This document shows, in pieces, positions 1-39,335 of a DNA stretch of 39,335 nt; position 1 is the stretch's first letter; the number at the start of each line of letters is the position of its first letter. Below the pieces are notes generated by a model that saw only the letters and a program-made list of their open reading frames with translations, was not told where the DNA came from and made no database searches. The DNA is from Ruminococcus sp. (lineage in GTDB: Bacteria; Bacillota; Clostridia; Oscillospirales; Ruminococcaceae): contig JAISHV010000067.1 in assembly GCA_031262495.1 (NCBI GenBank), forward strand, positions 1 through 39,335, read 5' to 3'. Made by a program: the position numbers and the translations under genes.

Positions 1-141
1 AGGGGGCGGCTATCTGAGGCGGTATTACCCCGCCGCCCCCTCTCCCTCTCACCCCCGACACCCCCCTCTCCCTCTCCCCCTGCGGAGTTGCTAAGCTGCG
101 CGATTAAGTCTTACTCACCCTTTTTGTATATTCACTTCAAG
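1..141 (+). repeat. GC-rich hairpin repeat, partial copy R1 (cut by window start)
   Basis: Truncated copy of a dispersed GC-rich element. An arm at 1-10 (AGGGGGCGGC) pairs with GCCGCCCCCT at 32-41. Long C/T-rich runs follow (CTCTCCCCCTGCGG near 75-88), then a tail GTCTTACTCACC and TATATTCACTTCAAGC at about 106-141. The same tail follows copy R2 near 7192-7227 and appears inverted before copy R4 near 23095-23122, so it belongs to the repeat and not to the neighbouring gene. No coding potential is supported here. Confidence 0.8.
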
Positions 142-203
142 CGACATACAAGAAAAAATATCCAATGAGTTCATAAGTGTAAAGTTTAAGATGGTGCTGG
201 GTA

Positions 204-233
204 GTAGGGGCGGGCGCCCTCGCCCGCCCCTAC
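204..233. repeat. Perfect GTAGGGGCGGGCG palindrome (MITE-like)
   Basis: GTAGGGGCGGGCG (204-216) and CGCCCGCCCCTAC (221-233) form a perfect 13-bp stem with a 4-nt loop. Related TGTAGGGGCGG / CCGCCCCTACA sequences occur at 18540-18571, 18651-18699 and, degenerate, near 17376-17421 and 20070-20101. It lies between the R1 repeat and the octamer array ahead of ispG. Without a T tract on either side it is more likely a small mobile palindrome than a terminator. Confidence 0.65.
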
Positions 234-236
234 AAA

Positions 237-285
237 CTCTGTATTCTGTATTCTGTACTCTGTATTCTGTAATCTGTATTCTGTT
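237..285. repeat. CTGTATT octamer array abutting the ispG start
   Basis: About six tandem units of CTGTATT/CTGTACT/CTGTAAT run directly into CTGTT-ATG, the ispG start codon, so there is no Shine-Dalgarno sequence. It belongs to the CAGA/TCTG array family found in about a dozen intergenic places in this window; the rsuA start codon at 33556 is abutted in the same way. Confidence 0.8.
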
Positions 286-1293
286 ATGCTTAATTTCAAA
301 AACTCCCCCGTCACTGTCCAATCAATGCTGAATGTAATTGCCTCTGACGTTGACGGGAATATTAAACAGGCACTTGCTTTAGAGGCGGCGGGCTGTGATA
401 TACTGAGGGTAGCTGTACCTGCGCTTAAAGATACGAAGCTCATTCCCGCTTTAAAAAGTGTTTTAAAGATACCGCTCGTGGCTGATATTCATTTTTCGGC
501 GCATATCGCCGTTAAATGTGCTGAACTCGGTGTTGATAAAATCCGCATAAACCCCGGGAATATCGGTGACAAAACGGCTGTAAAACGCGTTGCGGATGCC
601 TGTAAAACCGCCGCAATCCCGATTCGTATCGGCGTAAACAGCGGTTCTGTGCCCAAAGACTCGCTTTTGAAATACGGCGGAGCTACTTCAGATGCTTTGG
701 TTGAAGCGGCACTTCTGAATGTCTCACAACTTGAAGAATGTAATTTCCGCGATATAGTTATTTCGGTAAAATCAAGCAATGTCAAAACAATGATTGAAGC
801 AAACCGAAAGCTCTTTAAAATGGCGGATTACCCCTTACATTTAGGCGTAACCGAAGCCGGTACATATAATATAGGCTTGATAAAATCCGCCTGCGGAATA
901 GGCAGTCTTTTAACAGACGGCATCGGTAACACAATCCGCGTATCGCTGACTGATGACCCCTTGCGCGAGGTTGAAGCGGGCATTGATATTTTAAAGGCGC
1001 TCGGTCAGCGCGGCGGGATAAATCTGATTTCATGTCCGACTTGCGGAAGAACTCAGATTGATATCGTAAAAATCGCCAATGAGATTGAAGCGGCGGTAAA
1101 GGATATCCCGAAAAACCTCACCGTAGCCGTTATGGGCTGTGTAGTAAACGGTCCGGGCGAAGCGTCAAACGCCGATTTAGGTATTGCCGGCGGCAAAGGT
1201 TTCGCTGTGCTTTTTAAAAAGGGGCAAGAGGTTCGGCGGATTGATGAGAAGGATATTGTTAATGAAATTTTGAATGAGATTTCTTTAATGTGA
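286..1293 (+). CDS. ispG: 4-hydroxy-3-methylbut-2-enyl diphosphate synthase (IspG/GcpE)
   Basis: Penultimate step of the MEP isoprenoid pathway: reductive dehydration of MEcPP to HMBPP by a cytosolic [4Fe-4S] enzyme. The TIM-barrel part shows VADIHF, DKIRINPGNIG and PIRIGVNSGS. The C-terminal iron-sulfur domain has SCPTCGRT (two Cys) and MGCVVNGPGEA (third Cys). At 335 aa it is slightly shorter than typical bacterial IspG because the N-terminus is trimmed; the usual QSMTNT stretch reads QSMLNV here. ATG 286 is chosen because the barrel begins at once, although no ribosome binding site is present. It lies 9 nt before a small gene and upstream of polC; the ispG-polC neighbourhood is common in Clostridia. 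Confidence 0.95.
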   Translation: MLNFKNSPVTVQSMLNVIASDVDGNIKQALALEAAGCDILRVAVPALKDTKLIPALKSVLKIPLVADIHFSAHIAVKCAELGVDKIRINPGNIGDKTAVKRVADACKTAAIPIRIGVNSGSVPKDSLLKYGGATSDALVEAALLNVSQLEECNFRDIVISVKSSNVKTMIEANRKLFKMADYPLHLGVTEAGTYNIGLIKSACGIGSLLTDGIGNTIRVSLTDDPLREVEAGIDILKALGQRGGINLISCPTCGRTQIDIVKIANEIEAAVKDIPKNLTVAVMGCVVNGPGEASNADLGIAGGKGFAVLFKKGQEVRRIDEKDIVNEILNEISLM

Positions 1294-1302
1294 GGTAATT
1301 CT

Positions 1303-1458
1303 ATGGGCATGACCGATTTACAATTTAAAGCGTTCATTAAACAAGTTAAGAGAAGATTAGAAGATGTTCAAAAATTAAGCGATATAGATTTACAGAATGA
1401 AAAATTAGATGAAATTATTAATGATTTTGACGAAATTTTAACGAAAAATCCCGATTAG
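1303..1458 (+). CDS. Small conserved protein, 51 aa (MGMTD-QFKA family)
   Basis: ATG 1303 has a GAGGT ribosome binding site at 1292-1296. The product starts MGMTDLQFKAFIKQV and continues as a charged, probably helical peptide rich in Lys, Asp and Glu, with no membrane segment and no Cys. A paralogue encoded at 31308-31165 (-) shares MGMTD-x-QFKA and a following Lys-Val, which supports both as real genes. It sits between ispG (9-nt gap) and polC (70-nt gap), so it is probably co-transcribed. Function unknown. I recall similar short proteins in Clostridia but cannot confirm a family name from the sequence alone. Confidence 0.7.
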   Translation: MGMTDLQFKAFIKQVKRRLEDVQKLSDIDLQNEKLDEIINDFDEILTKNPD

Positions 1459-1487
1459 AAAACTAAAAATTTAAAACCTAAATAAAT

Positions 1488-1532
1488 ATGAAAACCGGTC
1501 GCCGGTTAGATGAAATATTAAAAGCTGTATGA
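1488..1532 (+). other. Possible 14-codon minicistron coupled to polC
   Basis: An ATG at 1488 opens 14 codons whose TGA (1530-1532) overlaps the polC ATG (1529-1531) as ATGA. The minicistron contains a hairpin, AACCGG-TCG-CCGGTT (1493-1507). Neither the mini-ORF nor polC has a clear Shine-Dalgarno sequence, so translational coupling is possible but unproven; the overlap may be chance. Confidence 0.25.
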
Positions 1533-4500
1533 CCATTTCCGAATTCCTAAATAAAAACCTCCCCGAAATACCGCCTGAAATCGGCGGCGGGGATATACTG
1601 AATATAAAACACACCGAAAATTTCCGCGATATTTATATTACCGCGGCTTTCGCTGTTTTACTTGATATTGATAAACTGACTGAATTCGAGAGTTCTGCGC
1701 GTGCTAACCTCGGTTTATCGGTTTTTCGCATTTTTCCGCGTTTTTCGCCCGACTTGTGGAGTGCGGACGCGGCGAAGATGAGTATATTTGAATTGCGCAA
1801 GACCTTACCCGCCGTTAACGGGCATTTCAATCCCGGCAATGCGGATATTGAATTCTTACCCGATGCGGTGCATTTTAAACTGAATAAGCCGGCTGAATTC
1901 CTCTTAGACTGTAATTTTGAAAGTGAATACTCAAAACTTGTCGGCAGTCTTTTCGGCGTAAAAATTACAACCAAACTCACGGGCAGCAAACCGACAGACA
2001 ACGTAAAAAGCGTTATCGAACCCGAAAGGCAACGCGTTTTAGCTACATTTTCAAAGCTCCCCGAAATAGCTCCGCCCAAAGAAATCCTACAGGTTAACGT
2101 AGAGGAACTCACCACCGTTGAGTTTAAGACGTTGCCCATTATGCGCGAGGGTGCGAAAATTTTAAAAGGAAAGAAAGTCACGGGCAACGATATCTTCAAA
2201 ATCGGCGACATTCAGGGCGAAGCCAAAAACATCATAATTTGGGGCGATGTCTTTAAATATGAGTCACGCGAGGTGCGCCCGCGAGATACCGCTAAAAAGC
2301 CTTTTAACGCTGTGAAACTCTGGGTTACTGACTATACAGGCTCAATTTTCGTGTCATTTATAGAGGATATCGGCGAAAGTTGCTGTAAGTCACTCAAAGA
2401 CGGCGGAACGGTGCTCTTAAAGGGCAAAACCGTATTCAACCAATACGAAGACGAATATGTGTTTACGCCGACTGATATTATGGAAGTTAAAAAGGAGAAA
2501 CTCCTTGATAACGCCCCCGAAAAACGCGTGGAGCTTCATCTTCACACGAATATGTCACAGCTTGATGCGGTGTCGTCACCGGCGGCTTTAGTGCGCCGTG
2601 CGGCTGACTGGGGACACCCTGCTGTCGCGATAACAGACCACGGTGTGGTTCAGGCTTTCCCGGAAGCGGCATCGGAGTGTAATAAAATCCGCAAAGCCGG
2701 GAATAAGGATTTTAAAATAATCTACGGCTGTGAGGCGTATTTTCTTAATGACGACGGCTGCAATTTCACAAACGACAAGGACTATGAAGAACTCAGCTCT
2801 TTCCATCAGATTCTGCTTGTGAAAAACGCTTTAGGACTTAAAAACTTATACCGTTTGGTTTCGGCGGGGAATCTTCGGTTCTATCACCGTCACCCGCGTA
2901 TCCCGAAATCGTTTTTAGATAAACACCGCGACGGGCTGATTATCGGTTCTGCCTGTGAAGCGGGAGAGCTTTTCCGGGCTGTGGTTGAGGGAAAACCGCA
3001 CTCGGAACTTGTTAAAATTGCAGAGTATTATGATTACCTTGAAATTCAGCCTATTATTAACAACAGCTTTATGAAGACGGCAGTCTTTACCGATAAGAAA
3101 TCAGCGAATTACGGCGAAAAAAGATACCCGGGCATTGAGACTGACGAAGATTTAAGAAACTTAAACCGCCGCATCTGCGCTTTGGGGGATGAACTGAATA
3201 TCCCCGTCTGTGCTACTTGCGATGTCCATTTTTTGGATAAAAAAGACCTCATCTTCCGCAATATTTTGACTTATGAGATGTACGGCAAATCCGAAACAGA
3301 ATTATATTTGCGCACAACCGATGAGATGTTACGCGAATTCTCTTATTTGGGCGATGAGAAGGCATTTGAGGTTGTTGTTAAGAACCCGAATTTCATAAAA
3401 GACCAAGTGAGCGGAGATGTTGTACCTATCCCGCCCGGGACTTTTACGCCGTCGCTGCCGGGGGCTGATGATGACTTGCGCCGTATTACCTCTGAAACAA
3501 TGCGGAGTATCTACGGCGAACATACCCCCGAACTCGTTTTGAAACGCTATGAGAGGGAAATATCTTCTATTATAAAACACGGATTCGGCGTTTTATATAT
3601 GATTGCGCAGAAATTAGTTAAAAACTCGAATGACAACGGTTTCCAAGTGGGTTCGCGTGGGTCTGTCGGGTCGTCTTTTATTGCTTTTTTAGCGGGGATT
3701 TCGGAAGTTAATCCGCTGCCGCCGCATTATGTATGCCCAAAGTGCCGCGTAACTGAATTTATCGCGCCTGAAATTATTAAAAAAGAAAACATCGGCTCGG
3801 GCTATGACTTACCGCCGAAGAATTGCCCTGAATGTAATACTCAGATGATACGCGAGGGGCACGATATCCCGTTTGAAACGTTCTTAGGTTTTGACGGCGA
3901 CAAAGCCCCCGATATCGACCTTAATTTCTCGGGGCGGTATCAGCCATACGCCCATAAATATACCGAAGAACTCTTCGGGAAAGAATATACCTTCAAAGCC
4001 GGGACTATCTCAACAGTTGCCGACAAAAAGGCTTTCGGCTACGTAGCGCATTACCTTGATGAAGAAAAAATCCACGAAACAAAAGCCGAAATAGACCGTC
4101 TTACCGCCGGTGTAACAGGCATTAAACTCACGACAGCCCAGCACCCGGGCGGTATGGTCGTAATCCCCGGGGGGTTTGAGGTATGCGACTTCACGCCTGT
4201 AGGACACCCCGCAGACGACGCCGGAAAAGGTATTATAACTACGCATTTTGATTTCAATGCGCTCCATGACACAATTTTAAAACTTGATGAGTTAGGGCAC
4301 GACGTTCCGACTTTATATGTAGTTTTAGAAGAGATGACAGGCATAAAAATCACAGACGTTTTCGCCGGTGACGAACAGGTTATCTCTCTCTATACTTCAC
4401 CGTCAGCCTTGGGCGTTACAACCGAACAAATCTGCTGTGAAACAGGGACACTCGCTATCCCCGAAATGGGAACGCCTTTCGTCCGCAATATGCTTTTGGA

Positions 4501-5350
4501 AGCCCGCCCGCAGAAATTTTCAGACCTCTTGCAAATTTCCGGACTGTCTCACGGCACAGACGTATGGGTCGGAAACGCTCAAGAACTGATAAAACAAAAT
4601 ATCTGCAATATCTCCGAGGTAATAGGTACGCGTGACTCGATTATGACGTATCTGATTTATCACGGACTGGACCCGAAACTTTCATTTAAGATAATGGAGA
4701 TTACGCGAAAGGGGAATGCCCGAAAACTCCTGACAGACGAAATGAAAGCGGATATGCTACAGCATGATGTACCGGATTGGTATATCGACAGCTGTCTGAA
4801 AATCAAGTATATGTTCCCTAAAGCTCATGCGGCGGCATATGTTATTTCGGCGATGAAACTGGGATTCTATAAAATAAATTATCCGATTGAGTTTTATGCG
4901 GCAATTTTCACAGTACGCGCCGGCGGTTTTGATGCAAACGCCGCTGTCACAAATGACCCTGCCAAAGTCAGAGCAAAACTTTTATCTCTGCGCGAAAAGT
5001 CCGATCGCTCGAAAAATGAAGACGATACCCTTGATGCTTTGTATATAACAAACGAATTCTTACAGCGCGGATTGAGATTTTTACCTGTTGATATAATGAA
5101 ATCGGACAAAAACACATTCAAAGTAGAAATGACACCCGACGGGAAACGCCTGCGGCTCCCGCTCACAGCGATAGACGGTGTTGCCGAAAAGGCGGCTGAG
5201 GGTATAGCGAGTGCAGTCAAAGCCGGTGGTTTTTACTGCATAGACGAATTAGCCGCACAGAGCGGCGCAAATAAAAAAGTTATCGAAGCATTGGAGATGA
5301 TGGGCGCATTCGGGGATTTGCCGAAGAGTAATCAAATAAGTCTATTTTAA
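1529..5350 (+). CDS. polC: DNA polymerase III alpha subunit, Gram-positive PolC type, without exonuclease domain
   Basis: Replicative DNA polymerase. In order: N-terminal domain (about 1-200), OB fold (about 215-325), first PHP part with HLHTNMS and AITDHGV (334-404), remainder of PHP with IGSACEAGE and CATCDVHFL, then the C-family polymerase core. The core shows GSRGSVGSS, a zinc finger C736/C739/C766/C769 and the palm aspartates in PDIDLNFSG (D795, D797). The C-terminus, QISLF, fits a beta-clamp-binding motif. Length is 1273 aa against about 1430-1440 for typical PolC. The shortfall of roughly 160-170 aa falls exactly where PolC carries its inserted DEDDh 3'-5' exonuclease: YGCEAYF (399-405) is followed after about 20 residues by SFHQILLVKN (about 424-433). 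No DxE or HxxxxxD exonuclease motif is seen anywhere. The frame is open throughout. Start ATG 1529 has a weak ribosome binding site. Confidence 0.95.
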   Translation: MTISEFLNKNLPEIPPEIGGGDILNIKHTENFRDIYITAAFAVLLDIDKLTEFESSARANLGLSVFRIFPRFSPDLWSADAAKMSIFELRKTLPAVNGHFNPGNADIEFLPDAVHFKLNKPAEFLLDCNFESEYSKLVGSLFGVKITTKLTGSKPTDNVKSVIEPERQRVLATFSKLPEIAPPKEILQVNVEELTTVEFKTLPIMREGAKILKGKKVTGNDIFKIGDIQGEAKNIIIWGDVFKYESREVRPRDTAKKPFNAVKLWVTDYTGSIFVSFIEDIGESCCKSLKDGGTVLLKGKTVFNQYEDEYVFTPTDIMEVKKEKLLDNAPEKRVELHLHTNMSQLDAVSSPAALVRRAADWGHPAVAITDHGVVQAFPEAASECNKIRKAGNKDFKIIYGCEAYFLNDDGCNFTNDKDYEELSSFHQILLVKNALGLKNLYRLVSAGNLRFYHRHPRIPKSFLDKHRDGLIIGSACEAGELFRAVVEGKPHSELVKIAEYYDYLEIQPIINNSFMKTAVFTDKKSANYGEKRYPGIETDEDLRNLNRRICALGDELNIPVCATCDVHFLDKKDLIFRNILTYEMYGKSETELYLRTTDEMLREFSYLGDEKAFEVVVKNPNFIKDQVSGDVVPIPPGTFTPSLPGADDDLRRITSETMRSIYGEHTPELVLKRYEREISSIIKHGFGVLYMIAQKLVKNSNDNGFQVGSRGSVGSSFIAFLAGISEVNPLPPHYVCPKCRVTEFIAPEIIKKENIGSGYDLPPKNCPECNTQMIREGHDIPFETFLGFDGDKAPDIDLNFSGRYQPYAHKYTEELFGKEYTFKAGTISTVADKKAFGYVAHYLDEEKIHETKAEIDRLTAGVTGIKLTTAQHPGGMVVIPGGFEVCDFTPVGHPADDAGKGIITTHFDFNALHDTILKLDELGHDVPTLYVVLEEMTGIKITDVFAGDEQVISLYTSPSALGVTTEQICCETGTLAIPEMGTPFVRNMLLEARPQKFSDLLQISGLSHGTDVWVGNAQELIKQNICNISEVIGTRDSIMTYLIYHGLDPKLSFKIMEITRKGNARKLLTDEMKADMLQHDVPDWYIDSCLKIKYMFPKAHAAAYVISAMKLGFYKINYPIEFYAAIFTVRAGGFDANAAVTNDPAKVRAKLLSLREKSDRSKNEDDTLDALYITNEFLQRGLRFLPVDIMKSDKNTFKVEMTPDGKRLRLPLTAIDGVAEKAAEGIASAVKAGGFYCIDELAAQSGANKKVIEALEMMGAFGDLPKSNQISLF

Positions 5351-5373
5351 TAATGCATAATTTGAAATAATAA

Positions 5374-5407
5374 CCGCCCGGGTTTTTAAAATCCGGGCGG
5401 TGTTTTT
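5374..5407 (+). terminator. Rho-independent terminator between polC and glgA
   Basis: The stem CCGCCCGG (5374-5381) / CCGGGCGG (5393-5400) is followed by TGTTTTT. It starts 23 nt after the polC stop. The A-rich left flank could also let it serve glgA, which converges from the other side. Confidence 0.8.
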
Positions 5408-5440
5408 CTGATTTCTGACATCTGACTTCTGACTTTTGTG

Positions 5441-6862
5441 TCATCCAATGAGTTCCCTATACAACCCCTGATAGAGTTCCGCTGATTTTTCCCATGAGTT
5501 GTCACATTGCATTGCGAAGGTTACTAAAGATTCCCAGCTTGGTTTATCTTCGTATACTGCGTATGCGCGTTTTGTTGCATCAAGCATATCGTGGGCGTTG
5601 TAGGTTTTGAATGTGAAGCCGTTGCCGTCGCCGCCTGAGGCATCTTTTATTGTATCGCGGAGTCCGCCTGTTTCGCGGACTATGGGGATTGTGCCGTAAC
5701 GTAATGATATCATCTGTGCTAAGCCGCACGGTTCACTCTGTGAGGGCATTAAAAACATATCGCAAGCCGCATAAATCCGCCGTGCTAACGCGGGGATAAA
5801 CCCTATTGTTACACTGACTTTATCGGGGTATTTCCACGCCATTTCGCGGAAGAAATCCTCATATAACTTGTCGCCGCTGCCTAAAATTGCGAATTTATAA
5901 CCCTCTCTCACGATATCCTCAAAGACGTGACGGATAAGGTCAATACCTTTGTGAGACACGAAACGTGTAATTATACCGATTATGGGTTCGCTGCCGTCTT
6001 GAAGCCCGAGTTCGGCTAACAAATCTTTCTTATCCTGCAATTTCCCGCTGCGGTCTCCTATAATGAAATTATGGGGGATGAGCGGGTCTGTTTCGGGGTC
6101 GAATGTATCGTTATCAATGCCGTTTAAGAAGCCCGTGAGCTTATACTGTTTGTCTTTGAGGGCACGGTCGAGTCCGTGACTGTACCACGGGTCTAAGATT
6201 TCCCACGCATATGACGGAGACACTGTCGTAATCTTATCGGAAGCTTCAAATGCGGCTTTCATCATATTCACACAGCCGTCATACATCAACAGGTCTTTGT
6301 GATATGAGGGTATGCCCATAACTTCGTTTAGGACTTCCGAGCCGTATTTGCCCTGATACTGTATATTATGGATAGTAAAAACAGTCTTTAAGTTCTCAAA
6401 ACCATGCTGATACTTATAAAATACTTGATAATAAACGGGTACGAGGGCGGTCTGCCAGTCGTTACAGTTTATAACCTGAGGTGTCCAGCCTATGAAACTG
6501 AGCATTTCGAGTACAGCCCTTGAGAAGAAACTGTAACGTTCGCAGTCGTCATAAAAGCCGTAAAGCCCGTCACGCCCGCCGAAATAATATTCATTGTCAA
6601 TGAGGTAATATGTCACATTACCGACTTTGCCCTCAAATACGCCGCAATATTGGTGCCGCCATGCTACGGCAACTTGGAAATTGCAGAGGAATTTGAGATT
6701 TTCTTTAAGTTCAGGTTTAATAGAAGCGTAAAGCGGCATTACCACGCGGCAATCCTGCCCTGCTTTGCACAAAGCCTGAGGGAGCGACCCTGCCACATCG
6801 GCAAGCCCGCCCGAAGCGGCATAAGGCACCGCTTCTGAAGCTGCATATAAAATTTTCATCAT
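5441..6862 (-). CDS. glgA: Glycogen synthase, ADP-glucose dependent (GlgA, GT5)
   Basis: Transfers glucose from ADP-glucose to the non-reducing end of a growing alpha-1,4-glucan. At 473 aa it has the normal GT5 length. It has the two-domain GT-B pattern: N-terminal MKILYAASEAVP, central INCNDWQTALVP and FTIHNIQYQG, and C-terminal GIITRFVSHKGIDL, MPSQSEPCGLAQ and RETGGLRDT. Residue 16, where the family's first K-x-G-G-L motif has its ADP-glucose-binding lysine, is alanine here (A-S-G-G-L). The start is the first of two adjacent ATGs, with AAGG 8 nt upstream. It is last in the glg gene order but separated from glgD by a 656-bp repeat island, so it may be transcribed separately; I see no strong promoter in the island. 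Confidence 0.95.
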   Translation of the reverse strand: MMKILYAASEAVPYAASGGLADVAGSLPQALCKAGQDCRVVMPLYASIKPELKENLKFLCNFQVAVAWRHQYCGVFEGKVGNVTYYLIDNEYYFGGRDGLYGFYDDCERYSFFSRAVLEMLSFIGWTPQVINCNDWQTALVPVYYQVFYKYQHGFENLKTVFTIHNIQYQGKYGSEVLNEVMGIPSYHKDLLMYDGCVNMMKAAFEASDKITTVSPSYAWEILDPWYSHGLDRALKDKQYKLTGFLNGIDNDTFDPETDPLIPHNFIIGDRSGKLQDKKDLLAELGLQDGSEPIIGIITRFVSHKGIDLIRHVFEDIVREGYKFAILGSGDKLYEDFFREMAWKYPDKVSVTIGFIPALARRIYAACDMFLMPSQSEPCGLAQMISLRYGTIPIVRETGGLRDTIKDASGGDGNGFTFKTYNAHDMLDATKRAYAVYEDKPSWESLVTFAMQCDNSWEKSAELYQGLYRELIG

Positions 6863-6906
6863 ATAAATAACCTTTTCTTACGGAATACGGAGGTTAGAGG
6901 TAAGGC

Positions 6907-7060
6907 TGTGAATGTCATTCCAGAAGACAGAATCGAGAATACAGAATACAGATGAATGTCACGTTTGAATGTCAGATGAATGTCTGTGAATGTCCGTTTG
7001 AATGTCGGATGAGTGTCCGGCTTCGATGTTGTATGAATGTCGTGAATGTCACGTTTGCAT
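6907..7060 (-). repeat. TGAATGTC direct-repeat array A1, with a short CAGA array
   Basis: About nine TGAATGTC-like units in one orientation, with start-to-start spacings of about 10-13 nt, interrupted at 6920-6952 by a CAGAAGACAGA-type array. It lies upstream of glgA and runs straight into GC-rich element R2. Spacing near one helical turn would put every unit on the same face of the DNA. No CRISPR-like spacers are present because the gaps are only 2-5 nt. Confidence 0.8.
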
Positions 7061-7062
7061 GA

Positions 7063-7227
7063 CTTTGTCAGGGGCAAGAGGGAGAGGGGGCGGCTATTCA
7101 GAGTGGCAGGCGTGACGCCGCCCCCTCTCCCTCTCACCCCCGACACCCCCCTCTCCCTCTCCCCCTGCGGGGTTGCCAAGCTGCTTAATTTAGTCTTACT
7201 CACCCGTTCAGTATATTCACTTCAAGC
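7063..7227 (+). repeat. GC-rich hairpin repeat, copy R2
   Basis: The arms at 7077-7094 and 7117-7134 (GCCGCCCCCTCTCCCTCT on the right) form a perfect 18-bp stem. The 22-nt loop contains GTGGCAGGCGTGAC. C/T-rich runs follow, then the GTCTTACTCACC...TATATTCACTTCAAGC tail. The related copies R3 and R4 are in the opposite orientation. Short frames here encode only low-complexity peptides and are not called as genes. Confidence 0.8.
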
Positions 7228-7317
7228 AACTGCTTTCGTGGAATCGCTGATTTTTAGTAATAAGCTAAACACTTAAGTGCAGAAAACACTTTTTCTGGAT
7301 GCATTTCAAGATTTAAG

Positions 7318-7445
7318 GTGTTTTGCTGCAAAGGGGGAGAGGGGTAGGGGGTGCAGGGGGTGTAGGGGAGAGGGGGCGGCATCTCGCCTGCCACGATATA
7401 TAGCCGCCCCCTCTCCCCTCATCCCCTGCAAGACATCGAAGCCGT
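7318..7445 (-). repeat. GC-rich hairpin repeat, copy R3 (inverted)
   Basis: The arms GGGGAGAGGGGGCGGC (7365-7380) and GCCGCCCCCTCTCCCC (7403-7418) are perfectly complementary, with a loop containing GCCTGCCAC, the reverse complement of the R2 loop motif. It faces R2, so the pair forms a large inverted repeat between glgD and glgA. Confidence 0.8.
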
Positions 7446-7512
7446 GACATTCAAACGTGACATTCATCCGACATTCAAACGCGACATTCACACACAGTCA
7501 AACAGACATTCA
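7446..7512 (+). repeat. GACATTC (inverted TGAATGTC) array A2
   Basis: Four to five GACATTC units spaced about 10-15 nt, ending just before the glgD stop codon. Opposite orientation to A1, so the whole island reads A1 > R2 > < R3 < A2. Confidence 0.75.
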
Positions 7513-7518
7513 CAGAAA

Positions 7519-8643
7519 TTATATTTCTGCACCCTTCCCTATGAACAAGGGGTATTTTTCACTGCCTGTCAGCAGATGCCCTGCTGTTATTTTAACATTT
7601 TTGTCTGTGATTACATTTTGGAGGGTTGAACCCTTTTCGATAATTGTGTCTTGCATAATTATACAGTTTTTAACTACTGCCCCGGCGGCAACTTTCGCGC
7701 CGCGGAATAAAATCGAATCAGTTACTTCCCCGTCTACTATACAGCCGTCGCCGATAAGACTGTTTTTGACTTTCGCGCCGATTGCGTATTTCGCAGGAGG
7801 ATTGTCGCGGATTTTGGTGTAAATCGGTCTGCCGTCCGGGAACAGGCGGTGACGGTTTTCGCTTTTGAGCAAATCAAAATTCGCCCGCATATAAGACTGC
7901 TTTGAACAAATCCTTGAAAAATATCCGTCAAAACAATACCCCATTATAAGGTAATCTGCACACCGCGCTTGCAGGACTGAACGCTCAAAGTCTTTGTCCG
8001 AACGGCTCATTGAGTCGTCAACTATCATCTTTAAGAAGTCTTTTTTCATCACATATGTGTTGAGTGAAACATTTGTTTCGCCTGTGATATGCGGCTTTAT
8101 GAGTACGTCAACAATACGCCCGTCTGCGTTTATACCGAAACTGTCAGTGCCCTGACACATATCTGCCGAAACATTTTCTTTGCCGTAAACACAGGTTATA
8201 TCAGCTTTTGACTGAATATGCTCTTCAATAATTTCAGCATAGTCCATATTCGCGATTACGTCACAATCGGAAAACAATACATATTCGGCTTCGGAGGTTT
8301 TAATGAAATCCCATACGCCGTATAACGCCTCAAGTCTGCCGCGATACATACCGCTTGAGCTGTGAGAGAACGGGGGCAACAGATGCAGTCCGCCGTTTTT
8401 GCGGGAAAGGTCCCATTCTCTGCCGTTTCCTAAGTGGTCAAGGAGCGACTGGTAATTCGATTTAGTGATAACGCCGACTTCTTCAATGCCGCTGTTAACC
8501 ATACTCGAGAGCGGGAAATCAATCAGCCTGTAGCGTGCGCCGAAGAGTACCGAACCCATTGTGCGGTTTTCGGTGAGGTCGCTGATATTTTCATCGTGGA
8601 GATTACTGAATATAAGTCCGAGGACTTTTTTATTGCTGTTCAT
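7519..8643 (-). CDS. glgD: Glucose-1-phosphate adenylyltransferase, GlgD (regulatory-type) subunit
   Basis: GlgD is the Firmicutes partner of GlgC in ADP-glucose pyrophosphorylase. At 374 aa it has an N-terminal nucleotidyltransferase-like domain and a C-terminal left-handed beta-helix (SLIGDGCIVDGEV, GAKVAAGAVVKNCIIM). The G-G-x-G-S-R-L nucleotide loop and [10 protein letters not shown] motif of its neighbour GlgC are replaced here by a degenerate N-terminus and FGARYRLIDFPLSS, as expected of the poorly catalytic GlgD subunit. ATG 8643 has GGTGAGA upstream. It lies 18 nt after glgC, so the two are co-expressed. The repeat island follows its stop codon. Confidence 0.93.
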   Translation of the reverse strand: MNSNKKVLGLIFSNLHDENISDLTENRTMGSVLFGARYRLIDFPLSSMVNSGIEEVGVITKSNYQSLLDHLGNGREWDLSRKNGGLHLLPPFSHSSSGMYRGRLEALYGVWDFIKTSEAEYVLFSDCDVIANMDYAEIIEEHIQSKADITCVYGKENVSADMCQGTDSFGINADGRIVDVLIKPHITGETNVSLNTYVMKKDFLKMIVDDSMSRSDKDFERSVLQARCADYLIMGYCFDGYFSRICSKQSYMRANFDLLKSENRHRLFPDGRPIYTKIRDNPPAKYAIGAKVKNSLIGDGCIVDGEVTDSILFRGAKVAAGAVVKNCIIMQDTIIEKGSTLQNVITDKNVKITAGHLLTGSEKYPLFIGKGAEI

Positions 8644-8661
8644 TGATATCTCACCTTTCCC

Positions 8662-9867
8662 TTATATAATACTTTCGGAAATAATATCTTTCGGGTTAAC
8701 CGTTTTCCCGGCGGCAACATTGATGTTATGCCCGACAACGGCGATTCCCCATTTGTCGCGGTCGGCAAAATCTGTAGGGTCAGAGCCGATTTTACTGCCC
8801 GCACCTATTACCGAATTTTCACCGACTATAGCGTATTCAACAGTTGCGCCGTCTTCAATAACAGTCCCGGGCATAATTATCGAGTAGTTTACTTTAGCAC
8901 CTTTCCCGATTTTAACGCCCTCAAATATTACGCTGAAATCAACCGCGCCTTCAATTTCACAGCCGTCTGTAACCATCGAATTCTCAATAACCGCATCTTT
9001 TCCGATGAATTGCGGCGGCATAATCGGATTGCGCGAGAAGATTTTCCAGTTCGGGTCATACATATCTATCGGGATTTTCGGGTTAAGAAGATCCATATTG
9101 GCATCCCAGAGTGAATCGAGAGTGCCTACGTCTTTCCAATATCCTTCAAACGGATAGGCAACCATTACTTGGTTGTCGGAGAGCATATTCGGGATAATAT
9201 TCTTCCCGAAGTCTTTGTCCTGTGTTTCGTCGGCCTCGTTGTCAATAAGGTATTTGCGGAGTTTATCCCATGTGAAGATATAGATACCCATTGAAGCGAG
9301 GGTTGAAGTCGGATTTTTCGGCTTTTCTTCAAATTTTGTCACAAAGCCTTTTTCATCTGCGGTCATAATTCCGAAACGCGAAGCTTCCTCAATAGACACA
9401 TCTAAAACGGCGATAGTACAATCGGCATTCTTCGCTTTGTGGAAGTCGAGCATTTTGTTATAATCCATCTTATAGATATGGTCGCCCGATAAAATTATAA
9501 CATATTTCGGGTTGTAGCGGTCGATAAACGTAATATTTTGGTAGATAGCGTTAGCCGTACCCTCATACCACGAAGCACCTTTAGAATTCTGATAAGGCGG
9601 CAGCGAATGAACACCGCCGTTCATTTTATCTAAGTCCCACGGCTGACCGTTTCCGAGGTAGTCATGTAAAACCATCGGCAGATACTGTGTCAAAACGCCG
9701 ACAGTATCAATCCCCGAATTAACGCAGTTCGAGAGCGGAAAGTCAATTATGCGGTATTTTCCGCCGAAAGGTACAGCGGGTTTAGCCATGTCCTTTGTCA
9801 GTGCGTACAGTCTGCTTCCCTGTCCTCCGGCAAGCAGCATAGCTACACATTCTTTTCGTGTATACAT
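8662..9867 (-). CDS. glgC: Glucose-1-phosphate adenylyltransferase, catalytic subunit (GlgC)
   Basis: Makes ADP-glucose and PPi from ATP and glucose-1-phosphate, the committed step of bacterial glycogen synthesis. Visible motifs are [14 protein letters not shown] (11-24), [37 protein letters not shown] and EGYWKDVGT, followed by a C-terminal hexapeptide beta-helix. Length 401 aa. ATG 9867 has an AGGAGG-type ribosome binding site. Second gene of the glgBCD unit, 37 nt after glgB. Probably acts as a GlgC/GlgD heterotetramer. Confidence 0.96.
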
Positions 9868-9904
9868 ATATTTTAATCCTCCTGTTGTAGGAATTTGGGG
9901 TAAT

Positions 9905-11983
9905 TTATGCTGATTTTTCGGTTTGGATATCGTTTTTTGATATTTTTGCCGTCTTCTTTGCTGATTTTTCTTGCTTTTCTTCTGTTTTCACTACTTCTGT
10001 GATATCTACATCTATTGCCGTTGTTTTTGGTTTTCTTGCCGCTTTCGCCTTGTTCGGTTCAAACTCAAAGAACATAGCCGACAGGGGCGGGATTGTCAGT
10101 TCTATTGAGTTTTCATAGCCGTGCATTGCGTAGTCTTCTGTTTTTACCTTTTTATTATCGAAAAAGTTTTGTCCGCCGAATTCGGGGCTTTCTGTCGAGA
10201 AAACCTGAACGTATTTGCCCTCACGGGGTACACCTATGCGGTAATGTTCACGCTTTACAGGTACAAAATTACAAACAGCGACAATTTCTTTTCCTGTATC
10301 ATCAATCCGCCTGAATGCAATAACACTCTGCATATAATCATCGTGACATATCCAGCCGAAGCCCTCCCATGAGTCGTCTCTCTCCCACAATGCCGGGGTT
10401 TTGAGGTAGAGTTTATTCAAAGCCTCGGTAAAATCCTGCATCTTCTTATTGTCGGGGGTTGAAAGCGCCTTCCAGTCGAGTTCGTGTTCTTCTGTCCACT
10501 CGGTCATCTGTCCGAACTCGTTGCCCATAAAGTTTAATTTCTTGCCCGGGTGCGCCATCATATACGTTAAGAATGTGCGGTAGGTTGCCTTTTTTTCATC
10601 CATGGAATTACCGCTCATCTTATTGAGGAGTGAGGCTTTCCCGTGGACAACTTCATCATGCGAAATCGGCAGAATATAATTTTCGGAAAAACTGTAGAAG
10701 AAACTGAATGTCAGTTTATTATGGTTATTAGCCCTATAGATAGGGTCCATGCGCATATATTCTAATATGTCATTCATCCAGCCCATATTCCACTTATAGT
10801 TAAACCCTAAGCCTCCGACGTCGGCGGGTTTTGTAACAAGCGGCCATGCGGTGGATTCTTCTGCAATCATAAGGACATCGGGGTTTCGGGCGAATGCGGC
10901 GGTGTTTAGGTTGCGCAAAAACTCAACCGCTTCATAACACTCATTTCCGCCGTCTTTATTCGGTCTCCATTCGCGTCTGTCATAGTCAAGATAGAGCATT
11001 GAAGCTACAGCGTCAACCCTTAGTCCGTCAACGTGGTATTTCTCTATCCAGTAGAGGGCATTTGAGATAAGGAACGACTGCACTTCGGGTCTCCCGAAAT
11101 CAAAGACGTGCGTACCCCACGAGAAGTGGTCCTTTTTTAAGGGGTCTGCGTACTCATAGAGGCAGCTGCCGTCGAATTCATACAGCCCTGCCGAGTCTTT
11201 CGGGAAATGCGCGGGTACCCAATCAAGGATAACGCCTATCCCTGCCGCATGAAATTTATCTATCATTGTCATGAAGTCAAACGGTGTGCCGTAGCGTGAA
11301 GTCGGGGCATAATAGCCTATTACCTGATAGCCCCACGAACCATCAAACGGATATTCCGCGACAGGCATCAGTTCAAGGTGAGTATACCCCATTTGCGTGA
11401 GATAGGGTATCATCTCCTCGGCGAATTTAATATAGCTGAATGGTTTCCCGTCAGAGTAGGTTCTCCACGAGCCGATATGCGCTTCGTAGATGTTCATCGG
11501 GGATTTATATAAATTAGTTTTAGATTTCTTTTCAAACCACTTCCTGTCTGTCCAGTTAAAGCCGTCTATGTCGAAGTATTTGCTTGCGGTAGCCGGGCGG
11601 GTTTCCATATGTGTGCCGTATGGGTCTGCTTTGTCAACTACAGAACGATGGCGCGTTTCTATCGAATATTTATATGCGAAAAATGTATCAACGTCCGTCA
11701 GGAAAATCTCCCATACAGATTCATCTGCAAGGCGTTTCATCGGGTTTTTGGTTCTGTCCCATTCATTGAAATCACCCACAATCGAAACAGATTTAGCATT
11801 CGGTGCCCATACCCGAAAGTATACACCCGTCACGCCGTCTTTAATACCGCCGTGTGCCCCGAAAAATTCATACGCCGCATGATTTGTTCCCTCATGAAAC
11901 ACATGAAGCGGGAATTCATAATCAGAGGGCAACACAGAGTCAGTTTTTACGGGCTTCATATTTTTATCTGTTTTGTCGTTCAT
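9905..11983 (-). CDS. glgB: 1,4-alpha-glucan branching enzyme (GlgB, GH13)
   Basis: Introduces alpha-1,6 branches into glycogen. It has an N-terminal CBM48 ([24 protein letters not shown]), a GH13 barrel with [16 protein letters not shown], the nucleophile in [11 protein letters not shown], the acid in [10 protein letters not shown] and [10 protein letters not shown], and a C-terminal beta domain. After the usual end (near [12 protein letters not shown]) a tail of about 50 residues rich in Lys, Glu and Thr extends the protein. The longer frame begins at a GTG (11992), but ATG 11983 is preferred because AAGGTGA lies 6 nt upstream of it. First gene of glgBCD, with its own promoter at 12084-12112. 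Confidence 0.95.
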
Positions 11984-12027
11984 AGCAATCACCTTGTTCT
12001 TTATATAGATGTCAGAGGTCAGAATTG

Positions 12028-12044
12028 CAGTTGCTTCGCAACTG
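12028..12044. repeat. Short hairpin in the glgB leader
   Basis: CAGTTGC-TTC-GCAACTG, a 7-bp stem with a 3-nt loop, next to a short CAGAGGTCAGA array (about 12011-12023). It lies in the predicted glgB 5' leader. No T tract, so not a terminator. It may be part of the repeat family or a leader structure. Confidence 0.45.
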
Positions 12045-12083
12045 TTCTGCTCTGTTTAAATTTGTATATTTTTTTACATTTTT

Positions 12084-12112
12084 ATTGTAACACAGAATCG
12101 AATAAATTACAA
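12084..12112 (-). promoter_or_regulatory. Predicted sigma-A promoter of glgBCD
   Basis: Read on the minus strand: TTGTAA (12107-12112), 17-bp spacer, TACAAT (12084-12089). The start would be near 12077, giving a leader of about 94 nt to the glgB ATG. The rest of the glgB-spoIIE gap is AT-rich; I see no terminator for spoIIE in it. Confidence 0.55.
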
Positions 12113-12221
12113 TAGGTTTTGTAAAAATTCAATAGTTTTGTATTAAAACTTTTTTTGTTTTTGTATACTATGCACAAATGTCATTAATAAGAGATTAAAA
12201 TTTATACGCTTTTTTGTAGAT

Positions 12222-14594
12222 TTATTTTAGAAATTTTATTGTCACCGCTGTTTTATCATCGGGAGTAATATCCATTTGAGTGTAAGTCTCTGCTGTTTCT
12301 AAAATTTTATCGGCTTTTTTTGACTGTGGGATTTGGTCATTTAATAGAATTTCTTTGATTAACGGATAGATGTTTTCAAGAATACCGTCAGAGAGCATAA
12401 TACAGGTATCATGGGGTTTTACCGAAAATTCAAAGATATCGGCTTCAAATTCAGTCAAAATCCCCAGCGGCAAAGTTTTTGAACGATATTCTGTTATTTC
12501 GCCGCCTGACATTAAAAATGTCACAGATGCGCCCATTTTATAAAGTTTTACAGTGCTTTCATAACGATTATAACACAGCAAGTCCACAGTCGAAAGCATT
12601 TCGCTGTCTGATTTTGCGCGAAGGAGGATATTCGTCAGTTTGAGGGCGGCTAAAGGGTCTGCTCCGCCTTTTATGAGGCGTGAGAGGATTGAAGCGGTCA
12701 TTGCCGATTCAACTCTTGCGCGCGCGCCGTGTCCCATTCCGTCTGAAATTATTACATAGTCCGTTCCGTATCCATCGGAGAATTCGCGGACGGTATCGCC
12801 GTTTACTGAGCCGCGTTTTGCGGGTATTTGAGCAACGCTGATTTCGGTAAAAAACGGAGGTTTCGGGGCGTAAATATAGCGGTGATTTTTTCCTGTTGTG
12901 TCATGCATACTTAAACGTAATTTCATTCCGGCAATATTTGAGATTTTTTCGGTGAATTTTTCAGCAGTTTTTTTGTCATTTAAAACAGTAATTTCACCGT
13001 CTGAAAAAATTTCGGCGTAAATCAAACCGTTTGAAAAACCGGCATTGAGCGAAAATCTTGCGCCCGGGTTTTGCTCTTTAAGGGTTGATGAAATTTTAGC
13101 CGTCAGCGTTTTATCGGATAAGAATTTCGGCGTAACAGCAGACAGGAGTTCTTCATATGAATGAAGCGAAGCACTGACTGCCGAGCGGATATTGCGGGCG
13201 AATTCGGCGTTGTTTTGTTTGGCGCGGCGATAGGTTTCGCGGCGGTTTATTTCGTTTGTTAAAGCGGGGCGGCGGGTACAGTATTCTGTGGGACTGCCGC
13301 TGATGTCACTTTCGGATAAAAAGCCTTTGAGGGTGAGATTGCGGGTAAAAGTCATCATAGCCGACTGAGGGAAGCCTGTCTTAAAATTCGGGCAAAAAAC
13401 GGAATCGGAACAGGCGGCGCAGATTTTGCGGCGGGAACTCTCAATTTCTTCCGTTAAAACCGCATTGATATCTATTCTGTTATTTTTAGATATTTTCTGC
13501 CGATTATTCAATATTTCACCCGCTTTGTCGAAAGCTTGGGATGTTTCATTAATTAAAGCGGCGAAATTTTCAGTTTTTTTAGAAAAATATTCCTCGGTAA
13601 AATTTACTTCTGTTATTTTCTTTAAATAATCTGTGAGCCTGCTCGGGATTAAACAATATATTAATGCACCGCAGAAAGCGTCCGCGCATAGGTTTATTGC
13701 GCCTGACGGAACGCCGCTTAAAATTTCACCCGATAAAAGTGCAATCAAAAACAGGGCGGCGATACTGAGTTTCCCCGAACCGAAAAGTACGGCTGACAGT
13801 GTCCCGACTAAGAGCAGAAGTGAACCTCTTGCTAAGTCGTGAGAACACAGAAGCATCCCGAAAAGTGATAGGGCATTTATTATCAGAGCCTTTTCGCCGA
13901 ACTGACGGCAGGCAATGAGACAAGCGGCTACAGACAGGCAGCGTCCGAGGTTTATTACCGAAATGCCGATGCCTGATACGGCGCAGACGGTTGTGACAAA
14001 GACGGCGGACAGAATGAGGTATTCGGTTTTGGGGTTGATTGAAATTACGGGAGATTTTTTATTTACAATACGAAAACTCTCGAAAAAACATTGCGCTAAA
14101 GTCGCGCAAACAAGTCCGCGAAACACGACAGCAATGGAAAGCGGCAGAGAAACAGCCGAAACGGCGGCGATAGAAAATCCGCTGATTATGTAACTCACTC
14201 CGCCGATAAGGAATGAGAATTGCCCGGGGATATCGCGCCGAAAGAGTGACGAAGCGATAATTTTTATGCCGCAGAGCATCACAAGAGCTAAAATATCGGG
14301 TGCGCGGGCGGTAACAAGCCCCGTAAAGAGAAGCCCGATAACATCGCCCGCCATAGCCGCCGCCGCATAAACAGGCGGCAAAGCCGAAGCAAAAGCAACC
14401 CCGACAGGCAAAGCCGCCCCCGAAATCTCAGCGCCCGACACAAACGCACCGAATAGGGCAGAGAAGACGACTTTTAATAAAATAGCATTACCGGCGGATT
14501 CAGAGGTTTGAAAATTTATATTTTCTGAAATATCTCGAACAATTCCGGCGGATATTTGTTCAACTTTCTCTTTAACAGGCGCACCATTAGCCAT
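12222..14594 (-). CDS. spoIIE: Stage II sporulation protein E (SpoIIE), PP2C phosphatase
   Basis: Membrane serine phosphatase that dephosphorylates SpoIIAA to activate sigma-F in the forespore and also takes part in polar septation. The N-terminal half (about 30-330) is a run of hydrophobic segments, matching the multi-TM region. A central soluble region contains a CAACSDSVFC cysteine cluster. The C-terminal PP2C domain shows IISDGMGHGARARVES, LPLGIL and MLSDGILEN, keeping the metal-binding Asp residues. Length is 790 aa (B. subtilis about 827). ATG 14594 has TAGGAG 6 nt upstream. It has its own unusual promoter overlapping the end of fabV. Its presence marks the organism as a spore-former. 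Confidence 0.95.
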   Translation of the reverse strand: MANGAPVKEKVEQISAGIVRDISENINFQTSESAGNAILLKVVFSALFGAFVSGAEISGAALPVGVAFASALPPVYAAAAMAGDVIGLLFTGLVTARAPDILALVMLCGIKIIASSLFRRDIPGQFSFLIGGVSYIISGFSIAAVSAVSLPLSIAVVFRGLVCATLAQCFFESFRIVNKKSPVISINPKTEYLILSAVFVTTVCAVSGIGISVINLGRCLSVAACLIACRQFGEKALIINALSLFGMLLCSHDLARGSLLLLVGTLSAVLFGSGKLSIAALFLIALLSGEILSGVPSGAINLCADAFCGALIYCLIPSRLTDYLKKITEVNFTEEYFSKKTENFAALINETSQAFDKAGEILNNRQKISKNNRIDINAVLTEEIESSRRKICAACSDSVFCPNFKTGFPQSAMMTFTRNLTLKGFLSESDISGSPTEYCTRRPALTNEINRRETYRRAKQNNAEFARNIRSAVSASLHSYEELLSAVTPKFLSDKTLTAKISSTLKEQNPGARFSLNAGFSNGLIYAEIFSDGEITVLNDKKTAEKFTEKISNIAGMKLRLSMHDTTGKNHRYIYAPKPPFFTEISVAQIPAKRGSVNGDTVREFSDGYGTDYVIISDGMGHGARARVESAMTASILSRLIKGGADPLAALKLTNILLRAKSDSEMLSTVDLLCYNRYESTVKLYKMGASVTFLMSGGEITEYRSKTLPLGILTEFEADIFEFSVKPHDTCIMLSDGILENIYPLIKEILLNDQIPQSKKADKILETAETYTQMDITPDDKTAVTIKFLK

Positions 14595-14625
14595 ATTTTT
14601 CTCCTACTATGCGTTAATTAGTATA

Positions 14626-14669
14626 ATTATACCACATAGCAGGAGAGTAAATTGTCAAATTAAGTCAAA
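14626..14669 (-). promoter_or_regulatory. spoIIE promoter: TTGACA-21 bp-TATAAT with tandem Spo0A-like boxes
   Basis: Minus strand: TTGACA (14653-14658) and TATAAT (14626-14631), both perfect, separated by 21 bp instead of 17. The Spo0A-activated sigma-A promoters spoIIE and spoIIG of B. subtilis have the same 21-22-bp spacing. On the plus strand ATTGTCAAA (14651-14659) and TAAGTCAAA (14661-14669) resemble the 0A box TTTGTCRAA; they are offset by exactly 10 bp and the first overlaps the -35. The -35 also overlaps the fabV stop codon. Confidence 0.7.
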
Positions 14670-15800
14670 CCCAAATATATTCAAAAAATCACTCATATAC
14701 CCCTCTACATCACAAAGTTCACGCACATTGTCGGAATTCACCATTTCCCAAATAGCCGCAACCTCCCCCTGTACATCAGGGCGTAATTCAAGGTCGTCCA
14801 TTCGGATTAAACCGTTTTCATCGGTGTCGATAATTTCACCGAAGATTTTTTTCGCAAACATCCTGTACATTTGCTCTATAGTACCCTCGTGAATACCTTT
14901 TTCTTTCATTACTTTATATAAAGCGGAAATATATAAAGGTACTACGGGGATAGCTGATGAGGATTGTGTAACGAGGGCTTTGTTTACTGAAACAAACGCC
15001 GAGAGGGCATCGTATTTATTTTCAAGGCTTTTTGAAACAGCGACTAAATGCTCTTTCGCCTTGCCGATTGTGCCGTCTTTATATAAAGGGTGAGTGAGCT
15101 CCTGACCTATATATGAATAGGCAATAGTCACGGCTTGCGGCTCAATGGCATCTTCTTTTACGAGAAGTTCTATCCAGTCCTGCCAGTCTTCGCCACCCAT
15201 AACTTTTACGGTGTCGTGGATTTCCTTTTCCGTTGCGGGTTCTACGGTAACTTTTGTTACATTAACAACTCCGTCGGAATAGGCTTTTGAAAGGTCTAAA
15301 CTCTTGTTTGTATATTCAGAGCCGATTGTTTTTAATACAGACGAATAAGTTATCCCGTCATCGGTGGTTCGTCGCGGTGAAGCAAGGCTGTAGATAACAC
15401 AGTCACATTTACCCCAGTCTTTTTTTATGAGGTCTATTACTAATTCTTTTGTATCTATGCTGAAAGCATCGCCGTTTACGGTTTTAGCGTAGATTCCGGC
15501 TTCTTTGGCTTCGGCTTCAAAGGCTTCGTTGTTATACCAACCGGCAGTAGCGGTTTTGTTTCCGAGTTCGGGTTTGTCGTAGATAACGCCTATCGTTTGA
15601 GCACCCATTCCGAATGCGGCGGCGATACGCGACGATAAACCGTAACCCATAGACGAACCTATCACCAAAACTTTTTTAGGTCCGCCCTCAATAGCAGGCT
15701 GTTTTTTAACATATTCTACTTGATTTTTAACATTTTCAGTACAACCCTCTTTTGAGGCGGTAGTACAAATAAATCCGCGGATTTTCGGTTTGATTTCCAT
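14655..15800 (-). CDS. fabV: Enoyl-[ACP]/trans-2-enoyl-CoA reductase (NADH), FabV/TER family
   Basis: NADH-dependent reduction of trans-2-enoyl-thioesters, either enoyl-ACP in fatty acid synthesis or crotonyl-CoA. Seen in the sequence: GFICTTASKEGC at the N-terminus, the nucleotide-binding VLVIGSSMGYGLSSRI, TAGWYNN, INGDAFS-like VNGDAFS, VIYSLASPRR, VMGGEDWQDWI, and the Y-x8-K catalytic pair in LYKDGTIGKAKEHL. At 381 aa it is slightly shorter than usual (about 395-400). ATG 15800 has AAGGAA upstream. Last gene of the pgk-tpiA-gpmI operon, 26 nt after gpmI, a linkage I cannot explain from the sequence. Confidence 0.94.
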   Translation of the reverse strand: MEIKPKIRGFICTTASKEGCTENVKNQVEYVKKQPAIEGGPKKVLVIGSSMGYGLSSRIAAAFGMGAQTIGVIYDKPELGNKTATAGWYNNEAFEAEAKEAGIYAKTVNGDAFSIDTKELVIDLIKKDWGKCDCVIYSLASPRRTTDDGITYSSVLKTIGSEYTNKSLDLSKAYSDGVVNVTKVTVEPATEKEIHDTVKVMGGEDWQDWIELLVKEDAIEPQAVTIAYSYIGQELTHPLYKDGTIGKAKEHLVAVSKSLENKYDALSAFVSVNKALVTQSSSAIPVVPLYISALYKVMKEKGIHEGTIEQMYRMFAKKIFGEIIDTDENGLIRMDDLELRPDVQGEVAAIWEMVNSDNVRELCDVEGYMSDFLNIFGFDLI

Positions 15801-15826
15801 AAAATTTCCTTATATAATTCTTGATA

Positions 15827-17338
15827 TCACTCTATTATACTCGTCCCCGTCATCTCTCCCGGCTGCTGTAAACCTAAAATTTTAAGCATTGTCGGAGCTA
15901 CGTCTGCTAACACGCCGCCTTCTCTTACTTTACAGTTACCCTGTCCGAGGATAATAAAGGGTACGGGGTTTGTTGTGTGGGCTGTGAAGGGTGAGCCGTC
16001 TGCTTCATACATCTTGTCGGCGTTGCCGTGGTCGGCGGTAATTAATACGCTCCCGCCTGTAGCTAAAACCGCTTCTGCTACCTTTCCTACACAGGTGTCT
16101 ACGGCTTCTACCGCTTTGCGCGCCGCTTCAAATACACCTGTATGACCTACCATGTCACAATTTGCAAAATTTAAGATAATTACATCTAAATTATCATTCT
16201 TTATACATTCTAAACACTTTTCGGTAACTTCAAAAGCCGACATTTCGGGTTTTAAATCGTATGTCGCGACTTTCGGCGAATTCACCAAAACGCGCTCCTC
16301 GCCCGGGTATTGTTTTTCTACGCCGCCGTTAAAGAAGAATGTTACGTGTGCATATTTTTCCGTTTCGGCGATACGGAGCTGGGTTAAGCCTTTTTGTGAA
16401 ATATATTCGCCGAACGTGTTCGACAATGATTGCGGTGAAAATGCAACCGTGACATTCGGCATTGTCACATCATATTGCGTAAAACACACAAATTTCACGC
16501 CGGGCAGAGGGCGTTCAAATCCCTTAAATTCGGGGTCAACAAAGGTTCGTGTAATTTCTCTCGCTCTGTCCGGGCGGAAATTGTAGAAAATAATTCCGTC
16601 GCCCTCGCTTATCTGTTTCGCGCCGTCAATCACAGTCGGTAATACGAATTCATCGGTAACACCGTTTTCGTAGGAGTGTTTCATACATTCATTTGCGGTT
16701 GCCGCCTTTTCGCCGATTCCCGAAACCAGAGCGTCATAGGCTTTTTTCACGCGGTCGAAATTGTTGTCGCGGTCCATAGCGTAATAACGCCCGCTGATTA
16801 CTGCAATTTTACCGATACCGATTTCTTTCATCTTTTCTTCAAGCTGTGCGATAAAATCAATACCGGAGGATGGCGGAACATCCCGTCCGTCCATAAAACA
16901 ATCGACAAAAACGTCCGTCAAGCCGCGTTTTTTCGCCATTTTGAGCAAAGCAAACAAATGGTCATTATGCGAGTGAACCCCGCCGTCAGAACAGAGTCCG
17001 AACATATGGAGAGCTTTTTCGTTGGTTTTACAGTAGTCCATTATTTCAATCAAAGCGGCATTTTGAAAAAATACGCCGTCTTTAATGTCTTTTGTGATAC
17101 GCGTGAGTTCCTGATAAACGATTCGCCCTGCGCCTATGTTTGTGTGCCCGACTTCACTGTTGCCCATTTGACCGTCAGGGAGACCTACGTCCATGCCCGA
17201 CGCGCCTATTTGCGTGTGTGGGTTTTCTTTCCAATATTTACACAGGTTCGGGGTATTTGCGGCTGTTATAGCGTTCCCGTAGTTGTCGGGGTTGATACCG
17301 AATCCGTCCATAATTATTAATGCGAGAGTTTTCTTCAT
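15827..17338 (-). CDS. gpmI: 2,3-bisphosphoglycerate-independent phosphoglycerate mutase
   Basis: Interconverts 3- and 2-phosphoglycerate in glycolysis using two Mn2+ ions and a phosphoserine intermediate. Seen: MDGFG near the start, the nucleophile Ser61 in QMGNSEVGH, VDCFMDGRDVPP, ISGRYYAMDRD, NFRPDRAREIT, NCDMVGHTG and TADHGNADKM. Length is 503 aa, normal for GpmI. ATG 17338 has GAGGTAATAT directly upstream. It is separated from the upstream 88-aa gene by 124 nt containing a degenerate GC-rich palindrome (17376-17421). Confidence 0.96.
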   Translation of the reverse strand: MKKTLALIIMDGFGINPDNYGNAITAANTPNLCKYWKENPHTQIGASGMDVGLPDGQMGNSEVGHTNIGAGRIVYQELTRITKDIKDGVFFQNAALIEIMDYCKTNEKALHMFGLCSDGGVHSHNDHLFALLKMAKKRGLTDVFVDCFMDGRDVPPSSGIDFIAQLEEKMKEIGIGKIAVISGRYYAMDRDNNFDRVKKAYDALVSGIGEKAATANECMKHSYENGVTDEFVLPTVIDGAKQISEGDGIIFYNFRPDRAREITRTFVDPEFKGFERPLPGVKFVCFTQYDVTMPNVTVAFSPQSLSNTFGEYISQKGLTQLRIAETEKYAHVTFFFNGGVEKQYPGEERVLVNSPKVATYDLKPEMSAFEVTEKCLECIKNDNLDVIILNFANCDMVGHTGVFEAARKAVEAVDTCVGKVAEAVLATGGSVLITADHGNADKMYEADGSPFTAHTTNPVPFIILGQGNCKVREGGVLADVAPTMLKILGLQQPGEMTGTSIIE

Positions 17339-17375
17339 ATATTACCTCAATCTTAATTTCGCCGCTTCTGAAAAT

Positions 17376-17421
17376 GCGGGCGGGCGGCAGATTTTTCTGC
17401 AAGGCGGATCGCCCCTGCAAA
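17376..17421. repeat. Degenerate GGGCGGGCG palindrome
   Basis: TGCGGGCGGGCG at the left and CGCCCCTGCA at the right are imperfect inverted repeats around an internal GCAGA-TTTT-TCTGC hairpin. Related to the TGTAGGGGCGG palindromes at 204-233 and 18540-18699. Lies within the glycolytic operon. Confidence 0.5.
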
Positions 17422-17462
17422 ATTTTTAATTTATTTCAAAAGTTAATTAACTTTATAATTTA

Positions 17463-17729
17463 CTATCTTACATACAAAAACTTAGGTACAAACCACACGG
17501 CGTAATAATAGTTAATGTCGCCGTTTAAGAAATTCACGTCTTTATATACTTTATACCCCAAACCATAGTAATCTATACTCCCGCTGTCGTATTTTAAAAG
17601 GGGAACAGCAAACAAAGGGTCTTTTTCATAACGTGTGCGAACAAGGTCTGTCAGCGCAAACGTTATGAAAATTACCGCTGTTATAATGAGGGATATTAAG
17701 ATTATCTTTTTCTTTTTTTTCTGTTTCAA
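17463..17729 (-). CDS. Small membrane-anchored protein, 88 aa, unknown function
   Basis: Very basic N-terminus (poly-Lys, residues 2-8), one hydrophobic segment (about 9-28, ILISLIITAVIFITFALTDL) and a short extracytoplasmic part rich in Tyr with a YYGLGYKVY motif. Topology suggests an N-in, C-out single-pass protein. The start is a TTG (17727-17729) with no good Shine-Dalgarno sequence, 5 nt after the tpiA stop, so translational coupling to tpiA is likely. I recall similar short YYGLGY-type proteins in Clostridia but do not know a function. It lies inside the glycolytic operon. Confidence 0.6.
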   Translation of the reverse strand: MKQKKKKKIILISLIITAVIFITFALTDLVRTRYEKDPLFAVPLLKYDSGSIDYYGLGYKVYKDVNFLNGDINYYYAVWFVPKFLYVR

Positions 17730-17734
17730 TTTTT

Positions 17735-18499
17735 TTATGAAGCGGCTTCTAAAAGTGCCTTAAAATCGTCTGCTTTAAGCGATGCGCCGCCTATGAGACC
17801 GCCGTCTATATTTTCTTTCGCGAGCAGTCCTGCTGCGTTTTTCGGGTTCATTGAGCCGCCGTATTGGATTACGGTTTTATCGGCTGTTTCTTTGCCGTAT
17901 TTTGTTTCCAAAACTTTTCTGATAAATGCGCAAACCTCTTCGGCTTGTTCGTCTGTGGCAACTTTGCCGGTACCTATTGCCCAAACCGGCTCATAGGCAA
18001 TAATTACATTTTTCATTTGTTCGGCTGTAATACCTGTCAACGCCGCTACCGTTTGAAGTTCAACCACTGTTTCCGTAATACCGTCTTCGCGTTCTGAGAG
18101 CATTTCACCTACGCATAAAATTACCGTCAGACCCGCTTCGAGAGCGGCTTTAGTGCGGCGGTTTACGGTTAAATCTGTTTCGTTGAAATATTGGCGGCGT
18201 TCGCTATGCCCGATTACGACATAAGTTACACCCGCTTCTGTGAGCATTTTCGCGGAAATTTCGCCCGTGAATGCACCCGATGCTTTAAAATGCACATTCT
18301 GCGCGCCGACTTTGATTTTTGTGCCTTTTGTAAGTGTTACCGCTGTAGATATATCCGTAAACGGTACGCATATTACGGTTTCACAAGCGGCATTTTCAGC
18401 TAATGGAATCAATTCTTTTATGAGTATTTCGGCTTCGGAAGCTGTTTTATTCATCTTCCAGTTCCCTGCTATAACAGGGGTTCTTAGGGTTTTGTTCAT
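17735..18499 (-). CDS. tpiA: Triosephosphate isomerase
   Basis: Interconverts dihydroxyacetone phosphate and glyceraldehyde-3-phosphate. The catalytic set is intact: the Lys in AGNWKMNK, His in VIGHSERRQYF, and the loop-6 Glu in AYEPVWAIGTGKVA, plus the phosphate-binding QYGGSMNP and GGLIGGASL. The frame stays open to an ATG at 18532, but ATG 18499 (254 aa) gives the family's usual N-terminus. A weak AAGAAAG precedes it. About 200 nt with two GC-rich palindromes separate it from pgk. Confidence 0.95.
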   Translation of the reverse strand: MNKTLRTPVIAGNWKMNKTASEAEILIKELIPLAENAACETVICVPFTDISTAVTLTKGTKIKVGAQNVHFKASGAFTGEISAKMLTEAGVTYVVIGHSERRQYFNETDLTVNRRTKAALEAGLTVILCVGEMLSEREDGITETVVELQTVAALTGITAEQMKNVIIAYEPVWAIGTGKVATDEQAEEVCAFIRKVLETKYGKETADKTVIQYGGSMNPKNAAGLLAKENIDGGLIGGASLKADDFKALLEAAS

Positions 18500-18539
18500 T
18501 TTATAATTTCTTTCTTTTGGGAGGATATTCATTTGTTTG

Positions 18540-18699
18540 TGTAGGGGCGGGCGACCCCGCCCGCCCGCATATCCTAAAACGGCATATTTTAGGGTTCAAA
18601 TTAAATTTTAATATTTTTTTCTTTACAACTAAAATTTCACAATTGAGAACGTGCGGGCGGGCGTTGTAGCGTTGCTACGTGGCGCATCCGCCCCTACAA
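18540..18699. repeat. MITE-like element with TGTAGGGGCGG terminal inverted repeats
   Basis: TGTAGGGGCGG at the left end (from 18540) and CCGCCCCTACA at the right end (to 18698) are inverted repeats about 160 bp apart. Inside the left end GGGCGGGC (18545-18552) pairs with GCCCGCCC (18559-18566). Inside the right end are TGCGGGCGGGCG and a GTAGC-GTT-GCTAC hairpin (18666-18678). The core is AT-rich and codes for nothing. It sits between pgk and tpiA within the operon. Confidence 0.6.
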
Positions 18700-18700
18700 T

Positions 18701-19915
18701 TTACTGCTTTTCAGCAATTGCCGCAACGCCCGGTAAAACCTTACCTTCAAGATATTCTAAAGACGCGCCGCCGCCTGTGCTTATGTGGGACATTTTGTCG
18801 GCGAAACCGAGTTGTACTACTGCCGCCGCCGAGTCACCGCCGCCTATTATTGTTGTCGCGTCTGTGTCCGCCAGAGCCTGTGCTACTGCTATAGTGCCTT
18901 TAGCTAAAATCGGGTTTTCAAACACGCCCATCGGTCCGTTCCACACAACTGTTTTCGCCGACTTAACCGCTTCTGCAAATAATGCCTGTGTTTTCTGTCC
19001 GATATCTAAGCCCATTTTATCAGCGGGGATTGTCGCTGAATCAACGGTTGTTACATCAATTTCAGCATCAATCGGGTCAGGGAAATTTTCGGTAATTACC
19101 GTGTCAATCGGCAGCAATAGTTTCTTGCCCAAAGTCCCCGCTTTCGCAAGCATCTCTTTGCAGTAATCAAGTTTCTCGTCGTCAACAAGGGACGTGCCTA
19201 TTTCCATTCCCTGTGCTTTTAAGAATGTATACGCCATGCCGCCGCCTATAATCAGCGTGTCGCATTTTTCAAGCAGATTGCTTATTACGTTGAGTTTATC
19301 GGCAACTTTCGCGCCGCCGAGGATAGCAACAAAGGGGCGAACGGGATTTTCAACCGCATTGCCTAAATATTGAATCTCTTTTTGCATTAAATAACCGACA
19401 GCCGTTTCTTTTACATATTCTGTAACGCCCACCGTTGAGCAATGCGCTCTATGCGATGAACCGAAAGCATCCATCACAAACACATCGGCTATAGATGCCA
19501 AATCTTTGCTGAAACTCTCGATATTCTTTGTTTCTTCTTTGCGGAAACGCGTATTCTCAAGCAGAATAACGTCGCCGTCTTTCATAGCGTCAACTGCCGC
19601 GCGCGCATTCGGTCCTACTACTTCATCGTCTTTTGCGAACACAACGGGTTGCCCTAAAAGTTCCGCTAAACGTGTTGCACACGGGGCTAATGAGAATTTG
19701 TCTTCGGGACCGTTTTTGGGTTTGCCGAGATGTGAACAGAGGATAACCTTGCCGCCGTCTGAAATAAGCTTTTTGATTGTCGGGAGAGCCGCTGTAATAC
19801 GATTGTCATTGGTGATTTTGCCGTCTTTTAAGGGAACGTTAAAATCCACTCTGACTAAAACGCGTTTGCCCTTTACATTGATGTCGTCTACTGTAACTTT
19901 GTTTAATCCTGCCAT
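18701..19915 (-). CDS. pgk: Phosphoglycerate kinase
   Basis: ATP-forming glycolytic step: 1,3-bisphosphoglycerate plus ADP to 3-phosphoglycerate. Seen: [74 protein letters not shown] and the C-terminal [11 protein letters not shown] and [14 protein letters not shown]. The open frame reaches 19957, but ATG 19915 (404 aa) is preferred because AAGGAGA lies 9 nt upstream and the family begins there. First gene of the operon, under a perfect consensus promoter. No gap (GAPDH) gene is next to it. Confidence 0.96.
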
Positions 19916-19965
19916 TTTTTTATATCTCCTTTTGGAATTTATTTCATTTGAAAACATATGAAAAT

Positions 19966-19994
19966 ATTATACCATATTTTAAGCACAATGTCAA
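19966..19994 (-). promoter_or_regulatory. Consensus sigma-A promoter of the pgk operon
   Basis: Minus strand TTGACA (19989-19994), 17-bp spacer, TATAAT (19966-19971), a perfect match to the housekeeping consensus. The predicted start is near 19959, with a leader of about 44 nt. Strong constitutive expression is expected. The 305-nt gap 19916-20220 otherwise holds a degenerate palindrome near 20070-20101 and the divergent promoter for the next gene. Confidence 0.85.
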
Positions 19995-20150
19995 TGAAAC
20001 TTGAAAAAATTATGCAGTAAATTTTGAAAAATATAATATGAAAATATTTTCATCAGTGTTGCGCTGTTTTGCGGGATGACGTGGACATCGTCCCCTACAA
20101 TTTACTTTGTTTTTTTGAAAAATTTGATTTTGCATGAGCCGAAAAAATAC

Positions 20151-20179
20151 TTGCAATTGCTATTAGAATATGTTATAAT
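20151..20179 (+). promoter_or_regulatory. Predicted sigma-A promoter of the transglutaminase-like gene pair
   Basis: TTGCAA (20151-20156), 17-bp spacer, TATAAT (20174-20179), followed by a leader of about 35 nt with GAGGAG ahead of ATG 20221. Confidence 0.65.
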
Positions 20180-20220
20180 AAAAGAGTATCAATAAATTTC
20201 TATTGATGAGGAGACCTATT

Positions 20221-21339
20221 ATGAAAAAGAAACTTATTTCACTGCTATTTGCGTTGATTTTGACTGTCGGGGTGTTCCCGGGGGTTACTGCGGGAGCTGA
20301 AAATTCTGCGGATTTTATTTTGCCGTTTTATACCAAACAACTCAGTGAGAGACAGCTTGAAGAGTATATAGATATCCGCAATGCCGTACTGAACGGAAAG
20401 AGCTCATATACATTCTCAGAAACCATCAGGACACAGGCTGAGGCGAATAAAATTATTGCGAATGCACAGATTTATCTCCAGCTTTTGCTTTTTTATGACA
20501 CATATACATTTAATCTTGAGGATTTTACACAGGTTAATGTGAATTCGGGCGGCGGTCAGCAGCTTAAACTGAAATTCGACTATTATTATACCCAAAAGTC
20601 GTTTAAAACGATAATAACACGCCTTAATGAAGCGTGGGATGAGGTATCAGAGGCTTTAGCGGATATGACAGGTGATGTGGCAAAGATAAAATACATACAC
20701 GACTATATCGCCGAAAAGGCAGACTACGACTTGAATTCAAAAAATAACGACTTGGCGTATGGGGCTTTATACCTCGGAAAGGCAAAATGCGACGGTTATG
20801 CTTATGCTTTCCAGTATTTAGCCGAAAAAGCGGGTTATGAAGTTACGGTTGCCCTTGATGACGGCACGGAAAGCGAACCCGGTCATGCATGGAACAAGAT
20901 AAAAGTCGGTAAATCATGGTATAATATTGATATCACAAACAACGACTATACCGATGATACGGGGTTTGTGTTCTATGACTACTTCATGTTAGCCGATTCG
21001 GAATACAAAGCCGCCGATGAGTGGGATGACCCGTATATAAAAGAAGTCAAAGCCGCCAATAAAAAGAACTCTTACCACGAAATGTATAAGCTTACAGCAG
21101 ACACGGCAGAGGAAGCACTTGCGGCAATAAATGCTGTAGTAAAAACAAAGAAAAATTCAGATTCAAAATATTTGGTGACTTATCAGCTTACCTCAAAAGA
21201 AGAATTTAAAAGACTTGAAGATTTCTTCACAAACAAAAAAAGCGAACTCCGTAAAAGTTTAGGCGTAAGTAACAGTGCCGACCTTGAATGGTATTTCGCG
21301 GACGATGTTTTGAATGTAAATTTAATTGTCAGCAATTAA
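20221..21339 (+). CDS. Secreted transglutaminase-like (papain-fold) protein with intact catalytic triad
   Basis: The signal peptide is clear: MKKK, a hydrophobic stretch (about 5-24), then a small-residue cleavage region near TAGAEN. The mature part carries a transglutaminase-like domain with Cys190 (KAKCDGYAYAF), His222 (PGHAWNKI) and Asp237 (WYNIDI), the classic Cys-His-Asp order. A C-terminal region of about 100 residues has no recognisable motif. Such domains act as proteases, peptidoglycan- or isopeptide-modifying enzymes; the substrate cannot be told. The frame extends upstream to 20203, but ATG 20221 has GAGGAG upstream and starts the signal peptide. It is the intact paralogue of the next gene, with which it forms an operon. 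Confidence 0.85.
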   Translation: MKKKLISLLFALILTVGVFPGVTAGAENSADFILPFYTKQLSERQLEEYIDIRNAVLNGKSSYTFSETIRTQAEANKIIANAQIYLQLLLFYDTYTFNLEDFTQVNVNSGGGQQLKLKFDYYYTQKSFKTIITRLNEAWDEVSEALADMTGDVAKIKYIHDYIAEKADYDLNSKNNDLAYGALYLGKAKCDGYAYAFQYLAEKAGYEVTVALDDGTESEPGHAWNKIKVGKSWYNIDITNNDYTDDTGFVFYDYFMLADSEYKAADEWDDPYIKEVKAANKKNSYHEMYKLTADTAEEALAAINAVVKTKKNSDSKYLVTYQLTSKEEFKRLEDFFTNKKSELRKSLGVSNSADLEWYFADDVLNVNLIVSN

Positions 21340-21352
21340 ATCAGGTGGATTT

Positions 21353-22969
21353 ATGAAAAAGTTTTTATCCTTGTCCCTCGCGCTGATGTTAATTTTGGGG
21401 CTGAATTCTTTCGGTATAACCGCTTCGGCGGCTGAAAAAACTATAATGCCCTATAATTATCTCCTCTTGACGGAAGATGAACAGGGTTTATATGACAGCT
21501 TGCGTGAAGCTATTATAACAAATACACCGGAATTGGTCTTTGAGCCGGCACTGCCTCGTACTGCCGCTCTGAAACTTTTAACGCTTGCCCGTGACTGTGA
21601 CCCGGAACTTATGAATATCAAAGGCATTAATGTTACCGGCGACAGAAACCTGACAACATTCACATTCACCTACAGCTTAGGGGAAGCCGCATATAAATTA
21701 GCAATGAAGCGCATTAACGATGCCGCCGCCGAAGTTGTAGAATATATGGACGATAGGGGTTATTCGGATTATCAGAAAATCAACTATATCCATAATTATA
21801 TCGCAAAAAATGCGGAGCTTTCAACGGACTATAAATACCGTGATATCCCCTATGGTGTGCTTTACGGCGGGAAAGGCTCTGAAAAAGGTTATGCTAAGGC
21901 TTTCTCCTTTTTATGCGCAAAGGCGGAGATATATTCGACTGTCGTTTATAATGCCGAAAATGCGTCTGATGTCTGGAACAAGGTTTATTATAACCAAAAA
22001 TGGTATAATGTTGATGTTGCGGCTGATGACGCGGATAAAACGCTGATTAACAATGTGAATTACGCTTTTTTAATGGTGCCTGATTTCTTTATGACTGCAG
22101 CTCCCGATTCGTCGGTATTTATAAGTCCCGAATGTACCGATGCGGCGAAAGGGTATTACCAAACGGCGAAACTGATGGCTTCGACCGCCGAAAAAGCCGG
22201 CGACATTATTAAGGCGCAAGTACTGAAAAATGCGAAAACAAAAAAGGTTTCAAATAACACTTTCTCTATTTCAATTTCAAGAAATGAAAGCTATGCTGAA
22301 TTTAAAGACCTTGTGAATAACGAGTTTTATCTGCTTGACTTGCTGATTGCGGCGGACAAGAGTCTCGGCGGCGGGAAAATCGTTACGGATGTAGCCGGGA
22401 TAACATTTCTTGACAGAACGCGGGTTGCGGTAATTACTGTATATTATCCGAATACGAAACTATCTGACTATTATAAAAACACCGACAGCTTTTCAGATGA
22501 AATGATAGACTACATCAACAGTAAAATCGGCGGTGAAACGCCGGCTGAAACTTTAACGCCCGAGACTGAATCTGCGGAAGAAGACACGGCGGAAGATTTT
22601 TCTGATGAAATGTTAAAACTCGTGAATGAACTTCGTGTTTCAAAAAATTTAAATGAACTGACAATAGATGAGGGACTAACTAAAGCGGCGAATCTCCGCG
22701 CAAAAGAGCTACCCGAAAATTTTTCGCACACACGCCCCGACGGCACGGAGTGTTTCACGGCTTTTGAAAGTTTTGGCAGTTACGGCTATATGGGTGAAAA
22801 CATAGCTATGGGTACTTTAACTATGACAACCGCCGCCGAAGCCTATATCACGTGGGAAAACTCAGAGGGGCATTATGCCAATATGGTGAATGAGAATTTT
22901 ACCCTACTCGGCGTGGGGAAATATACGGACGGGGACAGCACTTATTGGGTGCAGGTATTCGCATCATAG
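21353..22969 (+). CDS. Secreted protein: degenerate transglutaminase-like domain fused to a CAP (SCP/PR1) domain
   Basis: Signal peptide MKKFLSLSLALMLILGL...ASAA, then a paralogue of the preceding protein, alignable through YDSLREAI, KINYIHNYIA, DVWNKVYYNQKWYNVDV. At the catalytic positions the Cys is Glu177 (GKGSEKGYAKAF), the His is Asp206 (SDVWNK), and only Asp221 remains, so the domain should be inactive as an enzyme. An acidic Thr/Glu/Pro linker (about 395-412) leads to a C-terminal CAP domain (about 414-538) with VNELR, FSHTRPDG, YGYMGENIAMG and SEGHYANMVNENFT, keeping the His/Glu/His cavity residues of bacterial CAP domains. ATG 21353 is chosen for AGGTGG and the signal peptide; it lies 13 nt after the previous stop. 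Confidence 0.85.
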   Translation: MKKFLSLSLALMLILGLNSFGITASAAEKTIMPYNYLLLTEDEQGLYDSLREAIITNTPELVFEPALPRTAALKLLTLARDCDPELMNIKGINVTGDRNLTTFTFTYSLGEAAYKLAMKRINDAAAEVVEYMDDRGYSDYQKINYIHNYIAKNAELSTDYKYRDIPYGVLYGGKGSEKGYAKAFSFLCAKAEIYSTVVYNAENASDVWNKVYYNQKWYNVDVAADDADKTLINNVNYAFLMVPDFFMTAAPDSSVFISPECTDAAKGYYQTAKLMASTAEKAGDIIKAQVLKNAKTKKVSNNTFSISISRNESYAEFKDLVNNEFYLLDLLIAADKSLGGGKIVTDVAGITFLDRTRVAVITVYYPNTKLSDYYKNTDSFSDEMIDYINSKIGGETPAETLTPETESAEEDTAEDFSDEMLKLVNELRVSKNLNELTIDEGLTKAANLRAKELPENFSHTRPDGTECFTAFESFGSYGYMGENIAMGTLTMTTAAEAYITWENSEGHYANMVNENFTLLGVGKYTDGDSTYWVQVFAS

Positions 22970-23030
22970 AAGACAGAAGCGAGAGGACAGAACAGAGGAC
23001 AGAGGCGAGAAGACAGAGGACAGATAATGA
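22970..23030. repeat. CAGAGGACAGAG-type array
   Basis: GAGGACAGA/GAAGACAGA units in tandem, beginning directly after the CAP-protein stop codon. Together with R4 and A3 it fills the whole 494-nt gap before lepA. No gene or clear promoter is visible in this gap. Confidence 0.75.
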
Positions 23031-23094
23031 ACGTCGCGTTTGTTAGCTGAAATCTAAATTCCCGAATTGCGGACGAGCTAAGAAGCAGCCGTAA

Positions 23095-23262
23095 GTGAAT
23101 ATATTAAAAGCAAGAGTAAGACCGGACAGTACACGTATTCGCTCCCACAGGGGGTGAGAGGGTTGGGGGTGTCGGGGGATAGGGAGAGAGGGGGCGGCGT
23201 CACGCCTGCCACGCCTAATAGCCGCCCCCTCTCTCCCTGTCCCCTGACAAAGCCATGCAAAC
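23095..23262 (-). repeat. GC-rich hairpin repeat, copy R4 (inverted)
   Basis: The arms AGGGAGAGAGGGGGCGGC (23181-23198) and GCCGCCCCCTCTCTCCCT (23221-23238) pair perfectly over 18 bp. The arm sequence differs from R2 (GAGAGAG against GAGAG), but both sides changed together. The inverted tail motif (GAATATATT...GAGTAAGAC) is at 23097-23122. Confidence 0.8.
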
Positions 23263-23436
23263 GTGACATTCACGACATTCATATAACATTCATCCGACAT
23301 TCATTCTGACATTCAAACGGACATTCAAAGACATTCATATTGACATTCATATTGACATTCATATCGACATTCAAACGTGACATTCACAGACATTCATACA
23401 ACATTCATTCTGACATTCAAACGGACATTTACACAA
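23263..23436 (+). repeat. GACATTC direct-repeat array A3 (about 15 units) before lepA
   Basis: The longest array of the TGAATGTC family here: about 15 GACATTC-type units (a few AACATTC or GACATTT variants) in one orientation, spaced 9-13 nt. It ends about 27 nt before the lepA TTG start. Because the spacing often preserves the lepA frame, the open frame runs back through the array, but that is not evidence of translation. Confidence 0.85.
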
Positions 23437-23463
23437 AAATTAAAAGAACCGGAGTCAAAAACC

Positions 23464-25275
23464 TTGTCATCATATTCAACCGAAAAAATACGAAATTTTT
23501 CCGTTATCGCCCATATCGACCACGGAAAATCTACTCTTGCCGACAGAATTCTTGAACTCACAGGAACTGTCGAAAAACGTGATATGGAAGAACAACTCCT
23601 CGATAATATGGATATCGAACGCGAACGCGGTATCACGATAAAATCACGGGCGGTAAGGCTTAATTACCGCGCCGACGACGGCTCGGACTATACATTCAAC
23701 CTCATTGATACGCCCGGGCACGTGGATTTTAACTATGAAGTGTCGCGCTCTTTAGCCGCCTGTGAAGGGGCTGTTTTGGTTGTGGACGGGACACAGGGGA
23801 TTGAAGCGCAAACCCTTGCTAATACCTATCTTGCACTTGATAACAACCTTGAAATTATCCCGGTAATAAACAAAATCGACCTCCCCTCCTGTAACCCCGA
23901 ATCCGCCGCAGAAGAAATCGAAAACGTAATCGGTATTCCCGCACTTGATGCACCGCGTATTTCGGCAAAAACAGGGGAAAATGTCAAAGATGTTTTGGAA
24001 CGGATTGTAAAGGGTTGCCCGCCGCCTGAAAATAATGCCGATAAACCCTTTTCGGCACTTATTTTCGACTGTGTTTACGACTCTTATAAAGGTGTAATCA
24101 TCTTTGTCCGCGTTAAACAGGGCAGCATTAAAACCGGCGACCGCATTATGCTCATGGGCACGGGTGCTGAATTCACCGTCACAGAAGCCGGATTTATGGG
24201 GGCTTCTGCCCTCGTGAATAATGCGTTTTTGGGCTGCGGCGAAGTAGGCTATATCACCGCTTCAATAAAATCTATCGCCGATACACAAGTCGGGGATACG
24301 GTTACAAACGCCGAAAGCCCTGTTGATACGCCGCTCAAAGGTTATCGCGAAGTCCACCCGATGGTGTTTTGCGGTATTTACCCGGCTGACGGTGCAAAAT
24401 ATGCCGATTTGCGCGAAGCTCTTGAAAAACTCAAGCTGAATGATTCCGCTCTGTCGTTTGAGCCTGAAAGCTCTACTGCACTCGGTTTCGGTTTCAGATG
24501 CGGATTTTTGGGGCTTCTCCACACCGAAGTAATTCAAGAACGCTTAGAGCGCGAATTCAATTTAGACCTTGTTACAACTGCTCCGTCTGTTATTTATAAA
24601 GTAAACCTCACTGACGGCGAAACAAAATATATCGACAACCCCTCATCATACCCCGACCCGGCGGTAATTTCAAGCTCGGAAGAACCAATGACCAAAGCGA
24701 AAGTCTTTACGCCGTCAGAATACGTCGGAGCAATTATGGACCTTTGCGTTGAGCGGCGCGGCGTTTTTATTGATATGAAATATTTAGACCAAACCCGCGT
24801 TGAGTTGACGTATGATTTGCCGCTGAATGAAATTATTTATGATTTTTTTGATGCACTTAAATCGCGGACAAAAGGCTACGCTTCTTTCGATTATGAGCTT
24901 ATCGGCTATGTTCAGTCAAAACTTGTGAAACTCGATATCCTCTTAAACGGCGAACAGGTTGATGCACTCTCAATGGTAGTGTTTTCCGATAATGCCTATT
25001 CAAAGGGGCGGAGAATCTGTGAAAAACTAAAATACAATATCCCGCGCCAGCTCTTTGAAATCCCCATTCAGGCGGCTATAGGCGGCAAAATTATTGCCCG
25101 CGAAACCGTAAAAGCCATGCGCAAAGACGTTTTGGCGAAATGTTACGGCGGCGACATTACGCGTAAAAAGAAACTCCTCGAAAAACAAAAAGAAGGCAAA
25201 AAACGTATGCGCAAATTGGGCTCGGTTGAAGTCCCGCAGGAAGCGTTTATGGCGGTGCTAAAACTCGATGATTAA
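23464..25275 (+). CDS. lepA: Elongation factor 4 (LepA), ribosome back-translocase GTPase
   Basis: Translational GTPase that acts on the ribosome. Seen: P-loop AHIDHGKST (16-24), switch I with [18 protein letters not shown] and SAKTG, EF-G-like domains and the LepA-specific C-terminal domain ([20 protein letters not shown]). The open frame extends to 23377 only through repeat array A3. The real start is taken as TTG 23464, 9 nt after GGAG (23451-23454), giving 603 aa and the family's normal N-terminus just before [15 protein letters not shown]. Overlaps the next gene by 8 nt (ATGATTAA). Confidence 0.95.
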
Positions 25276-26089
25276 ATCAAAAATCCCCCGCGCCGCCCTG
25301 ATAAATGATTTTTCGGGATTCGGGCGGTGTTCGCTAAGCGTTCTTTTACCCGTTTTGAGTGTTTTAGGTGTACAGTGCTGCTGTGTACCTACCGCTGTTT
25401 TTACTAACCATACGGGGTTTGAAAGTTTTCATAAAACTGACCTTACCGAGGATTTACCGGAATTCATAAACGAATGGAAAAAACTTGACCTTAAATTTGA
25501 TGCGATAGTTACAGGCTATTTGTGTTCACCTAAACAGATTGAATTTGCCCTCGATTTTATAAAAACGTTTAGGGTAAAAGATACATTTATAATAGTTGAC
25601 CCCGTGATGGGCGACAACGGGAAACTCTATAATGCGTTTTCTCCCGAAACCTCAGCCGGTATTCGCCGCCTTACAGACCACGCGGATATTATTACGCCGA
25701 ATCTGACTGAAAGTTTCTTTTTGGCAGAAATGTCCTATAACCCGAATCCCTGTGAAACAGAGCTTCGCGCTGTTGTTGAAAAAATCCACCCCCGAAAGTG
25801 CGTTATCACAGGCATTGACAGAGGGGACTTTATAGATAATTTTCTATTTGACGGCTCTTTCTTTTCGGTTTATTCTACCGAAAAGAAGGCAATTTCACGC
25901 TCGGGGACAGGGGATTTATTCGCCGCTGTTTTGTCCGGGAAAGTGCTTTCGGGCGCGCCTTTTAAAGATGCTGTAAAGTCTGCCGCCGATTTCGTGAAAC
26001 TCGCCGCTGAATTTTCTGAGGATTACGGTGAAGCTGTTACCGACGGCGCTGTGTTTGAGCCTTTGTTGAAAAAATTACTAATAGATTGA
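25268..26089 (+). CDS. Pyridoxal/pyridoxamine kinase (PdxK/PdxY, ribokinase fold)
   Basis: Predicted to phosphorylate B6 vitamers. Seen: an N-terminal [21 protein letters not shown] substrate segment, [37 protein letters not shown], and the anion-hole/catalytic-base motif [11 protein letters not shown]. 273 aa, normal for the family. The start overlaps the lepA stop codon. Three nt downstream comes an ECF S component, a pairing that points to B6-vitamer uptake and trapping. It could alternatively be a hydroxymethylpyrimidine kinase; [11 protein letters not shown] and TNHTGFE favour the PdxK type. Confidence 0.88.
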
Positions 26090-26092
26090 AAA

Positions 26093-26578
26093 ATGCAAAA
26101 AAATTTAAAATATCTTTGTTTATCCGGCATTTTCGCGGCTCTCATATTCGCCGTAACAATGCTTCATATCCCCGCCGGGAACGGCTATATCCATATGGGC
26201 GATGCGGTAATTTTCCTGTGCGCCTCAATATTGCCTCAGCCTTTCGCGCTCGGGGCGGCGGCAATCGGCGGCGGCTTGTCCGATTTGATTTCGGGTTATC
26301 CGATGTGGATTTTACCTACTGTAATAATTAAAGCGTTAATTACACTTAGTTTTAAAAATTCAAAGAGAATTTTCACTCCGCGTAATATGCTTGCTTGTAT
26401 TACAGCACTAATAATTTCTGTCGGCGGTTATTTTACGGCTGAAATGATAATCTATAATACGCCGCAAGCGGTTTTGTCTATACCGGCTAATGTTATACAG
26501 ATAGTAATTTCTGTTGTGGTTTATACAATTGTAGGATTGACAATTGATAAAATAAAGCGGGTGCCCCCGCTGGGCTGA
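26093..26578 (+). CDS. ECF transporter S component, predicted B6/pyridoxine-type
   Basis: 161-aa integral membrane protein with five to six hydrophobic segments. The GYIHMGDAVIFL loop followed by GAAAIGGGLSDLISGYPMWILPT is characteristic of ECF-type vitamin S components. These bind the vitamin and associate with the shared EcfA/A'/T module, which is not in this window. Position directly after a PdxK-type kinase suggests pyridoxal, pyridoxine or pyridoxamine as substrate (inference), with HMP/thiamine precursor the main alternative. The last codons (KRVPPLG) and stop are encoded inside the two-hairpin repeat at 26556-26622. Confidence 0.8.
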   Translation: MQKNLKYLCLSGIFAALIFAVTMLHIPAGNGYIHMGDAVIFLCASILPQPFALGAAAIGGGLSDLISGYPMWILPTVIIKALITLSFKNSKRIFTPRNMLACITALIISVGGYFTAEMIIYNTPQAVLSIPANVIQIVISVVVYTIVGLTIDKIKRVPPLG

Positions 26579-26622
26579 TTCGCGGCGCGGCTCTTTCAGA
26601 GTGTAAAATCTTATCCGCGAAT
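26556..26622 (+). repeat. Two-hairpin element, copy C4 (between ECF S gene and sigma gene)
   Basis: Hairpin 1: AGCGGG (26556-26561), loop TGCC, CCCGCT (26566-26571). Hairpin 2: ATTCGCGG (26578-26585) with CCGCGAAT (26615-26622), a perfect 8-bp stem enclosing CTCTTTCAGAG...AATCTT. Same layout as C1 (30870), C2 (33978) and C3 (36911). It overlaps the 3' end of the upstream gene and lies 74 nt before the sigma-factor start. Confidence 0.7.
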
Positions 26623-26695
26623 GAAAATAAAAAATTAAAGTCGTTCTGAAAAAAAAGTTAATTATAAATTGTTATTATAATAAGGACGTTCAAAG

Positions 26696-27226
26696 GTGAA
26701 GGAATTAACCTATTTCCCGTCGGAGTTCGGGTCGGATGAATACATCAAGTATGTGCTTGATACGTATTCAGATATGCTCTTAAAACTCTGCTATACCTAT
26801 ACAAAAAGCACAGCCGACGCGGAAGATTTGGTTTCGGACGTTTTAATGTCGCTCATAAAACGGGAAATCCCCTTTGAATCAGCCGAACACGAAAAAGCAT
26901 GGCTTTTGCGGCTCGCTATAAACCGTTCTAAAAATTTTGTAAAATCAGGTTGGTTCAGGCATCGCATTTCGCTTGATTTAGATGAAAATCGTGCTCAAGC
27001 CGAAGAAATTCCGGCTAATGAAACGGTTGAAAACCCTGTGCTTGAGGCGGTTTTGTCACTCCCCGAAAAATATCGTACGCCTATTCATATGTTTTACTAC
27101 GGAGGGTATTCCCTCAAAGAAATCGGGAAGATTTTAGGCAAAAAAGAGGCAACTGTCGGGACTTTAATTGCCCGTGCGCGGAAGTTATTAAAAGACGTTA
27201 TGTTTGATGATGAAGCGGCGGAATAA
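26696..27226 (+). CDS. RNA polymerase sigma factor, ECF/sigma-70 family
   Basis: 176 aa with region 2 (LKLCYTYTKSTADAEDLVSDVLMSL, about 35-60; KAWLLRLAINRSKN) and region 4 (SLPEKYRTPIHMFYYGGYS, then LKEIGKILGKKEATVGTLI with RARKLLK), and a short linker between them as in ECF sigmas. The start is GTG 26696 with AAGGA 9 nt upstream. The next gene (37 nt downstream) encodes a single-pass membrane protein of anti-sigma type, so the pair is a signal-responsive sigma/anti-sigma module. Target promoters are unknown. Confidence 0.92.
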   Translation: MKELTYFPSEFGSDEYIKYVLDTYSDMLLKLCYTYTKSTADAEDLVSDVLMSLIKREIPFESAEHEKAWLLRLAINRSKNFVKSGWFRHRISLDLDENRAQAEEIPANETVENPVLEAVLSLPEKYRTPIHMFYYGGYSLKEIGKILGKKEATVGTLIARARKLLKDVMFDDEAAE

Positions 27227-27263
27227 GAAATTATGTTTAATAAAAAGAAAGTGAGGCGAAATT

Positions 27264-28313
27264 ATGAATATAAAAGACTATAAATCAGAGCTTGAAAAAA
27301 TTCACTTTTCGCCTGATTTCAAAGAAAAAACGCGTCAGAAACTTATTTCTGAACGCGAAATAAATGTGTCCGTAAAAACCCCGCCCATTCGTATGGTGCG
27401 AAATTTCGCGTTAGCGGCGGCGGCGTGTTTTATATGCTTTGTCGGCGTAAAAACCTTGTCGGAAACTATCGGTATCGCGAACGAAACCGCACCCGAAATT
27501 ACGTCAATAACAAGCACTACCGCGCCGACTTATACCGACACGTCTGTTATTTACGCCGCGCCCCCGGAGACTTTTTCAGGCAATGCGGCGGAACAAGCAC
27601 CGGCGGCGGCATTGGCACCGTCACCGGCGGCGGAAGTTGCCGATGAAATTGAGAGTGAAGATGCGGCTTTTGATGATATTTTAGGATTTCAAATTGAGTA
27701 TTCAAACAGTGATGCAGGTGATTCAGAAGACACAGGCGGTGTATTTGAAGAAGAAGCGGCGGCAGAGGAAGATTCACCTGTAGAATATCCGCAGGGAGAA
27801 GCGGCAATTGAAGATGATGCCGCTGTTGATGAGGACACTGTTGAAGAAGCCGCCGGTGAGGAAGAATGGGACACGGGCGGGATAATTACCACTACGTATA
27901 TAAACGCAGAGGGTGTAGCAGAGGGGACGGTAATTATACCCGATTATGACGACTCGGCACTTTTCGGACTGGACAATTTGACTGATATCACGGCTGTGCT
28001 TCATATGAATGATGAACGGATTGAAATCAAACCCGCCGATGCCGCCGCTTTGTGCAAAGACATTTTCGCGGCATCAAAAGGGAATGTATTTAATGCTCCG
28101 CACGTGCTTCTTACACAGGAAATATGCCGCTTGGATATTTTAAATCCGGAGGGGTTGTCTCTGCGCTATACGCTTACAATTGCGACTGCTGAATCAGGCA
28201 CACCCTGTTATATCGCGATAGAAAATTTCACAGGGAAAGAAAACGTAATCGGGTTTTTTGAGACAGGGGCGGAATATTGGGCGGAAGAATTTAAGGCAAT
28301 TCAGAATCAATAA
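27264..28313 (+). CDS. Probable membrane anti-sigma factor with acidic extracellular linker
   Basis: 349 aa. A short cytoplasmic part (1-45) with charged helices would bind the sigma factor. One hydrophobic segment follows (about 46-66, FALAAAACFICFVGVKTL), then an extracellular Thr/Ala/Pro stretch and a strongly acidic low-complexity linker (about 115-215, many Glu, Asp and Ala). A folded C-terminal domain (about 225-349) includes EICRLDILN and FTGKENVIGFF. No zinc-binding HxxxCxxC motif is visible, so it is not a ZAS-type anti-sigma. The role is inferred from topology and position after the sigma gene. ATG 27264 follows GAGGCG. Its stop shares a base with the queH start (TAATG). Confidence 0.7.
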   Translation: MNIKDYKSELEKIHFSPDFKEKTRQKLISEREINVSVKTPPIRMVRNFALAAAACFICFVGVKTLSETIGIANETAPEITSITSTTAPTYTDTSVIYAAPPETFSGNAAEQAPAAALAPSPAAEVADEIESEDAAFDDILGFQIEYSNSDAGDSEDTGGVFEEEAAAEEDSPVEYPQGEAAIEDDAAVDEDTVEEAAGEEEWDTGGIITTTYINAEGVAEGTVIIPDYDDSALFGLDNLTDITAVLHMNDERIEIKPADAAALCKDIFAASKGNVFNAPHVLLTQEICRLDILNPEGLSLRYTLTIATAESGTPCYIAIENFTGKENVIGFFETGAEYWAEEFKAIQNQ

Positions 28314-28906
28314 TGTTTAATTTACAACAAGAAACCGAAAAAGTCATAGCAAACCTCAAAGAGCATATACCCTCTCTGGTACTGCATACCTGTTGTGCGC
28401 CGTGCGGGAGTTATTCGTTGGAATTCCTTTCACAGTATTTTGACATTACGGCGTTTTTTTATAACCCGAATATACAGCCGCCTGATGAATACCACAGGCG
28501 GCTTAATGAGGTTTTGCGGCTTGTAAAAGAAATGCCGTTTAAAAACCCTGTTTCGGTTTTTGAGGGCAACTTCGACAATGAAAAGTGGCTTTTTGAGACG
28601 GCAGAATTGCGCGATGAACCTGAGGGCGGTGCGCGTTGTGATGTTTGTTTTCGTTTGCGGCTTTTTGAAACGGCGAAATTTGCGCGTGAGATGGGTGCAG
28701 AATATTTCGGGACAACTCTTTCGATTTCGCCGCATAAAGATGCACGGAAATTGTATGAAATTTCACTTGAAGCTGAAAAAATTTACGGCGTTAAAGCTTT
28801 GCCGCTTGATTTGAAAAAGAAAAACGGTTATAAACGGAGTATAGAATTGTCGAAACAATACTCATTGTATAGGCAGTCGTATTGCGGGTGTGATTTATCA
28901 AAATAG
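28313..28906 (+). CDS. queH: Epoxyqueuosine reductase QueH
   Basis: Last step of queuosine tRNA modification: reduction of epoxyqueuosine to queuosine by the non-cobalamin QueH (DUF208) type, which binds a [4Fe-4S] cluster and another metal. Seen: LHTCCAPCGSYS (adjacent Cys pair plus a third), FFYNPNIQP, CDVCFRLRLFETA, FGTTLSISPHKD, LDLKKKNGY and the C-terminal YRQSYCGC. 197 aa, typical. The start overlaps the upstream stop codon by 1 nt, implying coupled translation, although the gene has no obvious functional link to the sigma module. Confidence 0.95.
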   Translation: MFNLQQETEKVIANLKEHIPSLVLHTCCAPCGSYSLEFLSQYFDITAFFYNPNIQPPDEYHRRLNEVLRLVKEMPFKNPVSVFEGNFDNEKWLFETAELRDEPEGGARCDVCFRLRLFETAKFAREMGAEYFGTTLSISPHKDARKLYEISLEAEKIYGVKALPLDLKKKNGYKRSIELSKQYSLYRQSYCGCDLSK

Positions 28907-29102
28907 ATGAGCGTATAAAACTCTCATAAGAATACTCTTTGTATACACGAAAAATTGTGGCTGTAAAACTGCGTAAAAACGATTACACAAAAATTTAATA
29001 AAAAAGTAACTTTTGACGTATATTAAGTCAAATAATGCGCACAATAAATAATTTTTAGTTAATATGCACAAAAAATCTCTTTGAAATTGTAAAAAAGTGA
29101 CG

Positions 29103-29131
29103 TTGACATTATCTCAAAACAATGTTATAAT
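29103..29131 (+). promoter_or_regulatory. Consensus sigma-A promoter of the surface-protein gene
   Basis: TTGACA (29103-29108), 17-bp spacer, TATAAT (29126-29131), a perfect match. The roughly 200 nt upstream, after queH, are very AT-rich and could act as an UP element; I see no gene or clear terminator there. The start is expected near 29138. High expression is likely. Confidence 0.85.
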
Positions 29132-29143
29132 GATACTGCAATA

Positions 29144-29166
29144 CATAGGCGCGACAAACGCCTATG
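29144..29166 (+). other. 5'-leader stem-loop of the surface-protein mRNA
   Basis: CATAGGCG (29144-29151), 7-nt loop, CGCCTATG (29159-29166): a perfect 8-bp stem only a few nt from the predicted transcript 5' end. Such 5' hairpins commonly protect mRNAs from 5'-end-dependent decay (inference). The ribosome site GGAGGAG comes about 30 nt later. Confidence 0.6.
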
Positions 29167-29208
29167 CGGAATAAAAGAATACAAAAAAATTCTTGGAGGA
29201 GTTTTCTT

Positions 29209-30021
29209 ATGAAATTCAAAAAGGCAATCGCGGCGATTGCTGCTGCTGCTATGGCACTTTCAGCTATGAGCACAGGCGCTAATGCTGCTGCTACAGGCGT
29301 TATGGACTTTGAGGACGGCACAATTAACTCTAATATCATTGCTTTTACACCCGATGCAGTTATTGAGGGCGTTACCCAAAGCGGCGACGAAGCTTCCGGC
29401 GTACTTTCCGTTGCTGATTATAACGGCTCAAAAATGCTCAAATTCGCTTGTACTGACGCTGATTCAAAAGTTATAAAAATCAGATTTGATGTTAAAGCTA
29501 TGTTCGGTGATGACCTTGATAAAATCACAAACATCAAGATGGATGTTATCTGTGCTTCCGCTGACGGCGTAACACCTCCGAACTGGACAGGCGGATGCTT
29601 ACAGTCAATCGGTTCCGATGCTGCCGGCGAAGCTTATCCCGCAGAAGACCAATCCACATGGGAAGGCGGCGAATACACAAACGCTGCTACAGTTGTTATG
29701 CCTATCGAAAAGAAATGGTTACTCCCCGCTAAGAAATGGAAACTTGACGCTGCAAGCTCAACACTTGTATTCATGAAATGGTCACAATCCGCAGGTCCGG
29801 CTAATGTTGATGTATATATTGATAACATTCAGTTCTTAGACGCTGACGGCAACGGTGTTGCATTCGCAGGTTCAGCGGCTCCCGCAGCTGATACAGCTCC
29901 CGCAGCTGATTCAGGCGCAGCTACAACAGCTCCGGCTACAGGCAACGCTCCTATCGCTATCGCAGCTACAGTTGTAGTTTTAGCCGGCGTTTCGATGATC
30001 GTTTCCCGCAAAAGAAAGTAA
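29209..30021 (+). CDS. Secreted surface protein with PATGN sorting-type C-terminus and CBM-like domain
   Basis: 270 aa. Signal peptide MKFKKAIAAIAAAAMALSAM... with cleavage near GANAA. The central domain (about 30-215) starts GVMDFEDGT and ends VDVYIDNIQFLD, the pattern of jelly-roll carbohydrate-binding modules (inference). It is followed by an Ala/Pro/Thr linker and a cell-wall-sorting-like tail: P242-A-T-G-N246, a hydrophobic stretch and final RKRK. ATG 29209 is chosen for TTGGAGGAG upstream and the signal peptide. No sortase is encoded in the window. Signal peptide and tail resemble those of the next gene. Confidence 0.8.
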   Translation: MKFKKAIAAIAAAAMALSAMSTGANAAATGVMDFEDGTINSNIIAFTPDAVIEGVTQSGDEASGVLSVADYNGSKMLKFACTDADSKVIKIRFDVKAMFGDDLDKITNIKMDVICASADGVTPPNWTGGCLQSIGSDAAGEAYPAEDQSTWEGGEYTNAATVVMPIEKKWLLPAKKWKLDAASSTLVFMKWSQSAGPANVDVYIDNIQFLDADGNGVAFAGSAAPAADTAPAADSGAATTAPATGNAPIAIAATVVVLAGVSMIVSRKRK

Positions 30022-30047
30022 GCTAAGCTTTATTTATGGTTTACGTT

Positions 30048-30075
30048 ACAGAGGGGTGCATAACAGCCCCTCTGT
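30048..30075 (+). other. Intergenic hairpin between the two surface-protein genes
   Basis: ACAGAGGGG (30048-30056), 10-nt loop, CCCCTCTGT (30067-30075): 9 bp, perfect. It is followed by GAAATAAATAAAAA and not by T, so it is not a classical terminator on this strand. It could be a processing or partial-stop site giving unequal amounts of the two mRNAs. Confidence 0.5.
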
Positions 30076-30124
30076 GAAATAAATAAAAAAATTTAAAAAA
30101 TTTTTCATTGGAGGATTTTTAACA

Positions 30125-30871
30125 ATGAATTTAAAGAAAATCGTTGCCGCTGTAGCGGCAGCTGCTATGGCTCTTTCGGCTATGGCGTTCAGCGCGAGTG
30201 CTGCTATTGAAATACCCTACGAATCTAAATTTATCTCAGAAGTTGAAGCTAATCTCAACTACAAAATTGATGCTTTAGCACTTGCTCCTGATGTTGTTGA
30301 TCAAGTAGCCGGTGTCAGACTTACTTTCTCGGACGTGACAGGCACAGGTTTTGAAGGCAGAGTTTTCTGGAACTCAACAACCACCGGTTGGAAAGAAGCG
30401 GCTGATCAATGGAAGTTAGATAACTTCGTTGGCAATACTTATACGGTTCAAACTGATGCTCCCATCTTCGGAGCAGATGACGCATACAAACAAATAATCG
30501 TTCAATTCTACTACACCAACAGTGATATTTCACTTTTAGCTGTTGAGTTGCTCGGTGCTGATGGTGCCGTTTTGGCCGGCGATGATCCCGCTGCTGCTAC
30601 AGAAGCAGTAACAGAAGCAACAGAAGCCGCTACTGAAGCAGCTACAGAAGCTACAACAGAAGCAGCAACAGAAGCTCCCGCAGTAATCGAAGCTGATGAT
30701 GAACCCACAGAAGCAGTTACAGAAGCTCCCGCTGAAACAACAGTTGTTGTTACAACAGCAGCTCCCGAAGTTACAGCAGTTCCGGCTACAGGTAACGTTC
30801 CCGCTTCCATCTTCGCAGCAGTAGCAGTTGTTGCTATCGCTGGCGTGGCTCTTTCGAGAAAAAAGAAATAG
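30125..30871 (+). CDS. Secreted surface protein with Thr-Glu-Ala repeats and PATGN sorting-type C-terminus
   Basis: 248 aa. Signal peptide MNLKKIVAAVAAAAMALSAM...ASAA, very like that of the previous protein. A beta-rich domain (about 28-150) contains FSDVTGTGFEGRVFW and IIVQFYYTNSDISLLAVELLG, possibly a carbohydrate-binding fold. A low-complexity ATEA/TTEA repeat region (about 157-215) follows, then P220-A-T-G-N224, a hydrophobic segment and SRKKK. The Thr-rich linker resembles linkers of rumen and gut Clostridia surface proteins. A GGAGG ribosome site precedes ATG 30125. The stop codon TAG overlaps the first bases of element C1. Confidence 0.8.
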   Translation: MNLKKIVAAVAAAAMALSAMAFSASAAIEIPYESKFISEVEANLNYKIDALALAPDVVDQVAGVRLTFSDVTGTGFEGRVFWNSTTTGWKEAADQWKLDNFVGNTYTVQTDAPIFGADDAYKQIIVQFYYTNSDISLLAVELLGADGAVLAGDDPAAATEAVTEATEAATEAATEATTEAATEAPAVIEADDEPTEAVTEAPAETTVVVTTAAPEVTAVPATGNVPASIFAAVAVVAIAGVALSRKKK

Positions 30872-30931
30872 TCGGAGACCGACTGTCAATTCGCGATGGT
30901 AGTCTTTCATAAAATGAAGATGCTCACCGCG
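30870..30931 (+). repeat. Two-hairpin element, copy C1
   Basis: Hairpin 1 AGTCGG-AGA-CCGACT (30870-30884). Linker GTCAATT. Hairpin 2 CGCGATG (30892-30898) / CACCGCG (30925-30931), enclosing AGTCTTTCATAAAATGAAGA, which itself can pair. It starts at the stop codon of the surface-protein gene and is followed 40 nt later by a terminator. Same design as C2-C4. Confidence 0.75.
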
Positions 30932-30971
30932 TAGACGTACATTAGAAATCAAAAATTTAAAATACTTAATA

Positions 30972-31003
30972 AAAACCTCCTCGGGATTCGGGGAGGTTTT
31001 TTG
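30972..31003. terminator. Bidirectional rho-independent terminator
   Basis: AACCTCC (30974-30980) pairs with GGAGGTT (30992-30998). T-rich on the right and A-rich on the left, so it can end the plus-strand surface-protein transcript and the minus-strand transcript of the 35-aa gene. Confidence 0.8.
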
Positions 31004-31039
31004 TGTATTACGTCTAAAAGTAAAAAACTATTTCCCAAG

Positions 31040-31147
31040 CTATTTCCCAAGCTTTTTCACAAGTTTCACAACAATAAAAATAAGCCCTACAAGCAAGCCT
31101 GTGTTTAAGATTGTACCAAAAGTTGTCAGTAAATCGAATTTGAACAT
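31040..31147 (-). CDS. 35-aa single-pass membrane peptide, own promoter and terminator
   Basis: ATG 31147 to TAG 31040. MFKFDLLTTFG is followed by a hydrophobic stretch (about 11-28, ending LVGLIFIVVK) and a basic end KLVKKLGK. AGAGGTG lies 6 nt upstream. A perfect sigma-A promoter sits at 31169-31197 and a bidirectional terminator at 30972-31003. The size, single TM segment and basic tail are like type I toxins (Fst/TxpA class) or small regulatory membrane peptides. No antisense promoter was identified, so toxin identity is only a guess. A 12-bp direct duplication covers the 3' end (CTATTTCCCAAG, at about 31028 and 31040). Confidence 0.65.
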   Translation of the reverse strand: MFKFDLLTTFGTILNTGLLVGLIFIVVKLVKKLGK

Positions 31148-31164
31148 AAATTTCACCTCTTAAG

Positions 31165-31308
31165 TTACATTATATAATAATTTAGATGAAATGTCAATAG
31201 AATTTTCATTATTTTTTCTTTATCGGCATTTTCTGATTTTATAACTCCGTCAATCAGAGCACGAACTTTTCTTAAATTCGCCTTAAATTGCGAATCAGTC
31301 ATACCCAT
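31165..31308 (-). CDS. Small conserved protein, 47 aa (MGMTD-QFKA family, second copy)
   Basis: ATG 31308, GGAGG at 31317-31321 with 8-nt spacing, TAA at 31165. It starts MGMTDSQFKANLRKV, matching the 51-aa protein at 1303-1458 over the first 10 residues with one change and a later Lys-Val. The rest is charged and helical. Its 3' codons contain the perfect promoter of the 35-aa gene, so the C-terminus may be degenerate. Function unknown. Confidence 0.55.
   Translation of the reverse strand: MGMTDSQFKANLRKVRALIDGVIKSENADKEKIMKILLTFHLNYYIM
31169..31197 (-). promoter_or_regulatory. Consensus sigma-A promoter of the 35-aa gene
   Basis: Minus strand TTGACA (31192-31197), 17 bp, TATAAT (31169-31174). 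The start near 31162 leaves a leader of only about 15 nt, just enough to hold the AGAGGTG ribosome site. Confidence 0.8.
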
Positions 31309-31329
31309 AATAAAATCCTCCAAAACACA

Positions 31330-31366
31330 ACCGCCCTGCCGCCCTTAAACAAGGGAACAGGGCGGT
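31330..31366 (-). terminator. Probable terminator of the sugar-ATPase gene
   Basis: CCGCCCTG (31331-31338) and CAGGGCGG (31358-31365) form the outer stem, with a further GCCC/GGG pairing inside. On the minus strand it is followed by TTGTGTTTTGG. It is flanked by a TCTGTATTCTG octamer array (31371-31405) that follows the ATPase stop codon. Confidence 0.65.
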
Positions 31367-31402
31367 ATATCTAATCTGTATTCTGTACTCTGTATTCTGT
31401 AC

Positions 31403-32545
31403 TCAGTTAATAACCGTCTTCTCCGTCTCCGCGTCGAAAATATGAATCTTGTTCGCGTCGATAACGCACTTGATTGTATCTTGGGGACGGGCAGTTGAGC
31501 GCGGGTCTACACGTGCTGTGAGGGGAATACCTTCGCAAGTGAGATAGAGATATGTCTCTGCGCCCATCATTTCCGTAATTTCAACTTCTGTTTCAATGAT
31601 ACCCGTTGAAGCCGCCGAAATGTGCATTTCATCATCATGGATGTTTTCGGGACGTACGCCTAAAATTACCTGTTGGTCAAGAAGCGGCTCTAAAGCAGCG
31701 TCATCAACCTTTGAATCGGGAATTTCTACATAGAATTTCCTGCCGCGGGTAGTTTTTGTGTCTTCCGAACCGAATTCACAGGTATATTTGCCGTCAATTT
31801 TACGGAGTGTCGCATTAATAAAGTTCATTTGCGGCGAACCCATAAAGCCCGCTACAAAGAGGTTTACAGGATATGCATAGAGGTTTTGCGGCGAGTCAAC
31901 CTGCTGAATGAAACCGTCTTTCATAACAACGATTCTGTCGCCCATTGTCATAGCCTCTGTCTGGTCATGCGTTACGTAAATAAATGTTGTGCCGAGTTTC
32001 TGGTGAAGTTTTGAAATCTCGGTTCTCATCTGTGCACGCAGTTTAGCGTCAAGGTTTGAAAGCGGCTCGTCAAGTAAGAAAACCTGCGGCTCACGCACGA
32101 TAGCACGCCCTAAGGCAACACGCTGTCTCTGACCGCCGGAGAGAGCCTTCGGTTTACGGTCAAGGAGTGCCGTGATATTAAGAATTCTTGCGGCTTCTTC
32201 AACCTTACGGCTGATTTCATCTTTAGGTACTTTTCTGAGTTTAAGACCGAAAGCCATATTCTCAAAAACTGTCATATGCGGATATAAAGCGTAGTTCTGG
32301 AAAACCATCGCGATATCGCGGTCTTTAGGCGCAACGTCATTCACAAGACGGTCGCCGATATAGAGTTCGCCCTCGGAGATTTCTTCAAGCCCTGCAACCA
32401 TACGCAAAGTCGTTGATTTACCGCAGCCTGACGGTCCTACAAGGATAATAAACTCTTTATCTCTGATTTCGAGATTAAAGTCAGATACGGCTACCACGCC
32501 GCCCGGGTATTTTTTGTAAATATTGCGCAGTGATAAACTTGCCAT
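31403..32545 (-). CDS. Sugar ABC transporter ATP-binding protein (MsmK/UgpC/MalK family)
   Basis: 380 aa. Energises carbohydrate import. Nucleotide-binding domain: Walker [11 protein letters not shown]-loop [13 protein letters not shown], signature [16 protein letters not shown], Walker [15 protein letters not shown]-loop [10 protein letters not shown]. The C-terminal OB-type regulatory domain of the MalK class ([10 protein letters not shown]) follows. No permease or binding-protein genes are adjacent, so it is probably a shared ATPase for several sugar importers, as known for MsmK of streptococci (inference). ATG 32545 follows GGGAGG. Confidence 0.93.
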
Positions 32546-32673
32546 TTTAAATAGTCCTCCCGTTAATATAATTTATAGGCAAACCGCAAAGCTACAGAAT
32601 ATCACATAACTCACCGCATGAGTCTTATAATTTCCATTTCAGAGGCAGTTTGCTCTGATTTTTTCCTACTATT

Positions 32674-32702
32674 ATAATACCAATTTTTTCGTAAAAATTC
32701 AA
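32674..32702 (-). promoter_or_regulatory. Predicted promoter of the sugar-ATPase gene
   Basis: Minus strand TTGAAT (32697-32702), 17 bp, TATTAT (32674-32679). The leader of about 120 nt contains GCAAACTGCC and GCGGTTTGCC stretches that could form weak secondary structure. The remaining gap to rsuA (to 32845) is AT-rich and ends in an AGAGGACAGAGGACAG array at 32806-32840 directly behind the rsuA stop. Confidence 0.5.
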
Positions 32703-32845
32703 GATTAAAAAGCACTAAACTTTTTGTAATTTATTTATTAATTTTAACGAAAATGTGTTTTATTCATAAAAAACACATACTTATTTTGTAGCAAGTTGCA
32801 CAATCCAGAAGACAGAGGCGAGAGGACAGAGGACAGAGCGACTAT

Positions 32846-33556
32846 TTACCTTTCATCTTGATGCTCGAAAATCGCTTGTTTTTCTGCTTCCGTTAACTCT
32901 CTTACTTGCCCTGAGGGCAAGTCTTCGGGCAATTTTAAGTTGCCTGATTTTGTTCGTTTCAAATATATTACTTCGTTGTCAAGGGCTAAAAACATCTTTT
33001 TTATTTGGTGGAATTTGCCTTCTGTTATCGTCAGGAAAACTTCATGTTCGTTTTCTGTAAATTCTATTTCCGCCGGTTTCGCTATGAAATCGTTTGTGAT
33101 TATACCCGCTGTAAATTTTTCTTTTATATCTGTCTTAATCTCTATTTTGTCACGCAACCTTACAAAATATTCCTTTTCAATATGCTTTTTCGGGGAAATT
33201 ATCTTATGAATAAAATCGCCGTCGTCGCTTATCAAAAGCAAACCTTCCGTATCTTTATCCAATCTTCCGACCGTAGATAATCCTTTTTTGCGCAAACCCA
33301 CGGGGATAAGTTCAAATACCGAATCTTTCACACCGTTTTCGCAGACAAAACCCGCCGGTTTATTCATTATCAAATAAATGAATTCACGGCAAAAAAGCGT
33401 AACGCCCTCACACAGAAGACATTCGCCGTATTTAATATCACAGCCGAAATCCTTAATAATAACGCCCTCACGGCTCACAAGCCGCCGCTTAATAAGCTCC
33501 CGTGCTTCACTTCGGCTGATTAAAAGACTATCCGCTAAAAATTTATCGGTGCGCAT
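32846..33556 (-). CDS. 16S rRNA pseudouridine synthase, RsuA/RluB family
   Basis: 236 aa. N-terminal S4 RNA-binding domain (MRTDKFLADSLLISRSEARELIK), then the catalytic domain with the Asp in STVGRLDKDTEGLLLISDDG and LTITEGKFHQIKKMF near the end. This matches small-subunit RsuA (pseudouridine 516); RluB/RluE-like specificity cannot be excluded. ATG 33556 is preceded directly by a CAGA/TCTG octamer array with no Shine-Dalgarno sequence, as for ispG. Confidence 0.88.
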   Translation of the reverse strand: MRTDKFLADSLLISRSEARELIKRRLVSREGVIIKDFGCDIKYGECLLCEGVTLFCREFIYLIMNKPAGFVCENGVKDSVFELIPVGLRKKGLSTVGRLDKDTEGLLLISDDGDFIHKIISPKKHIEKEYFVRLRDKIEIKTDIKEKFTAGIITNDFIAKPAEIEFTENEHEVFLTITEGKFHQIKKMFLALDNEVIYLKRTKSGNLKLPEDLPSGQVRELTEAEKQAIFEHQDER

Positions 33557-33700
33557 AACAGAAATCAGAAATCAGATATCAGAGGTCAGAAAGAAATCAG
33601 AGATCAGAAGTCAGATGTCAGAATTGCGAACTTTTAGATTTTAGCTAAAATCTGAACGCTCATTCTCTGACCTCTGTCTTCTGACCTCTGATTTCTGTGT
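33557..33700. repeat. Inverted octamer-array cassette 1 (between rsuA and tRNA-Ser)
   Basis: CAGAAATCAGA/CAGAGGTCAGA units at 33557-33632 and the inverse CTCTGACCTCTG units at 33663-33698 flank a core with TAGCTAAAATCTGAACGCTC (33640-33660 region). The two arms can form a long imperfect hairpin. Cassette 2 (33790-33904) has the same core, so this is one repeated unit. Confidence 0.75.
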
Positions 33701-33701
33701 T

Positions 33702-33789
33702 CGGAGAAGGAGGGATTCGAACCCTCGATGCTTTTCGGGCATACACGAGTTCCAGTCGTGCGCCATAAACCGGGCTAGGCGACTTCTCC
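33702..33789 (-). tRNA. tRNA-Ser (GGA)
   Basis: 88-nt cloverleaf on the minus strand. Acceptor GGAGAAG (from 33789) pairs with CTTCTCC near 33703-33709, with discriminator G. Anticodon stem-loop CACGA-CTGGAAC-TCGTG gives anticodon GGA (Ser codons UCC/UCU). Long variable arm (TGC...GCA) as in serine tRNAs; T-arm GAGGGTTCGAATCCCTC. CCA is not encoded. Confidence 0.95.
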
Positions 33790-33904
33790 ATACAGAAATC
33801 AGATATCAGAGGTCAGAGGTCAGAGTTATGAACTTCTAAATAATAGCTAAAATCTAAACGCTCATTCTCTGATTTCTGACTTCTGATTTCTGACTTCTGT
33901 GTTC
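33790..33904. repeat. Inverted octamer-array cassette 2 (between the two tRNA genes)
   Basis: Forward CAGAAATCAGA-type units (33793-33830), a core TAGCTAAAATCTAAACGCTC shared with cassette 1, and inverse CTGATTTCTGACTTCTG units (33866-33902). It completely fills the space between tRNA-Ser and tRNA-Thr. Confidence 0.75.
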
Positions 33905-33977
33905 AGCTGATAACCGGATTTGAACCGGTGACCTCATCCTTACCAAGGATGTGCTCTGCCGACTGAGCTATATCAGC
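33905..33977 (-). tRNA. tRNA-Thr (GGT)
   Basis: 73-nt cloverleaf on the minus strand. Acceptor GCTGATA / TATCAGC, discriminator T. D-arm GCTCAGTCGGCAGAGC. Anticodon stem-loop CATCC-TTGGTAA-GGATG gives anticodon GGT (Thr codons ACC/ACU). T-arm CCGGTTCAAATCCGG. CCA is not encoded. The 5' end directly abuts element C2. Confidence 0.96.
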
Positions 33978-34038
33978 GCGGGCGACCCGCTGTCAGATCG
34001 CGGGCTTAGTCTTTCAGTAAACTTAAGATGCACCCGCG
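33978..34038 (+). repeat. Two-hairpin element, copy C2 (in the tRNA-Thr leader)
   Basis: Hairpin 1 GCGGG-CGA-CCCGC (33978-33990). Linker TGTCAGAT. Hairpin 2 CGCGGG (33999-34004) / CCCGCG (34033-34038) enclosing AGTCTTTCA...AAGATGC. It begins exactly at the first base beyond the tRNA-Thr 5' end. The promoter at 34095-34124 reads through it on the minus strand, so in that transcript it is present as the reverse complement. Confidence 0.75.
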
Positions 34039-34094
34039 AAAGAGGGTTTTATCGGGTTCTCGTTTATGTGACTTATTATTGTGTTACGCAAATT

Positions 34095-34124
34095 ATTATA
34101 GCACAAATTTTGCCTCAATGTCAA
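34095..34124 (-). promoter_or_regulatory. Consensus sigma-A promoter of the tRNA-Thr/tRNA-Ser unit
   Basis: Minus strand TTGACA (34119-34124), 18 bp, TATAAT (34095-34100). The start near 34088 gives a leader of about 110 nt, including element C2, before mature tRNA-Thr. Confidence 0.8.
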
Positions 34125-34192
34125 TAGTTACTTAAAACTTTACAAAATATTAATAAATTTTTGATTTATACTATTAAATTTTCTAAATTGCC

Positions 34193-34221
34193 TTGCAAAA
34201 TACATAAAAATATTGTATAAT
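34193..34221 (+). promoter_or_regulatory. Predicted promoter of the DUF4190-like gene
   Basis: TTGCAA (34193-34198), 17 bp, TATAAT (34216-34221), about 47 nt ahead of ATG 34268, in an AT-rich gap that is divergent from the tRNA promoter. Confidence 0.65.
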
Positions 34222-34267
34222 TATTCTGATATTAATTTATCCCTTAATTTTGAAAGGATTTTTACTT

Positions 34268-34765
34268 ATGGATAATAATAAAGAACTCCTTCCCGAGTTC
34301 GACCCCTATACCGAACCGTCGCCCCGGCAAAATCTCCCTCAAATTCCGCCTCAGCAGTTGCCGCCGCAAGTTGTTGACGGGCAAGTTCAGCAGAATTTGC
34401 CATACGGTGCACAGTCGCCCTACGCTTACGGTACGCCTTATAAATATTACCCTACGGGACTTGCTACCGCTTCGCTTGTTTTGGGTATAGTTTCAATCTT
34501 TGCCGGTATTCCTATTTTATCCATAGTCGGCATTATCCTCGGCATAATCTTTAAAACTAAACATTACCCTGTCGGGCGCGCCGCTTCTACCGGCGGGATT
34601 ATCTTCTCCATTATCGGACTTGTAGTCTTCATAGTATCGACTATCCTAATGTTTGCCTATATGAATGAAATATTCGATTTGATTGAACAGGCTTACCCCG
34701 AAATGTATGAACAAGTTTACGCCCCCCTCGAAGAAATCCTCCGCGAAATCGGCATCATGGAATAA
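34268..34765 (+). CDS. Membrane protein with Pro/Gln-rich N-terminus (DUF4190-like)
   Basis: 165 aa. The N-terminal about 65 residues are Pro/Gln/Tyr-rich and disordered. Two hydrophobic hairpin segments follow: ATASLVLGIVSIFAGIPILS with GIILGIIF, and GGIIFSIIGLVVFIVSTILM. A short acidic C-terminal helix ends the protein. The ATASLVLGI...GIILG pattern is that of DUF4190-type small membrane proteins; function unknown. ATG 34268 follows AAAGGA with 9-nt spacing; the frame extends upstream to 34250 only through a TTG. Confidence 0.75.
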   Translation: MDNNKELLPEFDPYTEPSPRQNLPQIPPQQLPPQVVDGQVQQNLPYGAQSPYAYGTPYKYYPTGLATASLVLGIVSIFAGIPILSIVGIILGIIFKTKHYPVGRAASTGGIIFSIIGLVVFIVSTILMFAYMNEIFDLIEQAYPEMYEQVYAPLEEILREIGIME

Positions 34766-34948
34766 ACACAGAAGTCAGATCACAGAAGTCAGAGGTCAGA
34801 GGTCAGATATAAGAGCGACAATTTCTCTTAAACATGGATAAAATAAAATCGCATTACCTGCTTAAAGTTGGTAATGCGATTTTCGTAAAATCTGAATTTG
34901 AGTTATGAAGTCGCTCTGTCTTCTGACTTCTGACTTCTGACCTCTGTT
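34766..34948. repeat. Inverted octamer-array cassette 3
   Basis: CAGAAGTCAGA/CAGAGGTCAGA units at 34769-34808 and inverse TCTGACTTCTGACCTCTG units at 34917-34945 flank a central terminator hairpin. Lies between the convergent genes ending at 34765 and 34947. Confidence 0.7.
34845..34883. terminator. Bidirectional terminator hairpin
   Basis: AAAATCGCATTACC (34845-34858) pairs with GGTAATGCGATTTT (34870-34883) over 14 bp, A-rich on one side and T-rich on the other. It serves the convergent gene pair. Confidence 0.7.
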
Positions 34949-35174
34949 ACGCTTGTCCGGGAGGGCAGGTTTTTTGGGATTGGCGGTTGTTTGTTGTTCT
35001 TTGTTGAGTTTGGTTTTGGGTTTGATCGATTGCGTTATCTATTTCGGTGTAATTTTGAACGGAATTATTGCAGTTCTGGGTTTTCTTGTTTTGGGTTTGA
35101 TTCTGTGACTGATTCTGTGACTGATTTTGAGTTTGGTTGCTGCAATTCTGGGAATTCTTGTTTTGTGACGGCAT
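34947..35174 (-). CDS. Asn/Gln-rich small protein, 75 aa
   Basis: ATG 35174 with a strong GGAGG (35184-35188) at 9-nt spacing. The product is almost entirely Asn, Gln, Ser and Thr with NQSQNQSQNQTQN repeats, three Cys (11, 35 and 71) and a CPPGQA end. No membrane segment. Asn/Gln-rich small proteins occur among spore proteins, so a coat or gamma-SASP-like role is possible in this spore-former, but no family signature is seen. The plus strand also has an open frame here (34991-35215), an artefact of the repetitive codons. Confidence 0.6.
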   Translation of the reverse strand: MPSQNKNSQNCSNQTQNQSQNQSQNQTQNKKTQNCNNSVQNYTEIDNAIDQTQNQTQQRTTNNRQSQKTCPPGQA

Positions 35175-35211
35175 TTTTTTGTTCCTCCGAAAAATATTTA
35201 ATATTAAAGTG

Positions 35212-35240
35212 TTGATTTTGTCAGTAATATATTGTATAAT
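35212..35240 (+). promoter_or_regulatory. Predicted promoter of malQ
   Basis: TTGATT (35212-35217), 17 bp, TATAAT (35235-35240), then AAAGGAG ahead of ATG 35271. Confidence 0.65.
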
Positions 35241-35270
35241 GGTCTTAGTATAACAAAAGGAGAAAGATTT

Positions 35271-36884
35271 ATGCGCGCCTCGGGAATTTTAATGCACATT
35301 ACCTCGCTTTATGACGAATTCGGCTGCGGTACCCTCGGCAAACCCGCTTTTGATTTTGTTGACTTCTTAGCGAAATCAAAAACCGGTTACTGGCAAATGC
35401 TCCCTATCGGTCCTACAGGATATGGTGATTCACCCTATCAGTCATATTCGGCGTTCGCCGGAAACGTAAATCTTATTGATTTACATGATTTAATTAAAAA
35501 AGGTTTAATCGAACCCGACGAACCGTTGCTTCAAACATTAAAAGGCAATTTTAACAATTACGAAGAATACGGCAAAATTAAGACTAACGTTCTGCGCAAA
35601 GCTTATGATAAGTACAAAAAATCCGATAATCAGACGGATATCTTCGGGGTATCTTTATTGCATTTTTTTGCCTATAACCGTGATTGGCTTGAAGACTATG
35701 CCTTGTTTATGACCCTCAAAGCCGAAACAGACGGTACACCGTGGCCAGCGTGGGATAAAAAATACCGCTTGCGCGACGAAACAGCTTTGCTTGATTTTAC
35801 ACGTGAAAACATTGATACTATTCATTATTATTATTTTGAACAGATGGTTTTCGCGCTGCAATTTGACACGCTCAAACAATATGCAGGACAAAACGGCGTA
35901 AAACTTATCGGCGATATGCCTATCTATGTTTCGGCGGATTCGGCGGATATCTGGGGCGCGCCTGAGAATTTCAGGCTTGATGCAGGGCTTCGCCCGACTT
36001 ACGTCGCCGGTTGTCCCCCCGACGATTTCGCGCCGACCGGTCAGCTCTGGGGCAATCCCCTCTATAACTGGGAACTCATGAAACAAAACGGCTATAAATG
36101 GTGGATTCGCCGAATGGAATACTCCGCACGGTTTTTTGATGTCTTGCGGATTGACCATTTCAGAGGTTTTGAGAGTTTTTATGCAATCCCTGCCGCTGAT
36201 ACTACCGCTGAAAACGGCACATGGGAAAAAGGTCCCGGGGCGGAGATGTTTAAGTTTATATCCGCTCAAATGAAGAAACAGAGCAAACCTTGCCCCGAAC
36301 TTATCGCTGAAAACTTAGGATTTTTGACACCCGAAGTACATGAAATGCTTGACGAACTGGGTTACCCGGGTATGAATGTAATGGAATTCGCTTTCGGCGG
36401 CGACGACAGCGGATATCTCCCGCACAACTTTATTAAGAATTCCGTCTCCTATATCGGCACTCACGACAACGACACTGCACTCGGCTGGTTTTTATCAAGT
36501 GATACTGCAACGCAAAAGCGTGTGAAACGCTATACACACGCAAAGGGCAAATCCCCTAAAAAGGCAGTAAAAGCCTTAATCCGCACCCTCTTTATGTCAG
36601 CCTCGGATTTAGTAGTTGTCGCGGCGCAGGACTATTTGAAATTAGGTTCATCAGCCCGTATGAACACCCCGTCAACAGTAGGCACAAATTGGCACTGGCA
36701 AGCTGAGGCAGACGTCTTCACCGACAAGCTCTCGCGGCGGATAGCGAAACTCAATACCACCTATTTCAGAACACCTGTTATTTCAACAGAACCTGTAGCA
36801 GTTGAAGAAAAGAAAGAGACCGTTGCAGAAATCCCGGCAGAGAAAAAGGCTAAGAAAGTTATGCCGCTGAAATTGAAGAAATAA
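35271..36884 (+). CDS. malQ: 4-alpha-glucanotransferase (MalQ, GH77)
   Basis: Transfers alpha-1,4-glucan segments between oligosaccharides, in maltodextrin and glycogen metabolism. GH77 marks: N-terminal RASGILMHITSL and TGYGDSPYQSYSAFAGN, GDMPIYVS, nucleophile Asp in VLRIDHFRGFE, acid Glu in LIAENLGFL, third Asp in IGTHDNDTALG, and NTPSTVGTNWHWQ near the end. After the catalytic domain there is a tail of about 35 residues rich in Lys and Glu. ATG 35271 (537 aa) follows AAAGGAG; the frame is open back to 35232 but lacks a ribosome site there. Confidence 0.95.
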   Translation: MRASGILMHITSLYDEFGCGTLGKPAFDFVDFLAKSKTGYWQMLPIGPTGYGDSPYQSYSAFAGNVNLIDLHDLIKKGLIEPDEPLLQTLKGNFNNYEEYGKIKTNVLRKAYDKYKKSDNQTDIFGVSLLHFFAYNRDWLEDYALFMTLKAETDGTPWPAWDKKYRLRDETALLDFTRENIDTIHYYYFEQMVFALQFDTLKQYAGQNGVKLIGDMPIYVSADSADIWGAPENFRLDAGLRPTYVAGCPPDDFAPTGQLWGNPLYNWELMKQNGYKWWIRRMEYSARFFDVLRIDHFRGFESFYAIPAADTTAENGTWEKGPGAEMFKFISAQMKKQSKPCPELIAENLGFLTPEVHEMLDELGYPGMNVMEFAFGGDDSGYLPHNFIKNSVSYIGTHDNDTALGWFLSSDTATQKRVKRYTHAKGKSPKKAVKALIRTLFMSASDLVVVAAQDYLKLGSSARMNTPSTVGTNWHWQAEADVFTDKLSRRIAKLNTTYFRTPVISTEPVAVEEKKETVAEIPAEKKAKKVMPLKLKK

Positions 36885-36910
36885 AAATAGAAAAAGAAAC
36901 AAAAGCCGCG

Positions 36911-36973
36911 GCGCGGCAACCGCGCTGTTAGTTCGCGATGAAAGTATTTTAGAGACTAAAGATGCTCACCGCG
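36911..36973 (+). repeat. Two-hairpin element, copy C3 (after malQ)
   Basis: Hairpin 1 GCGCGG-CAA-CCGCGC (36911-36925). Linker TGTTAGTT. Hairpin 2 CGCGATG (36934-36940) / CACCGCG (36967-36973) enclosing TTTTAG-AGA-CTAAAG. It starts 27 nt after the malQ stop and is followed 20 nt later by a terminator, the same arrangement as C1. Confidence 0.75.
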
Positions 36974-36993
36974 TGGAAGAAACTAAAAAAATT

Positions 36994-37024
36994 AACGGGG
37001 AATTCGCGAATTCCCCGTTGTTTT
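36994..37024. terminator. Bidirectional terminator between malQ and the small-protein cluster
   Basis: A 26-bp perfect palindrome at 36994-37019 (arms AACGGGGAATTCG / CGAATTCCCCGTT) followed by GTTTT, with an A-rich left flank. It ends the malQ transcript and the convergent minus-strand gene. Confidence 0.85.
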
Positions 37025-37394
37025 AGAACAATATCGACAACAGCGCCATCAAAAGCTTAGTATCAGCCTTTTCTTTCCCCAAAAGCACAACCAAAGCGAC
37101 TAAGAGCAGGGTGTCTTTGTCTAAATTTACGCCGTTACCGAAAAGTGAAAATGAATTATTGCCGGTTGGTTTCGCCGCCTGTTTGGGATTAATTTGCGGT
37201 TCGGGCGCGGGCGGCGGCGTTTTATGTATCGGTTCAAATCGCGTTTCGGGTATGTATGCACGGTTCATTCTGACAGCTTCGTTGTTACGGTTCAGGTTGT
37301 TTCTTTCCATATAATTTGCTTGCGTTCGTGACGGCGGCTTCACAAAAGAAGGCACATTCACAAACTGTAATTCATCAGGAATGTTTATAGGCAT
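37023..37394 (-). CDS. Uncharacterised protein, 123 aa, with hydrophobic C-terminus (cluster gene 4)
   Basis: Starts MPINIPDELQFVNVP. A middle part is rich in Asn, Arg and Pro, and the end is KDTLLLVALVVLLGKEKADTK followed by a second hydrophobic run LLMALLSILF. The hydrophobic pair with a charged turn resembles ends of small conserved Clostridia proteins that I recall, but no named family applies. ATG 37394 is chosen for AAAGGT upstream; the frame reaches 37427 without a better start. It lies 7 nt after cluster gene 3, so they are co-translated. Confidence 0.6.
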   Translation of the reverse strand: MPINIPDELQFVNVPSFVKPPSRTQANYMERNNLNRNNEAVRMNRAYIPETRFEPIHKTPPPAPEPQINPKQAAKPTGNNSFSLFGNGVNLDKDTLLLVALVVLLGKEKADTKLLMALLSILF

Positions 37395-37401
37395 AAAAGT
37401 G

Positions 37402-37851
37402 TTACCTTTTAACTGGATTTTTCGCATTCATATTCACAGGGTTAATAGGATTAATAGTAAACCCGAAATTGAACATACGCGGTCCTGTCCGCCGCTGTAC
37501 AGGTTTATTTAAGACAGCAGCCGGCGCAGCTTTAGCTTCCGGAATAATCTCAAACTCCGTAACCTCAAGCGGGCGACCCGCCGACCGAGTCGGAGTCGCC
37601 GACCGAGTCGGAGTCGTATTAAGCGGCTCTTTCACTTCCGGCTCAATGACAGCTTCTTTTTGGATAACCGCTTCCGGCTGTTTCACTTGCTCAACCGCCG
37701 CAGGTTCGGGCACAACAGGCAAAGGCACTGCCGGTTTCGCCGCTGCTTGACTCAGCAAAGCATTTGTCCCTTGCGCAAGCTGTGACATCATTGAATTAAA
37801 CCGCTTTACACGGCGTTCGGCATCAGCCAATTCTTCGGTAATAAGAGGCAT
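37402..37851 (-). CDS. Uncharacterised Pro/Ala/Glu-rich protein, 149 aa (cluster gene 3)
   Basis: The N-terminal helix (MPLITEELADAERRVKRFNS, to about residue 40) may form a coiled coil. A Pro/Val/Glu/Lys low-complexity middle follows, with a perfect TPTRSA-TPTRSA duplication encoded by two 18-bp repeats (37581-37616). The C-terminal segment FNFGFTINPINPVNMN is Asn-rich. No enzyme motif. ATG 37851 follows AAGGTGGTG. A repeat array (37872-37957) separates it from cluster gene 2. Confidence 0.6.
   Translation of the reverse strand: MPLITEELADAERRVKRFNSMMSQLAQGTNALLSQAAAKPAVPLPVVPEPAAVEQVKQPEAVIQKEAVIEPEVKEPLNTTPTRSATPTRSAGRPLEVTEFEIIPEAKAAPAAVLNKPVQRRTGPRMFNFGFTINPINPVNMNAKNPVKR
37569..37616. 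repeat. REP-like hairpins inside a coding sequence
   Basis: Three consecutive CGA-triloop hairpins: GCGGG-CGA-CCCGC (37569-37581), then CCGAC-CGA-GTCGG twice within two perfect 18-bp direct repeats (37581-37598, 37599-37616). The first is identical to hairpin 1 of element C2, and GTCGG/CCGAC arms recur in hairpin 1 of C1. In frame within cluster gene 3. Confidence 0.65.
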
Positions 37852-37871
37852 TTATTTCACCACCTTGTAAC

Positions 37872-37957
37872 AATACAGAATACAGAACACAGAATACAGA
37901 GTACAGATGGATGTCGCGTTTGAATGTCGTTTGAATGTCGTATGAATGTCAAATTAT
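37872..37957 (-). repeat. CAGAATACAGA array plus TGAATGTC array A4
   Basis: CAGAATACAGAACACAGA-type units at about 37877-37905, followed by four TGGATGTC/TGAATGTC units spaced 12-13 nt. No GC-rich hairpin copy is attached here, so the TGAATGTC array can occur alone. It lies inside the small-protein gene cluster. Confidence 0.75.
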
Positions 37958-38326
37958 TTTTCCGATATTCTCAAGCATACCGCTTTCTTTTAAGGTTATG
38001 TATAGGTCATACATTTTCAGGAGTTTTACGGCTCTTTGGACTTTCGGGCGGCGTTCTTCCGATAAAAGCGGGCTTAGAGCCAACAAAAAGTCTACGTTTT
38101 TGTCTTTGGGCGGGTCTGTGAATAAACTCACGAGGGTTAAAATCTGCCCTAAATCTATGTCCCCGAATATGTCACCGAAGCCTGTTTCTGAATTTGCTGA
38201 ATTTTCATTTGATTCGGTTGTTTCGCCGCTGTCGTTAATGCCGTCTTGAAGCATTTGCGCTAAATCGGAAATATTTTTGATTGCCTCCGGGTCAGAGAGG
38301 ATACCGCTTAAATTTGATAGATCCAA
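37949..38326 (-). CDS. Uncharacterised protein, 125 aa (cluster gene 2)
   Basis: Start is TTG 38326 with a perfect AGGAGG (38335-38340) 8 nt upstream. An N-terminal helical part (MDLSNLSGILSDPEAIKN) is followed by an Asp/Glu/Asn-rich linker, an ILTLVSLF segment and the C-terminal LLALSPLLSEERRPKVQRAV then LLKMYDLYITLKESGML. This C-terminal pattern resembles small conserved Clostridia proteins of unknown function that I recall; unverified. The last 9 nt overlap the first unit of array A4. Confidence 0.65.
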   Translation of the reverse strand: MDLSNLSGILSDPEAIKNISDLAQMLQDGINDSGETTESNENSANSETGFGDIFGDIDLGQILTLVSLFTDPPKDKNVDFLLALSPLLSEERRPKVQRAVKLLKMYDLYITLKESGMLENIGKII

Positions 38327-38377
38327 AAGGTAAACCTCCTCTGAATTTTTATTTTCGTTATGTTGAGTTCGTAATTA

Positions 38378-38623
38378 TCACTTTTGTTTCAATTGATTTA
38401 AAAGCGACTTCGCCTGCGGGCTTGAGACCATTGATTGAATTATTTTCGGGTTTTTGAGCACGGCGTTAAACATACTGCGCTGTTTGGGATTCATACCGTT
38501 TATGGCGTTGTCAAAAGAACCGTTCTTGAAATCCTCTTGAAGCTGTTCTTTGGGCACACCTGTTTTTGCCGCTAAGATACCGAGCAGTTGTTCCATATTT
38601 TTTTGATTGAAATCAGTTGCCAT
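38378..38623 (-). CDS. Uncharacterised small helical protein, 81 aa (cluster gene 1)
   Basis: MATDFNQKNMEQLLGILAAK, then KTGVPKEQLQEDFKNGSFDN and SSPQAKSLLNQLKQK: amphipathic helices, no Cys, no membrane segment. It resembles the short sequences of the type KLGxxPEQLxxxxxxG...PQAxxLLxxL that I recall from many Clostridia genomes; function unknown. ATG 38623 follows GGGGGA. First gene of the minus-strand cluster; the divergent phosphodiesterase gene starts 56 nt away, so promoters must be packed in 38624-38679, an AT-rich stretch where I could not fix a clear -35/-10. Confidence 0.65.
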   Translation of the reverse strand: MATDFNQKNMEQLLGILAAKTGVPKEQLQEDFKNGSFDNAINGMNPKQRSMFNAVLKNPKIIQSMVSSPQAKSLLNQLKQK

Positions 38624-38679
38624 TATAAAATTCCCCCTTTAACATTAATATTAATATAGTATGTAGTCAGGAGAAAAAC

Positions 38680-39156
38680 GTGCGTGTTATAATCATGTCC
38701 GATTCACACGGAAATCTGCAAAATCTGAAAAAATGCGTCGAAAAAAACATAAAAAGCGAAATATTTTTATTTGCCGGAGACTGTGAAGCGGAAATTCTGT
38801 CATTATGTGAAATGTACCCCTATAAAGATATCCGCGCCGTTTCGGGGAATAATGACTTCCGCCCGGTTCTGCCGCAAGATTTGTATATTGATGTAGACGG
38901 CGCGAAAATTTTTCTTACGCACGGTCACAGGTATCATGTGTATTCGGGTTTGGAAACGTTGTGCTATAAAGCGGTCTCGACAGGCTGTAATATCGCTGTT
39001 TTCGGGCATACTCACAGCCGATTTATGTCGTATGAAGACGGGCTTTATTTAATAAACCCCGGGAGTATCGCCCGCCCGCGTGACGGTAAACCGCCGTCTT
39101 ATGGGTATATTGATATTACGGCGGCGGGGATAGTAGTGAATGTGGTGGATTTGTAA
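38680..39156 (+). CDS. Metallophosphoesterase, YfcE/MJ0936 family phosphodiesterase
   Basis: 158 aa. Binuclear-metal phosphodiesterase fold with all blocks: MSDSHGN (D-x-H), FAGDCE (GD), VSGNND (GN-D), LTHGH, and FGHTHSRF (GHTH), then NPGSIARPR. Family members hydrolyse phosphodiesters in vitro; the cellular substrate is not established. The start is GTG 38680 with AGGAG 6 nt upstream. Monocistronic, divergent from the small-protein cluster. Confidence 0.92.
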   Translation: MRVIIMSDSHGNLQNLKKCVEKNIKSEIFLFAGDCEAEILSLCEMYPYKDIRAVSGNNDFRPVLPQDLYIDVDGAKIFLTHGHRYHVYSGLETLCYKAVSTGCNIAVFGHTHSRFMSYEDGLYLINPGSIARPRDGKPPSYGYIDITAAGIVVNVVDL

Positions 39157-39167
39157 TTTTATTTTTG

Positions 39168-39232
39168 TGAATGTCGCGTTTGAATGTCATATGATTGTCA
39201 ATATGAATGTCTGTGAATGTCCGTTTGAATGT
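39168..39232 (-). repeat. TGAATGTC array A5
   Basis: Six TGAATGTC/TGATTGTC units in one orientation spaced 10-13 nt, immediately followed by GC-rich copy R5, the same order as A1-R2. Confidence 0.8.
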
Positions 39233-39335
39233 CTTGCAGGGGGTGAGGGGCGAGGGGGCGGCTATTCGAGGTGGCAGGCATGACGCCGCCCCCTCTCCCC
39301 TACACCCCCTGCACCCCCTACCCCTCTCCCCCTGT
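39233..39335 (+). repeat. GC-rich hairpin repeat, copy R5 (cut by window end)
   Basis: Arms 39247-39262 and 39285-39300 pair over 16 bp with one mismatch, with loop motif GTGGCAGGCATGAC. The window ends inside its C/T-rich part. Both window ends therefore fall in copies of the same repeat. Confidence 0.8.

Follow-up and report, generated by a model that had tools for sequence, protein, structure and literature searches.

An exonuclease-less PolC and a PHP-decayed DnaE partner in a Ruminococcus lineage, with the PolC PHP centre as the likely Pol III proofreader

The window analysed here is the whole 39,335-nucleotide stretch of DNA presented above, and belongs to a MAG-like genome of 2.08 Mb in 104 contigs (G000) that is 93% complete. 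Its polC gene lies immediately downstream of ispG (Table 1), and the product is assigned as PolC-type on the basis of its scores against TIGR01405 (1161 bits; cut-off 1043) and PRK00448 (1284 bits; cut-off 873), with named relatives in Oscillospiraceae, Ruminococcus-type and Acutalibacter/Neglectibacter-type MAGs, which makes a place in Oscillospirales, within or close to Ruminococcaceae, likely for the genome. Residues 1-224, where PolC-type polymerases have a pair of KH-like domains resembling tau domain V, align with relatives, and the order of what follows is that of PolC-type polymerases, with an OB domain N-terminal to the PHP domain and then the polymerase core and HhH domains. In Pfam, a single uninterrupted PHP match (residues 335-501) is followed by polymerase, finger and HhH domains. 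No other gene linked to replication was found in the window. Positions 5441-14594 hold ordinary glycogen genes (glgA, two of glgC/glgD type and glgB), with a 4-alpha-glucanotransferase gene further on (35232-36884) and spoIIE nearby.

Table 1. Features of polC and its upstream neighbour, all on the forward strand (window positions; residue numbers refer to PolC)
Feature	Residues	Window positions	Strand	Basis or remark
ispG (GcpE)		286..1293	+	immediate upstream neighbour of polC
polC, DNA polymerase III PolC-type, exonuclease-less	1273 aa	1529..5350	+	TIGR01405 and PRK00448 equivalogs, both over cut-off
OB-fold domain, N-terminal to PHP	about 225-334	2201..2530	+	collinear with 3F2B; strands E8-E96 of the model
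PHP domain, uninterrupted		2531..3229	+	Pfam; all nine metal ligands present
PHP metal ligands, first five	H337, H339, D346, H371, E402	2537, 2543, 2564, 2639, 2732	+	present
PHP metal ligands, last four	H426, C476, D565, H567	2804, 2954, 3221, 3227	+	present
Excision junction, YGCEAYF	399-405	2723-2743	+	
Excision junction, linker	406-422	2744-2794	+	
Excision junction, SSFHQILLVKN	423 onward	2795-2827	+	
Zinc-finger cysteines CPKC, CPEC	736-739, 766-769	3734..3835	+	columns invariant in alignment A1
Palm catalytic motif PDIDLNF (D795, D797)	794-800	3908..3928	+	present
C-terminal beta-clamp motif QISLF	1269-1273	5333..5347	+	present

The hallmark of PolC, a DEDDh exonuclease inserted in the PHP domain, is found neither by Pfam nor by alignment. 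A first-pass annotation, made from the sequence alone, had proposed exactly this absence, and Pfam detects no RNase_T match anywhere in the protein, even at E<=1, so that relocation of the exonuclease to another part of the polypeptide is rejected as well. The stretch between YGCEAYF and SSFHQILLVKN, put at about 20 residues in that annotation, contains a linker of 17 residues (LNDDGCNFTNDKDYEEL). At the same position the closest relatives with the exonuclease (exo-plus), G006 and G025, have 207-208 residues that include a canonical DEDDh domain, and exo-plus relatives generally have 203-212 residues with a standard one. The shortfall in total length is of about the size of the insert, as had also been noted, with 1273 aa here against about 1445-1457 aa in G006 and G025. 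The PHP ligands, zinc-finger cysteines, palm aspartates and clamp motif, described as intact, are indeed all present.

Four other separately assembled genomes of the genus carry an equivalent open, exonuclease-less (exo-less) PolC frame with 60-63% identity to the G000 protein; complete or almost complete frames encode 1263-1300 aa. Across the genus genomes the linkers differ in sequence and range from 12 to 20 residues. The PolC of this genus has undergone a clean, in-frame loss of its exonuclease insert, and the earlier reading of an open frame with a clean domain loss is borne out by the shared architecture. The fragmented, MAG-like source assembly could have suggested that the gap is a collapse or a frameshift artefact, but this can be dismissed, as the exo-less form is present in five of five genus genomes with dissimilar linkers, the frame is open with a linker that reads as coding, and the form recurs in many other lineages.

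Exo-less PolC is in fact an already known and recurrent architecture, of which the G000 protein is a further example, and the domain loss alone is therefore less surprising than it might appear. Timinskas 2013 reported the form for 6% of PolC proteins, all but one from Clostridia and Negativicutes, and for 16% of systems that combine PolC with DnaE1 (PMC3919608). The present protein conforms to that variant, with no exonuclease between the PHP strands and relatives in Clostridia of Oscillospirales type. In a class-wide sample of 138 genomes that match PolC strongly, 20 carry an exo-less protein as judged from match spans and frame lengths, and these are spread over eight family-level groups. 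In a tree of 78 PolC cores from which the insert region was excluded, and which was repeated with a mixture model, the genus forms a clade (support 100) adjoining exo-plus G006 and G025 (98) inside a largely exo-plus family, which indicates loss rather than ancestral absence. The exonuclease state requires about 11 changes on this order-level tree, and well-supported branches make at least seven of them necessary.

What is unusual in G000 is not the exo-less PolC but the rest of the replisome, in which no DEDD exonuclease was detected and the PHP domain of the DnaE partner has decayed. A single DnaE-type match exceeds the family cut-off (G000:C52:2795-5530, minus strand), a protein of 911 aa that lacks the OB domain and shows the PHP ligand pattern HHTREGGDC in place of HHDHEHCDH, a loss of five of nine ligands. 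The proteins of the genus genomes G002, G003 and G004 (912-918 aa) are similarly degraded, whereas HHDHEHCDH is found in DnaE almost everywhere outside the genus among the genomes read. The G000 protein scores best as DnaE1, with 1041 bits against PRK06826 (clostridial DnaE1) and 823 bits against PRK06920 (Bacillus-type DnaE), and it does not belong to DnaE3 by this comparison. As dnaE in G002-G004 also follows whiA, as it does in exo-plus relatives, the genus protein looks like a DnaE1 that decayed in place.

In this respect the genus departs from the systems described by Timinskas. Those share with G000 the NTD-OB-PHP-Pol3-HhH order, the empty PHP loop, the class and a conserved PHP metal site in PolC, but pair the exo-less PolC with a DnaE1 of typical architecture and conserved PHP domain (PMC3919608); in addition, no DEDD nuclease was detected in G000. 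Six other families of the class contribute 18 exo-less genomes, and in all of these whose N-terminal PHP part could be read the DnaE1 PHP site is intact; among those read in the order it is intact in every other exo-less genome except G060. There, in a fragmented assembly, an exo-less PolC accompanies a short DnaE reading frame with a dead PHP site. A common origin of this double loss with that of the genus is rejected by an AU test on PolC (p 8e-5); the DnaE tree does group the two, on long branches, and is not trusted for shared origin. Since the G060 PolC does not group with that of the genus, the combination seems, on these trees, to have arisen twice independently. A general link between exonuclease loss in PolC and PHP decay in DnaE is not claimed, as only two lineages combine them and nearly all others keep the DnaE PHP site.

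The first-pass annotation had reasoned that such a replicase would need a separate proofreader or would have to rely on PHP activity, and it is the second half of this alternative that gains support, from the complete ligand set in PolC. For the first half, the G000 gene inventory, which rests on family profile searches, contains no detectable RNase_T (PF00929), DEDDy DNA_pol_A_exo1 (PF01612) or RNase_H_2 (PF13482) protein, and the decayed DnaE PHP domain offers no substitute. Of the 87 good genomes sampled, 83 have PF00929. Among the four that do not, G000 alone has PolC, and the other three are without PolC as well. None of the five genus genomes (93, 78, 66, 81 and 80% complete) has a PF00929 match.

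A separate proofreader could nevertheless have been missed, either as a DnaQ-type gene in the unassembled 7% of the genome or as a nuclease of an unrecognised family. The completeness of G000 leaves room for a divergent or unassembled exonuclease, and a 2026 survey suggests that noncanonical proofreaders may serve some bacteria (PMC12926913). Moreover, some other exo-less lineages encode a free DEDDh exonuclease with sequence similarity to that of PolC (L141-L144, in G073, G090, G116 and G098), which in G073 and G116 lies beside the same neighbour gene and is a candidate for a trans-acting replacement proofreader. We nonetheless regard a missed enzyme as distinctly improbable in G000, because an RNase_T gene would be missed by chance in all five independent genus assemblies with a probability of about 2e-4 given their completeness, because the same search recovers the domain from 100 of 120 relatives and from 10 of 14 control genomes, and because no PolX-sized PHP protein was found in G000, where the four other PHP reading frames span 253-290 aa. 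Excision of the exonuclease and its re-encoding as a free gene, as is seen in family f2 (G073, G116, G098) and in G090, is not seen in the genus.

Attention thus falls on the PHP site of PolC itself. Clostridia normally have three proofreaders. Judged by sequence, G000 has lost two of these, and the PolC PHP centre is the only recognisable one left. Its ligands read HHDHEHCDH, nine of nine, as in the proofreader of the Mycobacterium tuberculosis DnaE1 type, where the proofreading site consists of nine PHP residues that coordinate three zinc ions (PMC5636811). All nine are invariant in 19 exo-less PolCs although only 46 of 268 PHP columns are invariant, a coincidence with a probability of 6e-8 for nine random columns. 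The ligands are equally intact in exo-plus PolCs of the order, so that conservation alone is no proof that the PHP site took over proofreading: it points to a site that is needed rather than to one that newly assumed this role. A stronger conservation of PHP in exo-less than in exo-plus PolC, which would have been a sign of compensation, is not seen.

The structural setting is compatible with a PHP exonuclease. The exonuclease insert of PolC sits in a loop adjoining the PHP site, and this loop is 18 residues long in the Taq enzyme (PMC5636811), comparable in size to the 17 residues in G000. An AlphaFold model of PolC residues 225-1273 has a pLDDT of 89.5, with a lower value of about 73 in the loop, and its best PDB matches are the Geobacillus kaustophilus PolC structures 3F2C and 3F2B (TM 0.89/0.94). 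These share with the model the exonuclease-free PHP loop as well as the fold, but there the deletion was engineered for crystallisation (PMC12592400), and the G. kaustophilus PolC has one PHP ligand mutated and shows no PHP exonuclease activity (PMC5636811). In G000 the loss is natural and all nine ligands are retained.

It can be hypothesized from these observations that an in-frame deletion on the genus stem removed the DEDDh insert from PolC, that the PHP insertion loop thereby returned to a short form of 17 aa in a polymerase that still functions, and that the nine-ligand centre would now proofread for PolC, in the manner of the PHP exonuclease of M. tuberculosis DnaE1. Its DnaE partner has degenerated into a short polymerase whose PHP site is dead, and the PolC centre may proofread for it in trans. 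We consider it probable that the PolC PHP centre, after loss of the exonuclease, is the proofreader of Pol III, for PolC and possibly for DnaE, and its role as the sole Pol III proofreader is the most likely explanation of the combined data. By the same reasoning we infer that it would be a working 3'-5' exonuclease that serves both polymerases. The more specific proposal, that in a two-polymerase replisome one PHP centre, that of PolC, corrects mistakes made by PolC as well as those of a DnaE1 whose own PHP site is dead, is somewhat more tentative, at nearly even odds; this state appears to have arisen independently in another genus (G060).

The alternative that deserves most weight is that the lineage does not proofread during replication. 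Its PHP domain would then serve structure only, as it does in E. coli Pol III alpha, with fidelity depending on base selection and mismatch repair. MutS1 is indeed retained in G000 (C75, 879 aa), PHP domains can have structural roles (PMC3666897), and the conservation of the PolC site could instead reflect structure or another hydrolysis. The evolutionary rates can be read in the same direction: relative to exo-plus G006 and G025, the distance ratios of the genus are 1.20-1.46 for PolC and 1.44-1.74 for DnaE against 0.96-1.14 for RpoB, and the faster replicases could reflect relaxed constraint. However, RpoB is not accelerated, and its normal rate gives no hint of a mutator phenotype across the genome; the ratios, which bear weakly on mutation rate as such, are better explained by a remodelled replicase than by a mutator lineage. 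Moreover, the nine ligands are invariant across independent exo-less PolC lineages, while the genus DnaE, having lost five of nine, shows that this lineage tolerates such loss where the ligands are not needed. An absence of proofreading is on balance unlikely. The idea that the exonuclease was lost in the course of a fast clock throughout the genome is likewise unsupported for the genus; in G090 and G114 RpoB is also fast, so that no general rule on exonuclease loss and clock emerges.

A proofreading PHP centre in PolC would have partial counterparts in known systems. M. tuberculosis DnaE1 shares the nine-ligand centre and a short loop in place of a DEDD insert (PMC5636811), but the G000 protein is a PolC in a two-polymerase replisome, and its PHP exonuclease is putative. 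G000 also differs in having MutS, whereas mycobacteria are without mismatch repair. Systems of the B. subtilis type likewise combine two Pol III alpha subunits, PolC and a DnaE3 whose C-terminus is reduced and whose PHP site is dead, and in both cases the PHP-dead DnaE implies that proofreading must sit in PolC. There, however, PolC proofreads by DEDDh and its PHP site is often inactive, while the G000 PolC has PHP only, and the partner is DnaE3 rather than the DnaE1 indicated here.

If this reading is correct, the lineage has been stripped from the three candidate proofreaders typical of Clostridia to one. PHP domains are very widespread in C-family polymerases, and in most Firmicutes any proofreading by the PHP site of PolC is masked by DEDDh. 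Lineages without DEDDh make this activity directly testable in one purified protein, and the genus is the best such case, because its DnaE PHP site is also lost and no DEDD nuclease was detected. The variant is also of practical relevance, as a 2025 prediction of the spectrum of the PolC inhibitor ibezapolstat counted only sequences with the RNase_T insert as PolC (PMC11963600); such a criterion would miss the exo-less proteins, which make up about one in seven PolCs in our class-wide sample.

Several further variations in Pol III composition were observed. PolC is lost altogether within Clostridia in genomes of the type of G010, G033, G072, G081 and G105, which are highly complete relatives, and a PolC match is also lacking in highly complete genomes of family f30 (G123, G156, G204, G225). 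Several PolC-less genomes are small (0.7-1.1 Mb), and those at order level have a full-length DnaE1 whose PHP site is either intact or differs at one residue. G010, G072 and G081 show neither an RNase_T nor a PolC match. PolC-less G105 encodes, beside a normal DnaE1, an extra divergent DnaE-like protein of 1053 aa with PHP ligands LHDHEHCDH (L118, G105:C27:76637-79252). G103 has, besides a normal exo-plus PolC, a second PolC-like copy of 829 aa that is exo-less and has degraded PHP ligands, HHDNE-CNY (L125, G103:C9:4295-6655). In G035 the DnaE1 match is split cleanly at profile positions 554/555 within one open frame of 2109 aa (G035:C76:54191-60055), which suggests an intein in dnaE.
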